Assembly: GCF_003054705.1 (NCBI RefSeq)
Contig: NZ_QAYX01000019.1
Span: forward strand, 62,001-126,000
Direction: 5' to 3'
Source of the DNA: Opitutus sp. ER46
GTDB taxonomy: Bacteria > Verrucomicrobiota > Verrucomicrobiia > Opitutales > Opitutaceae
DNA length: 64,000 nucleotides
The notes below the pieces were generated by a model that was not told where the DNA came from, did not search any database, and worked only from the letters and a program-made list of their open reading frames with translations. The position numbers and the translations under genes are program-made. Positions 1-64,000 of this stretch are shown piece by piece (positions within the stretch are counted from its first letter, which is position 1; each line of letters starts with the position of its first letter).

Positions 1-520
1 AGCTCTCACGGTAATTCACGGTCAGCCAGTACGCGTAAACCTTGGCGCAACCGTACGGGGAGCGCGGCCAGAACGGCGTGGTCTCCGTCTGCGGCACCTG
101 CTGGACCTTGCCGAACATCTCCGAGGAGGACGCCTGGTAATAGCGGACCTTCTTCACGAGGCCGGCTTCGCGGATCGCCTCGAGGATGCGCTGGGCGCCG
201 AGCCCGTCGACGTCGCCGGTGTATTCCGGAATGTCGAAGGAAACGCGCACGTGCGACTGGGCGCCGAGGTTGTACACCTCGTCGGGCTGGAGCTCGTAGA
301 GCAGCTTCACCATCTGGACCGAGTCCGCCAGGTCGCCGTAGTGGAGGAACAGCCGGACGCCGTTGACGTGCGGGTCGCGGTAAAGGTGGTCGATGCGGGC
401 CGTGTTGAACGTGGACGCACGCCGGATGACTCCATGAACCTCGTAGCCCTTGGCCAGCAACAGTTCAGCCAGGTACGATCCGTCCTGACCCGTGATTCCA
501 GTGATGAGCGCTTTTTTCAT
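1..520 (-). CDS. gmd: GDP-mannose 4,6-dehydratase, N-terminal part (3' end outside the window)
   Basis: Extended SDR enzyme that turns GDP-mannose into GDP-4-keto-6-deoxy-mannose, the entry to GDP-fucose, GDP-rhamnose and related sugars in the cytoplasm. Only the first 173 codons are inside the window. They start with a Rossmann NAD(P) motif GITGQDG at residues 8-14, followed by the GDP-mannose dehydratase signature [15 protein letters not shown] at about 33-47, SSSEMFG at 131-137 and the catalytic YxxxK (Tyr156, Lys160, in SPYGCAKVY). The ATG at 518-520 gives the expected family N-terminus. It reads leftward, away from valS. Family assignment is very safe; whether the gene is complete cannot be seen. 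Confidence 0.95.
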
Positions 521-646
521 GCAAGTGGGCGGCGAACCTAGGGGGTTACGGAAGTACGCGGCAAGCCCCGAGCATGGAAATCTTCGACCGAAACTTGGAT
601 ATTTTTGACAGCAGGTGCGGCGCGCCGGGGAGCAGCCGAGTGGCGT

Positions 647-700
647 GATCCGGCAGATCAGTCCGATCAGTCGGATCGGTCCGATCGGTCGGATCACCCG
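647..700. repeat. Six-unit nonamer array (GATCNGTCC type)
   Basis: Six consecutive 9-bp units each begin with GATC: GATCCGGCA, GATCAGTCC, GATCAGTCG, GATCGGTCC, GATCGGTCG, GATCACCCG. The array lies in the 252-bp gap between gmd and valS and directly precedes a second, heptameric array. The units are partly self-complementary (GATC core), so alternate hairpins are possible. No coding function is apparent. Confidence 0.8.
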
Positions 701-704
701 GCCT

Positions 705-743
705 CTGACATCTGACCTCCGACATCTGCCATCTGGCCTCCGG
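705..743. repeat. Heptamer array (TCTGACA type)
   Basis: About five to six 7-bp units in a row: TCTGACA, TCTGACC, TCCGACA, TCTGCCA, TCTGGCC and then TCCGG. It sits immediately before the valS terminator-like hairpin. The heptameric period resembles the arms of the four-helix-bundle cassette at 27979-28428, although the unit sequence differs and there is no inverted partner here. Confidence 0.65.
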
Positions 744-766
744 CGCAGGCGCGGTCGGCGCCTGCG
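744..766 (-). terminator. Hairpin just downstream of valS
   Basis: A perfect 9-bp inverted repeat, CGCAGGCGC at 744-752 and GCGCCTGCG at 758-766, with a 5-nt loop. It begins 7 nt after the valS stop codon on the minus strand. There is no U tract, so it is a plausible but not textbook intrinsic terminator or 3'-end stabilising hairpin. Confidence 0.5.
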
Positions 767-772
767 GGCGGG

Positions 773-3505
773 TCAGCCCAGCGCCTTGAGCAGGCGCTCG
801 AGTTCGGTGCGTTTGGCCTGCTGTTCGGCGAGCTGCTTCTGGGCGCCGGCGATCACGGCGGGGGGCGCCTTGTCGGTGAAGGCCTTGTTGGCCAACCGCG
901 CCTCGGTGCCGGCGATGTGTTTGGTGATCTGGTCGAGCTCCTTCTTGAGGCGCTGCTTTTCGGCGCCCACGTCGACGGTGCTCGCCAGGTCGAGATAGAC
1001 CGTGCCGAGCGGCGTGACGATGGCGGGAGCGCCCTCGACGGCCGCGCGGCGCGTGATCTCGGCGGCGCCGGCCATGCGGGTGAGGCTCGCGAGATTCGCC
1101 TCGATGGTCGTCCAGTCGGCGTTGGCCGCGGTGACCATGAGTTTCACGTCGCGGCGGCTCGCGAGATTATGCTCGGCCTTGAGGGCGCGCGCCTGGGAGA
1201 CGAACGCCTTGAGCTTCTCGACGGCGGCCACGGCGGCGCGATCAAGGACAAGACCCCGGCCGTGCGCGCTGGTCGCCACCTGGGACGCATTCTCCAGCCG
1301 CGCCTCCTCGATGAACTTGCCCTCCTCGCCGTAGCCCAGCAGGTGCCAGAGCTCTTCGGTGATGAACGGGATGAACGGATGCAACAGCAGGAGCGTCTGG
1401 CGCAACACGAGGTCCTGGATCGCGAGGCAGTTGGCCTTCGTATCCGGAGACTGGAGCTTCGACTTCGAAACCTCGACGTACCAGTCGCAGAAGTCATTCC
1501 AGAAAAACCCGTACAGGGTCTGGACGGCCGCGCTGAACTCGAACTCGGCGAAGCAGCGGTTCACCTCACGCGTGGCGGAGAGCATGCGATCGAGGATCGC
1601 GTGGTCGTCGGCGTCGAACTTCGCGGGCTCGAGCCGCGCGAGGATCGCGTTGAGCGTGCGGTTGTCGCCCGCCTCGCCGCTGATCTGCCGGAACCGGCAT
1701 GCGTTCCACAGCTTGTTGCAGAAGTTCTTGCCGGACTCGATGCGGTCCTCCTGGAACCGGATGTCCTGCCCCTGGGGCGCGATCGAGATGATGCCGAAGC
1801 GCAGGCCGTCGGCGCCGTACTTGTCGATCAGCGTCAGAGGGTCGGGCGAGTTGCCGAGCGACTTCGACATCTTGCGGCCCTGGTTGTCGCGGATGATGCC
1901 GGTGAAATAGACGTTCTTGAACGGGATGCGGCGCTCGATCGGCTCGCCCGGATTCATGTACTCCAAGCCGGCCATGATCATGCGCGCGACCCAGAAGAAG
2001 ATGATGTCGGGACCGGTGACCAGGGTGGTCGTCGGGTAGAAGTACTCGAGACCGGCCTGCTTCATTGCGGCCTGGTCGGGCCAGCCCATGGTGGCAAACG
2101 GCCAGAGCCAGGAGGACGCCCAGGTGTCGAGGACGTCGGCCTCCTGCACCCAGTTCTCCGGGTCGGCGGGGCCTTCGAGGGAAACGTGCACCTTGGTCGG
2201 ATCCTTGAGATCGGCCTCGGTGAGCGACTCCTTGTCCAAGCCTTTTCGATACCAAACCGGGATGCGGTGGCCCCACCAGAGCTGGCGGCTGATGCACCAG
2301 TCCTGGATGTTCTCGAGCCAGTGGAGGTACACCTTGCTCCAGCGCTCGGGGTGAAACTTGATGTGGCCGTCGCGCACGGCGGCCTTGGCCTCCTCGACGC
2401 GCGGGTAGCGGAGCCACCACTGCCAGGTGAGACGCGGCTCGATCGGCACGTCGGCGCGTTCGGAGTAGCCGACGTTGTTGGCGTAGGGCTCCTCGGCGAC
2501 GAGGGCGCCGCAGGCCTTGAGCAACTCGCCCGCCTTCTTGCGGCCGGCGAAACGCTCGAGTCCGGCGAGTTCCGGCCCGGCGAGTTCGTTGAGCACGCCG
2601 TTGGCGTGGAGGACATCGATCGCCTCGAGCCCGTGGCGGCCGCCGACCTCGAAGTCGGCCTTGTCGTGCGCCGGGGTGATCTTCAGCGCGCCGGTGCCGA
2701 ACTCCATATCGACGGCGGTATCGGCGATGATCGGAATCTCGGCGGCGGGCCCGATCGGGCGGCGGACCTTCTTGCCCACCCAGCCGGCGTAACGCGGATC
2801 AGACGGGTGCACCGCGATGGCGACGTCGCCCGGAATGGTCTCGGGGCGCGTGGTCTTGACCTCGATGAAGGTGCCGGGGGCGTCGACGCGCTCGTAGCGC
2901 ACGCGGTACATGACGCCGTTGGCGGGCTTCATGATGACCTCCTCGTCGCTCAACGCGGTGAGCGAGACGGGGCACCAGTTCACCATGCGCTTGCCGCGGT
3001 AGATGTGGCCCTTGCGGAAGAGGTCGACGAAGACCGAGAGGACGGCCTTCGAGTAGTGCGGGTCCATCGTGAACTGGGTGCGATCCCAGTCGCAGGAGGC
3101 GCCGAGCCGGCGGAGCTGCTCGAGGATGATGCCGCCCTTTTCGGCGCGCCAGTCCCAGACCTTCTCGAGGAACTTCTCGCGGCCGAAATCGTGACGGGTC
3201 TTCTTCTGCTTGCGCAGTTCGCGCTCGACGACGGTCTGCGTGGCGATGCCGGCGTGGTCGGTCCCGGGGATCCAGAGCGCGGATTTGCCTTCGAGGCGGG
3301 CGCGACGGATAAGGATGTCCTGCAACGTGTTGTTCAGGACGTGGCCCATGGTGAGCACGCCGGTGACATTCGGCGGCGGGATGACGATCGAGTACGGCTC
3401 ACGGCCCGGCTCGACGCGGCCGGCAAACTGGCCGCCTGCCTGCCAAGCGGCGTACCATTTCTTTTCCACCTCACGCGGTTCGTAGCTCTTGCTGATCTCG
3501 GCCAT
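773..3505 (-). CDS. valS: Valyl-tRNA synthetase
   Basis: Class I aminoacyl-tRNA synthetase charging tRNA-Val in the cytoplasm. The 910-residue length fits bacterial ValRS. The N-terminal IPPPNVTGVLTMGH contains the HIGH-equivalent motif (TMGH, about 52-55). GRKMSKSLGNSPDP carries the KMSKS loop near residue 545. The anticodon-binding domain follows, and the C-terminus ends in the charged coiled-coil arm typical of ValRS (from about residue 840, AEKQRLKKELDQITKHI). The editing CP1 insertion lies between the two motifs. The ATG at 3505 gives the expected short N-terminus before the PREVEKKWY segment. It stands alone, transcribed divergently from glnD across a 677-bp repeat-rich gap. Confidence 0.97.
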   Translation of the reverse strand: MAEISKSYEPREVEKKWYAAWQAGGQFAGRVEPGREPYSIVIPPPNVTGVLTMGHVLNNTLQDILIRRARLEGKSALWIPGTDHAGIATQTVVERELRKQKKTRHDFGREKFLEKVWDWRAEKGGIILEQLRRLGASCDWDRTQFTMDPHYSKAVLSVFVDLFRKGHIYRGKRMVNWCPVSLTALSDEEVIMKPANGVMYRVRYERVDAPGTFIEVKTTRPETIPGDVAIAVHPSDPRYAGWVGKKVRRPIGPAAEIPIIADTAVDMEFGTGALKITPAHDKADFEVGGRHGLEAIDVLHANGVLNELAGPELAGLERFAGRKKAGELLKACGALVAEEPYANNVGYSERADVPIEPRLTWQWWLRYPRVEEAKAAVRDGHIKFHPERWSKVYLHWLENIQDWCISRQLWWGHRIPVWYRKGLDKESLTEADLKDPTKVHVSLEGPADPENWVQEADVLDTWASSWLWPFATMGWPDQAAMKQAGLEYFYPTTTLVTGPDIIFFWVARMIMAGLEYMNPGEPIERRIPFKNVYFTGIIRDNQGRKMSKSLGNSPDPLTLIDKYGADGLRFGIISIAPQGQDIRFQEDRIESGKNFCNKLWNACRFRQISGEAGDNRTLNAILARLEPAKFDADDHAILDRMLSATREVNRCFAEFEFSAAVQTLYGFFWNDFCDWYVEVSKSKLQSPDTKANCLAIQDLVLRQTLLLLHPFIPFITEELWHLLGYGEEGKFIEEARLENASQVATSAHGRGLVLDRAAVAAVEKLKAFVSQARALKAEHNLASRRDVKLMVTAANADWTTIEANLASLTRMAGAAEITRRAAVEGAPAIVTPLGTVYLDLASTVDVGAEKQRLKKELDQITKHIAGTEARLANKAFTDKAPPAVIAGAQKQLAEQQAKRTELERLLKALG

Positions 3506-3648
3506 GGTCTTTGCGAAAAGTTAAACGCGGGAGAAAACCGGCCGCCGCCCGGGGAAGCAAGGGCGGAAAAGGGGAAGAAAAAGTGAGGGTGAAAATGAAA
3601 GTGAGCGGGGCGGAGGGGCGGGCGGAGACGGCGGGGGGCCGCCCCAAA

Positions 3649-4075
3649 ATCTTTCTCTTTCTCGTTCTCTCAGACCGACTGCGCCGCCCGGCGCGGCCAT
3701 ACGAACCGCGGGGGGGGGGACAGTGGGCGCTCTCGCCAGAATCCGGACATTATCCCCCAGTATCTGGACATTATTCCGACGAGTATCTGGACATTATCGC
3801 TACTCGCTGATGATCGCTGAATTATAATTGCAGCCTCCTGCCCTGGGGTCGTGCACGGGAGGTCGTATGCGGGCGGTCCAGCGGGTGGCGTTCCTGCGCG
3901 GCAAGGAACCGAGTCAGGGCAGACAGAAGGAGGATGGAGCGGGTGAACGCGGGGGACGGCGGGCGGCCGGGGGGGGGACGCGTGGGCTTCAGGTAGCGGA
4001 GGTCACGGGTCGGCGGCGGCGGCCGTTGCCGCGACGACGGATGGGGCGGATTGAGAGAACGAGAAAGAGAAAGAG
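3649..4075. repeat. GA/CT-rich inverted repeat pair enclosing the 104-bp element
   Basis: The left arm at 3649-3672 contains TCTTTCTCGTTCTCTCA (3656-3672), which is the perfect 17-bp reverse complement of 4052-4068; extending to 24 bp (3649-3672 against 4052-4075) adds a single mismatch. The arms enclose 379 bp, including the 104-bp element. Similar GAGAACGAGAAAGA strings recur at about 11762-11777 and near 38050. They could be simple-sequence convergence rather than a mobile boundary, because the strings are low complexity. Confidence 0.6.
3741..3844. repeat. 104-bp spaced-repeat element, copy 1
   Basis: Three direct copies of an ATCYGGACATTAT core start at 21- and then 23-bp spacing (3741, 3762, 3785). 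About 25 variable bases follow, then the conserved tail ATTATAATTGCAGCCTCCTG plus CCCT (3821-3844). A second copy at 12525-12628 has exactly the same length and internal spacing, with the tail almost identical and the middle diverged. Spacing of about two helical turns suggests repeated protein-binding sites. IS21-like terminal repeats, a MITE or a regulatory site are all possible. Confidence 0.8.
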
Positions 4076-4182
4076 AACGAGAAAGATTTGGGGGCCTGGG
4101 CTGCCAGGACCCCCAGTCGCCCCCCCCGGCGATTTCGTGGTTTGCGCGGGGCGGGGAATACCGTTCACTCGCGCGTTCCCCC

Positions 4183-7077
4183 ATGTCCGCCGATATCCAC
4201 CAGCATGCCAGCGAACACCTGAGGTTCGACGGCGACGTCGCCGTCGCCACGCGTCTCGCTGCCTGCAAGGAGTTTCTCAAGACCGAGACGGCCGCGCTGC
4301 GCAGCCGTCACGAGGCCGGCGGCTCAGGGCTGCAGATCTGCCACGAACGCGCCGCGACCATCGACGAGCTCCTGCGCAGCCTCTTCAACTACGCGATCAA
4401 GTCCTACGCCCGGCTGCCGGACAGCGTCCCCACCCCGGTCGCCCTCGTCGCGCTGGGCGGCTACGGCCGCGGCGAGCTGTCGCCGTGGAGCGACGTCGAC
4501 GTGATGTTCCTGTTTCCCACCAAGACCCCGGTCGAGGAGGCGAAGCCGCTCCAGGAGCACCTTACCAACGAGATCCTCTACGTCCTCTGGGATTGCGGCC
4601 TGAAGGTCGGCCATTCGACGCGCACCATCGACGACGCGTTCGCCGAGGCGCGGAAGGATATCCAGACCAAGACCGCGCTGCTCGAGGCGCGGTTCATCGC
4701 CGGCTCCGAGAAGGTTTACGCCACGTTCTCTCAGGCGTACCGCAGCTACTACATCAGCGAGGATCCCAAGGGCTACATCGAGTCCCGTCTCGACGACCAG
4801 GCCGCGCGCCGCGCCAAGTTCGCCAACACGGTTTTCAACCAGGAGCCCGATATCAAGAACGGCGTCGGCGGCCTGCGCGATTACCAGAACGCCGTGTGGA
4901 TGGCCCGGGTGAAGCTCGACATCACCTCCATCAACGAGCTCGCCGCGCAGAACTACCTTCGCGTCGACGACCTCGCCGCCTTCCGCCGCGCGTACGACTT
5001 CCTGCTCCGCGTCCGCAACGAGCTGCACTTCATGTCCAACCGCGCGACCGACATGATGAGTCTGGACCAGCAGGTGATGCTCGCGGAGCGGCTCGCCTAC
5101 AACGACGCCGAGCGGCTCGTGCGCGTGGAGCATTTCATGCAGGACTACTATAAGTCCGCGCAGACCATTTATCGCGTTTCCAAGCTCGTCGAGGACCGGC
5201 TCGCGCTAAGCATCGGCCGCAACGCCAACGCCGCCGCCGGCCGCTCGTTCCGCGAGTCCCTCCTCGCCTCCCGTTTCCAGAAGACCAAGCGCCTCGACGG
5301 GTTCGTCCTGCGCGGCCGCGAACTGGTCGCCGAAAAGCCCGAGGTCTTCCGCGAGGACCCCATCCGCCTGCTGCGGGTGTTCCGCCACAGCCAGCAGCTC
5401 GAGGCCCCGCTCGAGTTTCACCTCGCCGAGCTCATCCGCTCCTCCCTGCCCCTGCTCACCCGCGAGGTCGTCCACTCGCCCGACGCCAACCTCTCCTTCC
5501 GCGCCATCCTGTCGGAGCGCGGCGCCGTGTTTCCCGTGGTCTCGAAGATGCACGAGCTCGGCGTGCTCGCCCGGTTCATTCCCGAGTTCGACGGGCTTAC
5601 GTGCCTCGTCCAGCACGAGTTCTATCACCGGTACACGGCCGACGTGCACACGTTGAACGCGATCCGCGAACTCGACCGCATCTACACCGAGGCCGAGCCG
5701 ATCACGCTGAAGTATCGCGCTGCGCTGCACGAGACGGAGGACGCCTCCCTGCTCTATCTGACGCTCCTATTGCACGACATCGGCAAGGCCGAGGGCATCC
5801 GGGGCCATGCCGACGCGGGCGTCAGGATTTCCCTGCCCATTCTCGAGCGGCTCGGGGTCGCGCCGGAGCACCGTGAACTCATCGCTTTCGTCATCAAAAA
5901 TCATCTCGCGATGGCACGATTCTGGCAGAAGCGGGACGTCGATGACCCCCAGACTGCCATTGCTTTCGCCGACCTCGTCGGTACCGCGGAACACCTCCGC
6001 CACCTCTACGTGCACACGTTCTGTGACGCCCGGGCGACTTCCGTCGACCTGTGGAACAGCTACAAGGACACGCTGCACACCACCCTCTACCGATCGACGT
6101 TCGAGCGTCTGAAGCACGGCCAGGCCGTCGACGCCTCGATGCAGGAGAAGAAGAAAATGACCCAACAGGAACTCATCACGAAGAAGATCCCCGGGATCAG
6201 CGCGGACGAGATCAACGCCCATTTCAGCCTGCTGCCCGACCGGTACTTCGTGCAGACCGACCCGGCCGAAATCGCGGTGCACATCCAGATGGTGAACCGC
6301 CTGCTGCAGTCGATCACCTCAGCGGACTCGGTCGGTTCGCTGCGTCCGATCATCGAGTGGAACGACGACCTCAACCGCTCCCTGACCGTGGTCAACGTCG
6401 TCACCTGGGACCGCGCCGGCCTCTTCTACAAACTCGCGGGCGCGTTCAGCGTCGCCGGTTTGAGCATTCTCGGCGCGAAGGTCATCTCGCGCACCGACCA
6501 CATCGCGATCGACACATTCTACGTCGTCGAGCCCGGCCGCGGTCCGGTGCAGAGCGCCGTCGCCCAGGAGAAGTTCGCCAAGACGATCGAGGAGGCGCTG
6601 GTGGCCAACCGCGATCTCCTGCCGGAGATCCTTGCGCAGGCGAAGCGCCTGGCGTCCACCCGCTACCTTTCCACCGCCGCCAACCACGACGCGCTGCAGA
6701 GCTCGTTTCCTCCGACCGTGGAGGTTTACCACGAGCTCTCGATGCAACGGACGATCGTCGAGGTGCAGGCGCGGGATCAGATCGGCCTGCTGTTCCGCCT
6801 GGCGAAGACGATCTCCGATCACAGCTTCGACATCACCTTCGCCCGCATCGGCACCGAGCGCGGCATGGCGATCGACACCTTCTACATCGAGGACGTGAAC
6901 GACGCCCCCGTGGAGGACGAACGCCGGCTGCATGCGCTGCGCGACGCGCTGAAGGAGATCATCACGCCGGCCGCCGCGGACACGCCGGCCGAAGCCGCTG
7001 GCGCGGCAAAAGGGGCGACGGCGACGGGCGCAACCGCGCCCAAGACCGTGGCGCCAGCCAAGGCAGGCGGCCGCTAA
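4183..7077 (+). CDS. glnD: Bifunctional PII uridylyltransferase / uridylyl-removing enzyme
   Basis: Nitrogen-status sensor that uridylylates and deuridylylates PII proteins in response to glutamine. Domain order is classical. The nucleotidyltransferase motif GGYGRGELSPWSDVDVMF (about 92-109) holds the metal-binding aspartates. An HD phosphohydrolase domain has LLHDIGKAEG (His about 531, Asp 532). Two C-terminal ACT domains follow, near 733-800 (DRAGLFYKLAGAFSVAGL) and near 857-925 (DQIGLLFRLAKTISDHSF). The last 35 residues are an unusual Ala/Thr/Pro-rich tail absent from typical GlnD. The ATG at 4183 (MSADIHQHAS) is preferred because longer reading frames run through low-complexity RERERER repeat sequence. 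Length is 964 residues, slightly above the usual size. No PII or glutamine synthetase gene is adjacent. Confidence 0.95.
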   Translation: MSADIHQHASEHLRFDGDVAVATRLAACKEFLKTETAALRSRHEAGGSGLQICHERAATIDELLRSLFNYAIKSYARLPDSVPTPVALVALGGYGRGELSPWSDVDVMFLFPTKTPVEEAKPLQEHLTNEILYVLWDCGLKVGHSTRTIDDAFAEARKDIQTKTALLEARFIAGSEKVYATFSQAYRSYYISEDPKGYIESRLDDQAARRAKFANTVFNQEPDIKNGVGGLRDYQNAVWMARVKLDITSINELAAQNYLRVDDLAAFRRAYDFLLRVRNELHFMSNRATDMMSLDQQVMLAERLAYNDAERLVRVEHFMQDYYKSAQTIYRVSKLVEDRLALSIGRNANAAAGRSFRESLLASRFQKTKRLDGFVLRGRELVAEKPEVFREDPIRLLRVFRHSQQLEAPLEFHLAELIRSSLPLLTREVVHSPDANLSFRAILSERGAVFPVVSKMHELGVLARFIPEFDGLTCLVQHEFYHRYTADVHTLNAIRELDRIYTEAEPITLKYRAALHETEDASLLYLTLLLHDIGKAEGIRGHADAGVRISLPILERLGVAPEHRELIAFVIKNHLAMARFWQKRDVDDPQTAIAFADLVGTAEHLRHLYVHTFCDARATSVDLWNSYKDTLHTTLYRSTFERLKHGQAVDASMQEKKKMTQQELITKKIPGISADEINAHFSLLPDRYFVQTDPAEIAVHIQMVNRLLQSITSADSVGSLRPIIEWNDDLNRSLTVVNVVTWDRAGLFYKLAGAFSVAGLSILGAKVISRTDHIAIDTFYVVEPGRGPVQSAVAQEKFAKTIEEALVANRDLLPEILAQAKRLASTRYLSTAANHDALQSSFPPTVEVYHELSMQRTIVEVQARDQIGLLFRLAKTISDHSFDITFARIGTERGMAIDTFYIEDVNDAPVEDERRLHALRDALKEIITPAAADTPAEAAGAAKGATATGATAPKTVAPAKAGGR

Positions 7078-7097
7078 GCCGGCAGGGCGGCGACCGG

Positions 7098-7124
7098 CGC
7101 AGCGCGGTCGCGCTCCGCGCTGCG
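7098..7124 (+). terminator. Hairpin downstream of glnD
   Basis: Perfect 9-bp inverted repeat CGCAGCGCG (7098-7106) and CGCGCTGCG (7116-7124), starting 20 bp after the glnD stop codon. Only two T follow, so it is a GC-rich terminator-like hairpin without a real U tract. Confidence 0.5.
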
Positions 7125-7195
7125 TTGGACGATTCATGCTGATATGGCCGGGGTTTACGTTTGACCGCAGCCAAGCGTCTGGCTGAACGGGCGGC

Positions 7196-8875
7196 ATGAT
7201 CGCCGCCCCGAATTCCCGCACTTGGCCCTGGGCATGCCTGGGCACGGCGGCATTGTTCGGCGCGTTCCTGTTCGCGTACCTGCCGCAGGGGGTGGTCGCG
7301 CTCAACGATGACTTCGCGTACCTGCGCTCGATCGTAGAAACGCTCCAGCGCGGGCGGATCTGGACCGACGAGTTCCTCGAACCCTGGGCCCTGTCACTCA
7401 CCGGCGCGGCGGCCGCGCTATACCGGCTGACCGGCAGTTTCACCTTTGCCGTGCAGGGCCTGCAGGTCGCGGCGGCAGTCGCATCGGGCTTCTTCGCCGC
7501 CCGCTTCGTCCAGCACGCCACGCGATCCACCCCGCTGGCTGTCGGCATCGCGCTGGCGATCCTGACTTTCCCGACCGCGCTGTGGAAGCAGGCGGAGTTC
7601 ACGGCGATGGTCATCTACCTGCCGGCGCTCCTGGCGACGATCGCGTACGCGGCCCGGCGCGCGTGGCTCGGCTTCTTCATCGCCTTCGCGGTGGCCCTGG
7701 GGAGTCGCCAAAGCGCGATCGTCTGGCTCGTGTTTCCAATGCTGGAGGTCGCCGGCCGCGCCGTTGGCCGAAAAGGCCGGCCAGGCTTCGCGTCCGCACT
7801 CGTCGTGCTGGCGCTCGGCGCGGCGTGGTGGTGGGGCGTGACACGGTACGCCCACGTCACCACGGCACAGCGCGCGATCACCGACCACATTCTGGGTGCC
7901 GTGACGCTCAGCCTGCTCGTCAGCCATCTATTGACGGCATTCTGGGTGATGGGCGTGGGCACGGGCATCGCAGGGCTCGTCTTGTGGCTCGCGGGGCAAC
8001 GCCTGACGCGGCAGCGAACGCGCCTGGAGCGGGGGGCGGGGGTCATCGTCGGATTGATCCTGCTGGGAACCTTGCCGCTGGTCGGGAACGCGAGCGGGCT
8101 CTCGTTCGAGCACCCGCTTTTCGACCACGGCGGCGCGACGCCCTTTCTCCGGGCGCTGGTTGCGCTCGGTGCGCTCGGCTGGGCGGTCGCCGCCCCGCGG
8201 CTGGAGTTCCGCTTCGCCGGCGCGGCGCTCGCGGCCGCCGGGCTGGCCAGCGTGAAGGCGCAGCTCTGGGACTACTACCTCATCGATGCGGTGCTCTTCG
8301 CGGTCGCCGGAGTCGTCGCCCATTCCGGGCTCCACGACCGCGCGAACGCCACGCCCCGTTGGGCGCGAGCGGCCGCCCTGGCGACGCTCGGCGCCCTGGT
8401 CATCAGCGCGGTGGTCGTCACCAGCAAGACCAAGCAAGCCATCGACGAACGCGCGGCGGCGGGCGTGGTGCTCGAACGCGCGTTGCGCGCCGGGTGGATG
8501 CGCCCCGATGAGCTTTCCCACGCGCCCTTCGGTTTCGTGGGCTGGCACCTGTACCCCTATTACGCGCGGCACGAAGGCAAAGGCTCGGGCGATCTCGCCG
8601 GCTTCGGCGCCTACATCCGTGGCTCGTCGGTCGATTTCCGCATCGATGAAGTGCCGCGCCATGCCTCCACGGCCGACTATCCGCCCGATGTCGCGCACCC
8701 CTTCTCGGAGGTGCATCCCGCCGGGTGGTTTCGCACCGCGCGCTTCTATCTCGTACGGCGCGACGATCCGCGCCCGGCGGCAGTCGCGATCAACCGCGCC
8801 GAGTACGTGCCGCAGCCGTTTCCGCTCAACGACGCGGAGTGGCGGCTGTTGATTGACGCGAAGCCGGTCCGCTAG
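7196..8875 (+). CDS. Polytopic membrane protein of unknown function (GT-C-like topology)
   Basis: I do not recognise a specific family. The 559-residue protein opens with a hydrophobic segment (about 12-32), followed by a soluble loop containing LNDDFAYLRSIVETL (acidic residues after the first helix, as in the first periplasmic loop of GT-C transferases). About ten further hydrophobic helices end near residue 415, and a roughly 145-residue soluble C-terminal domain follows. The DD pair in the first loop is compatible with a lipid-linked-sugar transferase, but no family motif confirms it. It lies 118 bp after glnD and 66 bp before the sensor kinase, all on the plus strand. Confidence 0.6.
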   Translation: MIAAPNSRTWPWACLGTAALFGAFLFAYLPQGVVALNDDFAYLRSIVETLQRGRIWTDEFLEPWALSLTGAAAALYRLTGSFTFAVQGLQVAAAVASGFFAARFVQHATRSTPLAVGIALAILTFPTALWKQAEFTAMVIYLPALLATIAYAARRAWLGFFIAFAVALGSRQSAIVWLVFPMLEVAGRAVGRKGRPGFASALVVLALGAAWWWGVTRYAHVTTAQRAITDHILGAVTLSLLVSHLLTAFWVMGVGTGIAGLVLWLAGQRLTRQRTRLERGAGVIVGLILLGTLPLVGNASGLSFEHPLFDHGGATPFLRALVALGALGWAVAAPRLEFRFAGAALAAAGLASVKAQLWDYYLIDAVLFAVAGVVAHSGLHDRANATPRWARAAALATLGALVISAVVVTSKTKQAIDERAAAGVVLERALRAGWMRPDELSHAPFGFVGWHLYPYYARHEGKGSGDLAGFGAYIRGSSVDFRIDEVPRHASTADYPPDVAHPFSEVHPAGWFRTARFYLVRRDDPRPAAVAINRAEYVPQPFPLNDAEWRLLIDAKPVR

Positions 8876-8941
8876 GTCCCGCGCTCCCGGGCACGACTTT
8901 CGCGTTGGCCAAGGCTCGGCCGGCTCGCATAACTCCGGGCC

Positions 8942-10699
8942 GTGGACCACAACCGGCCGCCCACTCCCACCTCCTCGCCCACCGGCGCTCCGCCGCCGCC
9001 CGCCAGCGCCGATCCCCGCGTGCTCCCGGCGCTGTACCAGATCGCCTCGCTGGCCGCCCGCACCGACGACCCCGAGTTTGCGCTGCGCGAGCTGCTTGAT
9101 CTTTTCGTCACCCTGTTCCGCGCCGATGCCGGGTCGATCGCCCTCATCAGCCCCGACACCGGCCGGCTCGAAACCGAGGTGCAGGTGGGAGGCGCCGCCC
9201 CCCGCGACCTTCCGGGCCTGAAGCTCGGCCACGGCGTCACCGGCTGGTGCGTGCTCAATCGCCGCCCGCTGCTCGTGCGCAACGTCGCCACGGAGCCGCG
9301 CTACATCGCGGTCCGCGCCGCGACGTGTTGCGAGATGGCGGCGCCGATGCTCGACGAGGACGGCGTGGTGGGCGTGGTCGATCTCGAGAGCAACCAGGTC
9401 GACGGCTTTGCGCCCGGCGACCTCACCGCGCTGGTGCAGCTGGCCGGTGAGGCTGCACGCGTGCTGCAACGCCTCTGGCAGGTTCGCCACCTCCAGGGCA
9501 AGGCGCGCCAGCTCGAGTCCCTCATCTCGGCCGGCCAGTCACTTGTCACCAAGCTCGAGCAGCAGGAGCTCTTCGACACCCTCGCCCGCGAGGCGCGCGA
9601 CATGCTCTGCGGCTGCGCCTGCGCACTGCACCTGTACGACGCCACCGCCGACACCGTCCGGCTCGCCGCGTGGAGCGGACCGCGCGCGCTGACGTTGTCC
9701 ACGACGCCGCTGCCGCTCGACTCCTGCATGGTGGCGGCCGCGATCCACACGCGCCGCGCGGTGACGTTTGCCGATGTGCAGACGCCGGACTTCCGCGAAC
9801 TCGCCGACCTGCCGCCCGACGCCACGCTGACCTCGGCGCTGATCACGCCGATGCTGTTCGAGGGCGAAGTGCTCGGCGTGATCGTGGTGTTCACCGACCG
9901 GATCCGGCGCTTCGACAACGACGACAAGCGCCTGAGCGCCGCGCTCGCCAGCCTCGGCGCGGTAGCGCTGCAGAACGCGCGCCTCTACGCGCGCGTGTTC
10001 GAGAGCGAGGACGTGCTGCGCAAGAACGAGCGCCTCACCACGCTCGGGCTGCTCGCGGCGGAGATCGCGCACGAGATCCGCAATCCGCTCACCGTGCTCA
10101 AGCTGCTCCACGGCGGCCTCGGTCTGGACTTCGCCCCCGGCGACCCGCGCCACACCGACATGCGCGTGATCAGCGAAAAGCTCGACCAGCTCGAGGCGAT
10201 CGTCGGCCGCGTGCTCAACTTTGCCCAGGCGCCCTCCAGCCTCCACGCGCGCGTCTCCCTCACCGACATCATCGGCGACACGCTTGTGCTCGTCCGGCTC
10301 AAGCTGGCGCAGAGCAAGGTCGCGCTGCGCTTCGAGCCGCCCGCCCGCCCGCTCTTCGTCGACGCCCACAAGGGCCAGATCCAGCAGGTGCTGCTCAACC
10401 TGCTCCTGAACGCGACGCACGCCATGCCCGAGGGCGGCTCGATCACGATCCGTGTCGGGCCCGAGGAGCGCGCGGGGACGAAGCTCGCCCGCATCGACAT
10501 CGTCGATACGGGGCGCGGCGTGCCCGAGGCGATCCGCGACCGGATCTTCGACTCGTTCCTCTCCGGGCGGCCCGACGGGACCGGTCTGGGCCTGGGCATC
10601 GCCAAGCGCATCCTGGCCTCGCACCACGGCGACATCGCGCTGCACGACACCGGTCCCGCCGGCACAACCATGCGGATCACGCTGCCGCTCGCCAAATGA
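8942..10699 (+). CDS. GAF-GAF sensor histidine kinase
   Basis: Probable cytoplasmic two-component kinase: no transmembrane helix is visible. Residues about 35-175 form a first GAF domain and about 190-345 a second. A short helix leads to the HisKA motif AAEIAHEIRNPLTVLKLL with the phospho-acceptor His377. The HATPase_c domain shows an N box (NLLLNATHAMPEGGS), a G1 box (DTGRGVPEAIRDRIF) and a G2 box (GTGLGLGIAKRIL). Translation starts at a GTG (8942). No response regulator lies nearby, so it is an orphan kinase. Its stop overlaps the start of the next small gene in an ATGA, which indicates translational coupling. Confidence 0.9.
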   Translation: MDHNRPPTPTSSPTGAPPPPASADPRVLPALYQIASLAARTDDPEFALRELLDLFVTLFRADAGSIALISPDTGRLETEVQVGGAAPRDLPGLKLGHGVTGWCVLNRRPLLVRNVATEPRYIAVRAATCCEMAAPMLDEDGVVGVVDLESNQVDGFAPGDLTALVQLAGEAARVLQRLWQVRHLQGKARQLESLISAGQSLVTKLEQQELFDTLAREARDMLCGCACALHLYDATADTVRLAAWSGPRALTLSTTPLPLDSCMVAAAIHTRRAVTFADVQTPDFRELADLPPDATLTSALITPMLFEGEVLGVIVVFTDRIRRFDNDDKRLSAALASLGAVALQNARLYARVFESEDVLRKNERLTTLGLLAAEIAHEIRNPLTVLKLLHGGLGLDFAPGDPRHTDMRVISEKLDQLEAIVGRVLNFAQAPSSLHARVSLTDIIGDTLVLVRLKLAQSKVALRFEPPARPLFVDAHKGQIQQVLLNLLLNATHAMPEGGSITIRVGPEERAGTKLARIDIVDTGRGVPEAIRDRIFDSFLSGRPDGTGLGLGIAKRILASHHGDIALHDTGPAGTTMRITLPLAK

Positions 10700-10938
10700 C
10701 CGCCTCTCCTTCCACCCCACCCTCGCCCTCCCCCGCGCCGGCTGCCGACGCGGAGCTCGCCCGCAGACGTATTCGGCAGCGGCGGACGCTGATCGTCCTC
10801 AGCTTCGTCCTCATCGCCGCCGGCATCGTGGTGCTCACCGCGCTGCCCCGGCTGCCCCTCCCGATGCGCATTCTGACCGGCCTCGGTGATATCTTCCTCG
10901 GCATGATCCTGCTCGTGGTGGTCCGCCAACACCACTGA
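10696..10938 (+). CDS. Small membrane protein coupled to the sensor kinase
   Basis: An 80-residue protein beginning at the ATGA overlap with the histidine kinase. The N-terminus is Pro/Ser/Ala-rich (about 1-18) and is followed by a basic patch (ARRRIRQRR). Two hydrophobic segments follow, around residues 31-47 and 57-74, separated by a short loop, ending in VVVRQHH. The family is not recognised. The coupling suggests co-expression with the kinase and perhaps a membrane-associated partner role, which is inference only. Confidence 0.65.
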   Translation: MTASPSTPPSPSPAPAADAELARRRIRQRRTLIVLSFVLIAAGIVVLTALPRLPLPMRILTGLGDIFLGMILLVVVRQHH

Positions 10939-10977
10939 GGAAGACCGCGGAAGAAGAACCGCGGAAGAAGAAGGCGG

Positions 10978-11098
10978 ACCGCGAAAGACGCGAAGGGGCG
11001 CGAAAATCAGGGGCAGGCGATCGCGAGTGGTGCAGACGCCGCGCAGCGTCGACCACCTGGTGTCTTCGCGGGCTCGGTTCGCGGGCGTTCGCGGTTTC
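10978..11098. repeat. Type-A palindrome, copy 1
   Basis: The left arm (10978-11009) reads ACCGCGAAAGACGCGAAGG and continues to CGCGAAAATCAG. The right arm (11062-11098) is its imperfect reverse complement, ending GTTCGCGGTTTC. The interior of about 50 bp is non-coding. Arm sequence matches the terminal repeats of the GxxExxY cassette at 26420-26876. Confidence 0.75.
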
Positions 11099-11160
11099 TC
11101 TCCGACAATCTTGCGGATCGGCACGGTGGTGCGGCAACACCGGCTTTTCAGAAGGGGAGT

Positions 11161-11236
11161 AACCACTAATGGACTCGAGGGGACACGAATCATCGGACCG
11201 CTACCCCGACGCCGATCACCTGTTTCATCCGTGGCT
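11161..11236. repeat. Type-B palindrome, copy 1 (degenerate)
   Basis: The left arm AACCACTAATGGACTCGAGG with GGACACGAAT (11161-11190) resembles the better-preserved type-B arm at 11474. The right arm is reduced to TTCATCCGTGGCT (11224-11236). It lies in the same position of the composite unit as copy 2. Confidence 0.55.
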
Positions 11237-11285
11237 GTACTACTTCCGCGTTTCGGGGTGCATTGCGGTCGACAGCAGAAGGAGC

Positions 11286-11405
11286 ACCGCGAAAGGCGCG
11301 AAGGGGCGCGAAAATCTGCGGTCGGCGGGAGCGAGATGGGAATGCGTGAGCGGTGGCAGAGGACCGCGGGTTTTCGCGGGCTCGGTTCGCGGCCGTTCGC
11401 GGTTC
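11286..11405. repeat. Type-A palindrome, copy 2
   Basis: The left arm (11286-11316) begins ACCGCGAAAGGCGCGAAGGG and ends CGCGAAAATC. The right arm (11369-11405) contains TTTTCGCGGGCTCGGTTCGC and ends GTTCGCGGTTC. It starts 308 bp after copy 1. The interior is short and non-coding, so it looks like a gene-less version of the GxxExxY-type cassette ends. Confidence 0.8.
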
Positions 11406-11473
11406 TTTCTTCCGGCGATTTCGAGGGGCGGGATGACGGGGCGGCGACACCGGCTTACCAGAAGGGGGGGATT

Positions 11474-11572
11474 AACCACGAATGGACACCAATGGACACG
11501 AATGACCAGGCATCCCTATCCGCCACCTCGTCAGCGGTCTTCCTTCGTGTTCATTCGTGTGCATTCGTGGCT
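11474..11572. repeat. Type-B palindrome, copy 2
   Basis: The left arm (11474-11504) has three tandem units of ACGAATGGAC type: CACGAATGGA, CACCAATGGA, CACGAATGA. The right arm (11544-11572) is the inverted counterpart, TTCGTGTTCATTCGTGTGC continuing to ATTCGTGGCT. The roughly 40 bp between the arms are non-coding. Confidence 0.8.
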
Positions 11573-11618
11573 AAGCCTCTTCCGCGTTTCGGGGTGCATT
11601 GCGGACACCAGCAGGAGC

Positions 11619-11736
11619 ACCGCGAAAGGCGCGAAGGGGTGCGAGAATCTGCGGTGGGCGGGAGGAAGGAGAGAATGCGTGCGCGTGGCCGAGGACCGCG
11701 GATTTTCGCGGCTCGGTTCGCGAGCGTTCGCGGTTC
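11619..11736. repeat. Type-A palindrome, copy 3
   Basis: The left arm (11619-11649) begins ACCGCGAAAGGCGCGAAGGG; the right arm (11701-11736) begins GATTTTCGCGGCTCGGTTCG and ends GTTCGCGGTTC. It starts 333 bp after copy 2 and about 160 bp before the ACT-domain gene. A downstream GGGAGAACGAGAAAGA string links it to the GA-rich repeats found elsewhere in the window. Confidence 0.8.
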
Positions 11737-11898
11737 TAACGGCACGGATTTTTGCGGATGGGGAGAACGAGAAAGATGGGTTGGGAGATCACCCTTGAGG
11801 GGGTTCGCGGGAGTTCCGTGGGGGCGTCGTGTGCGGTGGTCGCCGCGGAGGCCAACTACCGGGTTGCGGAGCGGCAGGGGGCTGATCAGCTTCGCGGC

Positions 11899-12417
11899 AT
11901 GCTCGCAACCCTCGTGATGACGGTGATCGGGGCCGACCGGCCCGGCTTGGTGCAGATGGTGGCCACGCGCGTCGCCGATCACGGCGGCAACTGGCTCGAG
12001 AGCCGGATGTGCCGGCTCGGCGGACAATTCGCCGGCATCCTGCGCGTTGAGGTCTCCACCGACCGCCGCGACGAGCTGGTGAACGCGCTCCGCACCCTCG
12101 AAGTCGACGGCCTGCGCGTGATCATGCACGCCGAAGGCGGCGCCACGACCGCTCCCGTTGATCGCCCCCTCGTCCACGTCGAGATCGTCGGTCACGACCG
12201 CCCCGGCATTCTGCGCAGCGTGTCCGGCGTCTTCGCCGCCCACGGACTCAACGTCGAGGAACTCGCCTCCGAGCGCGTCAACGCGCCGATGGACGGCGGC
12301 ACTCTCTTCCGCGCCAAGGCGACTGTGTTCGTCCCGCCCACCGCCAAGATGTCCGCCGTGCGCGCCGACCTGGAGAAGATCGCGTCCGACCTGATGGTCG
12401 ACGTGAAGGTCGACTAA
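11899..12417 (+). CDS. Tandem ACT-domain protein, GcvR-like regulator
   Basis: The 172-residue protein consists of two ACT domains. The first has TVIGADRPGLVQMVATRVAD near the N-terminus; the second has VEIVGHDRPGILRSVSGVFA near residue 95. Paired ACT domains of this type occur in GcvR, the glycine-cleavage repressor accessory protein, and in related amino-acid-sensing regulators. No DNA-binding domain is present. The ATG at 11899 (MLATLVMTVIGADRPG) is chosen because frames extending further upstream run into GA-rich repeat sequence. It sits alone between repeat-rich regions, with no gcv genes nearby, so the ligand is unknown. Confidence 0.8.
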   Translation: MLATLVMTVIGADRPGLVQMVATRVADHGGNWLESRMCRLGGQFAGILRVEVSTDRRDELVNALRTLEVDGLRVIMHAEGGATTAPVDRPLVHVEIVGHDRPGILRSVSGVFAAHGLNVEELASERVNAPMDGGTLFRAKATVFVPPTAKMSAVRADLEKIASDLMVDVKVD

Positions 12418-12524
12418 GCCGGCCCAAGTGGCCGGCGCGGTCTTACTCTTTCTCATCCTCTTCCTCTTTCTCCCCGCCGCCGGGGCTTCGGCCCGGTCGC
12501 TCCTGGCCGCGTCGCGCCGCCAGT

Positions 12525-12628
12525 ATCCGGACATTATTCCGGAGTATCCGGACATTATTCCGCCGAGTATCTGGACATTATTCCAAGCGCCTCACCACAG
12601 GGTGATTATAATTGCAGCCTCCTGCCCT
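12525..12628. repeat. 104-bp spaced-repeat element, copy 2
   Basis: It has the same architecture and length as 3741-3844: three ATCYGGACATTAT cores starting at 12525, 12546 and 12569 (21- and 23-bp spacing), about 25 diverged bases, then GATTATAATTGCAGCCTCCT plus GCCCT ending at 12628. Most differences from copy 1 are in the variable stretch, which suggests the cores and tail are under selection or recently duplicated. Confidence 0.8.
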
Positions 12629-12814
12629 CGTTGTCCGGACCAGGGGCTCCTGCGGCGCTCGCCCGCGCCATCCGACTAGGTTGGCGCGTTTCTCGCGGTG
12701 CCCGACGATTGGTCGACGCCGCGGCCCGCTGGTCGCGCGCTCGGGGTGAGAGAGCGAGAACGACTTCGTGAATGAACGATGGCTCACTGCCACGACACGA
12801 GGTCTCCGCCCCGG

Positions 12815-12860
12815 AACCTTCCAACCTGGAACCTCCTAACCTGTAACCTCCTAACCTGGG
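12815..12860. repeat. AACCTNCTAACCTG heptamer/14-mer array
   Basis: Six alternating 7- to 8-bp units (AACCTTCC, AACCTGG, AACCTCCT, AACCTGT, AACCTCCT, AACCTGGG), giving a period of about 15. On the minus strand the units read as AGGTT repeats, similar in style to the TAAGG units bounding the four-helix-bundle cassette. No inverted partner is present. Confidence 0.7.
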
Positions 12861-12865
12861 ACTCC

Positions 12866-12885
12866 GGCGGCGCGTCCGCGCCGCC
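12866..12885 (-). terminator. GC-rich hairpin downstream of the HNH gene
   Basis: GGCGGCGCG (12866-12874) and CGCGCCGCC (12877-12885) form a perfect inverted repeat with a 2-nt gap, realistically an 8-bp stem with a 4-nt loop. It begins 5 nt past the HNH stop codon on the minus strand. No U tract follows. Comparable CCGGCGGC hairpins occur at 16120 and 37990. Confidence 0.5.
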
Positions 12886-12890
12886 GCCGG

Positions 12891-13508
12891 TCACTCCTCC
12901 AGTTCCACGTTCCAGTAGGCGACGTCGAGGAAGTCCTTCCACACCTCGTGCTGCTGGTTGCCGAGGACGAGGGAGATGACGGGGCGCCACTTCGGGCGCT
13001 GGGGCTTGCGGATCAGGCGCATGCCGGCCTCGTGCGGCAGCCGGTTGGCCTTGCGGGTGTTACACTTCACGCACGAGCAGACGATATTCTCCCACGTCGT
13101 CTTCCCGCCGTTGTCGCGCGGGATCACGTGATCGAGGTTGAGCTCCTCGCGCGGCAGCACGCGGGCGCAGTACTGGCAGGTGTTCTTGTCGCGCTCGAAG
13201 ACGTTGTTGCGCGTGAGCTTCAGTTCCTTGCACGGCAGCTTGTCGAAAAACGTCAGCAGGATCACGCGCGGCAGCCGGATCGTCCGCGTGGGCGTCCGCA
13301 CCATCTCCATCTGCTCGACCGGCGGGTTGTGGACCGAGAAATCGATCCAATCCAGCATCGAGAACGTACGAAAATCATCTTCGTGGTGGTGAACAACTTG
13401 AGCGTGCCCCCGGGCCAACAGGGCAAAGGCGCGCCGGGCGCCAATCACGTTCACCGCCTGCCATAGGCGGTTCAAAACGAGCACCGGTTGTTCGAGCGCC
13501 GTTTGCAT
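12891..13508 (-). CDS. HNH endonuclease domain protein
   Basis: A 205-residue protein of the stand-alone bacterial HNH family that starts with a VLVLNRLWQAVNVIGARRAF segment and contains a zinc-stapled HNH fold. The first Cys pair is CQYC (111/114). The catalytic motif is NLDHVIPRDNGGKTTWENIV with His127, and the second Cys pair sits in CSCVKCN (146/149). Housekeeping HNH proteins of this architecture are widespread and of unsettled role; they are not restriction enzymes by default. The ATG at 13508 (MQTALEQPVL) is preferred over the upstream frame because it directly begins the conserved N-terminus. The gene stands alone. Confidence 0.85.
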   Translation of the reverse strand: MQTALEQPVLVLNRLWQAVNVIGARRAFALLARGHAQVVHHHEDDFRTFSMLDWIDFSVHNPPVEQMEMVRTPTRTIRLPRVILLTFFDKLPCKELKLTRNNVFERDKNTCQYCARVLPREELNLDHVIPRDNGGKTTWENIVCSCVKCNTRKANRLPHEAGMRLIRKPQRPKWRPVISLVLGNQQHEVWKDFLDVAYWNVELEE

Positions 13509-13644
13509 ACGGGGGCAGGCCAATAACCGCGGGACCGCCGGAGTGTCAAGGGTACGGCCAAGTGGCCCAGCAATCGTATTGCGAATCACGGCCGGCGGGA
13601 AATTATCGCCGCGACTCGTCCTGAATTTTCACGTCTCACCCTCC

Positions 13645-14250
13645 ATGCGTTTCCCTATCCTTGCCGTGCGGCGACTGCTCGCCGCTTCCGTCCTGGTTCT
13701 GGCCGCAGGCGCCGCCCACGCGCTCACGGTCGTCCCCCCCACGTTCGACGAACTGGTCGCCAAGGCCAACGTCGTCGTCCGCGGCGTGGTCACGAAAGTC
13801 GAGGCCAAGACCGTCGAGACGTCCCAGGGCACCGCGATCAAGACCTACGTCACGTTCAAGGTGGAGCGGACGCTCAAGGGCACGACCGAGGACGAGGTGA
13901 CGCTCCAGTTCCTCGGCGGCAAGGTCGGCCGGCGCACGCTCAAGGTCGTCGGCATGCCGACGTTCAGTGTCGGTGACCGCGAGATCGTCTTCGTCGGCGA
14001 CAACGGCCGTGTGATCTGCCCGCTCATCGCCGCCGGCCACGGTCGGTACCGGCTCGAGACCGATCCCGCCACCAAGGTCGAACACGTCGCGCGCGAGAAC
14101 CACGCGCCACTGGCCTCGACCGCCGAGATCGCCGCCCCGCTCGATCACAGCACCGCCGCCCTCTCCTCCAGCGCGGCCATGACGCGCGAGGACTTCGAGT
14201 CCCGCATCATCGCCGCCGTCTCCAACTCCCAGACCGCCTCCCAGAAATGA
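13645..14250 (+). CDS. Secreted protein of unknown function, coupled to a matrixin protease
   Basis: A 201-residue protein with an apparent signal peptide: basic start MRFPILAVRR, a hydrophobic core LLAASVLVLAAGAAHA, and predicted cleavage after about residue 26. The mature part is rich in beta-strand-like alternation (VVVRGVVTKVEAKTVET, TYVTFKVERTLKG, DEVTLQFLGG). The end (SSSAAMTREDFESRIIAAV) looks helical. The family is not recognised. Its stop overlaps the start of the matrixin gene (ATGA at 14247), so the two are probably co-expressed; it could be an inhibitor, chaperone or substrate-binding partner of the protease, which is speculation. Confidence 0.7.
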   Translation: MRFPILAVRRLLAASVLVLAAGAAHALTVVPPTFDELVAKANVVVRGVVTKVEAKTVETSQGTAIKTYVTFKVERTLKGTTEDEVTLQFLGGKVGRRTLKVVGMPTFSVGDREIVFVGDNGRVICPLIAAGHGRYRLETDPATKVEHVARENHAPLASTAEIAAPLDHSTAALSSSAAMTREDFESRIIAAVSNSQTASQK

Positions 14251-16112
14251 GCGCCCTCTCCTCTTCCCTCCGGTCCGCGAGCCTCGCCGCGGCGCTCTTC
14301 GCCGGTCTCGCCGGCGCGGTCGACGTTTACGCCTACACCTCGCTTGGCGGTTCCTGGAAGAACGGCTCGATCCCGATGCGCCTGCAACTCGACGCCACCG
14401 CGCCGGCGGTGACCATGCCGCTGCAGGATGGCTCCACCAGTTGGAACACGATCGCCCAGCAGTCGCTCGCCGCCTGGAACGCCGAGATGATCCGGAGCCA
14501 GCTGACCAGCACGACGTCCACCTCGTCCGCCGCGGAGATGTACGACGGCATCAACAGCGTGCTGTTCGCCACCACGATCTATGGTGATGCGTTCGACAGC
14601 ACCACGCTGGGCGTAACACTCGTGAACTACTACGACGACTACGGCCTGCCCACGCCCCAGATCACCGAAGCCGACCTGATCATTAACAAGAACCGGACAT
14701 GGAACTCCTACTCCGGCGTGATCCGCTCCAACCCGCTCGATTTCCGCCGGGTGCTCCTGCACGAGCTCGGCCACGTCATCGGCCTCGATCATCCCGACCA
14801 GGCCAACCAGAACGTGACGGCTCTGATGAACAGCACGGTGAGCAATGTCGCCGGGCTGCAGACCGACGACCGCAGCGGCGCCAACTACCTCTATCCCGCC
14901 GCCTCCGCGCTGCCCGCCTCCAACATCACGCTTCAGCCGACCGCCCAAAGCGGCGCCGTCGGCAGCTCCGTCGCCCTTACCTTCGGCCTCAACGGCAGCA
15001 CCACCCCGCCCGAGAAATCGCTGTTCCTCAACTACCGTTGGTACTTCAAGGCCTCGGGCGCGTCGGCGTACGAGCCCCTGTTCACCGTAAACACCGGCAC
15101 GCTCAGCTTCGGCACCCTGCAACTCCTCGATGCCGGCAGCTACTACGTCCAAATCCAGACGCCCAACGGCACCGTAAACAGCAACGCCGTGAACGTCGCC
15201 GTCACGCCGGTCACCCTCGATAAGAACACCTGCCTGTTCAACCTTTCCACCCGCGCGCTCAACGGCTCCGCCACCAACCCGCTGACCGTCGGGTTCGTGA
15301 TCTCCGGCACCGACAACAAGCGGATCCTGCTTCGGGCCGTCGGGCCCACCCTCGCCGACCCGCGATTTGGCATCTCCAATCCGCTGAGCGATCCCAAGCT
15401 CACCCTCGTCAACCAGACCACCGGCGCGATCCTCGCCACGAGCACGGCGATCTGGAGTCAGGCCGCCAACGCCGCCGAGATCCGGACCACCACCGGCCAA
15501 GTGTACGGGTTCCCGCTGCAGGAAGGCTCCCGCGACGCCGTGCTGCTGGTTTCTCTGCCGCCCGGCGCCTACACCGCCGTGGCCACCAGCCCGAGCAGCG
15601 GCTTGGGCACCGTCCTCTTCGAAGCCTACGATGCCGACACGACCAAGACCGCCACCTCCAGTCGGTTCTACAACCTGTCCACGCGCGGCTACGTCAGCAC
15701 CGGCAACAACGTGATGGTCGCCGGCTTCGTCGTCAGCGGCACCGCGCCCCGCACCTACCTGATCCGGCTCGCGGGGCCGACCCTCGCATCGAAACTCGGT
15801 GTGACCGACACCCTGTACGATCCGTACCTGAAGCTCTACCGGCACAACGACGACGGCAGCGGCGACACCCTGATCCGCGAAACCGATGACTGGGATTCGC
15901 CGTCCGCCACCCAGCCCTCTCTGAAGGCGGCGGCGGCGGCCGCGTACGCCTTCGCCTTCGATCTGGAGAACGCGGGCAATCGCCGGGAGTCCTCGATGCT
16001 CGTGACGCTCGCTCCCGGCCAGTACACCGCGATGGCTTCGGGCAACGACAACGGCGGCGACAACAGTCCGTCCGGCAACGCGCTGATCGAGATTTACGAG
16101 CTGAATCTGTGA
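14247..16112 (+). CDS. Secreted matrixin-type zinc metalloprotease with Ig-like and tandem C-terminal domains
   Basis: The 621-residue protein starts with a signal-like hydrophobic segment (about 5-25). The catalytic domain carries the metzincin zinc motif HELGHVIGLDH at residues 172-182, with a following MNSTV Met-turn-like segment around 194. An Ig-like domain follows (about 225-325, SLFLNYRWYFKASG). The C-terminus is two copies of a domain of about 140 residues starting NLSTRAL (about 332) and NLSTRGY (about 475), each with a GFVISGT/GFVVSGT strand, an RAVGPTLA/RLAGPTLA segment and a PGAYTA/PGQYTA turn. Such repeats are, from memory, frequent in secreted proteins of Opitutaceae. The target substrate is unknown. 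Confidence 0.88.
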   Translation: MSALSSSLRSASLAAALFAGLAGAVDVYAYTSLGGSWKNGSIPMRLQLDATAPAVTMPLQDGSTSWNTIAQQSLAAWNAEMIRSQLTSTTSTSSAAEMYDGINSVLFATTIYGDAFDSTTLGVTLVNYYDDYGLPTPQITEADLIINKNRTWNSYSGVIRSNPLDFRRVLLHELGHVIGLDHPDQANQNVTALMNSTVSNVAGLQTDDRSGANYLYPAASALPASNITLQPTAQSGAVGSSVALTFGLNGSTTPPEKSLFLNYRWYFKASGASAYEPLFTVNTGTLSFGTLQLLDAGSYYVQIQTPNGTVNSNAVNVAVTPVTLDKNTCLFNLSTRALNGSATNPLTVGFVISGTDNKRILLRAVGPTLADPRFGISNPLSDPKLTLVNQTTGAILATSTAIWSQAANAAEIRTTTGQVYGFPLQEGSRDAVLLVSLPPGAYTAVATSPSSGLGTVLFEAYDADTTKTATSSRFYNLSTRGYVSTGNNVMVAGFVVSGTAPRTYLIRLAGPTLASKLGVTDTLYDPYLKLYRHNDDGSGDTLIRETDDWDSPSATQPSLKAAAAAAYAFAFDLENAGNRRESSMLVTLAPGQYTAMASGNDNGGDNSPSGNALIEIYELNL

Positions 16113-16119
16113 CCGAAAT

Positions 16120-16146
16120 ACCGGCGGCGGCCGCGCCGTCGCCGGT
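16120..16146 (+). terminator. 12-bp hairpin after the matrixin gene
   Basis: ACCGGCGGCGGC (16120-16131) pairs with GCCGTCGCCGGT (16135-16146) with one G-U wobble and a 3-nt loop. It begins 7 nt after the matrixin stop codon and is followed by CGTTTGC. Strong stem, weak T tract; probably the 3' end of the two-gene secreted-protein operon. Confidence 0.6.
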
Positions 16147-16212
16147 CGTTTGCGCCTGCCCGCACAGGCGGCTTGCCCGGCCTGCCGTGGGTCCTCAGCG
16201 TGGCGCCCGTTC

Positions 16213-18246
16213 ATGGCCTTCCCATCCTCTCCCACCGTCCTCGCCGCGCGTTCCCTGACCGCGGCCGAGCTTGAGACCCAGCGTGCCGAAGCCCTCCTGA
16301 AGATCTATGCCTGGATGCACCTGTCGCGGGCGGCCGATAACCGGATTCTCGAGCTGTTCCGCCAGGGCCTGATCCGCGGCACCGTCACCGGCGGGCAGGG
16401 CAACGAGGGCCTGATCGTCCCGCTGGCGCTCCTCGCCGACAAGGCCACCGACGTCGTCTCCTTCACGCACCGCGACCTCGGCGGCCACCTGATCTGGAGC
16501 GGCCACCTCTGCGAGCACCTCAACCAGTATTTCGCCAACGCGGGCAGCCCGACCAAGGCGCGCGAGGGCAACATCCACCACGGCGATCCCGCGCACCGCT
16601 CGCTGCCGATGATCAGCCACCTCGGCACGATGCTCTCCAACGTCGCGGGCGCGACGGATTCCCAGCGCCGCCAGGGCCGGAAGGCCGTGGGTTTCGCGCT
16701 CTTCGGCGACGGCGGTTCGAGCACGGGCGACATCCACGAGACGCTCAACCTCGCCTCGCTGCTGTCGCTGCCGGTGGTGTTCGTGATCGAGAATAACGGC
16801 TACGCGTACTCGACGCCCGTTTGCGAGCAGTTCGCCGCCGGCACCGAGCTGTGGCGCCGCGCCGCCGGCTACGGCATCGAGGGTTTCGCCGCCGACGCGA
16901 CCGACCCCGAGGCCTGGGCGTGCACGCTCGCCGCCACGATCGAAAAGGTCCGCGCGACCTCCCGCCCCGTGCTGATCGAGGCGCACACGCTGCGGCTCCG
17001 CGGCCACGCGGCCTACGACACCTGCGATTACCTTCTGCCCGGCGAGAGTGACGGCTTCTTCGCGCGGGACCCGCTGCCCAAGCTGCGCGCGCGCGTGGTC
17101 GCGGCCGTCGGCGCGGCCCGCGTCGAGGCGCTCGAAGCGGAACTCAACGCCCATCTCGAAGCCTGCGTGCAGGTCGCGCTCGGCACGCCGCGGCCGACGC
17201 CCGGCAACATGGAGGCCGACCTTTTCGCGCCGGAGTCGGCGCTGCTGCCCTGGCAGCCCACGCCGGCCGAGCCCGCCCAGTTGAACCTCGCCCAGGCGGT
17301 CAATCTCGGCCTGCGCAAGATCCTCACCGAGCGCCCCGAATCGCTCGTCATGGGCCAGGACATCGGCACCTACGGCGGCGCGTTCAAGGTGACGGACGGC
17401 CTGCTCAAGGAGTTCGGCCGCCCCCGCGTGTTCAACACGCCCCTGGCCGAGAGCGCCTGCACCGGCTACGCGATCGGACTCGCGTTGAACGGCCACCGCC
17501 CGATCGAGGAATTCCAGTTCGCCGACTTCTCCACCGAGGCGACGACGCAGATCACGCAGAATGCCGCGACGATGCACTTCCGCTCCGGCGCGTCCTGCCC
17601 GCTCGTCTTCCGCCTGCCCGCCGGCGGCGGACTCACCTTCGGTTCGTTCCACTCCCAGGAACTCGAATCGTTCTTCCTGGCCATGCCGGGGCTCAAGGCG
17701 CTGTACCCAAGCACGCCGCAGGACGCCTTCAACGCCCTGCTCGCCGCCTACGAGGACAACAACCCCGTGCTGCTCTTCGAGCACAAGGGCCTCTACCGCC
17801 GCGGCAAGGCCACTGTCGCCTGGGATCCCGCCTACCGCGAGGTCTGGCAACCCCGCCAGGTGGCGCGCGGCGACTACGCGACCTTCGTCACCTACGGCGA
17901 GATGGTCCATGTCGCGACCGACGCCGCCGCGTACCTGCGCGAGGAATACGAGCTCGCCTTCGACCTCTTCGACCTGCGCGCGCTGTCGCCCCTGCGGCTC
18001 GACGCGATCGAGGCGTCGCTCGCCCGGACCGGCCGGCTCATCGTCCTCCACGAGGGCCGCCGCACCCACGGCTTCGGCGCCGAACTCGTCGCCCGCCTCA
18101 CCGAGCAGCATTTCAGCGCGCTCAAGGCCGCCCCGCTCCGCATCGCCGCCCTCGACCTCCCGGTTCCGTTCGCGCCCGAACTGGAGGCCGTTTACCGGCC
18201 GACTAAGGACGCGATCGTCGAGCGCATCGCCGCCTGGATGCAGTAA
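16213..18246 (+). CDS. Fused 2-oxoacid dehydrogenase E1 (alpha and beta subunits in one chain)
   Basis: Thiamine-diphosphate-dependent E1 component of a branched-chain 2-oxoacid or pyruvate dehydrogenase-type complex. Residues about 1-340 match E1-alpha, with the TPP motif FGDGGSSTGDIHETLNLAS near 163-181. Residues about 357-677 match E1-beta (LNLAQAVNLGLRKIL, then GQDIGTYGGAFKVT, FNTPLAESACTGYAIGLAL and FEHKGLYRR). The two subunits are usually separate genes, so this is a natural fusion of 677 residues. The ATG at 16213 (MAFPSSPTVL) is chosen because the upstream extension is poorly conserved-looking. No E2 or E3 gene is adjacent; substrate specificity is not deducible from the window. Confidence 0.88.
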   Translation: MAFPSSPTVLAARSLTAAELETQRAEALLKIYAWMHLSRAADNRILELFRQGLIRGTVTGGQGNEGLIVPLALLADKATDVVSFTHRDLGGHLIWSGHLCEHLNQYFANAGSPTKAREGNIHHGDPAHRSLPMISHLGTMLSNVAGATDSQRRQGRKAVGFALFGDGGSSTGDIHETLNLASLLSLPVVFVIENNGYAYSTPVCEQFAAGTELWRRAAGYGIEGFAADATDPEAWACTLAATIEKVRATSRPVLIEAHTLRLRGHAAYDTCDYLLPGESDGFFARDPLPKLRARVVAAVGAARVEALEAELNAHLEACVQVALGTPRPTPGNMEADLFAPESALLPWQPTPAEPAQLNLAQAVNLGLRKILTERPESLVMGQDIGTYGGAFKVTDGLLKEFGRPRVFNTPLAESACTGYAIGLALNGHRPIEEFQFADFSTEATTQITQNAATMHFRSGASCPLVFRLPAGGGLTFGSFHSQELESFFLAMPGLKALYPSTPQDAFNALLAAYEDNNPVLLFEHKGLYRRGKATVAWDPAYREVWQPRQVARGDYATFVTYGEMVHVATDAAAYLREEYELAFDLFDLRALSPLRLDAIEASLARTGRLIVLHEGRRTHGFGAELVARLTEQHFSALKAAPLRIAALDLPVPFAPELEAVYRPTKDAIVERIAAWMQ

Positions 18247-18309
18247 GCGCCCGGCGCCTTCACGATTGCGGATTGCCCAACTTCAGCCACCAAGAGCGAA
18301 CCGAAGTCC

Positions 18310-18885
18310 ATGGCCTCCCCGAAACGCTCCGCCTCCCGCTCCGCCGCCGCGGCGCCTGCCCGCGCCGATTGGGCGCGCGTCCGCCTGTTCGCGATGGATG
18401 TCGATGGCGTGCTCACCGACGGGACCGTCCTGATCTCTTCCGACGGCACCGAGGCAAAGTCGTTCTCCATTCTTGATGGCATGGGCCTGCGCCAGCTCGG
18501 GCGCGCCGGCGTGGCCGTGGCGTGGATCAGCGGGCGTCCGTCGAAGGCCACCACCCGCCGCGCCCGGGAGCTTGAGATTCCGTTCCTGATGCAGGGCCGC
18601 ACCGACAAGCTCACCGCGCTGCTCGAATTGGCGGACGAACTCGGGCTCAAGGCGGCGAACTGCGCCTACATGGGCGATGATGTGATTGACGCGCCCGCGA
18701 TCGCGTGGGCCGGTGTCGGCATTGCCCCTCCCGGCGCGATGCCCGCGGCGCAGGAAGCGGCCACGTATCTCACCCAGCGCCCGGCCGGGCTGGGCGCAGT
18801 GCGCGAGGTGTGCGATCACATCCTGACCGCCCGGTTGCCCCGAGTGGGGAACCGCCAGCAGCGCGCACAGACCAACCGGAAATGA
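18310..18885 (+). CDS. kdsC: 3-deoxy-D-manno-octulosonate 8-phosphate phosphatase (KdsC family)
   Basis: HAD-superfamily phosphatase lacking a cap domain, which removes phosphate from KDO-8-P in LPS core synthesis. The nucleophile motif is LFAMDVDGVLTDGTVL. Motif II lies in WISGRPSKATTRRA, and the metal-binding motif is YMGDDVIDAPAIAWAG. At 191 residues it matches the short KdsC family size, with a basic Ser/Ala-rich N-terminal extension. It heads the gene block kdsC-lptC-lptA-lptB, in which consecutive genes overlap by ATGA. Functional context with lpt genes strongly supports the call. Confidence 0.9.
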   Translation: MASPKRSASRSAAAAPARADWARVRLFAMDVDGVLTDGTVLISSDGTEAKSFSILDGMGLRQLGRAGVAVAWISGRPSKATTRRARELEIPFLMQGRTDKLTALLELADELGLKAANCAYMGDDVIDAPAIAWAGVGIAPPGAMPAAQEAATYLTQRPAGLGAVREVCDHILTARLPRVGNRQQRAQTNRK

Positions 18886-19367
18886 CGCCACGCCTCCTTC
18901 TCCCGGGCCTGGCGGCGCTGGCGAGCGCCGTGGCCTTTGGCGCGACGCCGCCGGCCGCGAGCCCGAAGTCGGCCCCGGCCAACGCTGCCGCGATCGAGGC
19001 CGGCCCGGCCGTGGGGTGGACGCTCCCGATTTTCACCGACAAGGAAGGTTACCGACAGCTCACGCTCCGCGGCTCCCTGGCCCGCGTCATCAGCAAGGAC
19101 CAGATCGACGTCACCGGCTTCAGCGCCGTCGCGTTCAGCGGTGATGCCAGCGAGCGCGTCGAATCCGTCCTCCTGAGCCCGCAGGCCTCCTTCTTTCCCC
19201 GCACCAACCGGGCGACCGGCAAGGACACCGTGCGGCTGATCCACGACGACATCGAGGTCCTCGGCCGCGACTGGACCTTCGAGATGATCGGCGGGACCAA
19301 AAAGGTTTCCATCGCCCGCGACGTGCGCGTTACCTTCCAAGCCCAATTGAACGACATCCTGAAATGA
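18882..19367 (+). CDS. lptC: LPS-export LptC-like periplasmic protein
   Basis: A 161-residue protein that begins at an ATGA overlap with kdsC and ends in an ATGA overlap with lptA. It has a hydrophobic N-terminal segment (LLLPGLAALASAVAFGA) that could be a signal or anchor. The rest shows alternating beta-strand patterns (QLTLRGSLARVISKDQIDVTG, WTFEMIGGTKKVSIARDVRVTF) typical of the OstA/LptC jellyroll fold. Sequence identity to classical LptC is low, and the call leans on position between kdsC and lptA, the place lptC holds in proteobacteria. It would link LptBFG to LptA across the periplasm. Confidence 0.65.
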   Translation: MTPRLLLPGLAALASAVAFGATPPAASPKSAPANAAAIEAGPAVGWTLPIFTDKEGYRQLTLRGSLARVISKDQIDVTGFSAVAFSGDASERVESVLLSPQASFFPRTNRATGKDTVRLIHDDIEVLGRDWTFEMIGGTKKVSIARDVRVTFQAQLNDILK

Positions 19368-19945
19368 ACCGGTTCCTCCGCGCCTCCGGCCTGTTTATCT
19401 CCGCCCTTCTCGCCGGGTCGGTCCTCCGCGCCGCCGACGCCCCGACCACGCCGACCGTCATCGAGGCCGACCGGTCCGACATGGTCAGCACCGAGGTGGA
19501 GACCACGTTCACGTTTCGCCAGAACGTGGTGGTGACCGCCACCAACATGAAGCTGATGTGCGACCAGCTCGTCGTCGTCGCCCCGCGCACCGGCGACACC
19601 AAGGCCACCTTCGGCACCCAGGAGAAGTTCAAGTCGCTCGTCGCCACCGGCCACGTGCGCATCCTGCAGAACGACCGCGAGGCCACCTGCGAACGCGCCG
19701 AGGTGTTCCCCGGCGACGACAAGGTCGTCCTCACCGGCAACCCGCGCATCCGCACGCTTGATGGCTCCTACGTCGCCGATGGCCCCGTGATGGAACTCCA
19801 CCGCGGCGAACGTCGCGCGTCCATCCAGGGCCACACCCGCATCACGCTCCCGCCGCTGAAGGACCTCGGCTACGACAAGGCGCCCGAGAAGAAGAAGGCC
19901 GCCGACACCAACAACGCCGGGAAGGCGCCGACGCCGCAGAAATGA
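19364..19945 (+). CDS. lptA: LPS-transport periplasmic bridge protein (LptA/OstA family)
   Basis: The 193-residue protein has a signal peptide (MNRFLRASGLFISALLAGSVLRA) and an OstA-type beta-jellyroll: TVIEADRSDMVSTEVE, a FRQNVVVTATNMKLMCDQL strand pair, TGHVRILQNDREATCERAEV and VVLTGNPRIRTLDGSYVADG. These alternating strands are diagnostic of LptA. The C-terminal 30 residues are Lys/Pro-rich and probably disordered. LptA forms the periplasmic filament carrying LPS to the outer membrane. It is translationally coupled to lptC upstream and lptB downstream (ATGA overlaps). Confidence 0.88.
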   Translation: MNRFLRASGLFISALLAGSVLRAADAPTTPTVIEADRSDMVSTEVETTFTFRQNVVVTATNMKLMCDQLVVVAPRTGDTKATFGTQEKFKSLVATGHVRILQNDREATCERAEVFPGDDKVVLTGNPRIRTLDGSYVADGPVMELHRGERRASIQGHTRITLPPLKDLGYDKAPEKKKAADTNNAGKAPTPQK

Positions 19946-20679
19946 GCCAGCCCGTCGTCTCGGAAATCCACACCTCGGACCTGGTCAAAACCTTTGGCCA
20001 GCGCACCGTCGTGAACGGCGTGAACCTCACGTTCCGCGCCGGCGAGATTGTCGGGCTCCTCGGGCCCAACGGCGCCGGCAAGACCACGACGTTCTACATG
20101 ATCGTCGGCCTGATCGGCGCCACCGCCGGCCGCGTCGCGCTCGACGGCCAGGACATCACGCCGCTGCGGATGCACGAGCGCGCCCGCCGCGGCATCGGCT
20201 ACCTGCCGCAGGAGGCCTCCGTCTTCCGCAAGCTCACGGTCGAGGAGAACATCCTCGCGATCGTCGAGGCCATCGGCGTGCCGAAGCGCGAGCGCCGCGC
20301 CCGCGTCGAGGCCCACCTTTCGGAGCTCCACCTCACGCACGTCACCCGCCAGAAGGCCTACACGCTCTCCGGCGGCGAACGGCGCCGGCTGGAGATCGCC
20401 CGCGCCCTGGTCGCCCAGCCGAAGTTCCTCCTCATGGATGAGCCCTTCGCGGCGATCGACCCCATCTCCGTCGCCGAGGTGCAGAAGATGATCCTCCAGC
20501 TGAAGTCCCGCGGCATCGGCGTCGTCGTCACCGACCACAACGTCCGCGAGACGCTCCGCATCGTCGACCGCGCCTACCTCATTCACCAGGGCAAGGTGCT
20601 CACCGAGGGCACCGGCGACTTCCTCATCCGCGACGAACAAGCCCGGAAGTTCTACCTCGGCGAAAGCTTCAACCTCTAG
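19942..20679 (+). CDS. lptB: LPS-export ABC transporter ATP-binding protein
   Basis: ATPase of the LptBFG transporter that extracts LPS from the inner membrane. The 245-residue protein shows Walker A GPNGAGKTT at 41-49, Q-loop GYLPQEASVFRKL near 86-98, the signature LSGGERRRLE at 142-151, Walker B LLMDEPFAAID at 163-173 and an H-loop His at 199. TTTFYMIVGL and AIDPISVAEVQ are LptB-specific. It starts in an ATGA overlap with lptA. The permeases LptF/LptG are not in the window. Confidence 0.95.
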   Translation: MSQPVVSEIHTSDLVKTFGQRTVVNGVNLTFRAGEIVGLLGPNGAGKTTTFYMIVGLIGATAGRVALDGQDITPLRMHERARRGIGYLPQEASVFRKLTVEENILAIVEAIGVPKRERRARVEAHLSELHLTHVTRQKAYTLSGGERRRLEIARALVAQPKFLLMDEPFAAIDPISVAEVQKMILQLKSRGIGVVVTDHNVRETLRIVDRAYLIHQGKVLTEGTGDFLIRDEQARKFYLGESFNL

Positions 20680-20753
20680 GCCGCCCGCCCGCCCCTCTTC
20701 GCTCCCCGCGCGCGCCACCGCTTCGTGGCGGCTTCGAACCCCTGCCGAAACCC

Positions 20754-21758
20754 ATGCAAAAATCGATCCACGGCATCACGGTCGCCCACTTCTTCGAATC
20801 GTATAAGGAAAAGCTGAAGCTCGAGCTGGTGACCGGCGAGCCGGGCATGCACCGGCTCATCCACGAGGGCAGCATCAACCGTCCCGCCCTCGCGCTCACC
20901 GGGTTCTTCAAATATTTCGCGAACAAGCGCATCCAGGTCCTCGGCGCCGCCGAGATGACCTACATGAAGACGCTCACGCAGCAGCAGCAGGTCCAGATTC
21001 TCGACCAGATGGTTCGCCGTGGCATCCCCTGCATCGTCCTCACGCGGAATTACAATCCGACGCATCCGATGCTCGCCGTCGCCGCCGAGATGAAGCTGCC
21101 GATCATGCGCACGCCCATGATCACGATGAACTGGATCAACCTGGCGACGCTCGCGATCGACAACGAGTTCGCTCCGGCCGGCACCGAGCACGCCACCACC
21201 CTCGATATCAAGGGCGTCGGCGTCATGCTCCGCGGCGACTCCGGCGTCGGCAAAAGCGAGTGCGCCCTGGCCCTCATCGAGCGCGGCCACTCGCTCGTCT
21301 CGGACGACCTCACCGTCATCAAGCTGCTCGACGAGCGTGAGCTCATGGCCTCGAGCCGCCCGCTCAATCGCGGCTACATGGAGTGCCGCGGCATCGGCAT
21401 CATCAACGTCAGCGAAATGTTCGGCATCAAATCGGTCCGCCTCGAGAAGCGCATCGACATGGTGGTGTCGCTGAAGGAATGGACGCCCGACGTCGTCGAA
21501 GAGCGCACCGGCCTCGAGGAGAATTTCTACGAGATCCTCGGCATCAAGCTGCCGCACATCGAGCTCTACGTCCGCCCCGGCCGCGACATCGCCCGCCTCG
21601 TCGAGGTCGCCGCGCTTACCCTCGCGTTGAAGAAGATGGGCCACGATCCGGCGCGCGATTTCAACGACCGCCTGATCGCGTTCATGACCACCCAGGCCAA
21701 CGCACCCGCGCCGACCAAGATCAAACCGGTCGACCGCGAGGAGCGCTCGCCGGGTTGA
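20754..21758 (+). CDS. hprK: HPr kinase/phosphorylase
   Basis: Bifunctional enzyme that phosphorylates HPr on serine and reverses the reaction. The N-terminal domain (1-130) has HPr-kinase features such as MHRLIHEGSINRPALALTGF. The C-terminal kinase domain has a P-loop GDSGVGKS at 161-168, preceded by the family segment DIKGVGVML and followed by the KSECALALIERGHSLVSDD helix. The 334-residue length is usual. It lies 74 bp after lptB. In proteobacteria a rpoN-hpf-ptsN-hprK block also follows lptB; here rpoN, hpf and ptsN are absent. No HPr gene is in the window, so its partner is unknown. Confidence 0.94.
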   Translation: MQKSIHGITVAHFFESYKEKLKLELVTGEPGMHRLIHEGSINRPALALTGFFKYFANKRIQVLGAAEMTYMKTLTQQQQVQILDQMVRRGIPCIVLTRNYNPTHPMLAVAAEMKLPIMRTPMITMNWINLATLAIDNEFAPAGTEHATTLDIKGVGVMLRGDSGVGKSECALALIERGHSLVSDDLTVIKLLDERELMASSRPLNRGYMECRGIGIINVSEMFGIKSVRLEKRIDMVVSLKEWTPDVVEERTGLEENFYEILGIKLPHIELYVRPGRDIARLVEVAALTLALKKMGHDPARDFNDRLIAFMTTQANAPAPTKIKPVDREERSPG

Positions 21759-21804
21759 GTTTTTGTTTGGCGTCGCCCCCGGCCCCGGCCGACACTTCGT
21801 CTTC

Positions 21805-22566
21805 ATGTCCAACCTCCCCGCGCGCGTGGACGGCCGTCAGCCGTCCCAACTCCGGCCCATCCATTTTGAGCCCAACATCGCGCCCAACGCCACCGGCTCC
21901 GTGCTGGCTTCGTTCGGCAACACCCGCGTGATCTGCGCGGTGATGGTCGAGCCCAACGTCCCGCTCTGGATGAAGCAGCAGAAGGTCCCGGGCGGCTGGC
22001 TGACCGCGGAATACTCGATGCTCCCTTACTCGACGCTCGACCGGAAGCAGCGCGACAGCACGCGCGGCAAGATCGACGGCCGCACGATCGAGATCCAGCG
22101 CCTCATCGGCCGCTCGCTCCGCGCCGTCATCGACCTCCAGAAGCTGGGCCAGAACACGCTCTGGATCGACTGCGACGTCCTGCAGGCCGACGGCGGGACG
22201 CGCACCGCCTCGATCACGGGCGCCTACCTGGCGGCCCGTCTCGCCATCCAGAAGCTGCTCGACGAAAAGCGGCTCGCCGAAAACCCGATCTCCGATTCCG
22301 TCGCCGCGGTCAGCGTCGGCCTGTGCGGCGGACGCGAACTGCTCGACCTGAATTACATCGAGGACAAGGACGCCGAGGTTGACTTCAACATCGTCATGAC
22401 CGGCCGCGGCCAGTTCGTCGAAGTCCAGGGCAGCGGCGAGGAATCCACCTTCTCCCAGACCCAGCTCGACGCCCTCGTCGCCCTCGCCCAGAAGGGCATC
22501 AAGGATCTCGGGGCCATGCAGACTGCGTTCCTGACGAAGCAGTTGCTCGGCAACCTCAAGCTGTAA
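21805..22566 (+). CDS. rph: Ribonuclease PH
   Basis: Phosphorolytic 3'-5' exoribonuclease trimming tRNA 3' ends. The 253-residue protein has the family hallmarks: N-terminal RQPSQLRPIHFEPNIAPNA, GSVLASFGNTRVICAVMVE, GGWLTAEYSMLPYST, and an arginine-rich RGKIDGRTIEIQRLIGRSLR region. It also has WIDCDVLQADGGTRTASITG and DLNYIEDKDAEVDFNIVMTG. The ATG at 21805 (MSNLPARVDGRQ) fits the family N-terminus better than the upstream extension. It follows hprK by 46 bp and probably shares its transcript; a hairpin follows the stop. Confidence 0.96.
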   Translation: MSNLPARVDGRQPSQLRPIHFEPNIAPNATGSVLASFGNTRVICAVMVEPNVPLWMKQQKVPGGWLTAEYSMLPYSTLDRKQRDSTRGKIDGRTIEIQRLIGRSLRAVIDLQKLGQNTLWIDCDVLQADGGTRTASITGAYLAARLAIQKLLDEKRLAENPISDSVAAVSVGLCGGRELLDLNYIEDKDAEVDFNIVMTGRGQFVEVQGSGEESTFSQTQLDALVALAQKGIKDLGAMQTAFLTKQLLGNLKL

Positions 22567-22583
22567 GGTCCCCGCCACCGCGT

Positions 22584-22612
22584 CGCCGCGCCGCGTGAAC
22601 CCGGGCGCGGCG
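22584..22612 (+). terminator. Hairpin downstream of rph
   Basis: Perfect 9-bp inverted repeat CGCCGCGCC (22584-22592) and GGCGCGGCG (22604-22612) with an 11-nt loop, 17 bp after the rph stop. No T tract. It may mark the end of the kdsC-rph transcript. Confidence 0.4.
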
Positions 22613-22709
22613 GGCGGGTCGCCGGGCACTCCCGACTGCCGCGGTTGTCCGGGGGGAAGGCCCGGCACATTTGACGTAGCTTTCCGGGCCGACCATCGTC
22701 TCCCAACCC

Positions 22710-23387
22710 ATGTCCACCGTTCCCCGTATCCTTTGCTCGGTCGCGGTTTGCCTCGTGGCGGCCAGCTTCGCCTCGGCTCAAGCGCCCCAGGAGTCGCCCT
22801 TCAACCAGAGCAAGGGGACGCGCGCCGTGGCGAGCGTCGAGGGACTCGAGTTCGCCGGCGTGACCACGGTGGGCAAGAAGGCGATGATCAACCTGTACGA
22901 CACGCAACAGCGCCGCAGCTTCTGGGTCGCGACCGGCGCCACCGCGGGAGGCGTCACCGTCCTCAGGTATGATGAGGCTCACAACCAGGTGGTTGTCCGC
23001 CACAACGGCGTGGAGAAGACCCTCGCCTTGCGCAGCGCGGCCGTGGCCGCGGCGCCGGCCACAGGGGCCCCAGTAGGCGCCGCGGCGCTTCCTGCGCCGC
23101 AGGCTCCCGCCACCGCACTGCCGCCTCCGCCGCCGGTCAGCCAGCTTTCCCAGGCCCGCCAGGAGGAGGAGGCGCGCATGCTCGTGAGCGACCTGCTCGA
23201 GATCGGCATGGCCCAGCGCCGCGCCTACGAGGAGGCCCGCCGCAAGGCCGCCGCCGGTCAGTCGACGGAGACGTCCTCAACCGCCGGGGCGACTCCGACG
23301 GCCACGGCCAACGCCCCGATTCCCGTCGCGCCCGCCCCCGGCCAGCCTGCCGCCCCGGCTCCGACCGGCACCCCTTCGGGTGGCTGA
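22710..23387 (+). CDS. Secreted protein of unknown function with Ala/Pro-rich linkers
   Basis: A 225-residue protein with a signal peptide (MSTVPRILCSVAVCLVAASFASA). A compact beta-rich region of about 75 residues follows (VEGLEFAGVTTVGKKAMINL, RRSFWVATGATAGGVTVLRY, VVVRHNGVEKTLALRS), then Ala/Pro linkers. A short amphipathic helix (QEEEARMLVSDLLEIGMAQRRAYEEARRK, given in part) is followed by a low-complexity tail of Ala, Thr and Pro. The family is not recognised. The linker-rich plan suggests an envelope protein, perhaps part of a secretion or pilus assembly, but nothing nearby supports that. Confidence 0.65.
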   Translation: MSTVPRILCSVAVCLVAASFASAQAPQESPFNQSKGTRAVASVEGLEFAGVTTVGKKAMINLYDTQQRRSFWVATGATAGGVTVLRYDEAHNQVVVRHNGVEKTLALRSAAVAAAPATGAPVGAAALPAPQAPATALPPPPPVSQLSQARQEEEARMLVSDLLEIGMAQRRAYEEARRKAAAGQSTETSSTAGATPTATANAPIPVAPAPGQPAAPAPTGTPSGG

Positions 23388-23532
23388 GCGCTGAGCCGCC
23401 GCCACGCCGCGTGCCGGGTGCTCGCGCGCGTCGCAAACCGTCGCATCGCCTCCCGCGATCGCTCGGAGGGCGCCCTCGTTCGCCGGCAAAAACACCCTTT
23501 CCGCTCCCGCGAAAACTCCCATTGTCCCCCCA

Positions 23533-24606
23533 ATGCGCATCCTCATCACCGGCGTTTGTGGTTTCGTCGGCAGTACCCTGGCCCGCGCATTCGTTGAATC
23601 CGGCCGCGGTCACCAACTCGTCGGCCTCGACAACTTCATCCGTCCCGGCAGCGAGGCGAACCGCGAAGAGCTGAAGCGGCTCGGCGTCAGACTGCTCCAC
23701 GCCGATCTCCGCGCCGCCAGCGATCTCGAGTCCACCCCGCCCGTCGACTGGGTCATCGACGCCGCGGCCAACCCGAGCGTGCTCGCCGGCGTCGACGGGC
23801 GCACGAGTTCGCGCCAGCTCGTCGAGCACAACCTCGTCGGCACGGTGAACATGCTTGAGTTCTGCAAGGCGCACCGCGCGGGGTTCGTCCTCCTCAGCAC
23901 CAGCCGCGTCTACGCCATCGCGCCGCTCGCGAACCTCCCGATCGAGGCGCAGGGCGGCGCGTTTCGGCCGCGCCCCGGCGCCGCCCTGCCGCCGGGTGTG
24001 TCCGCCGAGGGGGTCAGCGAGGGATTCTCCACCCAGGCCCCCATTTCGCTCTACGGCGCAACCAAGCTTGCCAGCGAGGCGCTCGCCCTCGAATACGGCG
24101 AGACCTTCGGGCTGCCGGTCTTCATCAACCGCTGCGGCGTCCTCGCCGGCGCCGGCCAGTTTGGCCGCCCGGACCAGGGCATTTTCGCCTACTGGATCAA
24201 CAGCTGGCTCCAGCGCCGCCCGCTCCGCTACATCGGCTTCGGCGGCACCGGTCACCAGGTGCGCGACTGCCTGCACCCGCGCGACTTGCTGCCCGTCCTG
24301 GATCAACAGCTCGCCGCGCCGAAACTCGCGGCCGCCGACCGCATCGCCAATTTCTCCGGCGGCATCGCGTCCGCCACGTCCCTGCGGCAGCTCAGCGATT
24401 GGTGCGCCGCCCACCTCGGTCCGCACACCGTCGGTGCCGACGCCACCCCGCGCGTTTTCGACATTCCGTGGATGGTCCTCGACTCCGCCAAGGCCCGCCA
24501 GCTCTGGAAATGGCAGCCGGCGACACCCACGGCCGCCATCCTCGACGAGATTGCCGCCCATGCCCGCCAGCACCCCGGCTGGCTCGATCTTTCCGCACCG
24601 CTCTGA
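23533..24606 (+). CDS. CDP-paratose 2-epimerase-like NAD-dependent sugar epimerase
   Basis: Extended SDR of 357 residues. The Rossmann motif GVCGFVGS is at residues 7-14 and is followed by DNFIRPGSEANREELKRLGV, which matches the CDP-paratose 2-epimerase (RfbE/Tyv) family. The segment AANPSVLAGVDGRTSSRQL and the NLVGTVNMLEF strand are also characteristic. The catalytic Tyr/Lys lie in LYGATKLASE. The reaction would invert C2 of a CDP-3,6-dideoxyhexose (paratose to tyvelose). It opens a plus-strand sugar-nucleotide run and sits 5 bp before a GT2 gene. No CDP-glucose pathway genes are in the window, so the substrate could be a different nucleotide sugar. Confidence 0.78.
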   Translation: MRILITGVCGFVGSTLARAFVESGRGHQLVGLDNFIRPGSEANREELKRLGVRLLHADLRAASDLESTPPVDWVIDAAANPSVLAGVDGRTSSRQLVEHNLVGTVNMLEFCKAHRAGFVLLSTSRVYAIAPLANLPIEAQGGAFRPRPGAALPPGVSAEGVSEGFSTQAPISLYGATKLASEALALEYGETFGLPVFINRCGVLAGAGQFGRPDQGIFAYWINSWLQRRPLRYIGFGGTGHQVRDCLHPRDLLPVLDQQLAAPKLAAADRIANFSGGIASATSLRQLSDWCAAHLGPHTVGADATPRVFDIPWMVLDSAKARQLWKWQPATPTAAILDEIAAHARQHPGWLDLSAPL

Positions 24607-24611
24607 TCCGC

Positions 24612-25403
24612 ATGTCCGCCGCGCCCCTGCTCAACCTGTTCTCCGTCGTCATCCCCGCACGCGACGAGGAGGAGTCCCTCCCCGCCACGCTCGGTGACAT
24701 TCACCGCGCCTTCACCGCCGCGGGCATCCCCCACGAGATCGTCGTGGTGGACGACGGCAGCAAGGACCGCACCTGGGCCGTGCTGCAGGACCTGAAAAAA
24801 ACGATCCCCACCCTCGCGCCCGTCCGCAACACGGGCGAAAACGGCTTCGGCCGCGCCGTCGTCTTCGGCCTCGACCACAGCCAGGGGGATGCCGTCGTGA
24901 TCATGATGGCCGACGCCTCCGACGACCCCGCGGACGCCGTCAAATACTGGCGATTGCTCAACGAGGGCTACGACTGCGCCTTCGGCAGCCGCTTCGTCCC
25001 GGGCGGGCGCGTGATCGATTACCCGCGGGTGAAGCTGTTCGTGAACCGGCTCGCCAACTTTCTGGTGCGCGTCGGCTTTCACATTCCGCTCAACGACACG
25101 ACCAACGCCTTCAAGGCCTATCGGCGCACCGTGATCGATGGCTGCCGCCCCTACCTGGCCCCGCATTTCAACCTCACCGTCGAGATCCCGCTCAAGGCGA
25201 TCGTCCGCGGCTACTCCTTCACCGTCACTCCGATCTCCTGGCGCAACCGCAAGTACGGCGTCGCGAAGTTGAAGATCAAGGAGATGGGCAGCCGGTACTT
25301 CTTCATCTGCGCCTACGTGTGGCTCGAGAAGTACTTCAGCCGCGGCGATTACCGGCGCAAGGCCGTCGCCGCCCCGCTGCCTCCGACCACCGCCGTCCGT
25401 TGA
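24612..25403 (+). CDS. GT2 family glycosyltransferase, dolichyl-phosphate-mannose-synthase type
   Basis: The 263-residue GT-A enzyme opens with FSVVIPARDEEESLPATL and has VVVDDGSKDRTWAVL (nucleotide-binding DD), then GDAVVIMMADASDDPADAVK (the DXD-equivalent) and FGSRFVPGGRVIDYPRVKL. This pattern matches the DPM1/GtrB-like branch, which transfers a sugar from a nucleotide donor to polyprenyl phosphate. There is no C-terminal pair of membrane helices, unlike the enzyme at 30467-31411. It begins 5 bp after the epimerase stop, so the two are almost certainly co-transcribed. Confidence 0.85.
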   Translation: MSAAPLLNLFSVVIPARDEEESLPATLGDIHRAFTAAGIPHEIVVVDDGSKDRTWAVLQDLKKTIPTLAPVRNTGENGFGRAVVFGLDHSQGDAVVIMMADASDDPADAVKYWRLLNEGYDCAFGSRFVPGGRVIDYPRVKLFVNRLANFLVRVGFHIPLNDTTNAFKAYRRTVIDGCRPYLAPHFNLTVEIPLKAIVRGYSFTVTPISWRNRKYGVAKLKIKEMGSRYFFICAYVWLEKYFSRGDYRRKAVAAPLPPTTAVR

Positions 25404-25532
25404 GCGTCGGCGCGAGTAGCGCGGTGCTCGCCCGTGGGCGCGGCTCAGAATGCCCTTGTTCCGGGCACGCCCGCCAGTTGACTCGATGCTTTCCCTTTTC
25501 CGCTCCTTCCTTACTCAACGCCTATCCTTTCA

Positions 25533-26405
25533 ATGATCTACCTGCTCGGAGGTTCCGGATACGTCGGCCAGGCCTACCAGGCGCTCCTGCAGCGCAAGGG
25601 AATCCCCTTTCGTAATCTCCGCCGCGCGGAGCTCGACTACACCCAGCGCGCGACACTGGTGGAGGCGCTGCGCCGCGACCGGCCGGAGTTTCTGATCAAT
25701 GCCGCCGGCTACACGGGCAAACCCAACGTCGACGCCTGCGAGCTGCACAAGGCCGAGTGCCTGTTCGGTAACGCCGTCCTCCCGGGCACGATCGCCGAGG
25801 CCTGCGCCGAGGCGGGCGTGCCGTGGGGCCATGTTTCCTCTGGCTGCATCTACAGCGGCGCACGGCCCGACGGCTCCGGGTTCACCGAGGAGGACACGCC
25901 GAACTTCACGTTCCGCACCAACCACTGCTCCTTCTACAGCGGCACCAAGGCGCTCGGTGAGGAGGTCCTCGCCGGCAAGCCGCAGGTGTACGTCTGGCGG
26001 CTGCGGATCCCGTTCAACGCCATCGACAATCCGCGCAACTACCTGACGAAGCTCCTGCGCTACCCGAAGCTGCTTGAGGCCACCAATTCGATTTCGCAGC
26101 TCGAGGAGTTCGTCGCCGCCACCTTTGCCTGCTGGGAGAAGCGCATTCCGTTCGGCACGTACAACGTGACCAACCCCGGCGCCATCACCACGCACGAGGT
26201 GGTCGAGCTGATTCGCCAAAGCGGCGTCAGCCGCAAGGACTTCGTCTTCTTCAAGAGCGAGGACGAGTTCATGCACGTCGCCGCGAAGACCCCGCGCTCC
26301 AACTGCGTGATGGACTCCACCAAGCTCGCCCGCGCCGGCATCTCCCTCACCCCCGTCCGCGATGCCGTTTCCGCCGCCCTCCGCAACTGGCAGGCGACTC
26401 CCTGA
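25533..26405 (+). CDS. RmlD-superfamily reductase resembling plant NRS/ER (3,5-epimerase/4-reductase)
   Basis: The 290-residue SDR has a short Rossmann motif GGSGYVGQ at the N-terminus. It shares long signature strings with the eukaryotic bifunctional nucleotide-rhamnose synthase/epimerase-reductase (NRS/ER): NAAGYTGKPNVDACELHK, a GCI motif with a conserved cysteine, EEDTPNF, FYSGTKA (YxxxK), NPRNYLTK, YNVTNPG and PRSNCVMDSTKL. In that family one chain does both the 3,5-epimerisation and the 4-reduction of the keto-deoxy-sugar. With rmlB and rmlA nearby and no rmlC visible, this protein may complete a dTDP-rhamnose-type pathway. An ordinary RmlD-like reductase is the alternative. Confidence 0.8.
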   Translation: MIYLLGGSGYVGQAYQALLQRKGIPFRNLRRAELDYTQRATLVEALRRDRPEFLINAAGYTGKPNVDACELHKAECLFGNAVLPGTIAEACAEAGVPWGHVSSGCIYSGARPDGSGFTEEDTPNFTFRTNHCSFYSGTKALGEEVLAGKPQVYVWRLRIPFNAIDNPRNYLTKLLRYPKLLEATNSISQLEEFVAATFACWEKRIPFGTYNVTNPGAITTHEVVELIRQSGVSRKDFVFFKSEDEFMHVAAKTPRSNCVMDSTKLARAGISLTPVRDAVSAALRNWQATP

Positions 26406-26419
26406 CTAGTTTCCAGACA

Positions 26420-26876
26420 GGAACCGCGAAAGGCGCGAAACGACGCGAAAATCATGCCCGACCCGCTCCTGTACCGCGAGGAAGCATACCAGATCATCGG
26501 TGCGTGTTTCGCGGTCTATCGAGAAAAGGGACACGGCTTCGCAGAGGCGGTGTATCAGGACTCACTGGAGATCGAGCTTGAGCACAGCGCCGTGCCTTAC
26601 GAAGCCCAGCGCAACTTTCAGATCACCCACCGGGGGCAGCCGCTGCGGCACAGCTTTACTCCCAACCTCGTTTGTTTCGGCAAGATCCTGGTCGAGCTGA
26701 AAGCGGTGAGGACGCTGGCCGATGAACACCGAGCCCAGGTGCTCAACTACCTCAAGGTCGCAAAGCTGCAGCTTGCCCTGCTGGTGAACTTCGGGGCATA
26801 CCCTCAACTTCAGTGGGAGCGTCTCGTGCTCACCCACCCCTGATTTTCGCGTCCTTTCGCGCCTTTCGCGGTTTCC
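26420..26876 (+). mobile_element. GxxExxY gene cassette bounded by inverted repeats
   Basis: A 457-bp unit made only of two inverted arms and one gene. The left arm (26420-26454) begins GGAACCGCGAAAGGCGCG and ends ACGCGAAAATCA. The right arm (26841-26876) is its reverse complement with one inserted base and one substitution over 36 positions. The left arm runs into the A of the start codon and the right arm begins with the stop codon TGA, so there is essentially no other sequence. Arm units are CGCGAAA repeats, three per arm. No target-site duplication is evident. Gene-less palindromes with the same arms lie at 10978-11736. Confidence 0.78.
26454..26843 (+). CDS. GxxExxY protein (PDDEXK_3-like small nuclease-fold protein)
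   Basis: The 129-residue protein carries the name-giving motif in [10 protein letters not shown] (GFAEAVY = GxxExxY), then [18 protein letters not shown], and [11 protein letters not shown], where E-x-K forms the PD-(D/E)XK-like core. The last strand is [10 protein letters not shown]. The family is common and multi-copy in Planctomycetes, Verrucomicrobia and relatives; its biochemical role is not established. Start and stop codons lie inside the flanking inverted repeats (see the cassette). It interrupts the sugar-nucleotide operon between the NRS/ER-like gene and rmlB, in the same direction as the host genes. Confidence 0.9.
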
Positions 26877-26886
26877 CCTCTTCAAC

Positions 26887-27951
26887 ATGCAACTTCTCGT
26901 CACCGGTGGATGTGGGTTTATTGGGTCGAACTTCATTCGTCAGCGGTTGCTCGAACGCGGGTCCGCGGTCACGCGGATCGTCAACCTCGACGCGCTGACG
27001 TACGCCGGCAACCCCGCCAACCTGGCGGATCTCGCGTCGGATCCGCGGTACGTCTTCGCCCACGGCAGCATCGGCGACACCGAGCTCGTCAGCCGGCTCC
27101 TCGCCGAGCACCAGATCGACGCCGTCGTGAACTTCGCGGCCGAGTCGCACGTCGATCGCTCCATCGATTCGCCCGAACCGTTCGTCCAGACCAACGTCGT
27201 CGGCACGCTGCGCCTCCTGAATGCCACGCGGCTCTACTGGACCAAGCTGCCCACCGCCAAGAAGGACGCGTTCCGCTTCCTGCACGTCTCGACCGACGAG
27301 GTCTACGGCACGCTGGGGCCCAAGGATCCGGCCTTCACCGAGGAGACGCCGTTCGCGCCCAACTCGCCGTACGCGGCGTCCAAGGCCGCAAGCGATCACC
27401 TGGTCCGCTCGTACCAGCACACGTTTCACCTGCCGACGCTGACGACGAACTGCTCGAACAACTACGGGCCGTACCACTTTCCCGAGAAGCTGATCCCGCT
27501 GATGATCCTCAACGCCCTCGAGGGCAAACCGCTGCCGGTGTACGGCGATGGCCAGCAGATCCGCGACTGGCTCTACGTCGAGGACCACGCCGCCGCCATC
27601 TGGCTCGTGCTGCGCCAGGGCCGCGTGGGCGAGACCTACAACATCGGCGGGCTCAACGAGCAGCCGAACATCGAGATCGTGCAGCGCATCTGCGCGCTGC
27701 TCGACCGCAAGTCCCCGCGCGCCGACGGCCAGAGCTACACCACCCAGATCACGCACGTGGCCGACCGCCCCGGCCACGACCGCCGCTATTCGATCGATTG
27801 CGCGAAGCTCCAGCGCGAGCTCGGCTGGGCCCCGAAAGAATCCTTCGCCAGCGGCATCGAGAAAACCGTCGACTGGTACCTGAATCACCGCGCCTGGGCC
27901 GCGGAGATCACCGCGCGTTCCTACGCCCGCGAGCGCCTTGGCGTCGCCTGA
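26887..27951 (+). CDS. rmlB: dTDP-glucose 4,6-dehydratase
   Basis: Converts dTDP-glucose to dTDP-4-keto-6-deoxyglucose, the second step of dTDP-rhamnose synthesis. The 354-residue extended SDR has [10 protein letters not shown] at residues 7-16, [20 protein letters not shown], a [11 protein letters not shown] segment with the catalytic Asp-Glu pair, [13 protein letters not shown] (YxxxK), [15 protein letters not shown] and [16 protein letters not shown]. All are RmlB signatures. Ten base pairs separate it from the GxxExxY cassette and 27 bp from the four-helix-bundle cassette, so it is bracketed by two insertions. Confidence 0.97.
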
Positions 27952-27978
27952 TCGGCTGCGCCGATGCGCGGTGATCTG

Positions 27979-28428
27979 TAAGGCCTAAGGTGTAAGGTTT
28001 CGGACCAAGATTACCCATGGCATACCGGTCATTTGAGGAATTGGAGGTCTGGCAGTTGGCGCGGAGACTCGCGACGGACGTCTATCGCGAGTTGGCGGCG
28101 TGCCGCGATTTCGGGTTCCGGGACCAGATCACTCGGGCCGCGTGCTCTATCTCTAGCAATATCGCCGAGGGTTCAGAGCGGCTGCACGCATCTGAGTTTG
28201 TTCAGTTCCTCGGGTACGCAAAGGGCTCGGCGGGCGAGACCCGCAACCAGCTCTATCTCGCCGCCGACCTCGGCTATATGAATCCCGACCGCGCCGAGGC
28301 GCTGCGCGCGGACGTACGGAGGATCGGCGCGAAGCTTTACGCGCTGATCCGCAGCCTCCAGGGTTCCTGAGTTCGCCCCCTGCCGTCCCTCCGGTTCGGA
28401 CCTAAAACTCTACACCTTAATCCTTACC
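27979..28428 (+). mobile_element. Four-helix-bundle gene cassette bounded by inverted repeats
   Basis: A 450-bp unit. The left arm (27979-28006) is built of three units starting TAAGG (TAAGGCC, TAAGGTG, TAAGGTTT) and ends CGGACC. The right arm (28398-28428) is the imperfect reverse complement, reading GGACCTAAAACTC and then TACACCTTAATCCTTACC. About 27 positions align with several mismatches. The arms lie 10 bp before the start codon and 27 bp after the stop codon of the enclosed gene. Size and three-unit arm design resemble the GxxExxY cassette, although arm sequence and cargo are unrelated. Confidence 0.72.
28017..28370 (+). CDS. Four-helix-bundle protein (23S rRNA intervening-sequence protein family)
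   Basis: The 117-residue all-alpha protein shows the family hallmarks: FEELEVWQLARRLATDVY at the N-terminus, DFGFRDQITRAACSISSNIAEGSE in the centre (given here only as a region, residues about 36-60) and FVQFLGYAKGSAGETRNQLYLA. The family was first seen encoded within intervening sequences of 23S rRNA genes and is now known as free-standing genes scattered in many bacteria. Its molecular role is unknown. It lies inside an inverted-repeat cassette in the rml operon between rmlB and rmlA, co-directional with both. Confidence 0.92.
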   Translation: MAYRSFEELEVWQLARRLATDVYRELAACRDFGFRDQITRAACSISSNIAEGSERLHASEFVQFLGYAKGSAGETRNQLYLAADLGYMNPDRAEALRADVRRIGAKLYALIRSLQGS

Positions 28429-28453
28429 CATTCCGCGACCCTCCAGCTTCGCT

Positions 28454-29386
28454 ATGCTATCCGATCCCGCGACCACCTCTCAGCCTACCTCCCCCAGCAC
28501 CGCCCCGCGTCGCGGAATCATCCTCGCCGGCGGCTCGGGCACGCGCCTGTACCCGCTGACGATCGCCGTGAGCAAGCAGCTGATGCCGGTGTACGACAAA
28601 CCAATGGTGTACTACCCGCTGTCGGTCCTGATGCTCGCCGGCATCCGCGAGGTGCTCGTCATCTCCACGCCGCAGGATCTGCCACTGTTCGAGCGCCTGC
28701 TGGGCACCGGCGAAAATCTCGGCCTCAAGCTGAGCTACGCCGCGCAGCCCAAGCCCGAGGGACTCGCCCAGGCGTTTCACATCGCCGAGGAGGTCGGCTT
28801 CCTGAAGCACGAGCCCGCGGCGCTCGTGCTGGGTGACAATCTCTTCTACGGCCACGACCTCGTGAAGTCGCTCGGCCACGCGGCGGCGCGGCAGGAGGGG
28901 GCGACAATCTTCGGTTACCACGTCGCCGATCCCAAGAGCTACGGCGTCGTCGAGTTCGCGCCGGACGGCCGCGTGCTCTCGCTCGAGGAGAAGCCGGCGC
29001 AACCGAAATCCAACTACGCCATCCCCGGCATCTATTTCTACGACCGCGACGTCGTGGCGTTCTCCCGCCGGCTGAAGCCCTCGAAGCGCGGCGAGCTCGA
29101 GATCACCGACCTCAACCGCCTCTACCTCGAAGCCGGCCGGCTGCACGTCGAGATCCTCGGGCGCGGCACGGCGTGGCTCGACACCGGGACGCACGAGTCG
29201 CTGCTCGATGCGGGCCAGTTCGTGAGCGTCATCGAGAGCCGCCAGGGCCTGAAGATCGCGTGCCTTGAGGAGATCGCCTGGCGGCAGGGCTGGATCGATC
29301 GCGCCACGCTTGACGCCAACATCGCCCGCCTCGGCAAATCCAGCTACGGCGCCTACCTCCGCCGCATCGCAGAGGAGAAGGAATAG
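28454..29386 (+). CDS. rmlA: Glucose-1-phosphate thymidylyltransferase
   Basis: First enzyme of the dTDP-rhamnose pathway, making dTDP-glucose from dTTP and glucose-1-phosphate. The 310-residue protein has the nucleotidyltransferase start GIILAGGSGTRLYPLT, then SKQLMPVYDKPMVYYPLS, LVLGDNLFYGHDL, VVEFAPDGRVLSLEEKPAQP and the C-terminal GRGTAWLDTGTHESLLDA. These are RmlA-specific. A Ser/Thr/Pro-rich N-terminal leader of about 20 residues precedes the core. The gene lies 26 bp after the four-helix-bundle cassette and 42 bp before a GT2 gene. Confidence 0.97.
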   Translation: MLSDPATTSQPTSPSTAPRRGIILAGGSGTRLYPLTIAVSKQLMPVYDKPMVYYPLSVLMLAGIREVLVISTPQDLPLFERLLGTGENLGLKLSYAAQPKPEGLAQAFHIAEEVGFLKHEPAALVLGDNLFYGHDLVKSLGHAAARQEGATIFGYHVADPKSYGVVEFAPDGRVLSLEEKPAQPKSNYAIPGIYFYDRDVVAFSRRLKPSKRGELEITDLNRLYLEAGRLHVEILGRGTAWLDTGTHESLLDAGQFVSVIESRQGLKIACLEEIAWRQGWIDRATLDANIARLGKSSYGAYLRRIAEEKE

Positions 29387-29427
29387 CGCGCCGTCCGCGA
29401 TTCGCGCACTGCCGCCGAGCCACGTCC

Positions 29428-30444
29428 ATGCCACCTCCCGCCTCCCCTGCTGGCGCGGAGCGTGCCCCCGCCCCGGGAGCCACGCTGGACCTGAGCTGCA
29501 TCGTTCCGCTCTTCAACAATCTGGCGCTCAGCCAGGCGATGGTGGAGAGCCTGCGCGCCACGCTGCCGGCCAGACTCGCGCACGAGATCATCCTCATCGA
29601 CGACGGCAGCACCGACGGCACTCGCGCCTGGCTGGCCTCGCTCCGTGAACCGCCCTTCCGGATGCTGCTGAACGAGCGCAATCTGGGTTTTGCCGCCACG
29701 AACAACCGCGCCGCCACCGAGGCCCGCGGCCGGAACCTCGTCCTGCTCAACAACGACCTGGTGCTGCAACCGCGCTGGCTCGAGCCGATGCTCGCCGCCC
29801 AGCATTCCCTCGGCCGCCGCGCCGGCCTCGTGGGCAACGTCCAGGTCGACGCCCGCACCGGTGCCGTCGACCACGCCGGCATCGTTTTCAACCTGAAGGC
29901 CAAGCCGGAGCATGACCGTCGCGCGCCGTCGCGCTGGTCGCGTGGGTTCGCGCCGGTCCGTCACGTGCCGGCGGTCACCGCCGCCTGCGTCCTGGTCGAC
30001 GCCTCGCTGTGGCGCGAGCTCGGCGGCTTCGATACGGGCTACGTCAACGGCGGCGAGGACGTCGACCTCTGCTTCCGCGCACGCGCCGCGGGCCGCCTCA
30101 ACGCGGTCGCGTTGCGCAGCGTCGTCCGGCACCACGTGAGCGCCTCGCCCGGCCGCAAGCTGCGCGACGAGGCCAACTCCGAGCGGCTCGCCCGCCGGTG
30201 GGGCGCCGACTTCGTCGCATGCGCCACCCGCGCATGGTGCCGCGAGTACCTTGCCGCCCGACACGCCGAACCCCGCGCGCGCGACGCCACGTTCGTCCGT
30301 CGTGCCTGGCTGCACGCCGTCGGCCTGAGCCGCACCCCGCCCCCCGAGGCAATCGCCTCGCTCAACGCCGCACTCGACCTCGAGTTCGTGCGCTGGCGCG
30401 CGCTGCTGGCGCAGATCTCCGCCCCGGAATCCGGCCCGCGATAG
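29428..30444 (+). CDS. GT2 family glycosyltransferase
   Basis: A 338-residue GT-A enzyme of the rhamnosyltransferase-like GT2 group. LSCIVPLFNNLALSQ starts the fold, IILIDDGSTDGTRAWL holds the nucleotide-binding aspartates, and NERNLGFAATNNRAATEARG is followed by LVLLNNDLVLQPRWLE (DXD equivalent). GGFDTGYVNGGEDVDLCFRA is the acceptor-side ED-containing motif. The first roughly 25 residues are Pro/Ala-rich and likely disordered. It is the last gene of the plus-strand rml run and may transfer the deoxysugar made by the preceding enzymes. It is convergent with the next GT2 gene, 22 bp away. Confidence 0.88.
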   Translation: MPPPASPAGAERAPAPGATLDLSCIVPLFNNLALSQAMVESLRATLPARLAHEIILIDDGSTDGTRAWLASLREPPFRMLLNERNLGFAATNNRAATEARGRNLVLLNNDLVLQPRWLEPMLAAQHSLGRRAGLVGNVQVDARTGAVDHAGIVFNLKAKPEHDRRAPSRWSRGFAPVRHVPAVTAACVLVDASLWRELGGFDTGYVNGGEDVDLCFRARAAGRLNAVALRSVVRHHVSASPGRKLRDEANSERLARRWGADFVACATRAWCREYLAARHAEPRARDATFVRRAWLHAVGLSRTPPPEAIASLNAALDLEFVRWRALLAQISAPESGPR

Positions 30445-30466
30445 CGTCGGGATCTCCGCCGTCCCC

Positions 30467-31411
30467 TCAACGGGCGCTCGGCGCCGACGTCACGACCTCC
30501 CGCTCCACGGCCTGGGGGCGCTGGTTGATCGCCAAAAACATCCGGCCGATGTACTCGCCGATGATGCCGAGGAGCACGAGTTGGGTGCCGGAGAAGATCA
30601 GCATGCCGGCCATCAGCCAGCCCCAGCCGTAGCTCGGCCCGCGGTCGTTCCACCACAGCCAGCCGACCACCGCGAGAGCGGCGATGCCGAGGACGGCGAC
30701 GAGGAAGCCAAGGACCGTCGCCACGCGCAGGGGCGCGACCGAAAAATTGATCCACGCGCTGAGCCAGAGCCGCACCAGCCGCCGCAGGGTGTACGTGCTC
30801 GTGCCGGCCTGGCGCACCTCGTGCCGCACCGTCATCGACCCGATCCGCTGCGTCACCTGCAGCAGCAGGCCGTCGATGTAGGGGTACGGGCCCGCGTACT
30901 TGATGACCTGCTTCGCCGCGAACGCGCTCACGCACCGGAAGCTCGAGAGGTAAAAGCCGCGCGGCTTGTCCAGCGCCCAGTCGGTGACCCGGTTGGTGAA
31001 CCAGCTCCCGAGGTTCCGCCAGGCGGCGTGCTGCTTCTCCTCGTAGTGGCCGAACACGACATCCAGCCCCGTGGCCTTCGCGTGCGCCCAAAGCCGCACG
31101 GCCTCGGCCGGCGGATTCTGGCCATCGTCGTCAAGATTCACGATGTGGGCACCGCGGGCGTGGCGCCAGCCGGTGAGCACCGCGTTGTGCTCGCCGAAAT
31201 TCCGTGCGTGCTCGACCAGCGTGATTGGCACCCGCGCGTCGCGGACCAGCTCGCGGCACACCGTGCTTGTCGCGTCGGTGCTACCGTCGTTCACGAGGAT
31301 GATCTCGTGCCCGCCTTCGACTTCGAGCGCCTCGATCTGCGCCACCACCTCCCGGATGGTTTCGGCGCTGAAGTAGAGGGGAACGACGAAGCTGAGAGCG
31401 GGGGTGGGCAT
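30467..31411 (-). CDS. GT2 polyprenyl-phosphate glycosyltransferase with two C-terminal membrane helices
   Basis: A 314-residue enzyme of the GtrB/ArnC type. LSFVVPLYFSAETIREVVAQ and EIILVNDGSTDATSTVCREL open the catalytic domain, NFGEHNAVLTGWRHARG and IVNLDDDGQNPPAE hold the catalytic aspartates, and two hydrophobic helices lie near residues 235-260 and 272-295 (ATVLGFLVAVLGIAALAV). Such enzymes load a sugar onto undecaprenyl phosphate for later transfer by membrane GT-C enzymes, and several GT-C-like proteins are encoded nearby. The ATG at 31411 (MPTPALSFVV) is chosen; frames further upstream lack conserved sequence. Confidence 0.88.
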   Translation of the reverse strand: MPTPALSFVVPLYFSAETIREVVAQIEALEVEGGHEIILVNDGSTDATSTVCRELVRDARVPITLVEHARNFGEHNAVLTGWRHARGAHIVNLDDDGQNPPAEAVRLWAHAKATGLDVVFGHYEEKQHAAWRNLGSWFTNRVTDWALDKPRGFYLSSFRCVSAFAAKQVIKYAGPYPYIDGLLLQVTQRIGSMTVRHEVRQAGTSTYTLRRLVRLWLSAWINFSVAPLRVATVLGFLVAVLGIAALAVVGWLWWNDRGPSYGWGWLMAGMLIFSGTQLVLLGIIGEYIGRMFLAINQRPQAVEREVVTSAPSAR

Positions 31412-31518
31412 CCGGGGGAGGCTCAGAGATGGCTCATCCCGTCCGAATTCGGAAGCCGGAAAATGGCCGCGGCGGCGCAACCGATTGGCGGACACGCCGC
31501 GCGCACGGCCCGGGCCGC

Positions 31519-32520
31519 TCAGAGATAGTGCCGGAGTTCGCGGCGATAGTACGCCAGGGTCCGGGCGAGAGCGGTGCGCAGGTCGGTCCGCGGCTTCCAT
31601 CCGAGCACGCGACCGATCAGGCGGTCGTCCGCGTAGTAGTCGCCGATATCGATCTTGCGCCGGTCGCGAGGGAACTCGCGCACGACGTACACGCCGCCGC
31701 CATTCGCCGTGACGATGAGCTGGGCGAGCGCCTCGAGCGTGACTGGCGGCGGCCCGCCGAGATTGAACACGCGGCCCTCTGCCTTCGGGTTCGCCGCGGC
31801 CAACAGGAACGCCTCCACCGCGTCATCGACGTAGGTGAAGTCGCGCAACTGCTCCCCGCCCCACACCTCGATCGGCTCGCCCTCGAGCAGCCGCCGGATC
31901 CACACGCCGACGAAGGTCTGGCGCGCATCCTTGATGCGCATGCGCGGACCGATCGTGTTCGTCAGCCGCAATGCCGTCGCCCGGATGCCGTGCACGCGCG
32001 AATACAGGAGGTGAAACGACTCCCCCGCGATCTTGTTGATGCCGTTCACGTCGACGGGCCGCAGTGGGTGCTCCTCGTCGACCGGCAGGTAATCAGGACG
32101 GCCGTAGATCTGCCGTGTGCTGGCGAAGACGATCCGGATCTGCGGATTATGGAGCCGGCACGCCTCGAGAATCGCCAGTTGCGCCCGGCAGTTGATGTCC
32201 AGGTCGGTCTGCGGGTCGGTCATCGAGTCCATGTGGCTCGTCTGCCCCGCGAGGTTGAAAAGATAGTCCTGCCCGGCGACGAGCTTCGGCAGTTTCGGCC
32301 AGTCGCGCACGTCGGCCACGTGCACCTGGATCCGGCCGGCCACGCCGTCGAGGTTGCGCCGGTTGCCGCCGTACTCGGGCACGAGGCTGTCGACGACGCT
32401 CACCTCAGCGCCCAACGCCACGAGGCGCCGCGCAAGGTTCGAACCGATGAACCCCAATCCACCGGTGATGAGGACTCGTTTGCCGGCGTACGCACGGCGG
32501 AAGTTCAGAGGGGCTGGCAT
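31519..32520 (-). CDS. NAD-dependent epimerase/dehydratase lacking the YxxxK tyrosine
   Basis: The 333-residue extended SDR shows GGLGFIGSNLARRL near residue 21, an FNLAGQTSHMDSMTDP segment, FASTRQIYGRPDYLP, IGPRMRIKDARQTF and VWGGEQLRDFTYVDDAVEA, all typical of nucleotide-sugar epimerases. At the position of the catalytic tyrosine the sequence is VNGINKIAGE, so Asn replaces Tyr while the Lys is kept. The other SDR sugar enzymes in this window retain YxxxK. It may use a different acid/base residue or belong to a subfamily with this change. It lies upstream of the GT2 gene on the minus strand, 107 bp away. The substrate is unknown. Confidence 0.82.
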   Translation of the reverse strand: MPAPLNFRRAYAGKRVLITGGLGFIGSNLARRLVALGAEVSVVDSLVPEYGGNRRNLDGVAGRIQVHVADVRDWPKLPKLVAGQDYLFNLAGQTSHMDSMTDPQTDLDINCRAQLAILEACRLHNPQIRIVFASTRQIYGRPDYLPVDEEHPLRPVDVNGINKIAGESFHLLYSRVHGIRATALRLTNTIGPRMRIKDARQTFVGVWIRRLLEGEPIEVWGGEQLRDFTYVDDAVEAFLLAAANPKAEGRVFNLGGPPPVTLEALAQLIVTANGGGVYVVREFPRDRRKIDIGDYYADDRLIGRVLGWKPRTDLRTALARTLAYYRRELRHYL

Positions 32521-32610
32521 CCGGGCTCGAGGAAACAGTCCCCGGCCCCTGTGCGCCAACCCGAAAAATTAGGCGGCCACCCGGCAGCCTGCGCGAGCGG
32601 GCAGTTTGAC

Positions 32611-32635
32611 CGCCCCCGCGGCAACCGCGGCGGCG
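32611..32635 (-). terminator. Hairpin downstream of the 729-residue membrane protein gene
   Basis: CGCCCCCGCGG (32611-32621) and CCGCGGCGGCG (32625-32635) pair over 11 positions with one mismatch and a 3-nt loop, starting 5 nt past the stop codon on the minus strand. No U tract follows. Confidence 0.45.
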
Positions 32636-32640
32636 CACGT

Positions 32641-34830
32641 TCAGCGCGCCGGCTCCAGCACGAGCGCAAACACGCACACGCCGAGCGCGCGGTCATCCGC
32701 CGGCGCGACCGCCGCCCCACCCGCGGCCCGCGTCCGCAGGACCAGGACCGATTCGCCCGGAGGCACCGTGACCGCCGGCAGTGGCACGCGTCCGCGTTCG
32801 CCCGGCACGCGCACGAAGGTTGGCCCCGGCCCTCCGGCGAGCGCCACGCCGAGGTCGACGGCGCCTTCGCCGCGCCCGTCGAGTTCGAGGCGCAGGGCGA
32901 CGGGATGCGACTGCGGATTCTGCACCCGCAAGGTCGCCTCCGGCGCCGTCCAACGCCACCGCTCCCCGCCCGGCAGCGTCTCCAAGGCATGCCAACCCCG
33001 CTCCGGCAACACGCGCACGAAGCCCGGCGCGCGAGTGTCGGTGAGCCAGTAGTGCGGCGTCACCCGGCGCGCCGCGGCTGGCCCGGGCTGGACCCGCACC
33101 ACCTCGGAGGAAAGGTCCCACTCGCCGCGCAAGGACGTGTTGAGCCGGCCTTCGTAGGTGTGCGTGAGAAAGTACTGCGGCTTTTGCAGGAGAAACGCGT
33201 TCGCCCAGAGCCGTGACCACATGTCGGGGATCAGCAGGTTGACCGACGCCACGTCGGGCATCGCCTCGATCCGGCGGAGCTGCCGGAGTTCGCCGTCCAC
33301 GCGCAGCGGCGCGCGCCAGAGGTGGTAAACCGACATCGCGCATCCAACGAGGTTGAGCGTCACAACGACGCCGGCGAAGGAGGCAACGGCGATCCAGTCG
33401 AAGAGCCGCATGCTCCAACGCAGCGTGATCCACCAGCAGAAGCCGCAGAGCAGCAGCGGATAGAAGACGGTGAAGAGCTTGAAGGCGTCGTAGCTCGCGT
33501 TGGTCCCGCGCAGCACGCCGCGGACTTCCAGGAAAGCGTACCCGAGCAGGACCGGGAGCGTCGTGGCCAGGACGAGCCAGACGCGCCAGCGCCGCTCGCG
33601 CAGCGACCGCGCGACTCCCCAGCTCAGCGCCGTGATCACCGCCACGCCCAGCAGCCAGCGCACGCCAAACCAAGGCCACGGCAGGAGGCTGCCGCCGCGC
33701 ACCATGCCGAGCCAGCCTTCCGGGCCGAGCGCTGGAATCCGCCACCCAAAGTCGTACGTCTGGAAAAGCAGGAACCGCTCCACGAGACCGCTGACCCGGC
33801 CCCAAAAGACCAGCCCGCAGGCCAGGAGCGGCGCGAGCATGATCACCGCCCAGCGCGCCAGCCGCGCCCAGCACCCCTGCCGCAAGGTCCACCCGCCGGC
33901 GTAGGCCACCGCAGGCACCAGCGCGACGAGCAGGATGAAATTGTAGCTCCCGAGCAGGAGGGCGTACGCCACCGCGAGCACTCCGGCCAGCGCCCACCCC
34001 GTCCGCCAGGTCAGCCGACCGTTCCACAGCGCAAAGCCCGCCCAACTGAGCAAGGCGATGCCGATGGCCGCCAACTGCGGCGCGGGCGAGACGTGCGCCA
34101 CCGAGTACCACGTGATCGGGCTGATCCCGTACAGCCCGGCGATGACCAGGCTCGCCACCCCGCTGTACCGGAACATCGCCCGCGCGACCCAGAACACCAC
34201 CGGCACCGTGCCCGCCAGCACGACCAGCGTCAGCACGCCGACGATCTCATGCGGCCCGCAGTCAAGGATGGTGCCGTTCAACGCCATCAGCGCCGAGGGC
34301 GTGAAGTGGTTCAACCGCAGCCAGAAGTCGGCAAAGTTGTCGGCCGACATCACGCGCACGACTTCCGTGAGGCCCAGAAACCCGGCGCGGTCGCCGCGCG
34401 CGAACTCCTGGAACACCCGCGCGCCGGCCGCGTAGTCCGCCGCATCGCAACTCCCCAGCGAGATCGTCGTCAGCCCCCGCGCGCCGAACCCGAGCGGCAG
34501 CAGCAGGAGCAGGAGCACGCCGAGGGTGATCAGGTACACGAGCCCGAAGCGCGTGACGTCGACCCGCGCGCGCCGAATCCCGAGCCGCCGCAGTCCAAGC
34601 CCGAGCAAAAACGCTGGCAGGATCTCCGCCGGCCACGCATAGCTGTTCGTCCCCGGGAGTCCGGCATAGGCGCCAAGCCAGACGACGAGCGACTGCAGCG
34701 CGAGGCCCGCCGGGATCACCAGCATGGGCCAGAAGCGATCCCAGCGCCGGGGCATCAACAGCATGGCCGCACCCAGTCCCCAGAAACAGACGTGGAACAG
34801 GAGCGCGACGGCAACGGCGAGAAACATCAT
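32641..34830 (-). CDS. Large polytopic membrane protein with a C-terminal soluble beta domain
   Basis: A 729-residue protein with roughly a dozen hydrophobic helices between residues 3 and about 500. A soluble C-terminal region of about 220 residues follows. It contains RVQNPQSHPVALRLELDG and AVTVPPGESVLVLRTR, which resemble the C-terminal domains of the membrane proteins at 35772 and 40952. The plan (many helices, large loops early, soluble tail) fits GT-C glycosyltransferases or O-unit-processing proteins, but no diagnostic motif is seen. The gene starts at a double ATG. It lies in a minus-strand run of polysaccharide genes upstream of the epimerase. Confidence 0.6.
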   Translation of the reverse strand: MMFLAVAVALLFHVCFWGLGAAMLLMPRRWDRFWPMLVIPAGLALQSLVVWLGAYAGLPGTNSYAWPAEILPAFLLGLGLRRLGIRRARVDVTRFGLVYLITLGVLLLLLLPLGFGARGLTTISLGSCDAADYAAGARVFQEFARGDRAGFLGLTEVVRVMSADNFADFWLRLNHFTPSALMALNGTILDCGPHEIVGVLTLVVLAGTVPVVFWVARAMFRYSGVASLVIAGLYGISPITWYSVAHVSPAPQLAAIGIALLSWAGFALWNGRLTWRTGWALAGVLAVAYALLLGSYNFILLVALVPAVAYAGGWTLRQGCWARLARWAVIMLAPLLACGLVFWGRVSGLVERFLLFQTYDFGWRIPALGPEGWLGMVRGGSLLPWPWFGVRWLLGVAVITALSWGVARSLRERRWRVWLVLATTLPVLLGYAFLEVRGVLRGTNASYDAFKLFTVFYPLLLCGFCWWITLRWSMRLFDWIAVASFAGVVVTLNLVGCAMSVYHLWRAPLRVDGELRQLRRIEAMPDVASVNLLIPDMWSRLWANAFLLQKPQYFLTHTYEGRLNTSLRGEWDLSSEVVRVQPGPAAARRVTPHYWLTDTRAPGFVRVLPERGWHALETLPGGERWRWTAPEATLRVQNPQSHPVALRLELDGRGEGAVDLGVALAGGPGPTFVRVPGERGRVPLPAVTVPPGESVLVLRTRAAGGAAVAPADDRALGVCVFALVLEPAR

Positions 34831-34963
34831 GGACGCAGCGCCGAAACGTTTGCCGGGTCCGCCCGCAACGCCAGTGCATTCTCTAATCCAACCACACCGC
34901 CGGAGTTCTCCCCGCCGTGGCGAGGCACGGCCGTTTCCAGCCGAGGCGGGGCCGGATCCTCAC

Positions 34964-35716
34964 TCAAAGCGCCGGCTTCTCCGCCACGGCGAGCACCGAA
35001 ACCCCGAACGGGAGCCGGCCCACCCGCCGCAGCCAGACGCGTTCCATGGCCATCGCCACATCAAAGGCCCGCTCCACCGGTGCGGGATAAAGCTGCACGT
35101 CGCTGCCCGCCCGCGGCGGCGGCAGGAGTTTGCGGCGCACCACCACCAGCGGAAACGGCACGGTGTTCCAGTAGGTCGCGCGGGGTGCCGCGAACCCGGC
35201 GTCCTGCAGTTGCCGCAACACCTGCGCGCGGTGATAGCGCCGCCGCGAATGCACCGCGACGTCGTGGTACGACCAGAGCCAGGCATAGGCCGGGACGTTC
35301 ACGATCACGCGCCCACCCGGACGCAGGACGCGGAAGAACTCCCGCAACGCGGCATTGTCGTCGTCGACGTGATACAGCACGTCGGCCGACACCACCGCGT
35401 CAAAACTCGCGTCAGCCCACGGCAGCGCCGTCACCGACGCCAGCGCCAGCTCAAAACCAAGCCCCGCCTCGCGCAGCCGAGCCTGCGCCAGGTCACGCGC
35501 CAGCGGGGAAAGATCGACGCCCTTCCAGCCCCAGCGCGGATGCCGCGCCGCCAGCCGCCGGATCAATCCGCCGGTGCCGCAGCCAGCATCGAGCACGTTC
35601 AGCTCCTCGCCGGCGCGCGCGCCGGCCAACTCGCGCTCCACGTGCGCATGCAGCGCCCGGAAGTACCACATGCGGTCTTCAACGTCGGCCAGTTTGCGGT
35701 ACTCGCTCGGGTCCAT
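34964..35716 (-). CDS. Class I SAM-dependent methyltransferase
   Basis: A 250-residue protein with motif I NVLDAGCGTGGLIRRLA near residue 38, GVDLSPLARDLAQARL as motif II, ALPWADASFDAVVSADVLYH covering motif IV, and LRPGGRVIVNVPAYAWLWS as motif V/VI. It belongs to the Methyltransf_11/25 group, which often O-methylates sugars or lipids. Location between two membrane-protein genes of the polysaccharide locus suggests modification of a glycan or its lipid carrier. The substrate cannot be deduced. Confidence 0.85.
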   Translation of the reverse strand: MDPSEYRKLADVEDRMWYFRALHAHVERELAGARAGEELNVLDAGCGTGGLIRRLAARHPRWGWKGVDLSPLARDLAQARLREAGLGFELALASVTALPWADASFDAVVSADVLYHVDDDNAALREFFRVLRPGGRVIVNVPAYAWLWSYHDVAVHSRRRYHRAQVLRQLQDAGFAAPRATYWNTVPFPLVVVRRKLLPPPRAGSDVQLYPAPVERAFDVAMAMERVWLRRVGRLPFGVSVLAVAEKPAL

Positions 35717-35741
35717 GAATCAGCAACGGGGCGGCAGCCTA

Positions 35742-35762
35742 CGACGCCGAGAACCGGCGTCG
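35742..35762 (-). terminator. Hairpin between the 35772 membrane gene and the methyltransferase gene
   Basis: Perfect 8-bp inverted repeat CGACGCCG (35742-35749) and CGGCGTCG (35755-35762) with a 5-nt loop, starting 10 nt after the stop codon of the upstream minus-strand gene. There is no U tract; partial read-through into the methyltransferase gene is likely. Confidence 0.4.
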
Positions 35763-35771
35763 ATCCGGTTC

Positions 35772-37916
35772 CTATCGCGCCGCGAGGACGCCCGGCGGCG
35801 CGTCGTCGGTCGGGTGCACGCTCGCCTCGTACACGGCGAAGCAGCGCAACTGGTCGCGTTCGTTGCTCATGCGGACGGGAGGCTGGCGCGAGCTGACGTC
35901 GAGGTGGTTGACCCCGGGCTCGAGCGTCATCGGCACCACGAGCTCCCGCCGCTTTTCATTGAGGGTGAGCTCGATCTTCACCCGGTTGTTCAAGGTGATG
36001 TCCACCTGGCGATCCCCCAGCGCGCGCAGGGCAAAACGCACCTCACACCGGAGCGCGCGCGGAAGCGGGTTGAAGAACGACATGGTCGCGGGCCCGTACG
36101 CCCAGCGCGGTTCGCCGGGCCGCGATTCGTGCCAGCCCCGGCCAAACGTGAAGGCCCGCGCGAGCGGCAGCTTCGGGCTGGCCGCCGGTTCGAGGAAGAC
36201 GATCACCTGCTCGCCGAGCCGGCCCTCGATCCGGCGCGTGCGGCCGGCGGCGGTCAATTCCGCCAGCAGGTGTTCCGCCCGGTCCGGGAACCCGCGACGG
36301 TTGATGTACAGCGCGGCGAAGCCATAGCTCTCCAACTCGCGCACCATTTCCCCCGTCGGCAGGGCCGCGGTGTCGCGCTGCCAGCGGCCACGGCTGCGAC
36401 CCTTGAGACTGCCATACGTGAACCGCATCGTGTCGGTGCCGAGATAGGGGCGGAAAAATTCGTAGTCGGTGAGCTGGAATGGCGGCACCACCTCGGGAAA
36501 ACCCAGCACCGGCAACTGGAACACCATCGCGTGCGCCGGCAGTTGCCGCTCCAGCTTCTGGCCAATCTCCAGATCCGACGCGACCCGCTCGGCGATCCGC
36601 ACCTTCTTCGCGTCCGGCGCCGGCGGGGGCAGTTGGTCGTAGAGGCCGAACGCCGCGACCAGGCCCGCGAGCCCAATGCTCCACCACCGGGAGCGTTGGT
36701 GCCACCAGGTGCTGATCCGCGTGACGAGGAAAAGGAGCACCAGCGCGGAGATGAAGATGCTGAAGCGGTTGGTCGCGCGAAAGACGTTCAACCCCGCGAA
36801 AAAGGCCAGGATGTTGGTGACGCCGCCGACCGACGCGAACGCCAGGACCCACGCGGCCGGCAAGGCAACGCCCGGCAGGCGCTCGCGCCGCAGCACCGCG
36901 CGAAACGATACCACCGCCAGCCAGATGAACGCGGCCATGCCGACGAGCCCGAGATAGGGGGCGAACGACTCGCCCGACCGCCAGTCGGACCACCGCGCGT
37001 ACCGCTGACCAAAGAACGCGAGCGGTTCCCAGCGATGGGTCGCCGGCGGCATGAACAGCTCGATGGGTTTCAGCGCGTATCGTTCGGTACCGCCGTAGTT
37101 GCGCACGATCGGCGGTGCCGCCGCCGTGTCCGCCGTGAACAGCCAGACATGGGACTCGACGACAAAGAAGGCGGCGATGGCCACCACGATGGCCACCACG
37201 CCGGTTACGATGTTCTCCCGGCGGCGCACACCGAGCAGCTGCCCGACGACCGCCCAGCCGACAAGCTGGAGGTACAGGAACAACGCATACGGGTTGCCGA
37301 TGCCGATGACCGCGGCGACGCCAACACAGAACACCCCGGTGGCGCCGCGCAGGCGCAGGCGCCGGCTCGTCGCCACCAGGCCGGCGCTCAACAACGTGAG
37401 CGGCACCATCCAGGTGTAGACGAAGAAGAGATGGTTCAGCCCGCGGTGAAAGGACTGGTAGGTGAAGGCGAACAACAGCGCCCCCGCCAGCGCCCACTCC
37501 CACCGCGCCCGCAGCCAGCGCGCGCAGCCGTAGAAGGACAAGGCCGCGGTGAGACTGCCGAGCAGGAGCGCCAGGTTCGCGGCGGGGTACACTCCGATCA
37601 CGCGAGCGACGCGCCCCAGCACCCACAGCAGCATCAGATCGGACGAGGGGTACGGACTCCAGTTGGCCCCGAACGGCGCGCCGAGCCGGGAGATCACCTG
37701 CGGCCGCAACGGCACGGTGTCGCCTTCGGCGGCCGCCTTGATGCGCGCGAGGATTTCCAGGGAGTCACCGCGATATTCCGTCGGCAACTGCCAGCTCGCC
37801 GGCGTCCAGCGGTCGTACTGCGCCATCCATACCAGCGTGGTGACGCAAACCAGCAGGACGACGCGCCAGCGCGCCGCTAATGCAGCAGCAAGGAAGTTAG
37901 GCCAGGGATTTCGCAA
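35772..37916 (-). CDS. Large polytopic membrane protein with a C-terminal beta domain; start uncertain
   Basis: From the TTG at 37916 (LRNPWPNFLAAALAARW) the protein has 714 residues: a first helix near residue 12-30, then a loop with YRGDSLEILARIKA and FGANWSPYPSSDLML, about ten more helices, and a soluble tail of about 240 residues. The tail ends with a domain (LRCEVRFALRALGDRQVDI, then LEPGVNHLDVSSRQ) also seen in neighbouring membrane proteins. The loop layout is GT-C-like. The same frame stays open upstream to an ATG at 38186, but those 90 codons translate low-complexity repeats, including six octamers. Which start is used decides whether octamer number could switch the gene on and off. 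Confidence 0.6.
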   Translation of the reverse strand: MRNPWPNFLAAALAARWRVVLLVCVTTLVWMAQYDRWTPASWQLPTEYRGDSLEILARIKAAAEGDTVPLRPQVISRLGAPFGANWSPYPSSDLMLLWVLGRVARVIGVYPAANLALLLGSLTAALSFYGCARWLRARWEWALAGALLFAFTYQSFHRGLNHLFFVYTWMVPLTLLSAGLVATSRRLRLRGATGVFCVGVAAVIGIGNPYALFLYLQLVGWAVVGQLLGVRRRENIVTGVVAIVVAIAAFFVVESHVWLFTADTAAAPPIVRNYGGTERYALKPIELFMPPATHRWEPLAFFGQRYARWSDWRSGESFAPYLGLVGMAAFIWLAVVSFRAVLRRERLPGVALPAAWVLAFASVGGVTNILAFFAGLNVFRATNRFSIFISALVLLFLVTRISTWWHQRSRWWSIGLAGLVAAFGLYDQLPPPAPDAKKVRIAERVASDLEIGQKLERQLPAHAMVFQLPVLGFPEVVPPFQLTDYEFFRPYLGTDTMRFTYGSLKGRSRGRWQRDTAALPTGEMVRELESYGFAALYINRRGFPDRAEHLLAELTAAGRTRRIEGRLGEQVIVFLEPAASPKLPLARAFTFGRGWHESRPGEPRWAYGPATMSFFNPLPRALRCEVRFALRALGDRQVDITLNNRVKIELTLNEKRRELVVPMTLEPGVNHLDVSSRQPPVRMSNERDQLRCFAVYEASVHPTDDAPPGVLAAR

Positions 37917-38071
37917 CAGAAGCTGGGACCAGCAGCCAGGGGTGTCCTTCTTTGAAAACGCCCGCCGCGATTCGCCGCAACCCTCAATTCCGGCGGCAGG
38001 CGCCGCCGGAGTGAAAGTGAGAGTGAAAGTGAAAGTGGCAGTCCAAGTCTTTCTCTTCCTCTTTCTCTCGA

Positions 38072-38119
38072 GGGATTGAGGGATTGAGGGATTGAGGGAT
38101 TGAGGGATTGAGGGATTGA
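38072..38119. repeat. Six perfect tandem copies of the octamer GGGATTGA
   Basis: Positions 38072-38119 are exactly six 8-bp units; one isolated further copy lies at 38284-38291. On the minus strand three units encode the 8-residue block NPSIPQSL in the frame of the 35772-37916 gene, if translation starts upstream at 38186. Because eight is not a multiple of three, gain or loss of one unit would shift that frame, the classic layout of a slipped-strand contingency locus. Confidence 0.9.
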
Positions 38120-38280
38120 GGTCCGCCTCCGGTTCTCGTAGCCGCCCTCGTTCTCGTTCTCGTTCTCGTTCCGTCACAGAGCGCACTGAGGCCGGATGAG
38201 GACACGGAGGAAAAGCCGCCGGATCTTCACTCCGTGCCCCTCCTCCGATCTCTGCCCTCCGTGTCCTGCCCGTTTCCGCC

Positions 38281-38311
38281 GCAGGGATTGAGTCGGCTCA
38301 CCAATCCCTGC
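38281..38311. repeat. Hairpin with 10-bp stem containing the octamer core
   Basis: GCAGGGATTG (38281-38290) and CAATCCCTGC (38302-38311) form a perfect 10-bp stem with an 11-nt loop. It lies about 87 bp before the ATG at 38398 of the glycosyltransferase and shares the GGGATTG core with the octamer array. It could be a terminator for leftward transcripts, a 5'-UTR structure or a binding site. Confidence 0.6.
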
Positions 38312-38397
38312 TCCCCCACTGTCACTCTCACTTTCACTCACCCTCAACTCCCCCGTTGCCAAGTTCGCCGTCGGCGCCTTCGCTCGGCGGCTCCTGC

Positions 38398-40050
38398 ATG
38401 TGTTCTGCCTCGCGCACGCCTCCCGCGGGTGGCGCCTATAGTCGGCGCTTCTCGCACTACTCGGGACTCTTCTTCGACGACTTCGACCAGGCCTCGGCGT
38501 GGATTCGCGAGGCAGCTTCGGTGCGGCTGCCGCCGCTCGGTGAGGTCACGCAGCTCATCGTGCGCGGCGAGTTTCGCCCTCACCCCGAGGCGCGGGGCAG
38601 CGAGCGCGTTTCGCCGGCGCTCGAGGTCTCCCTCGACGGCCGCCGCGTGGGACGCGTCACCCCCTTGCAGGCCGGCGCGTGGGAGATGCGCATCCCGGTC
38701 CCGACCGGCGCTGCGGCCGCTGCGATCACACTCCACTTCCGCCTGCGCGGCGTGGGGCGCACCAACTTTCTCGCGTGGGCCGGCCGCGTCACCGGGCTCG
38801 GCGCCCTGCAGCACTACCGACCCCAGCTGAAGAACCGGCAGCTCCGTGTCACCGCGATCACAACCGCCGCGGGCGAGCGGATCTTCGATTTCTCGCAGCG
38901 CGACGCCCCGTTCGTGGCGGCGTTCGCCCGCCGACACGCCCGGCTCGGGCTTAATATCGCCGGTTTTCTCACCGCCGACCTCGGCCTCGGCGAATCGGCC
39001 CGCTGCATGGTCCGCGCCGCCGATGCCGCGGCGATCCCCACCGCGCTGGTGCCGCTCAAGCTCAACTGCAAGAACCGGCTCGGCGACGACACCTACACGC
39101 CGCGGCTGCAGGAGGACAATCCGCACGACGTGAACGTCGTCCACGTCGACCCGCCGGCGGCACGCGACCTCGACCATCACCACGGGCGCGGCTTCCGCGC
39201 CGGCAAGTACAACATCGGCTACTTCGCCTGGGAACTGCCGGAGTTTCCCGACGCGTGGACGGCCAGTTTCGACTACTTCGACGAGATCTGGTGCCCGAGC
39301 GACTTCACGACCGCGGCGGTGGCGCTGAAAGCGCCGGTGCCGGTGCTCACGATGCCGCACGCCATCGGCTTTGCCCGCCCGGCCAGCAGCATGGCGCAAC
39401 TCCGCGCGGCACTGGGGCTGCCCGCGGACACATACCTGTTCCTCACGCTTTTCGACCTGAACTCCTACGCCGCGCGCAAGAACCCCCGTGCCGTGATCTC
39501 GGCCTTTCGCGAGTCGGGCCTCGCGGGCCGCGGGGCCGCGCTCGTCATCAAGGTTCAGAACGTCGCGGGCAACCCCGCGGACTTCGCGGCCCTGCAGCAA
39601 AGCGTGCACGACCTGCCCGGCACCGTGCTGCTGACGGAGACGATGTCCCGCGCCGACGTGTACGCCCTCGAGGCGGCATGCGACTGCTTTGTTTCGCTGC
39701 ACCGGTCCGAGGGCTTTGGGCTCTCCGTGGCCGAGAGCATGTTCCTCGGCAAACCGGTCATCAGCACCGACTGGTCCGCCACTGCCGAGTTTGTGACGCC
39801 GGAGAACGGCTGCCCGGTGCGCGTCCGGCTGGTCACGCTCGAACAGAACCATGGTCCGTACGCCAAGGGTTCGACCTGGGCGGAACCCGACGTGACCCAC
39901 GCGGCGGACCACATGCGCACGCTGTTTGCCGATCGCGCGCTGGCGGCCCGGCTCGGCGCGGCGGCGCGGGAGACCATGGAATCGCGCTTCGCCCCGGCGG
40001 TGATCGGCGCGCGGTATCGTCGGCGCCTGGAGTGTATCGCTGCCTTCTAG
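38398..40050 (+). CDS. GT4-type glycosyltransferase with an N-terminal beta domain
   Basis: From the ATG at 38398 the protein has 550 residues; a TTG at 38356 would add 14. An N-terminal region of about 170 residues is beta-rich (VTQLIVRGEFRPHP, ALEVSLDGRRVGRV, AAITLHFRLRGVGRTNFLA) and resembles the C-terminal domains of the neighbouring membrane proteins. The catalytic GT-B part has NIAGFLTADLGLGESARCMV, FDEIWCPSDFT, a donor-site LHRSEGFGLSVAESMFLGKP (ESM...E-type EX7E) and VISTDWSATAEFV. This is typical of retaining transferases that act on nucleotide sugars. It is divergent from the 35772 gene and followed by a methyltransferase. Confidence 0.85.
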   Translation: MCSASRTPPAGGAYSRRFSHYSGLFFDDFDQASAWIREAASVRLPPLGEVTQLIVRGEFRPHPEARGSERVSPALEVSLDGRRVGRVTPLQAGAWEMRIPVPTGAAAAAITLHFRLRGVGRTNFLAWAGRVTGLGALQHYRPQLKNRQLRVTAITTAAGERIFDFSQRDAPFVAAFARRHARLGLNIAGFLTADLGLGESARCMVRAADAAAIPTALVPLKLNCKNRLGDDTYTPRLQEDNPHDVNVVHVDPPAARDLDHHHGRGFRAGKYNIGYFAWELPEFPDAWTASFDYFDEIWCPSDFTTAAVALKAPVPVLTMPHAIGFARPASSMAQLRAALGLPADTYLFLTLFDLNSYAARKNPRAVISAFRESGLAGRGAALVIKVQNVAGNPADFAALQQSVHDLPGTVLLTETMSRADVYALEAACDCFVSLHRSEGFGLSVAESMFLGKPVISTDWSATAEFVTPENGCPVRVRLVTLEQNHGPYAKGSTWAEPDVTHAADHMRTLFADRALAARLGAAARETMESRFAPAVIGARYRRRLECIAAF

Positions 40051-40157
40051 GACCCGCGCGAGGCAACCGGCCCCACTCTGCCGCGGAAAGGCTTCTCCCC
40101 GCCCGAGTGGAAATTTGGGTGGAACCCGGCATTGATTTGGCCCTGCTCCCCTCTCCC

Positions 40158-40934
40158 ATGCCCGCGTTCTCCACCCCCAACCTGTCCGACCCGAAACAAG
40201 GCGAGCGCGAGTACTTCGCGCGGATCGGTCCCCAGGGGCGCGAGCACGCGATGCGCAAGCCGTTCTCCGACGCGCACGCCCTCGAATACCTCGCGAACGT
40301 CACCGCCATGATGGCCCTGTTGCCGCCGCCGCCCGCCCGCATCGCCGAATTCGGCTGCGGCACGGGTTGGCTGGGCCAGCTCTTCGCACAACGCGGGTAC
40401 GACGTGATCGGCTTCGACATCTCGCCGGACGCAATCCAGATGGCGGAACAACTGCAGCAGGAACGCGGGCTCGCCAACGTCACCTACGTGCTCGCCGACT
40501 ACGAGGAGGTGCGGGTGGCGTCGCCGGTGCAGGCCGTCCTGTTTCACGACGCCCTGCACCACGCCGAGTCCGAGGTCGCCGCGCTCCGCGCCGCGCATGC
40601 CGCGCTAGCCCCCGGCGGCGTCGTGTTATGCATCGAGCCGGGCGAGGGGCATAGCCAGACGCCCACCTCGCGCCAGATGGTGGCGGAGTACGGCGTGCAC
40701 GAGAAGGACATGCCCCCGCGCACGATTCTCCGCCACGCCCGCGCCGCCGGCTTCACCCGCACCCAGGTGCTGCCGTGGCCTTGGTTCCATCTGCGCGCGG
40801 TGTACCGGCCCTCGTATACGGAAGCCCGCGGCCCGTGGGACCTCCGCGGCCGCAAGTTGCTCAGCCTCTTCCGGCTGATCCGGTATTTCTTCAAGACCCG
40901 CCGCCAGGGACTCGTGGTCCTCTGGAAGGACTGA
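40158..40934 (+). CDS. Class I SAM-dependent methyltransferase
   Basis: A 258-residue enzyme with motif I IAEFGCGTGWLGQLFAQRG near residue 60, motif II VIGFDISPDAIQMAEQL, motif IV VQAVLFHDALHHAESE and motif V ALAPGGVVLCIEPGEGH. A basic C-terminal segment (LLSLFRLIRYFFKTRRQ) could touch the membrane. It belongs to the Methyltransf_11/25 clan and is distinct from the enzyme at 34964-35716. It follows the GT4 gene by 107 bp and converges on the next membrane gene (17 bp gap). A sugar or lipid-linked glycan substrate is likely from context only. Confidence 0.83.
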   Translation: MPAFSTPNLSDPKQGEREYFARIGPQGREHAMRKPFSDAHALEYLANVTAMMALLPPPPARIAEFGCGTGWLGQLFAQRGYDVIGFDISPDAIQMAEQLQQERGLANVTYVLADYEEVRVASPVQAVLFHDALHHAESEVAALRAAHAALAPGGVVLCIEPGEGHSQTPTSRQMVAEYGVHEKDMPPRTILRHARAAGFTRTQVLPWPWFHLRAVYRPSYTEARGPWDLRGRKLLSLFRLIRYFFKTRRQGLVVLWKD

Positions 40935-40951
40935 GCGTCCCCGCCGGCCCG

Positions 40952-42586
40952 TTACGGCCTCGGCGCGACCTGGCCCGGCGGGGGCAGCGGCCCGGTCAGC
41001 TTGATCACCAGGTCGCACACGCGAAACGCGATCAGGCGTGTGTCCCCATTCGGCGGCGCTGCCGGCGGGCGGTCCGTGTCGAAAAACCAAACGTTATCGC
41101 CGGGTTCCAGCCGCACGTTGGGGAACGCGAGTTCCACCGGTTGCGCCGTCGGCCCCGACCAGAGAGTGCGCTCGCCGGCGCGCAGCGTCACGTGACGCTC
41201 ATCGCTGCTCTTCAGGCGGAGGCTCACGTCGGCGAAGACCGGATATGGGTGCGGATTCTGCACCACCACGTGTGCCGGTCCGCGCGACCACCGCCAATAA
41301 TCGAAGTACGAACGTTCATGCGGATACCACTCGCCGGCGTCGAACTGCGCCGCGAGTTCGCGGCCATCCTCGGTCACGCGCAGGAGGCGCGGTCCGTTGA
41401 TGCGCGTATCCACCGTGCCTGGCGGCGAGGACATCGTATCCACCGAGGGCCAGACCAGGAGGTTGCCGAGCAGCAGGACCGGCCACCAGCGCCACGTCCG
41501 CGGCACGGTCAGGTTGAATGCGAGCGTCATCGGCAGGAGCACACGCGGGGAGGCGCCGAGGTAGCCTTCCCATACGGCCTCACCGAGCACGACCAGCAGC
41601 GCGGCGTAGCCCGCGCCGATGCGCCACCACACGCTCTGCCAGCGCGGGCGGAGGGCGAAGAACAGCCACTGCACGGTGAGGGCGATCATCACGCAGGCGT
41701 TGCCGCGGCCGATTTCCCGGCTGCCTTCCCCGAGAAACGGTTGCAGCGTCTCGCGCCATTTGCCGAGGTAGCCGAAGAACGGCCAGTCGAAGTTGCGCGC
41801 GCCAAGATCACCCGCCGCCCCGAGTCGCACCTGCAGGAACAGCAGCCAGAGGAACAACGGCGCGACCACCAGGAGGCCGCGCATAACGGCGCCCCGCCAG
41901 GCGGCGCGGTCGAGCCAGTTGTCTGGCGCAAACGCCGCCCCCGCGATGAGGTTGGTCTCCTTGCCCAGGCCCGCCACGCCCAGCAACAGCGCGGACCACC
42001 ACGTCCGTCCGGCCTCCAGCAGCAGCACGCCGAGCGCGATCAACAGCAGGCTGGGGCCATCCATCAGCGAGTCGCGGACGCTGACGACCAGCCCGAAGGA
42101 GAACATGACCGCGAACCAGCGGAGAAAATTTTGCGGGCCATGCGGCGGAAACCACCGCAGCAGGACCCACCCGAGGACCAGCCAGCAGAGGATGTTCTGC
42201 ACCGCGAACACGTGGAGCACCCATTCCGGTTGGCCGAGCCCCAGACCGTACGCCGTCCAACAGAAGAGGATCCGCCGCGCGCGATACGGCAGGCTGTCCA
42301 CCGCGTCGCGCAGCGCCGGGTGGTTGAGCTGCGGGTGCATGGCGATCTGCGCGTAGTACTGCGCGTCGTAGCCATGGGAATCGCGCTCGGCGTAGAAATT
42401 CATCGCCCGCAGTTCGGGCAGGTAGCGTGGCGCTTCGTCAGCGCCGAACTTGATCAGCGCGGTGAACCCCTGCCCCGGCAGGTAGAATTGGACCAGGATC
42501 AGCAGGAACAGCCCCGCCGCCGCGGCATGCGGCAGCAACCGAAGAAATCTGGCGAGGCGGACACGCAGGAGATTGAGACTGGCCAC
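40952..42586 (-). CDS. Polytopic membrane protein, paralogue of 44161-45723, with C-terminal beta domain
   Basis: From the GTG at 42586 the protein has 544 residues. A first helix (about 15-35) is followed by a loop with HGYDAQYYAQIAMHPQL and YRARRIL, then about eight further helices and a soluble tail. The loop strings match the protein at 44161 (YYAQLALDPTL, YRARRIL), as do the mid-helix KETNL/RETGL pattern and tail layout. The tail contains VVQNPHPYPVFADVSLRL and VRLEPGDNVWFFDTD. A GT-C or membrane-modifying role is plausible but unproven. The frame extends to an ATG at 42679, but that would overlap the divergent gene starting at 42628, so the GTG is preferred. Confidence 0.65.
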   Translation of the reverse strand: MASLNLLRVRLARFLRLLPHAAAAGLFLLILVQFYLPGQGFTALIKFGADEAPRYLPELRAMNFYAERDSHGYDAQYYAQIAMHPQLNHPALRDAVDSLPYRARRILFCWTAYGLGLGQPEWVLHVFAVQNILCWLVLGWVLLRWFPPHGPQNFLRWFAVMFSFGLVVSVRDSLMDGPSLLLIALGVLLLEAGRTWWSALLLGVAGLGKETNLIAGAAFAPDNWLDRAAWRGAVMRGLLVVAPLFLWLLFLQVRLGAAGDLGARNFDWPFFGYLGKWRETLQPFLGEGSREIGRGNACVMIALTVQWLFFALRPRWQSVWWRIGAGYAALLVVLGEAVWEGYLGASPRVLLPMTLAFNLTVPRTWRWWPVLLLGNLLVWPSVDTMSSPPGTVDTRINGPRLLRVTEDGRELAAQFDAGEWYPHERSYFDYWRWSRGPAHVVVQNPHPYPVFADVSLRLKSSDERHVTLRAGERTLWSGPTAQPVELAFPNVRLEPGDNVWFFDTDRPPAAPPNGDTRLIAFRVCDLVIKLTGPLPPPGQVAPRP

Positions 42587-42627
42587 GAATCTGAAAAGCC
42601 CACTGTCTGGTTTTTGGTAACGCAAGA

Positions 42628-44157
42628 ATGGATTCGGACCTCCCTGCCACCTCTCCCACTTCCCCGCCCGCCCGCGCACGACGGCAGCGCATCCGGCGGT
42701 GGCTGATCGCGGCGGCGCTGGCGGTCTTTGGTCTCCTGCTGGCGCAGCACATTGGCGCGGTCGCCGGCGGCGCCGACTCTTCCGGCTACCTCAACCACAG
42801 CCGCGCGCTGGCGGAGGGGCACGTGCGGGTCGAGCCGCGCACGGTCGAGGGATTCCGGCCCCAGAATGGCGCCTGGGCTTACGTCCCGCTCGGGTTCAAG
42901 GTCGCGGCCGACCACCAAATGCTGGTGCCAACCTACCCGACCGGGTTGCCGCTCTGGATCCTCGCCGCCGCCCAAGTCGTGGGGTGGAACCGCGCCGGTG
43001 ACGTCGTACTTTGGCTGCATGCGATGGCGGGCGTGCTTCTCACCTATGGCATGGCCCGCGCGTTCGGACTCGAGCGACGCGGGGCGGCCATCGCCGCCGT
43101 GATCGTCGCCGGGGGGCCGTTGTACCTCTTCATGGCGGTGCAGGCCATGAGTGACGTGCCCGCGCTGGTCTGGACCACCGCCACCCTCCTTGCGGCGTGG
43201 CGCAGTCGCGCGCGCACGCCCTGGGCGTTCGGCGCCGGCGCGGCATTCGCCATGGCGGTGCTGATGCGGCCGACCAACGCCCTCGCGCTGCTGCCGGTTG
43301 CCCTCACGCTGGGGCTCTCCTGGCGCCGGTGGGCGGCCTTCATTGTCGGTGGAATCCCGGGCGGCGTGTTCTTCCTTCTGCACACGCACGCCGCGTATGG
43401 CAGCTACTTCACGACCGGCTACGGCAGCGACGCCGGTCTCGATCGCACCGTCATCGTGCCCACGCTCTGGCACTATGCGCGCATGCTGCCCGTGGTGTTC
43501 ACCCCGTTCGTGGTGGGTTTCCTGGCCCTCCCCCTCCTTGCGCGCCGGATGCCCCGCCAGACCGCGGTGCTGCTCGCCTGGGCCCTGGTTTTCGCCGGTT
43601 TCTACGCCGCGTATCCGTGCACGCACGAGACGTGGTGGTACCTGCGCTTCATCCTTCCGGCCGCCCCCGCCTTCATCATCGGCGCCCTGTTGGTCGGGCA
43701 GACCTTCCTCGCCGCGCGCTGCAGTTGCCGCGCCCGCACCGTTCTCGCCTGCCTCATCCTCGCTGCCGCCTTCGGTTGGAACACCTACTGGAACGAAAAG
43801 TGGGTGACACTGCATGCCGCCTCGGGCGAGAAGGTGTACGCCCTCACGACCGACTGGCTCCGGCAGAACCTGCCGGCCAACGCCGTCATCGCGGCGATGC
43901 AGAACACCGGCGCGATCTACTACTACACGGACTTCACCTTCGTCCGCTGGGACCAGCTCGACGCCAAGTCCTTCGCCCAGCTCGCGTCCGCCCTGGCCGC
44001 GCAGAAGCGTCCGCTCTACGCGGTGCTCCATCCTTTCGAACTGGAGGAGCACCAGGTATTCTCCTCCCACCTCCCGACGGGCCGGTGGCAGCAGATCGGG
44101 CAAGTGCGCGACGTGACCATCTGGCAATGGTCGCCGCCTGCTCCCGCCGGCTCCTGA
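42628..44157 (+). CDS. GT-C-like membrane glycosyltransferase (PMT/ArnT-like)
   Basis: A 509-residue protein with a first helix at about 25-45 (WLIAAALAVFGLLLAQHIGA) and a periplasmic-type loop GGADSSGYLNHSRALAEGHV carrying an Asp at the expected GT-C position. Roughly ten further helices follow. A soluble C-terminal region of about 110 residues holds NLPANAVIAAMQNTGAIYYY, as in ArnT/PMT-like and O-mannosyltransferase families. The expected role is transfer of a sugar from a polyprenyl-phosphate donor at the outer face of the inner membrane. Its start is 41 bp from the divergent gene at 42586, so a compact shared promoter region is likely. Confidence 0.7.
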   Translation: MDSDLPATSPTSPPARARRQRIRRWLIAAALAVFGLLLAQHIGAVAGGADSSGYLNHSRALAEGHVRVEPRTVEGFRPQNGAWAYVPLGFKVAADHQMLVPTYPTGLPLWILAAAQVVGWNRAGDVVLWLHAMAGVLLTYGMARAFGLERRGAAIAAVIVAGGPLYLFMAVQAMSDVPALVWTTATLLAAWRSRARTPWAFGAGAAFAMAVLMRPTNALALLPVALTLGLSWRRWAAFIVGGIPGGVFFLLHTHAAYGSYFTTGYGSDAGLDRTVIVPTLWHYARMLPVVFTPFVVGFLALPLLARRMPRQTAVLLAWALVFAGFYAAYPCTHETWWYLRFILPAAPAFIIGALLVGQTFLAARCSCRARTVLACLILAAAFGWNTYWNEKWVTLHAASGEKVYALTTDWLRQNLPANAVIAAMQNTGAIYYYTDFTFVRWDQLDAKSFAQLASALAAQKRPLYAVLHPFELEEHQVFSSHLPTGRWQQIGQVRDVTIWQWSPPAPAGS

Positions 44158-44160
44158 TTC

Positions 44161-45723
44161 ATGGCTGCTCTCGCCCAGCGTCGTCGCGACCGATGGCTCG
44201 CGGGCCTCGCGCTGCTCGCCGTGGTCGGATTCCTGGTGCTCGTCACCCGGTTCTGGCATCCGGTGTACGGCTTCACCGCCTTCATCCAGCTCGACGCCTC
44301 GAACGATGACGTGAAGCTCACGGCCTTTCGCGAGCACCCGGTGTACGTCTATCGCGACACCGGGCCCTACGACGGGATGTACTACGCCCAGCTCGCGTTG
44401 GATCCGACGCTGCGCGATCCGCAGTTCGCCACGGCGTTGGACAACCCGGCGTATCGCGCGCGCCGCATCCTGCCCTCGGCCGCCGCCTGGATCCTGGCGG
44501 GCACCAAACCAGCAGCGATCATCGTGATCTATCCGCTACTCAATGTCGCCGCGTGGCTTCTGCTGGCGCTGCTCGCGTGGAAGGCGATCGGGGTGCGCGA
44601 CGGACGCGGATTCGTGGCGTGGGCCGGGCTGCTCTTTTCTGCCGGCGCCCTCTGCAGCGTGCGCTTCGCGCTCACCGACCTGATCGCCACCACGATCGTT
44701 GCCCTCGCGCTCCTCGCCGCCGAACGCGGGCACAAAGTCACCGCCCTCATGAGTGTCGCCTCCGCGGCCTTGAGTCGCGAAACCGGCCTCCTGGCGGTCG
44801 CCGGCCTCATGAAGGCGCCGTGGTTTTCCTGGAAGAACCTGGTCCGCGGCATGGCGGTGGTACTTCCCCTCGCCGCGTGGTTGCTCTACGTGCGCGCACA
44901 GCTCGGGCCCAGCGACACCGGCTGGCGCAACTTCGCCTGGCCACTCTTCGGGCTCGCGGCGAAGGGACGGGAAGCAGTCAGCGCCTTCACGCGCATCCCC
45001 GACCTGTGGCTTACCGTCACGACGCTCCTCACGACCGCCGCACTGGTCGTCCAGGCGGCATTCTTCGTCTTTCATCGTCAGCCGCATGAACGCTGGTGGC
45101 GACTGGGCGCGATCTACGCCGTCCTCATGACCGTCCTCGGCGTCGCGGTCTGGGAAGGTTTCCCAGGCGCTGCCCCGCGCGTGCTGCTCCCACTCACGCT
45201 CGCGTTCAACGTCCTCGCCAGCCGCCGCCGCGCCGCCCTGCTCTGGCTCATCCTCGGCAACCTCACCGTGCCGTCCGGGCTCCTGGCCCTGCGCGACGTC
45301 CCCCACGACGCGCGCGAACTGGCGGCCGCGCACTCCGGTCCGCTCGCCGCCGTGGCCCGCCTGGGCGGCGGCTGGTTCGGCCGCGAAGAGACGCGGCGCC
45401 ATCATTGGAACTGGAGCCAGGAGCGCGCCATCCTCGAGTTCGAGAGCTGGCCCCGCAACCGCGCCGTCCCGCTGCGCCTGGAATTTGGCGCCCGCAGCCT
45501 CGCGCCGCGCACCGTCATCGTGCGGCAGGACGGCCGGGAACTGCAGCGCTTCGCCGTGGGCACCCAACGCCGCGACCACATTCTCGCCGTGCACATCACG
45601 GGAGCACGCACCGTGCTCGAGTTCACCTCCCCCGAACCCTTGGTGCGGGAAAGCGCCGACGCCCACGCCCGCGAACTCGGGTTTGCGCTTTATGACCTCC
45701 GGGTCGCCGTGTCAGACCGATAG
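44161..45723 (+). CDS. Polytopic membrane protein, paralogue of 40952-42586
   Basis: A 520-residue protein beginning 3 bp after the preceding stop. It has a first helix (about 13-30), a loop with GPYDGMYYAQLALDPTL and YRARRILPSAAAWIL, about eight helices and a C-terminal soluble domain (VPLRLEFGARSLAPRTVIV, then FTSPEPLVRES). Shared strings with the 40952 protein (GFTA-I, YYAQ-A, YRARRIL, the ETGL/ETNL helix and VLLPLTLAFNV versus VLLPMTLAFNL) show paralogy. Function is unknown; GT-C-type glycan transfer is the best guess. It is likely co-transcribed with 42628 and 45729. Confidence 0.68.
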   Translation: MAALAQRRRDRWLAGLALLAVVGFLVLVTRFWHPVYGFTAFIQLDASNDDVKLTAFREHPVYVYRDTGPYDGMYYAQLALDPTLRDPQFATALDNPAYRARRILPSAAAWILAGTKPAAIIVIYPLLNVAAWLLLALLAWKAIGVRDGRGFVAWAGLLFSAGALCSVRFALTDLIATTIVALALLAAERGHKVTALMSVASAALSRETGLLAVAGLMKAPWFSWKNLVRGMAVVLPLAAWLLYVRAQLGPSDTGWRNFAWPLFGLAAKGREAVSAFTRIPDLWLTVTTLLTTAALVVQAAFFVFHRQPHERWWRLGAIYAVLMTVLGVAVWEGFPGAAPRVLLPLTLAFNVLASRRRAALLWLILGNLTVPSGLLALRDVPHDARELAAAHSGPLAAVARLGGGWFGREETRRHHWNWSQERAILEFESWPRNRAVPLRLEFGARSLAPRTVIVRQDGRELQRFAVGTQRRDHILAVHITGARTVLEFTSPEPLVRESADAHARELGFALYDLRVAVSDR

Positions 45724-45728
45724 CCGTC

Positions 45729-46913
45729 ATGGCCGCGCCCTACCTCCTCGACCTGTCACACACGAGCCACACGCGGGCGCGCACCGGGATCCAACGCGTC
45801 GCGCGTTCACTCGCCGCGGCGCTGGAGGGTGCGGCGGTGGCGGTGACCCACGACCCCTGGCGCGGGACTTGGCGCACGTTGGAACCTTGGGAACAGGCCA
45901 ATCTCGCCGCCACGGAGCCGGCCCGCACGCGTGGCGCCAACTGGCCGTGGTCCGCGCGTCTGCGCGGGCGCCTGGCGCGGCTCTGGTGGGATCGCCGCGG
46001 CGCGCCCCGGCTGCCCGCCTCCGCCGGCGTGATTGTGCCGGAGCTCTTCTCGCCGACGGTGGCGGCGAGCTTTCCGGCGCTCCGCGCGGCGACGAGCGGT
46101 CCCTGCGTCGCACTCTTTCATGACGGCATTCCGCTGAAGCTGCCCGAATTCACGCCCGTCAAGACGGTGGCGCGGTTTCCCGCCTACCTGCAGGAGCTCC
46201 TCGCGTTCGACGGGATCGCGGCCGTCTCCGAGGACTCGCGCGCCACGCTGGTCGACTACTGGCGCTGGCTGGGCGTCGAGCGCATGCCGGTGGTGCAAAC
46301 GCTGCCGCTCGCCGTCGAGCTGCCACTCCGCCCCACGCCTCCATCGGCGGCCGGCCGTCCGGTCGTCCTGTGTGTCGGCAGCATCGAGGGCCGGAAGAAT
46401 CATCTCGCCTTGCTCGAGGCGGCGGAGCGCCTCTGGGCAGAGGGCGTCGATTTCGAGCTGCAACTCGTGGGCCTCCCGCGCCCCGAGACCGCTGGTCCCG
46501 CCTTGGCGCGTTTGCGCGCGCTGCAGGCGGCGGGCCGGCCGCTCCGGCATGATGCCAACGCGGACGACGAGGCCCTCTCTGCCGCATACGCAACCTGCGC
46601 GTTCACCGTTTACCCCTCGATCATGGAGGGGTTCGGCCTCCCCGTGCTCGAAAGCCTCGCGCATGGCCGACCGTGCGTCTGCCTGAACCGCGGCGCCTTG
46701 GCGGAGTCCGCCCGGGGCGGTGGCTGCGTGCCGCTGGACCAAGTCGATGCCTCCAGCCTGGCGACGGCAATGGGCACGCTGGTCCGCGATCGCGTCGCCC
46801 GCGACCGGTTGGGCGCGGAGGCCCGCGCGCGCTCCTTCCGCCGCTGGTCTGATTACGCCACCGACCTGATCGGCTGGATGGAGCACGAAGTCGCGCCCCG
46901 CCGTCGCGCCTGA
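45729..46913 (+). CDS. GT4 family glycosyltransferase
   Basis: A 394-residue GT-B enzyme. The N-terminal half has LLDLSHTSHTRARTGIQRVA and FHDGIPLKLPEFTPVKTVAR. The C-terminal half has LCVGSIEGRKNHLALLEAAE, FTVYPSIMEGFGLPVLESLA (the EX7E motif, E-G-F-G-L-P-V-L-E) and HGRPCVCLNRGALAESARGG. This is the mannosyl/rhamnosyl-type GT4 group. It starts 5 bp after the preceding stop and is probably the last gene of that operon. The enzyme at 48185-49219 has the same layout and similar strings (FHDAIPL, AEGCGLPLLESLWHGVPCVC), so the two are paralogues. Confidence 0.88.
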   Translation: MAAPYLLDLSHTSHTRARTGIQRVARSLAAALEGAAVAVTHDPWRGTWRTLEPWEQANLAATEPARTRGANWPWSARLRGRLARLWWDRRGAPRLPASAGVIVPELFSPTVAASFPALRAATSGPCVALFHDGIPLKLPEFTPVKTVARFPAYLQELLAFDGIAAVSEDSRATLVDYWRWLGVERMPVVQTLPLAVELPLRPTPPSAAGRPVVLCVGSIEGRKNHLALLEAAERLWAEGVDFELQLVGLPRPETAGPALARLRALQAAGRPLRHDANADDEALSAAYATCAFTVYPSIMEGFGLPVLESLAHGRPCVCLNRGALAESARGGGCVPLDQVDASSLATAMGTLVRDRVARDRLGAEARARSFRRWSDYATDLIGWMEHEVAPRRRA

Positions 46914-46991
46914 CGACCGTCCGCGCGGGCAACCGCGCCTCCCGACAGGGTGCTTGCCAAGCACAAAAGGGAGACTCAACGATCACGGCAC

Positions 46992-48188
46992 ATGGCGTTG
47001 TCCTTCTTCAGTAAGAATAAAAAGGCGGTGTTGACGCGTTGTCGGGACGACTACGCCACGAAGATGCGGCTTCGGTACGCGCCGTACTACCACACCATGG
47101 ATGCCCAGAAGGGCACGATCGTGAGCCTGGATGGCAAAGACGTCATCATGCTCTCCAGCAACGATTACCTTGGGCTCTCGTACCATCCGAAGGTCGTCGA
47201 AGCCTCCCGCGCCGCCGTCACCCGCTGGGGCACGAGCACCAACGGCGCCCGCATCTCCAACGGCTCGCGCGCGTACCACATCGAACTCGAGGAAAAGCTC
47301 GCCGAATTTCTGGGCCGCGAGGCCTGCCACGTCCACGCCGCCGGATATCTCTCCTGCATGTCGTCGGTGGCGGCGTTTGCCCAGAAGGGCGACGTCATCT
47401 TTGCGGACAAGAACCTTCACTCCTGCCTCTGGGATGGCATCCGGCTGTCGGTCGCAACCGTCGAGCGGTTCTCGCACAACAACCCCGAGGACCTGCGGCA
47501 GGTGATCGCCGCCACGGCCACCGACGCGCCGAAGCTGCTCGTGATCGAGGGCGTGTACTCGATGGAGGGCCACATCGCCCGGCTGCCCGAGCTCACCGAG
47601 ATTGCCGAGGAAAACGGCTGCTTCACCGTGCTCGACGACGCGCATGGGTTCGGCGTGCTGGGCCGGCAGGGCCGCGGCACCGTCGATCACTTCGCGATGA
47701 ACGACAAGGTCGATGTCCTGTGCGGCAGCATGTCCAAGTCGCTCGCAAGCGTCGGCGGTTTCGTGTCTGGCTCGAAGGACGTCATCGAGTACCTCCGCAC
47801 CAACTCCAAGCAGACGACTTTCTCCGCCGCGATCAGTCCGGGACAGGCCGCCGCCGCGCAGGCCGCGCTCGAGGTGATGCGCACCGAGCCGCAGCATCTC
47901 GAGAAGCTCTGGGCCAACACCCGGAAGTACAAAGCGATCCTCAAGGGCCTGGGTCTCGACACCTGGGAGAGCGAAACCCCGGCGATTCCGATCGTGCTCG
48001 GTTCGAAGGAACGCGTTTATCCCTTCTGGCGCGCGCTCCTCGAAAAGGGCGTGTTCACCGTCATGTCGATCGCTCCCGCCGTCCCCGCCGGCAAGGACCT
48101 TATCCGCACCGCCGTCTCGGCCATGCACACCGATGAGCAGCTGGAGAAGGTCGCCGAGGCCCTGGCCTACGCGGTCAAGAAGCTCTAG
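46992..48188 (+). CDS. PLP-dependent alpha-oxoamine synthase, serine-palmitoyltransferase-like
   Basis: The 398-residue protein belongs to the family of BioF, Kbl, HemA and SPT, which condense an amino acid with an acyl thioester. The N-terminus has YAPYYHTMDAQKGTIVSLDG and MLSSNDYLGLSYHPKVVEAS, reminiscent of bacterial SPT. PLP residues are visible: DDAHGFG (215-221) and the Schiff-base Lys249 in GSMSKSLASVGGF. The C-terminal APAVPAGKDLIRT matches the P-P/A-x-P-x-G loop. Neighbouring ACP, ketosynthase, SDR, thioesterase and glycosyltransferases favour a lipid role (3-ketosphinganine-type product) over biotin synthesis. A GTG at 46950 is an alternative start. It converges with, and overlaps by 4 bp, the next gene. 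Confidence 0.82.
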   Translation: MALSFFSKNKKAVLTRCRDDYATKMRLRYAPYYHTMDAQKGTIVSLDGKDVIMLSSNDYLGLSYHPKVVEASRAAVTRWGTSTNGARISNGSRAYHIELEEKLAEFLGREACHVHAAGYLSCMSSVAAFAQKGDVIFADKNLHSCLWDGIRLSVATVERFSHNNPEDLRQVIAATATDAPKLLVIEGVYSMEGHIARLPELTEIAEENGCFTVLDDAHGFGVLGRQGRGTVDHFAMNDKVDVLCGSMSKSLASVGGFVSGSKDVIEYLRTNSKQTTFSAAISPGQAAAAQAALEVMRTEPQHLEKLWANTRKYKAILKGLGLDTWESETPAIPIVLGSKERVYPFWRALLEKGVFTVMSIAPAVPAGKDLIRTAVSAMHTDEQLEKVAEALAYAVKKL

Positions 48189-49219
48189 CTCCGCGCGCCG
48201 CCCATCAGGGCGCCGCGAAGCGTCGCGGCGGCCTCCGCCCAGGTCGGCAGGAAGCGCGTCGTCGCCTCGTTCGTGAGCCGCCGCACCAGCGGTTCGTCCA
48301 ACAGGACTCGCCGCAGCGCCGCCGTCCACGCGGCCACATCGGTCACCTGCACCGGCAGGCAGCCACCGCCGTCCGCGTTCTCACGCAACACCGGCAGGTC
48401 GCTGCACACGCACGGCACGCCATGCCAGAGCGACTCGAGAAGAGGAAGTCCGCAGCCTTCGGCGATCGTCGGGAACAGCGTGGCCCGGGCGCTCGCGTAG
48501 AGCTCCGTCAGCATGGCATCGTCCACCGCGGCGTAATACTGCACGGCCCCGGGACGACGACGCGCCGCGTCCTTGATCCGGGCGAGCAGGGGCGGACCGA
48601 AATGCGGATTCACGCGCCCGACGAGGTGCAGTTCGAACCGCAAGCCCTCGCGCCACAGGGGTTCGCACGCGTCGAGCAACAGTCCCTGGTTCTTGCGCGG
48701 CTCCACGATGCCCACCGCCAGCAGCCGCGGCGGCGAGGGAGCGATAACGCGTGTGGTGATCCTCGGGCCGGCACCAAAATCCGCGCCCAGCGCCAGCACC
48801 TCCACCGGCGGAACGGACTCGAGCCCCTGCCAGCGCCAGAAGCCCAGCAGGTCATCCCGACTCGCCCGGGAGACCGCCCACACCCGGTCGAACTGGGCGA
48901 GGAGCTTCATGTAACCCGGGTGACGCGCGACGCTCTGCGGCCAGGTGATGTGCGGGTGCCGCAGCGGAATCGCGTCATGGAAGAGGGCGGCACAGCGACA
49001 GGGACGCTCCGCGAGGAAGCGCGACACGCCCGGGCGCTCCGCCTCCGAAAACAGCTCCGTCGTGAGCAGCCAGTCCTCACGTTGCGCGGCGGCCGGTTCC
49101 TCGGGCCAGCGCACCGCCAGCGCGTCGTCGCCCAAAGCCGCCGCCAGTCGTGCCGCCACCCGGGTCAAGCCCGAGCGGGGCGCGGCAGGTCCGGCCTTGG
49201 TACGGTCGAGGTGGATCAT
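48185..49219 (-). CDS. GT4 family glycosyltransferase
   Basis: A 344-residue GT-B transferase starting at the ATG at 49219, which overlaps the upstream GT4 stop (ATGA). Features are MIHLDRTKAGPAAPRSGLTR, RCAALFHDAIPLRHPH, LLAVGIVEPRKNQGLLLDAC and FPTIAEGCGLPLLESLWHGV with the EX7E motif. The overlap indicates an operon with 49216, and the ends converge with the oxoamine synthase. It looks like a paralogue of 45729-46913. Sugar and acceptor are unknown. Confidence 0.86.
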   Translation of the reverse strand: MIHLDRTKAGPAAPRSGLTRVAARLAAALGDDALAVRWPEEPAAAQREDWLLTTELFSEAERPGVSRFLAERPCRCAALFHDAIPLRHPHITWPQSVARHPGYMKLLAQFDRVWAVSRASRDDLLGFWRWQGLESVPPVEVLALGADFGAGPRITTRVIAPSPPRLLAVGIVEPRKNQGLLLDACEPLWREGLRFELHLVGRVNPHFGPPLLARIKDAARRRPGAVQYYAAVDDAMLTELYASARATLFPTIAEGCGLPLLESLWHGVPCVCSDLPVLRENADGGGCLPVQVTDVAAWTAALRRVLLDEPLVRRLTNEATTRFLPTWAEAAATLRGALMGGARS

Positions 49220-50427
49220 GTGCCAGTCACCTTGTGAAATTCCGTGAGCAACCGGCGCGCATTCCGATGCGCGTCGAAGTTTTCCTCGACCCAGCGGCGC
49301 GCCTCGGCCCGCAGGCCTTCGGCCCACGCGTCGTCGAGCGACAGCCGGCGCAACGCCTCCACCCACTCCGCCGGCGCCTCGACGGGCGCGACGACGCCGT
49401 TAACGCGGTGCGTGATCGCTTCCGTCGTCGCCGCCGCGGGCGAGGTGATCACGACGGCGCCGACGGACATCGCCTCCGGGATTACGTTGGGCAGGCCGTC
49501 GCGGTCGCCGCTCGGGGCGATGACGCCGGTGTGCAACAGGGCGTCGGCCCAGGCGAGCTGGTTCCAGACTTCATGCTGCGGCAGATGCCCGGTGAAGGCC
49601 ACCCGGGCGCCGACGCCGAGCTCGCCTGCAAGTTTCTCCAGGCCCGCGCGGAGCGGTCCGTCGCCGACGATGCGGGCTTCGAACTCGACTCCAGCCGCCG
49701 CCAGCGCGGCATAAATGCGGAGCTGGCGGTCGAGTCCCTTTTTCTCCACGAGACGCGCGACGCTCACGAGGTGCAGGGGGGAACGCGAGGCGCGCAAAGG
49801 CTTCAGCGGCGCAATCTGGTCGAGCCCGCGCCGGATGCACACCACGCGCTCGGGCGGCAGTCCCCGCTCCACCAGCGCGCCGCGGCCCATCTCGGTCGAA
49901 GTGTGGACGAAGGCGGCGTGTTCGAGCTTGTCCATGAGCCACCAGTCGCCGCCGTGTTCATAGATGTCATACGCGTGGGCCGCCGCGCTGAAGCGATGGC
50001 CATCGATCCGCCACAACAGCCAGGCGGCGGTGGCGGGCGCCCCACCCCAGGCCGCGTGGACAAGCGTCGGCGGGTTGCGCCTGAACTCGCGCGCGTAGAT
50101 ACAGGCGAAGCCCGCGCCCAGCATGTTCTCCCAGAAGTTGAGCCAGGAGGGAGCCCGACGGGTGAACAGGCCCCGGAGCAGTTGTTTCAGCACGTCCGGC
50201 CGGCGCCAGCCCTCGATCGGGATCAACCAGAACAGAGTCAGCAGCCGCCACTTGTTGAAACTCGCGACCGGCACCCCGCGAAAACTGCCGCCGCCTCCCC
50301 ACAGCGAATACACCCGCAGGTTCACGCCCAACGCGCGCATCGCGGTGATCTCGCGCTGCAGGAAGGTCTCCGTGTTCGCGGGAAACGTGGTGAAGAGATA
50401 GGCGATGACGGGCGCGGAAGTGGACAA
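49216..50427 (-). CDS. GT4 family glycosyltransferase
   Basis: A 403-residue enzyme that begins with a TTG (50427), needed to include the conserved VIAYLFTTFPANTETFLQRE segment. Motifs: HAAWGGAPATAAWLLWRIDG, HLVSVARLVEKKGLDRQLRI, RIVGDGPLRAGLEKLAGELG and DGLPNVIPEAMSVGAVVITS with the C-terminal E-x7-E pattern. This resembles the exopolysaccharide GT4 group that begins with TFPxxTETF. It sits 80 bp downstream of the MGDG-type gene in the same direction and is coupled to 48185 by a 4-bp overlap. Confidence 0.88.
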   Translation of the reverse strand: MSTSAPVIAYLFTTFPANTETFLQREITAMRALGVNLRVYSLWGGGGSFRGVPVASFNKWRLLTLFWLIPIEGWRRPDVLKQLLRGLFTRRAPSWLNFWENMLGAGFACIYAREFRRNPPTLVHAAWGGAPATAAWLLWRIDGHRFSAAAHAYDIYEHGGDWWLMDKLEHAAFVHTSTEMGRGALVERGLPPERVVCIRRGLDQIAPLKPLRASRSPLHLVSVARLVEKKGLDRQLRIYAALAAAGVEFEARIVGDGPLRAGLEKLAGELGVGARVAFTGHLPQHEVWNQLAWADALLHTGVIAPSGDRDGLPNVIPEAMSVGAVVITSPAAATTEAITHRVNGVVAPVEAPAEWVEALRRLSLDDAWAEGLRAEARRWVEENFDAHRNARRLLTEFHKVTGT

Positions 50428-50507
50428 TGTCCCGGAAACGTAGGGGCAACGGCCAGCGGCAGGAAATCCGAAACTGGCGGCACCGCGCGGCCGCCCGAAA
50501 GAAGGGC

Positions 50508-51749
50508 CTAGCTGCCCGAGAGGATCGCCTGCAGCGCCTTGCCGTTGCCGTTCGGACGCGGCCAGGGCTGGCGGCGCACCTTCACGCCGGCGACTTCGTT
50601 GGCGAGCGTCACCAGTTCATCGATGAGAATGGTCGGATCCTCCTCGTAACGCAGCTTCAGGAAGTTCTCGCGCACACCCGCATAGACGGCGGCATCTTCC
50701 ATCCAGCGATCGATGATGCGGGCGAAGTCCTCGGCCCGCTCGATCTTCTCCGAGGCGGCGCCGTTGCGGAAGAATTTCCAGGTGAGCTCCTCCTGCGGCA
50801 TGATGCCGCCGAAGGCGTTGAAGATGATCGGACACTGGAAATGCAGCGCCTTGGCGCACGTCGTGGTGCCGCCGCGCGTGACGATCGCATCGCTCGCCTG
50901 CATCAGGAGGTGAACCGTCTCGGAGTACCCCTCGATATGGCAGTTGAACTCGGGATGCACGGTGCGCCAGTGCACGAGCTCATTGTACGTCTGCTTGTTG
51001 CGGCCGCAGATGACGATGGCCTGCACGCGGTCGGCGTATTTCACGAGCGCCGGCAGGAGGTCGCGGTGGTTGTTGGCGCCGTTGCCGCCCGTCGCGAGGA
51101 ACACGGTGAATAGGTCGGGATCGAGGCCCAGCCGCTTGCTGCGGTACACGCGGCGGTCCGCAGGGCCCAGCACCTCGATGTGTGAGCGCGGCAGCATGAG
51201 GTAGCCCCGGACGCGGGTCTTCTCCGGCGCAATACCCTTCTTGATCGCGTAGTCGTTCGCCGTGCGCGTGCGCGAGAAGTACATGTCGACCGTCGGCTCG
51301 ATCCAGTTGCGCGAGTAACCCCAGCCGCCGGAGAACTCACCGCAGTACGTGGCACAGCGGACCCGATCGGGGCCGAGGATCTTGCGGGCGGTCTGGAAGT
51401 AGCCGCGATTCAGGCAGTCGTGGACGCTGAAGACGAGATGCGGACGATACTCCTCCAGCACCTTCACGTAGTACTTGTTGCCGAACGTAACGTGGTGAGA
51501 GTTGAGATAACTGAGGACCTCGACTGCGGCATAGAACACGTTGTGCGCCCAGGGAGCATTCCGCTGGATCGAGTTGTACATGTTCACGCCGGTGCGATTC
51601 ACCACCGACGACTCCTCCAGCATCTGCTCGATCCGCACGTCGACGTCGTGCCGGTAAAGTTGGAAACACCACTCCGCGAACGCCTCGGCGCGGGCGTCGT
51701 GGCCGCCGCCGGTGCTGGACGTGAGGACGAGGATGCGAAGCTTGGGCAT
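50508..51749 (-). CDS. MGDG-synthase-type (GT28) diacylglycerol glycosyltransferase
   Basis: A 413-residue GT-B protein with the MGDG_synth N-terminal pattern: VLTSSTGGGHDARAEAFAEW at residues 7-26, then FSVHDCLNRGYFQTARKILG, the UDP-sugar domain (VFLATGGNGANNHRDLL) and IEGYSETVHLLMQASDAIVT with RGGTTTCAKALHF and PIIFNAFGGIMPQEELTW. Such enzymes add galactose or glucose to diacylglycerol or, in relatives, act on lipid acceptors. Here it lies between an SDR and a GT4 gene; its ATG shares one base with the SDR stop (TGATG), so translation is coupled. A glycolipid product fits the locus. Confidence 0.86.
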   Translation of the reverse strand: MPKLRILVLTSSTGGGHDARAEAFAEWCFQLYRHDVDVRIEQMLEESSVVNRTGVNMYNSIQRNAPWAHNVFYAAVEVLSYLNSHHVTFGNKYYVKVLEEYRPHLVFSVHDCLNRGYFQTARKILGPDRVRCATYCGEFSGGWGYSRNWIEPTVDMYFSRTRTANDYAIKKGIAPEKTRVRGYLMLPRSHIEVLGPADRRVYRSKRLGLDPDLFTVFLATGGNGANNHRDLLPALVKYADRVQAIVICGRNKQTYNELVHWRTVHPEFNCHIEGYSETVHLLMQASDAIVTRGGTTTCAKALHFQCPIIFNAFGGIMPQEELTWKFFRNGAASEKIERAEDFARIIDRWMEDAAVYAGVRENFLKLRYEEDPTILIDELVTLANEVAGVKVRRQPWPRPNGNGKALQAILSGS

Positions 51750-52597
51750 CAGGAAAGATGGAAGTAGCGGGCCTGCACGCGCCGACTGAGCGCCAGTGAA
51801 CCGAAGCGGGCGAGGAACGGCGCGATCACGGCCTGAAAGAACCGGCCGATCCGGACGGTGCCGCTCCTGCGCCGGGCCAGGGCGCGTCGGAGCCCCGCCG
51901 CGGCGTGGGCGGGAGCCGGGCCGCTCTGCATCATCTCGGCAAAGGCGGCCCAGGCCCGGTTCATCGCGGGCTTGGTCCAGGGCTGCCCGGGCCGCAGCAC
52001 GGAGCCTTCAAAATCGGTGCGGTAATCCCCCGGGCGCACGTCGAGCACCACGACGGGGCTGCCCTCGCACTCCATCATGAGGCTCTGGTTGAGCGCGGTG
52101 ATGCCGGCCTTGCACATGTTGTAGCCGGCCTGGAACGGCAGCGGGAATTCCGCCGCGAGCGAGGCGATGTTGACCAGCGCCGCGGGGCGGCCGCCGCGTG
52201 CCGGGGACTGCAGGCACCGCAGCCCCGCATGCGCGAGCCGCGCGGTGTGCACGAGCATCACCTCGAGTTGCTCCTGCCAGACGGCAAAGTCGGTGGCGGC
52301 AAACTCGCCAAACACGCCGTAGCCCGCGTTGTTGATGATGACGTCAAAGCCAGCCGCCGCCTGATTCGCGACGGTCATGGCCCGCTCGGCGGTCGCGCCG
52401 TCGCGCAGATCAAGCGCCACCGCGTGAAAACGGCCCGGGTAGCGGGCCAGAAGGTCGGCCAGCCGCGTCGCATCGCGCGACGTGCCCCAGACTTCCACGC
52501 CTTCACCCAGGAGCATTTCGGCAAACGCCATTCCCAGCCCCGTGCTCGCACCGGTCACGAACGCGGTGCGGTACAAATCAGAGAGTCGCGAGGACAC
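51749..52597 (-). CDS. Short-chain dehydrogenase/reductase
   Basis: A 282-residue classical SDR. AFVTGASTGLGMAFAEMLL is the TGxxxGxG cofactor motif, VIINNAGYGVFGEF the NNAG motif, and LVNIASLAAEFPLPFQAGYNMCK the Ser-Tyr-Lys active site. Reductases of this type (3-ketosphinganine or 3-oxoacyl-ACP reductases) would act after the oxoamine synthase or ketosynthase encoded nearby. The GTG at 52597 (VSSRLSDLYRTAFVTGA) is chosen; the open frame continues upstream without conserved sequence. It lies 65 bp after the ketosynthase gene and its stop overlaps the next start. Confidence 0.85.
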   Translation of the reverse strand: MSSRLSDLYRTAFVTGASTGLGMAFAEMLLGEGVEVWGTSRDATRLADLLARYPGRFHAVALDLRDGATAERAMTVANQAAAGFDVIINNAGYGVFGEFAATDFAVWQEQLEVMLVHTARLAHAGLRCLQSPARGGRPAALVNIASLAAEFPLPFQAGYNMCKAGITALNQSLMMECEGSPVVVLDVRPGDYRTDFEGSVLRPGQPWTKPAMNRAWAAFAEMMQSGPAPAHAAAGLRRALARRRSGTVRIGRFFQAVIAPFLARFGSLALSRRVQARYFHLS

Positions 52598-52662
52598 GGG
52601 TGTGGAAAGAAAGGCGCCGGGGCGGGAGTCACCGCACCCGGGACGAGGACGGCGGGATGACG

Positions 52663-53925
52663 TCAGCCGACGCGCTTGAACACGAGCGCCACATTCGCGC
52701 CACCGAAGCCGCTGCTGTTCTTCATGACGTAAGTCGGTGCGGTGTTGATCGTCTCGGTCGGCACGTTGATGCCCGCGCACTGCGGCTCGAGCTGTTTGAG
52801 ATGGGCGTTGCCCGGGATGAATCCCTCGCGCATCGCCAATGCGCAGAACGCCGATTCCATCGCGCCGGCCAGCGACAACCCGTGGCCTGTGAGGGCCTTG
52901 GTGCTGCTGACGTACGGCTTCTGCGCGGCCGCCGGGAATACCGCCCGCAGGGCCTTCGCCTCCGAAATATCGCCGATCAGCGTCGAGGTCGCGTGCGCGT
53001 TGACGTAGTCGATCTGGCCCGCCTCCACGCGCGCTGCCCGCAGGGCCTGCGTCATGGCGGCAGCCGAACCACTTCCCTCGGGATGCGAGATCGCGACGTT
53101 ATAGCCGTCCGAAGCCTGCCCCCAGCCCAGGAACTCGGCATAGGGCGTCACGCCGCGACGCGCGACTTCCTCCTCGGTCTCAAGCACCAGGACGGTGGCA
53201 CCGCCGGTGCCCACGAAGCCGTCACGGGCGGCGTCAAAGGGACGCGACGCGAGATTGGGATCGGCTTGGGGCGAAAGCGTGCGCATGCCGGCAAACGGCA
53301 GGATCGCGTCAACGTTACCATCCTCCGCCCCAACGACGAACATGCGCTTCTGGCGCCCGAGCGAGAGCTCATCGAAGGCGAAACCCAGCGCGTGCGCCGA
53401 CGAGGCACAGGCCGAGGAGAAGCCGCAGGACGCGCCGAGGATCTTGAAAGCGGCGACGAGATTGAAATTCAGCGTGCCGACAATCGACGCGACGATCCCG
53501 AGCGGCGAACAACGCATGACGCCATGTTTCACCAGCCGCTCGTGATGGTAGTGCGTGAGATACGGCGAGCCGCCCGACGCGGCGTAGAGGCCGGTGTCGG
53601 GGTTGGAGATGTCTGCCTCGCCCAGCTTCGCGTCCTCGATCGCCTGGAGGAGGGCGCAATGCGCGAACAAGCCGTTGGGCGCCATCGAGCGCAGCAGCTC
53701 GCGCTTGATCTTGTAGCGCGCGGGAAACGTCCAGTCCTCCGGGTCGGTCGAATCCGTCGTGAACTCCTTGATGGTGCCCACAACCTTCACCGGGATGTCC
53801 GGCTTCTGGAACGGCGGGTAGAGCTCAAAACCGTGACGGAGTTCGCGGAGGTTGCGCGAGACAGTTGCGGCATCGTTGCCGATGCTCGTCACGAAACCGA
53901 GGCCGGTGATAAAGACTCTGGGCAT
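52663..53925 (-). CDS. Beta-ketoacyl-ACP synthase (FabB/FabF-like)
   Basis: The 420-residue thiolase-fold enzyme has the full catalytic set: Cys173 in SSACASSAHALG, His311 in NAHATST, and Lys343 with His348 in STKALTGHGLSLAGA. The N-terminal RVFITGLGFVTSIGNDAATV and C-terminal NSSGFGGANVALVF match FabB/FabF. It elongates acyl-ACP by decarboxylative condensation. Because it lies in a lipid/glycan locus behind an ACP-FabZ fusion rather than in a fab operon, a dedicated pathway (unusual long-chain or secondary acyl product) is likely. A strong terminator sits between it and the upstream ACP gene, so it probably has its own promoter. Confidence 0.9.
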   Translation of the reverse strand: MPRVFITGLGFVTSIGNDAATVSRNLRELRHGFELYPPFQKPDIPVKVVGTIKEFTTDSTDPEDWTFPARYKIKRELLRSMAPNGLFAHCALLQAIEDAKLGEADISNPDTGLYAASGGSPYLTHYHHERLVKHGVMRCSPLGIVASIVGTLNFNLVAAFKILGASCGFSSACASSAHALGFAFDELSLGRQKRMFVVGAEDGNVDAILPFAGMRTLSPQADPNLASRPFDAARDGFVGTGGATVLVLETEEEVARRGVTPYAEFLGWGQASDGYNVAISHPEGSGSAAAMTQALRAARVEAGQIDYVNAHATSTLIGDISEAKALRAVFPAAAQKPYVSSTKALTGHGLSLAGAMESAFCALAMREGFIPGNAHLKQLEPQCAGINVPTETINTAPTYVMKNSSGFGGANVALVFKRVG

Positions 53926-54050
53926 GCTTGAGGTAGAAAGGACCCGCCGGCCGGCGGGCCGACGTCAGGGGAGCGAGTGAAGGTGGTTCCCCCACCGCGG
54001 TCAACGCGCGAGGCGGAACGCGCGCATATCGCGTCGACCCCGGCAGCCAC

Positions 54051-54080
54051 AAAAACGCCGCCAGGTTGCTCCTGACGGCG
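54051..54080 (-). terminator. Rho-independent terminator after the ACP-FabZ gene
   Basis: On the minus strand CGCCGTCAGG and CCTGGCGGCG pair over 10 bp (one U-G wobble) around an AGCAA loop and are followed directly by TTTTT (complement of 54051-54055). The hairpin starts 16 nt after the ACP-FabZ stop codon. This is the best intrinsic terminator in the window. It separates the ACP gene from the ketosynthase gene 125 bp further on. Confidence 0.85.
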
Positions 54081-54096
54081 TCGGAACAAAGGAGAC

Positions 54097-55098
54097 TCAG
54101 GCGTTGGCGGCAGCGCGCAGCGGTTCGGTCGCGACGGCGGCGGCGGCGGCCGGGGTATCGGGCGTCGCGATCGGCTCGGATTGACCGACGGCGCTGATCG
54201 GCACGGGCGCGTTGGTCGCGTCGGCGTACCCGAACAGCAACGAAATCTCTTCGACGATCACGGCCTTTTCCTGGCCGACACGAATCGAACCCTCGAAGGT
54301 CGCGAGCGGCAGTTTATTGCGCTTCGGCTTGATCGAAAGCGTGAGGATGTCGCCCGGGCGGCACTGGCGATGGGCACGCACGCCTTCGCAGCCGGTGAAG
54401 AAAATCTGCGCGGGATTAACGACCTTGCCGGCATCCGGCACGTGTCCTTCGAGCAAATACAGCACCGCGAGCTGGCCCAGCGCCTCGAGCATGATCGAAG
54501 CTGGCATAACGGGGTTGTCCTTGAAATGCCCCTGGAGGAAAAACTCCTGGCCGGTGATCTTGTATTTGGCGTTCGCCGCCGCCGAGCTCACCGACGCTTC
54601 GTTGAGGAAAAGGAAGGGCGGCTGGATCGGCATGACCGCGCCGATGGCCTCGATCGGCAGGAACTTCGTGGGCTTCGGCAGTGGAAGCCCGCGGATCTTG
54701 CAGTCGATAAATGTCTTAACATCGCCAACTGTACGGAGATTCCGCAGCTCATCGTTGTTGATCGACATCTGGAGGACGTCTTCCACGAGGATCACGATCT
54801 CCATCATCGTCAGCGAATCGATGCCGAGATCTTCGATCAGGCGCAGGTCGTCGTCGCCGTCTTTCAGCTTGGTGCGCAGCTCTGGTTCCACGAATCGCTC
54901 GATCACCCCGATGACCACCGCCGGCACATGGTCAGCATTGCCAGATTTACGAAACTGCACGGCCGCCTCGAAGGTCGAGGGGGAGCATCGCTTAAGTGCT
55001 TCGCGGAGCGTAGCTTCGTCCTCAGGGGCGAACGGCTTTACGGGCGCCGAAAACGACTTGTTCGAGCCCGAGGCGGGAGGGACGGCTGCGTCTGACAT
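54097..55098 (-). CDS. Acyl carrier protein fused to a FabZ-like hotdog dehydratase
   Basis: A 333-residue two-domain protein. Residues about 55-135 are an ACP with the phosphopantetheine site DLGIDSLTMMEIVILVEDVL (Ser95). Residues about 150-290 are a hotdog dehydratase with QGHFKDNPVMPASIMLEALG (His191 and Glu205 as in FabZ). The first 50 residues are Ser/Ala-rich then helical, and the C-terminal 40 are Ala/Pro/Thr-rich. ACP and FabZ are normally separate; the fusion tethers the acyl chain to the dehydratase, suggesting a specialised acyl product. It starts at the ATG at 55098, divergent from the GT4 gene, and heads the lipid locus. Confidence 0.88.
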   Translation of the reverse strand: MSDAAVPPASGSNKSFSAPVKPFAPEDEATLREALKRCSPSTFEAAVQFRKSGNADHVPAVVIGVIERFVEPELRTKLKDGDDDLRLIEDLGIDSLTMMEIVILVEDVLQMSINNDELRNLRTVGDVKTFIDCKIRGLPLPKPTKFLPIEAIGAVMPIQPPFLFLNEASVSSAAANAKYKITGQEFFLQGHFKDNPVMPASIMLEALGQLAVLYLLEGHVPDAGKVVNPAQIFFTGCEGVRAHRQCRPGDILTLSIKPKRNKLPLATFEGSIRVGQEKAVIVEEISLLFGYADATNAPVPISAVGQSEPIATPDTPAAAAAVATEPLRAAANA

Positions 55099-55333
55099 TG
55101 TTTGGACTTTGTATGTTACCGAGGGTGGGAAAGTAAAATCATTTCTTGCCCCGGGCCCTGGATGGTCAGCCCCAACGGAGAGTAGTTCCACACCCCGTTG
55201 CCAGTCAGCGACCCGCACGAGATTGTCAGAAATTTGCGAGTTGCCAGCAGGCTCTTGCCACCACCGCCACCGCCTTCCTAATCTTCCGCCCTTGTCCGTC
55301 GGCCCGTGCGCCGCTCCGGGCCCAACGCTACAT
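55099..55333. promoter_or_regulatory. 235-bp divergent region between the ACP-FabZ and GT4 genes
   Basis: Both genes read away from this gap, so it should hold their two promoters. The stretch nearest the ACP start is the most A/T-rich part (TTTGTATGTTACCGAGGG, GGGAAAGTAAAATCATTTC). No convincing -35/-10 pair or inverted repeat with operator character was found. The middle and right parts have no feature I can name. Confidence 0.4.
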
Positions 55334-56491
55334 ATGAGTGCCTCGTGCACCGACGACCAACGGCCTGTCTTCCTGATCACCCACGAATTCTATCCGAAGC
55401 GCGGGGGCATCGCCACGTTCACGGAGGAGATCGCCCGAGCCACGGCCAAGTTGGGGTACAACGTCGAAGTCTGGGCCCAATCTGCGCCCGAGCAGGCCGC
55501 CAAGGAAGACTGGCCCTTCCAGCTGCGCCGTCTGCCCTTGAAGGGCTCGCATGATCTCGGCTGCCAGATCCAGCTCGCGCGCGAGTTGATCCGGCGCCGC
55601 CGCGACCTTAGGCATGCGACGGTCTACCTGCCGGAGCCAGGCCCGATGCTGGCCATGATGCTGCTGCAGTTTTTCCACGCGTTTCGCCCTCACCGGCTGG
55701 TGCTCACCTTTCACGGCTCCGAGATTCTCAAGTTCACGAGCAGCCCGGTACGCCGTGCCCTCGCGCGGCGGCTGATCCAGCACGCCACCCGGATCAGCAC
55801 CCTCACCCACTTCACCCGCGACCTCCTCCTGTCTCACTTCCCGGAAGCCCGGGAGAAGATATTCCTCACCCCGGGCGCGCTCCGCTCCGACTTCGCGGTC
55901 GTTCCGCCCCGGCGCACCGCCCGCAAGGACAAAACCGTTGTCCTGACGGTAGGGCGCCTGCACCCGCGCAAAGGACAGCTCGAGACGCTTCAGGCGCTCC
56001 AGCTGCTGCCGGCCGCCACCCGTGCCAAGCTCGAGTACTGGATCGTGGGCGGTCAAAGCCGCAATGGCTACGAAGCCGCCCTCCGCGAGGCCGCTGCCAA
56101 ACGGCCCGACCTCACGGTCCGTTTCTTCGGCAACATTCCCGACGACGAACTCTCGGACGTTTACGAACGCGCCGACATCTTTGCGATGACCAGCGTCAAC
56201 CTCGAGACGAGCATCGAGGGCTTCGGGCTCGTCTACATCGAAGCCGCCGCCCACGGCCTGCCCGTCGTCGCCCATGATGTCGGCGGCGTGTCCGAAGCTG
56301 TGGTCGATGGCGTCACGGGCCTGCTGGTGCCGCCGCACCGGCCCGTGCAACTGGCAGCCGCTTTCGAGAAACTCATTCACGACCCGGATCTGCGACGTCG
56401 CCTCGGCGATTCCGGCCGCGCCTTCGCCCAGCGCAACTGCTGGAAGCAATCGGCCGCCGCCCTCTTCAGTCCAGAGGACGCCGTCATATGA
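55334..56491 (+). CDS. GT4 family glycosyltransferase
   Basis: A 385-residue GT-B transferase. It starts with FLITHEFYPKRGGIATFTEE, the typical GT4 N-terminus with a glycine-rich loop. It continues with LVLTFHGSEILKFTSSPVRR, VLTVGRLHPRKGQLETLQAL, RFFGNIPDDELSDVYERADI and TSIEGFGLVYIEAAAHGLPV (EX7E). The ATG at 55334 gives this N-terminus exactly. It shares a 4-bp ATGA overlap with the thioesterase gene, tying glycan transfer to acyl metabolism in one operon. Confidence 0.9.
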   Translation: MSASCTDDQRPVFLITHEFYPKRGGIATFTEEIARATAKLGYNVEVWAQSAPEQAAKEDWPFQLRRLPLKGSHDLGCQIQLARELIRRRRDLRHATVYLPEPGPMLAMMLLQFFHAFRPHRLVLTFHGSEILKFTSSPVRRALARRLIQHATRISTLTHFTRDLLLSHFPEAREKIFLTPGALRSDFAVVPPRRTARKDKTVVLTVGRLHPRKGQLETLQALQLLPAATRAKLEYWIVGGQSRNGYEAALREAAAKRPDLTVRFFGNIPDDELSDVYERADIFAMTSVNLETSIEGFGLVYIEAAAHGLPVVAHDVGGVSEAVVDGVTGLLVPPHRPVQLAAAFEKLIHDPDLRRRLGDSGRAFAQRNCWKQSAAALFSPEDAVI

Positions 56492-56913
56492 TCCAGTCCA
56501 GGGCTGAGATTACCGTCCGCTACGCCGAAACGGACATGATGGGCGTCGTGTACCACGGCAGCTACCTGCCGTGGTTTGAGGTCGGACGCACGACCCTGAT
56601 GAAGGACCTCGGGCTGCCGTACCGCGATCTCGAGGCCCAGGGTTTTCTCCTGCCCGTGCTCGAGGTGAACGTGAAGTACCGCCGTCCCGCGAAGTACGAC
56701 GACGTGATCACGATCGTCACCACGATGCGCGAGAAGCCGATGCTGCGTATCCGCCTGGAGTATGAGGTGAAGCGTGGCGATGAACTGCTCGCGACCGGTC
56801 ACACGGTGCACACGTTCATCGACCGCGAGGGCAAGGTCGTCCGGCCGCCCCCTCAGGTGATTGCCGTCTTCGACGCGGGCTTTGCCGCCGCCGACCGGTC
56901 CGCGACCACCTGA
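56488..56913 (+). CDS. 4HBT-family acyl-CoA/acyl-ACP thioesterase (YbgC/FadM-like)
   Basis: The 141-residue hotdog-fold enzyme has VRYAETDMMGVVYHGSYLPW at residues 10-29, containing the active-site Asp of the YbgC-type (D-x-x-G-x-V-x-x). FEVGRTTLMKDLGLPYRDLE and KYRRPAKYDDVITIVTTM follow. It would release or edit acyl chains made by the ketosynthase/dehydratase in the same locus. It starts in an ATGA overlap with the GT4 gene and ends 6 bp before the convergent queG stop. Confidence 0.9.
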   Translation: MIQSRAEITVRYAETDMMGVVYHGSYLPWFEVGRTTLMKDLGLPYRDLEAQGFLLPVLEVNVKYRRPAKYDDVITIVTTMREKPMLRIRLEYEVKRGDELLATGHTVHTFIDREGKVVRPPPQVIAVFDAGFAAADRSATT

Positions 56914-56919
56914 CCACCG

Positions 56920-58137
56920 TCACGCCCCGCCCGGAGCCGGGCGGCACGCGTCGTACTCCGCGAGCACCAGCGGGTCCGTCTCCTTCGCACGCGCCGCGAC
57001 CAAGGCGTCGCCCCCACCCAGCTGCCTCACCGCCCAGACGGCATGGGCCCGTACAAGCGGCAGCGGATGCGCCACCGCGAGGTTGAGCAACTGCGGCAGC
57101 AGCAATCGATCGCCGCTGTTTCCCGCCACCACGCAGGCATTCCGCAGGAGCCCGGCCAGCTTTAGCCGCTTGATGGGCGTCCGGCGGAAAACCTCCGCAA
57201 AACGCTCCGGGGTGAGCGCCAGGAGATCCTCCAGCGTCAACGCCGCCAGGTCGTGGCGCGCCGCTAGCAACAGCCGCCGACCTTCGCGGGCAAAACGGTT
57301 CCACGGGCAAACCTCCAGGCACAGATCGCACCCATAGATCCGCTGGCCGATGCCGGCCCGCAACTCGCGGGGAATCACGCCCTTGTTTTCGATTGTCTGA
57401 TACGACACGCAACGGCGCGCATCCACCACGCCCGGCGCCGCAAACGCCCGCGTCGGACACGCGTCCAGGCATCGGGTGCATTTTCCGCAAAGCAGTCCCA
57501 CGGGCGGCCGCGCGGATGCCGTCTCTGTCGCGGCATCGGCCCGCGCGGCGGGTTTCCGCAAGGGCTCGTCCGGCACGAAGTCCAGCCGGGTCAGGATCGC
57601 CGCCAGAATCAGCCAGTTCCCGTGGTCGCGCGGCGCGATGAGCATGGCGTTCTTGCCCACGAAACCGAGGCCCGCGCGCGCCGCCCAGCCACGCTCGATC
57701 ACCGGGCCGGTGTCGACGTAGTAGCGGTAGTCTGTCGCCTCCACGCCGTACAACGCCTCGATGGCACGCCCCGCCGCGACCAGCGCCGGCTTCATCGTGT
57801 CGTGATAATCCTCATGCAGCGCATACCGCGCCCAGCGGGGCGCATCGGCACCTCCCGTCGGCGTCGCGAGTTGCCCGTGCCAGTAGCTCACGCCGAGCAG
57901 GATCATGCTCCGCGCGCCCGACAGCACGAGTCCCGGATCGAGCCGCTTGTCCAGCGAACGCTCCATCCAGTGCATGTCCGCGTGCATCCCCGCCGCCAGC
58001 CACTCCGCCAGCCCGCCCGGGACGGGGGGAGCCGGTCCCGCCTCGAGCTGCGCAAAGCGCACCGCATCGAACCCCAGTTCGTGCAGCCGCGCGCGCAACC
58101 GCGCTTGTCGGGAGGCGGCGGAAACGAGGTCAGGCAT
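56920..58137 (-). CDS. queG: Epoxyqueuosine reductase
   Basis: Last enzyme of queuosine tRNA-base synthesis, reducing epoxyqueuosine with cobalamin and two 4Fe-4S clusters. The 405-residue length and order fit. The N-terminal domain has MILLGVSYWHGQL and an RYALHEDYHDTMKPAL segment; the first ferredoxin motif is CGKCTRCLDACPTRAF and the second CDLCLEVCPWNRFA. A C-terminal HEAT-like region follows (LALTPERFAEVFRRTPIKRL). CVSYQTIENKG is a strong family signature. The ATG at 58137 (MPDLVSAASRQ) is chosen; another lies five codons upstream. Confidence 0.93.
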   Translation of the reverse strand: MPDLVSAASRQARLRARLHELGFDAVRFAQLEAGPAPPVPGGLAEWLAAGMHADMHWMERSLDKRLDPGLVLSGARSMILLGVSYWHGQLATPTGGADAPRWARYALHEDYHDTMKPALVAAGRAIEALYGVEATDYRYYVDTGPVIERGWAARAGLGFVGKNAMLIAPRDHGNWLILAAILTRLDFVPDEPLRKPAARADAATETASARPPVGLLCGKCTRCLDACPTRAFAAPGVVDARRCVSYQTIENKGVIPRELRAGIGQRIYGCDLCLEVCPWNRFAREGRRLLLAARHDLAALTLEDLLALTPERFAEVFRRTPIKRLKLAGLLRNACVVAGNSGDRLLLPQLLNLAVAHPLPLVRAHAVWAVRQLGGGDALVAARAKETDPLVLAEYDACRPAPGGA

Positions 58138-58188
58138 GCTCACGCCGAGCAATGGAGCCGCAAATCCGCCCGCCGTCCACTCCCCGCC

Positions 58189-58734
58189 TCAGGCATGCAC
58201 GCGCACAAAGTCATGCGCGTCCCGCCGCCACGCCCGGATCACGTGGCCGACGACATCGTGCAGCGGGCGCATGTCCGTGAGGATCACCGTGCCGCACCGG
58301 TTGTAGATCGGCTCGCGCTGCGCGTACAACGTGCGCACGCGCTCATCGGGATTTTCGACCGCCAGCAGGGGCCTCGTCCGATGCCGGCCCGTCCGCTCGA
58401 GAATCGTCTCGATCGAGGCATGCAGGCAGACCACCACCCCGCGGGCCTCAAGCTGTTCCAGCATGCCGGGCTGCACCACGAGGCCACCGCCGCAAGCCAC
58501 GACGGTCCGCTCGCCGGGGTGGCCGGCCGCGACAAACGCCCGTTCCATCTCCCGAAACGCCGCCTCTCCGTCGCGCGCAAAGATGTCGGTGATCGTGCGT
58601 CCCTGCAGGCGTTCGATCTCGTGGTCGCTGTCCAGCAGGTTGAACCCCAGGCGCTGCGCCACCGCACGGCCAACGGTACTCTTGCCGGTGCCCATGAAGC
58701 CGACCAGGTAGAGGTTAACATCCGCTGGATTCAT
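58189..58734 (-). CDS. aroK: Shikimate kinase
   Basis: Phosphorylates shikimate in the aromatic amino-acid pathway. The 181-residue protein has the P-loop GFMGTGKST at residues 12-20, a SDHEIERLQGRTITDIF substrate-binding segment, REMERAF, VVACGGGLVV (the GGG shikimate motif) and the lid RPLLAVENPDERVRTLYAQR. These are diagnostic. The ATG at 58734 (MNPADVNLYLVGFMG) fits the family start. It follows queG (51 bp upstream on the coding strand order) and diverges from the aldolase gene. Confidence 0.94.
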   Translation of the reverse strand: MNPADVNLYLVGFMGTGKSTVGRAVAQRLGFNLLDSDHEIERLQGRTITDIFARDGEAAFREMERAFVAAGHPGERTVVACGGGLVVQPGMLEQLEARGVVVCLHASIETILERTGRHRTRPLLAVENPDERVRTLYAQREPIYNRCGTVILTDMRPLHDVVGHVIRAWRRDAHDFVRVHA

Positions 58735-58871
58735 CTCGCGTGCGCGAGCAGAAAACCCGCCCGGGACCGCAATGCCAACACGAAATACCGCCCGCCACCG
58801 ACGACGGCAGGTCCGACGCAGCGCCGCAAAAGACTTTGCCGGCGCGCCCTTGCCCCCAAACACTCGGCGCC

Positions 58872-59921
58872 ATGTCGCCAGCCGCCCACTACACGTTCGC
58901 CAGCGATAACACCGCCGGGATCTGCCCGGAGGCCCTCGCCGCCATCAACGCGATCAATGCCGCCACCGAGCCCAGCTACGGCGAGGACGGGCACACCGCG
59001 GAGGCGCGCCGGCTTTTCAGCCAGATATTCGAAACGCCGTGCTCCGTCTTCTTCGTGTTCAACGGCACCGCGTCCAACGCCGTCACCCTCGCCGGCCTCT
59101 GCCAGCGCCACGAGGCGGTGATCTGCCATGAGCTCGCCCACATCGACACCGACGAGTGCGGCGCGCCCGAGTTTTTCACCGGCGGCAGCAAGCTCCTGCC
59201 CCTCGCCGCCCCCCACGCCAAGCTCCGGCCGGCCGACATCGAGCCCGTGTTCTCCCGCGGGCACGGCGTGCATTATCCGAGGCTCCGCGTGCTGTCGCTC
59301 ACGCAGTCGACCGAACTTGGCACGTGCTACACCCCGGCCGAGCTCCACGCGCTGTGCGCCGCCGCGCACGCCCGCGGCCTCGTCGTCCAGATGGACGGCG
59401 CCCGCTTCGCCAACGCGGCCGCGGCCCTGGGCGCGAAGGGACACTCGCCCGCCGACCTGACCTGGCGCGCCGGCGTGGACGTCCTCTGCTTTGGCGGCAC
59501 CAAGAACGGCCTGCTCACGACCGAGGCCATCGTCTTCTTCGACCCGGCGCTCGCCCGCGATTTCGAGTACCGCGTCAAGCAATCGGGCCAACTCGCTTCC
59601 AAGCTCCGCTTCGCCACGGCGCAATGGGTCGCGGTGCTGCGCGACGGCGCCTGGCTGCGGCACGCCGCGCACGCCAACCGCCAGGCCCAGGCGCTGGCCG
59701 CCGGGCTCCAGTCGCTCGGAGGACGGCTCATCGCCCCGGTCGAGGTGAACGCCGTTTTCATCGAACTGCCCCCGAAAGTCGTCACCGCGCTCGAACACGC
59801 CGGCTGGCATTTCTACCGATTCATCGGCGAACACGGCTACCGGCTCATGTGCTCCTGGGCCACGCGCGACGACGAGCTCGCGGCGTTCCTGCGCGACGCG
59901 CGCGCCGCGTTCAGCGCCTGA
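58872..59921 (+). CDS. ltaE: Low-specificity threonine aldolase
   Basis: PLP enzyme of fold type I that cleaves threonine or allo-threonine to glycine and acetaldehyde. The 349-residue protein has SDNTAGICPEALAAINAINA, YGEDGHTAEARRLFSQIFET, VFNGTASNAVTLAGLCQRHE, CHELAHIDTDECGAPEFFTG and VVQMDGARFANAAAALGA. The PLP lysine is in CFGGTKNGLLTTEAIVFF. All match threonine aldolases. It starts at the ATG at 58872. It is convergent with the histidine phosphatase gene; a short hairpin lies between. Confidence 0.93.
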   Translation: MSPAAHYTFASDNTAGICPEALAAINAINAATEPSYGEDGHTAEARRLFSQIFETPCSVFFVFNGTASNAVTLAGLCQRHEAVICHELAHIDTDECGAPEFFTGGSKLLPLAAPHAKLRPADIEPVFSRGHGVHYPRLRVLSLTQSTELGTCYTPAELHALCAAAHARGLVVQMDGARFANAAAALGAKGHSPADLTWRAGVDVLCFGGTKNGLLTTEAIVFFDPALARDFEYRVKQSGQLASKLRFATAQWVAVLRDGAWLRHAAHANRQAQALAAGLQSLGGRLIAPVEVNAVFIELPPKVVTALEHAGWHFYRFIGEHGYRLMCSWATRDDELAAFLRDARAAFSA

Positions 59922-59925
59922 GGCT

Positions 59926-59941
59926 GCGGCGCGGGTGCCGC
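59926..59941. terminator. Short GC hairpin between convergent ltaE and the histidine phosphatase gene
   Basis: GCGGC (59926-59930) and GCCGC (59937-59941) with a 6-nt loop lie within the 30-bp convergent gap. Weak; may serve both directions. Confidence 0.3.
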
Positions 59942-59951
59942 GTCACCAAGA

Positions 59952-60569
59952 TCAGGCCTTGATTCCCGGGGTGAGCCGGAAGTCGGTCGCGATGGCGTCA
60001 AACGCCGCCCCCGGGACGAAGCTTTGGTCCCACGTGAACCGCTGCCCGTCGTGCACCACGCGGAGGAGGTCCGGCGTACGAACGGCCCCTGCCGCCTCGA
60101 TGCCGTATCCGGGAGTGATGCTGCTCAGGAAGAGCGCGATCGCATTGCCGTGCGACCCCAGCACGAGGGTCTCTCCCGGATGCCGGCGCACCAGCTCCGC
60201 TGCCGCCGCGGCGACGCGGTCGCGACACACCAGCGAGTTCTCCCCTCCCGGCACCGCGTAGCTGAAGTCCGCCCAGGATTGCCGCCAGATGTCGCGGAAA
60301 TCGTCGATCCACGCCGTGCCGAAGCAGCGCTCGCGCAGCCCCGCGTGCTCGAGCAGGGGCAAGCGGGCCGCGGCGGCGAAAGGCTGCAACGTCTCCCGGC
60401 AGCGCCGAAACGGGCTCGTGTAGATCCGGTCCGCGCCGAGCGCCTGCAGCACCGGCACCATTTCCTTTGCCTGCTCGTAGCCGCGGGGCGACAGCGTGCG
60501 CTCCTCGTCGGTCACAGTCGGCAACGGCAGGCTCTGCGCGTGGCGAACCCAGTAAAGAATGGTCTGCAT
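59952..60569 (-). CDS. Histidine phosphatase superfamily protein (phosphoglycerate-mutase-like)
   Basis: The 205-residue protein starts with the RHA variant of the active-site motif (LYWVRHAQSLPLPT, residues about 5-18) and has LSPRGYEQAKEMVPVLQALG, IYTSPFRRCRETLQPF and the second histidine in LVLGSHGNAIALFLSS. The RHG-type family includes phosphoglycerate mutases, alpha-ribazole phosphatases and broad phosphatases; the sequence does not settle which. It lies 81 bp downstream of the chemoreceptor gene on the same strand. Confidence 0.85.
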   Translation of the reverse strand: MQTILYWVRHAQSLPLPTVTDEERTLSPRGYEQAKEMVPVLQALGADRIYTSPFRRCRETLQPFAAAARLPLLEHAGLRERCFGTAWIDDFRDIWRQSWADFSYAVPGGENSLVCRDRVAAAAAELVRRHPGETLVLGSHGNAIALFLSSITPGYGIEAAGAVRTPDLLRVVHDGQRFTWDQSFVPGAAFDAIATDFRLTPGIKA

Positions 60570-60650
60570 GGTTGCCCGATTAACGAACGCTCCCGGGCGA
60601 CTGACAAGCCGCCGTCGGTCGTCCGGGACGCTGCGCCCCGGGGCTTCGAT

Positions 60651-62192
60651 CTACGCTTCCTGGAGTTCTTTGCGCGAACGCACGGCCGCCGTCCGGCGTG
60701 TTGCGGTCCCGGCCGGGGTGGCGGTCGCCGCCTCCGTCTTCGCCGGTGCGCCGGCCGCGTCTCGTCCCTTGAGCAACGCCGTAAGCTCCTGCTGAAGCTG
60801 GGTGGCCTCCTCGTCGAGCGCGTGCGCCGCGGCCGCGGTTTCTTCCGCCGTGCTCGCGTTGGACTGCGTCAGCCGGTCGATCTGCTCGATCGACGCGACC
60901 ACCTCCTCCAGTCCGCTCGCCTGCTGGGCCGAGGCCTCGGCGATCTCGCCGATGAGGCCATCAACCTTCTGGGTGTTCTCCAGCACGTGCTTGAGCGAAG
61001 CGCCCACGCGGTTGGCGAGTTCCGCCCCACGGGTGCTCTTCTCCGACGCATCCTCGATCTTCCCCGCGGTTTCCTTCGCCGCCTGGGCCGAACGTTGGGC
61101 GAGATTGCGCACCTCCTCCGCGACCACCGCGAAGCCCGCACCCGCCTCGCCCGCGCGGGCGGCTTCGACCGCCGCATTCAGCGCCAGGAGGTTCGTCTGG
61201 AATGCGATCTCGTCGATCGACTTGATGATTTTCGTGATGTTGCCGGCGGCCTCGACGCTCGCATGCATCGCCGTCTGCAGCTCCGCAATCTCCCCCGCGC
61301 TCGCCTCCGCCGCCTTGCGACTCGTCAGCGAGACGTCCCGCGCTTCCCGCGCCCGCTCGGCATTCTCCTTCACCCGGACGCTCACCTGGTTGATGACCCC
61401 GCTGCTCGACTCGACGGTGCGCGCCTGTTCCGCCGACGTTGCGGCGACCCGCGTGCTCGAGCCGGAAACCTGGTTGGCTGCGGAGGCCACACCCAGCGTG
61501 CGATGCTGCATGCGCCCCGTGACCTCCCGCAGGTGCCGCACGACGGCATTGCTGGTCAGCCAGCCGAAATACACGCCGATGACGACGCCCAGCAGCGTGC
61601 CCACGAGCATGATACGCTCGAGCAGCGTGTGCGTGCGCTCGAGCGCCGCCAGTCCCGCCGCCTGGTGCTTCAACGTACGTTCGGCCAGCTCCGTCTGCAG
61701 CGCGTCAAGCTGCCGTGCGAGTTCGCGATCCGCTCCCGCCACCGCCCGGTCAACCACGAGAGAGGTGGTCGGATCCCCCATCCGAAACTGCGCCAGCGCC
61801 TCTTCATAGCGGCGGTCCAGCGCCGTCACACCCGCGTGCAGGGCCTCAATCCGTGAGGCCTCGATGCCCAATGGGGCCAGGCGATCGGGTAGTTCCCGCA
61901 ACGCTCCGGCCACGAGCTTTTGCTGCTCCCGAAACGCCGCGAAATGCCGCTCGTAGGCCGCGCGCTCGTGGCCCCGGATCAGCACATTCTTCCATTCCTG
62001 CACCTCGGTCTTGAACTGCAGCTGCATGTCAGCCATCCGCGCCGCCGCCTCCTGGCTTCTCTCGCCGGCGGCGACAAGCTCTGCCGCCCGATGCGTCGCG
62101 ACGCTCTGCGCAAAAATGCCTATCGCGCCGCCCACGAGCGGAATGGCGGCGACGATGCCGAAAGCGACGAGAAGTTGGGTTCGGAGGGTCAT
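60651..62192 (-). CDS. Methyl-accepting chemotaxis protein
   Basis: A 513-residue chemoreceptor. Membrane helix 1 lies at about residues 6-28 ([20 protein letters not shown]) and helix 2 near 193-213 ([20 protein letters not shown]). The roughly 160-residue sensor between them is helical, like 4HB sensors. The cytoplasmic signalling hairpin has the conserved tip [20 protein letters not shown] followed by [20 protein letters not shown] recognisable HAMP domain is weak. The C-terminus is an Ala/Thr-rich tail without the NWETF-type pentapeptide. No che genes are nearby, so its signalling partners are elsewhere. Confidence 0.93.
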
Positions 62193-62543
62193 GGTGCATG
62201 GCCCCGGACGGACTCCAGGGGTAAGTCTAGGGAAAGTGGTTTGCTTCGTAATCGGCGCAGGGACGCTTGCGCTGGAGAAAAACCCTCAGCAGGGCGTAGT
62301 GCCCGCCAGCCAGAGGTCCCCTGCTCGCAAACGCCTACCGCATAGGGACCTGCTGCAGATGCAGGTTCTCGACGTCATGACCGCCGTCGTTGAGTCAGAT
62401 CAAGACGCGCCTCGCTTTTTGGGCCCCCGTGGCCGGCGAAGCCCGCAATTGCGTCCGGCGGGGCGACTCGCACCGGCGCGTCGGGCCGCGCAACGTCGCG
62501 GCAGCTCATGCGTTATTCCCTCGGTACCTCGTCTGCGTTTCCC
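62193..62543. other. 351-bp divergent gap between the chemoreceptor and lyase genes
   Basis: No gene, repeat array or convincing riboswitch fold was recognised. A GCCGATTA string occurs on the minus strand near 62250 but lacks a matching upstream sigma-28 box. The start of the lyase could alternatively be an ATG at 62508, inside this gap. Confidence 0.5.
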
Positions 62544-63902
62544 ATGTCCCGCCTCACTTCCTGGCTCGCCCCGCTCCCCTTCCTTGTCGCCGCGACTCTC
62601 GCCACCGCCGCACCGGCGTCGGCGCCAGCCATGCCCGCCTTTCCCGGCGCGGAGGGATTTGGCGCCAAGACGCCGGGCGGTCGCGGTGGACGCGTCCTCT
62701 TCGTCACCAATCTGAATGACTCCGGCCCGGGCAGCCTGCGCGCGGCGTGTGAAGCCGCGGGCCCGCGCATCGTCGTCTTCCGCGTTTCCGGCACGATCGC
62801 GCTCCGCAAACCCATCACCGTGCGCGAACCGTTCCTGACCATCGCCGGCCAGACCGCGCCCGGGGACGGCATCTGCCTGCGCGACGATACCCTCATGATC
62901 GCGACGCATGACGTCGTGGTGCGCTTCCTGCGCAGCCGGCTTGGGTCCGAAAGCGGCCGCGAGTCGGACTGCATCGATTTCGTCCACGGCGCACGCAACT
63001 CGATCATCGACCACTGTTCCGCCACCTGGTCCGTCGACGAATGCCTCTCGCTCTCCGGCGACGTGCAGGACTGCACCGTCCAATGGTGCCTGATCGGCGA
63101 GTCGCTCAACGCCAGCACCCACCACAAGGGGTCGCACGGCTTTGGCTCCCTCTCCCGAGCGAACGGCGCCATCTCGTGGCACCACAATCTCTGGATCCAT
63201 AACAACGCCCGCAACCCGCGCCTCGGCGACAACTATGGCAAGCCGCCGTTTCCCACCTTCGACGTCCGGAACAACGTGATCTACAACTACGGCGGCACTG
63301 GCACCGGACTCACACAGGGCAATCTCCGCGTGAACTATGTCGGCAACTACATTCGCCGCGGCCCGGACTCAAAGGCGAAGACGCCGATCAGTATCGGCGA
63401 CAAGTCCAACCTCCAGTTCTACATTCGCGACAACGTCTTCGAAGGTGACGCCGCCCGCACCGCCGACAACCGCGGCTTCTTCCAGGCCCTCGAGTTGGAC
63501 GGCGTGCGCCAGGTGTTCCTGAAGGACGACCCGTTCCCCGCCGCCGCGGTTACCACCTGGCCGGCTGTCGAAGCGCTCCAGCGGGTCCTCGCCGACGTCG
63601 GCGCCACGCGCCCGAAGCGCGATGCCGTTGACGCGCGTCTTGTCGCCCATGTCCGCGAGCGCACCGGCCGGATCATCGATTCGCAGGCCGACGTTGGCGG
63701 CTGGCCGGAACTCATTTCCCTTCCCGCCCCGAAAGACTCCGACCAGGACGGCATGCCCGACGATTGGGAAGTCGCTCATGGCCTCGATCCCGCCGCAGCC
63801 GCCGATGGCAACGGCGACCGGGATCAGGACGGCTACACCAATATTGAGGAGTACCTCAACAGCCTCGCCGCGTCTGCGGTACCTTCCGCCGGCGCCGCGT
63901 AA
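62544..63902 (+). CDS. Secreted right-handed parallel beta-helix polysaccharide lyase (pectate-lyase-like) with Ca-binding tail
   Basis: From the ATG at 62544 the protein has 452 residues and a signal peptide (MSRLTSWLAPLPFLVAATLA). The core begins FPGAEGFGAKTPGGRGGRVL and FVTNLNDSGPGSLRAACEA, the N-terminal signature of PL1/Pel-like beta-helix proteins. ARNSIIDHCSATWSVDECLS follows, and HNLWIHNNARNPRLGDNYGK has the active-site-like NPR region. The C-terminus carries two Asp-rich calcium-loop repeats, DSDQDGMPDDWE and GDRDQDGYTNIEEYL, as in thrombospondin-type-3 or dockerin-like modules. It may degrade pectin or related uronate polymers in the periplasm or outside. A start at 62508 is also possible. 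Confidence 0.85.
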   Translation: MSRLTSWLAPLPFLVAATLATAAPASAPAMPAFPGAEGFGAKTPGGRGGRVLFVTNLNDSGPGSLRAACEAAGPRIVVFRVSGTIALRKPITVREPFLTIAGQTAPGDGICLRDDTLMIATHDVVVRFLRSRLGSESGRESDCIDFVHGARNSIIDHCSATWSVDECLSLSGDVQDCTVQWCLIGESLNASTHHKGSHGFGSLSRANGAISWHHNLWIHNNARNPRLGDNYGKPPFPTFDVRNNVIYNYGGTGTGLTQGNLRVNYVGNYIRRGPDSKAKTPISIGDKSNLQFYIRDNVFEGDAARTADNRGFFQALELDGVRQVFLKDDPFPAAAVTTWPAVEALQRVLADVGATRPKRDAVDARLVAHVRERTGRIIDSQADVGGWPELISLPAPKDSDQDGMPDDWEVAHGLDPAAAADGNGDRDQDGYTNIEEYLNSLAASAVPSAGAA

Positions 63903-63906
63903 GCTT

Positions 63907-63922
63907 GGCGGCAAACACCGCC
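63907..63922 (+). terminator. Short hairpin after the lyase gene
   Basis: GGCGG (63907-63911) and CCGCC (63918-63922), 6-nt loop, 4 bp after the lyase stop codon and followed by ATTTCCTG. A 5-bp stem is weak evidence. Confidence 0.3.
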
Positions 63923-64000
63923 ATTTCCTGCAATCGGATGCGCGCGGAGGCCCGCCCCTTTTTCTTGTCCCCGCCGTTCAGCGCAGCTTCAGCGTGTCGC

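Follow-up and report, generated by a model that had tools for sequence, protein, structure and literature searches.

Two palindromic gene cassettes around rmlB in Opitutus sp. ER46 and a proposed REPIN-like reading of the GxxExxY and IVP protein families

Two small genes, one of the GxxExxY family and one of the IVP (four-helix-bundle) family, lie on either side of rmlB within an rml operon in the window, the whole 64,000-nucleotide stretch of Opitutus sp. ER46 DNA analysed here, and each is enclosed by inverted arms built of short tandem units. Inverted-repeat searches, shuffles and protein profiles confirmed this arrangement, which the first-pass annotation had described as a pair of cassettes with no transposase; in profile searches neither protein matched a transposase family, PF13366 and PF05635 being the only Pfam families hit. 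The explanation toward which we lean, and which we hold to be somewhat probable, is that the cassettes represent two parallel REPIN-like selfish systems, one of which includes the 23S rRNA IVS, with arms that would be read by the encoded protein. A broader claim is put forward tentatively, as one we judge somewhat improbable: that GxxExxY and IVP each define a bacteria-wide, REPIN-like class of selfish DNA without a classical transposase, whose protein reads tandem 8–10-nt or 7-nt units in mutually pairing arms, supports the copying of palindromes that lack a gene, and evolves together with them.

Features of the window are listed in Table 1. Cassette 1 (26422–26873) has 33-nt arms that are 97% complementary, with three CGCGAAA units each, and cassette 2 (27978–28427) has 23-nt arms of TAAGG-type heptamers that are 83% complementary. 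Both cassette genes are co-directional with rmlD, rmlB and rmlA. The cassette 1 arms score 61, and none of 300 shuffles exceeds 28. For cassette 2 the score of 28 was equalled in 2 of 300 shuffles, so that this arm pair is modest when taken alone; it is backed by a sister gene at another locus with the TAAGG unit and by the family-wide arm pattern. A second copy of rmlB, 97% identical, is found in the same genome at G000:C18:2645-3706.

Table 1. Positions of the rml genes, cassette genes, arms and gene-free palindromes in the window
Feature	Position	Strand	Evidence
Two gene-free mini-palindromes of the cassette 1 arm type (CGCGAAAGG) around a CACGAATGG-type mini (11469-11577)	11283..11737	.	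read by eye
rmlD, host operon gene 5′ of cassette 1	25533..26405	+	PF04321
Cassette 1 left arm, three CGCGAAA units, period 9-10	26422..26454	+	inverted-repeat search; score 61
GxxExxY protein gene, 129 aa, N71	26454..26843	+	TIGR04256 127.5 bits, PF13366, alignments
Cassette 1 right arm, inverted	26841..26873	-	inverted-repeat search
rmlB	26887..27951	+	PF16363/PF01370
Cassette 2 left arm, GTAAGGC/CTAAGGT/GTAAGGT, period 7	27978..28000	+	inverted-repeat search; score 28
IVP / four-helix-bundle gene, 117 aa	28017..28370	+	TIGR02436 109.3 bits, PF05635
Cassette 2 right arm, inverted	28405..28427	-	inverted-repeat search
rmlA, host operon gene 3′ of cassette 2	28454..29386	+	PF00483

The two proteins are from different families (PF13366 for the first, PF05635 for the second). 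The GxxExxY protein scored 127.5 bits against TIGR04256 (curated cut-off 35) and 123.5 against PF13366 (22), the IVP protein 109.3 bits against TIGR02436 (24) and 110.6 against PF05635 (33.8), and neither had a match in PADLOC or PHROGs. Among candidates limited by shared words, there are at least 4931 homologues of the former and at least 484 of the latter. In alignments the GxxExxY copy keeps E31, E81 and K83 and has N71 at a position where D is at least 90% conserved; since this residue stands in place of the PD-(D/E)XK catalytic aspartate, the window copy may be inactive. A relationship of GxxExxY to T7 endonuclease I appeared as a profile hint only (E 0.33 and 0.55) and was not relied on. 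The IVP profile matches the solved structures 2gsc, which is that of an IVP protein encoded by X. campestris (XCC0516), and 2rld. To our knowledge, IVP has no known enzymatic activity.

Inverted arms are typical of both families. Our census of 38 genomes, comprising that of Opitutus sp. ER46 and 37 relatives, began from the GxxExxY and IVP families. Profile searches gave 4 GxxExxY and 8 IVP matches in the Opitutus genome; overall, 28 and 27 of the 38 genomes had matches, 109 and 140 in number, from which 82 and 114 distinct copies were examined, matches that were close to contig ends, fragmentary, weak or unfetched being left out. One examined IVP copy had no flank, and the arm test covered 195 copies (82 GxxExxY and 113 IVP). 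At a threshold set by the 99th percentile of the shuffled null (score 27), inverted arms were present in 71 of 82 GxxExxY and 96 of 113 IVP copies; in an alternative null made of the same family in other genomes, which still includes orthologues, the 95% and 99% levels lie at 27 and 42. The best arm lag was 9 or 10 nt in 53 of the 71 GxxExxY copies and 8 nt in 10, and 7 nt in 64 of the 96 IVP copies and 8 nt in 20.

The same build recurs at a distance. Eighty GxxExxY loci from other phyla were the top-ranking ones among 317 relatives found with a single query, and are therefore no sample of the whole family; of the 77 with enough flank, 67 had inverted arms, with a best lag of 8 or 9 in 55 of these. 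They come from many phyla, including Planctomycetes, Brocadia, Chloroflexales, Acidobacteria, Nitrospina and Proteobacteria. Of 156 arms at 78 loci, 117 carry a strict motif of three units in the correct orientation and 15 carry it in the wrong one. Among plasmid IVP copies, 15 of which were fetched from 21 matching records (Bacteroidota, Cyanobacteriota, Gemmatimonadota and Pseudomonadota), 14 had arms, with a lag of 7 or 8; significant arms were seen in 0 of the 2 plasmid GxxExxY copies fetched (4 matches). The earlier view of one class of cassette stands as regards the shared arm design and the occurrence of gene-free arms, but the arms themselves are family-specific (7 nt versus 9–10 nt, or 8–9 nt in the other phyla).

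Arm similarity correlated with protein identity (Mantel r = 0.61 for GxxExxY and 0.48 for IVP), also when the comparison was restricted to pairs below 50% protein identity (r = 0.16 and 0.11); p was 0.001 in all cases, the floor of 999 permutations, and shared descent contributes to the correlation. Orthologous cassettes often have switched units, with the same switch in both arms (CACTGAT versus CACTAAT; CACGGAA versus CACGAAA). All 195 copies were compared, with identical treatment of comparisons inside one copy and across copies. The left and right arms of one cassette resembled each other more than left and right arms taken from different orthologues in 28 of the 34 groups of orthologues, with 1 equal (p = 2.3e-6), and in 153 of 192 pairs, with 7 equal and 32 less. 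Such concerted evolution of the arms would reflect gene conversion between them, or else selection for matching one reader or for mutual pairing.

Selection for pairing is central to the strongest rival explanation, which places the element at the RNA level: in the host transcript the arms would pair into a stem that RNase III cuts out, as it does with the 23S rRNA IVS, and their left-right agreement would be maintained by base pairing. Consistent with this, RNA folding of both window cassettes is better than that of 100 shuffles (z -4.5 and -2.9), cassettes are mostly co-oriented with their neighbours (same:opposite, 36:6 upstream and 30:6 downstream among 167 cassettes, for flanks with a clear long frame), and RNase III excision is reported for the Coxiella IVS in the excerpts of PMC4990558. 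Pairing alone, however, leaves unexplained the match from unit to unit inside one arm, as well as the dispersed gene-free copies described below, and we regard this explanation as possible but rather unlikely. Rfam gave nothing above the gathering score in the window, and at 14 element loci it gave 8 weak matches, every one under that score.

A second alternative would have the genes as passive cargo, with their arms acted upon in trans by a transposase unrelated to them. It would fit with the lack of a transposase family match in either cassette protein and with the existence of gene-free forms, but in the two families from which our census began the arm unit follows the protein in the Mantel comparison, and the families keep distinct arm periods both in relatives and in other phyla; we consider it unlikely. 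For the same reason the proposal that the arms rather than the cargo define mobility is not supported as worded: with unit sequences that vary in step with the protein, there is no need to regard the latter as passive cargo.

The idea that cassettes move as units fared better, in part. On nucleotide inspection of 9 copy pairs, the homology of 4 non-orthologous pairs ran from one arm to the other and no further. Two of these pairs each come from a single genome: L043 and L068 align over 453 positions at 92.7%, falling 26 nt short of the arm at one end, and L025 and L239 over 465 at 95.5%, with ends at most 11 nt from the arms. The other two match L047 with copies in other species at 77–79%, namely L052 (within 3 nt of the arms) and L051 (within 14 nt). 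The remaining 5 pairs were unclean, either because flank homology continued or because arms were poorly defined. Arms also occur without a gene. On the other hand, among 251 pairs at 60% protein identity or more, 152 were at orthologous loci, 84 were non-orthologous and 15 unresolved, which suggests that movement is slow; 115 of the 195 copies belong to ortholog groups. The sign by which ordinary vertical genes were to be known, the same genes at the same place in relatives, is thus partly present. The window IVP has a sister in G014 (70% identity, support 0.988) at a different locus, with the same TAAGG unit. It precedes an rmlB-like gene (29% identity) and has an arm score of 24, under the threshold, and the rml junction of G014 itself carries an IVP of another clade. 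No instance of movement was observed. At the rml junctions and in the inspected copy pairs, where flanks are strongly diverged, reading by eye gave no target-site duplication.

Comparison of rml operons between relatives, which had been suggested as a way to find empty sites, revealed empty, full, deleted, mini and solo-arm states. Spacers were read by eye, at the rmlD-rmlB junction in 13 of 15 genomes with adjacent genes and at the rmlB-rmlA junction in 21 of 22. Of the 13 rmlD-rmlB junctions, one has the full GxxExxY cassette (Opitutus sp. ER46), one an internally deleted copy (G011), one a solo right arm (G005) and two other repeat palindromes or arrays (G002 and G004); 8 are without such an element, with spacers of 8–88 bp, one of these, that of G018, having a two-unit heptamer run. 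At the rmlB-rmlA junction (n = 21), IVP clade A is represented by the full cassette in Opitutus sp. ER46, an internally deleted copy in G002 and a C-terminal remnant with an arm in G005. G027 has an IVP copy there, and clade B is found in G012, G014, G018 and G021; GxxExxY-type mini-palindromes occupy the site in G008 and G019 and solo GxxExxY-type arms in G001 and G011, with none in 9. Both internally deleted copies, GxxExxY in G011 and IVP in G002, retain the ends of the gene. IVP clade B (support 0.962) is 40–46% identical to the window IVP. The host genes of the same genomes are closer to those of Opitutus sp. ER46: rmlA is 83–86% identical, rmlD, where present, 78–80%, and rmlB 85–87% in two genomes and 58–60% in the other two. 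We read this as at least two independent IVP arrivals at the rmlB-rmlA junction.

Gene-free palindromes and arrays are dispersed through several genomes. The counts of dispersed sites include overlapping sites. In the Opitutus genome, pairs of CACRGAG, the unit of its L001 cassette, occur at 51 sites, 3 of them in the L001 arms, and pairs of CGCGAAA, the window GxxExxY unit, at 30 sites, 4 of them in its own arms; the latter number 0–5 per genome in 37 relatives. Palindromes spanned 96–112 nt in 17 of 23 distinct pairs measured. The arrays that were read sit between genes, palindromes among them are also nested and in tandem, and no GxxExxY or IVP domain was present in the 20 array stretches read. 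Reversed-pattern controls were about 0 for CACRGAG (0 in the Opitutus genome), CACTAAT, CACTGAT and CGCGAAA, and reached 8 in one genome for GTAGYGR. The reversed TAAGG control was very abundant in G031 (113 and 125), possibly as another heptamer family.

Array abundance tracks the matching cassette, imperfectly. With phylogeny ignored and overlapping sites counted, arrays were enriched in genomes with the matching cassette for GTAGYGR (p = 4e-5), CACTGAT (p = 3e-4) and CACTAAT (p = 0.01). GTAGYGR has 15–102 sites in the five genomes with a GTAGYGR cassette, and also 63 in G014 and 34 in G008, despite the absence of such an arm in every IVP copy examined there (5 of the 5 matches in G014, and 6 of the 7 in G008, a weak one being left out). 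The CACTGAT maxima, 52 and 28, are in the two genomes with a fully matching cassette, followed by G016 with 11 and G004 with 8. For CACTAAT, G004 has 37 sites (mixed-unit cassette), G011 has 12, and G016, whose cassette bears CACTAAT, only 3. In G007 and G010, whose cassettes bear GGAGYGA, the dispersed arrays had been expected to switch to that unit too, but did not (0 and 2 sites outside the cassettes' own arms). TAAGG, the window IVP unit, has 2 sites in the Opitutus genome, one being its own arm, and 12 in G011 and 21 in G029, yet neither of these has a TAAGG cassette among the copies examined. With few sites beyond the cassettes' own arms, the low p-values for GGAGYGA and TAAGG rest mainly on those arms.

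Other stretches are composite. At L336, L338 and L341, CGCGAAA-type minis flank a CACGAAT-type mini on both sides, like the stretch at 11283-11737 of the window; it looks as if composite units had spread. An intergenic nest of array types at 38009-38339 of the window includes GAGTGAAAGTG inverted arms, with a unit like that of the L010 cassette of the same genome, CTTTCTC, a GGGATTGA run, TTCTCG and a CACAGAG/CTCCGTG mini-palindrome. At 3650-4074, inverted TCTTTCTCTTTC arms with a unit like that of the L011 cassette, also of the same genome, lie about 425 bp apart; a profile search of the genome placed no IVP gene between them, and the interior holds three copies of a (T/C)CGGACATTAT / TCTGGACATTAT repeat.

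Intergenic position of the arrays read and co-variation of unit and protein would also be expected if the tandem units were autoregulatory operators and the dispersed arrays a regulon, not mobile DNA. Element turnover is suggested instead by internally deleted copies with retained gene ends, by nested and tandem palindromes and by the differing occupancy of a given junction, and we hold the operator explanation to be quite improbable. The view that these are ordinary vertical genes with incidental simple-sequence repeats from polymerase slippage, already disfavoured and in our estimate very improbable, is in keeping with the many cassettes that are orthologous between species and with the over-representation of heptamer repeats in many bacterial genomes (excerpts of PMC4692102), but not with inverted matching on both sides of a gene (controlled by shuffles and by copies from other genomes), concerted arm change (28 of 34 groups), arm-to-arm copies elsewhere, empty and deleted rml sites, or reversed-pattern controls that are mostly near 0 (GTAGYGR up to 8; TAAGG abundant in G031).

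In the REPIN-like reading that we prefer, the two genes would each represent the gene-bearing, or full, form of a family of small selfish DNAs. Such elements end in inverted arrays with some three tandem units apiece, and the encoded protein would probably recognise the unit. The proposed reader of 8–10-nt arms is GxxExxY, with its PD-(D/E)XK nuclease fold, and that of 7-nt arms the IVP four-helix bundle. Internal deletion would give rise to gene-free palindromes of about 100 bp, which would spread with protein from a full copy and then decay to solo arms. The encoded protein would drive copying, and its substrate would be a paired-arm structure, whether cruciform, single-stranded hairpin or RNA stem. 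The 23S rRNA IVS would be an IVP cassette that entered an rRNA gene. On the broader and less probable claim, the IVS would belong to a large family, and an explanation would be at hand for orphan heptamer arrays in Xanthomonas, Nostoc and other genomes. Two widespread "hypothetical" families would thereby gain a testable role, with the arms as a candidate substrate to assay, and unexplained repeats such as heptamer arrays and rRNA IVS are offered one possible origin. The data suggest that unrelated proteins reached the same selfish-DNA design, and the recurrence of the build in distant bacteria, accompanied by numerous very small copies without a gene, points towards a type of selfish DNA that has mostly escaped notice. 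Cyanobacterial STRR repeats may belong with the cassette-type repeats. Arrays of TAACTGA in Beggiatoaceae, described in the excerpts of PMC4679880, may belong with them as well; those of a report on Thiomargarita repeats (PMC4853749) added nothing relevant.

MITEs are short elements with inverted ends, no transposase and internal deletions. The cassette minis share all of these traits, but no parent IS and no target-site duplication were identified for the cassettes, and the rml flanks are diverged. REPINs are thought to spread using the RAYT protein supplied by a full copy. The REPIN/RAYT system (compare PMC3116915 and PMC8266576) resembles the cassettes in having a gene-bearing form together with short, dispersed, gene-free inverted pairs between genes, and in a repeat type tied to the resident gene. 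It differs in that the cassette proteins have no Y1/HUH transposase match, and in that cassette arms are tandem 7- or 8–10-nt arrays and REPINs are made of single REP hairpins.

The following systems are likewise cited from excerpts of the sources. One known counterpart of cassette 2 is the 23S rRNA IVS with an S23/IVP ORF (Coxiella, Leptospira; PMC4990558), which shares with it the protein family as well as inverted repeats and tandem heptamers. The Coxiella IVS is 428 nt long and has an IVP-family ORF within inverted repeats, and 5′ of the ORF there are two or three heptamers in tandem; the IVS was called selfish, and ORF-based mobility was hypothesised (PMC4990558). In contrast, the window IVP lies between rmlB and rmlA and not in an rRNA gene, and the cassettes here are multi-copy, with locus-specific units, gene-free derivatives and a design shared with an unrelated protein family. 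IVP genes also occur in rRNA insertions of CPR bacteria (PMC11270868). Seven-nt tandem arrays like ours, GGGAATC in Xanthomonas and GGGGA(C/T)T in Nostoc, are over-represented between genes, and Xcc has 186 heptamer arrays and 70 cases of two convergent sites; the excerpts mention no gene-bearing form (PMC4692102). PF05635 resembles Avd of diversity-generating retroelements (PMC10053308), but no retroelement parts were noticed beside the window IVP gene. Among the matches listed from the open-licence literature, excerpts contained no report of arms around GxxExxY genes; for IVP, they placed tandem heptamers next to the gene in the Coxiella IVS alone (PMC4990558). Eighteen IVP genes are known in cas loci (PMC3936711), and on cyanobacterial plasmids we found three IVP cassettes with tandem-unit arms (L358, L443 and L445) inside CRISPR loci, in the settings cas6-IVP-cas4, twice, and cas10-IVP-cmr3.
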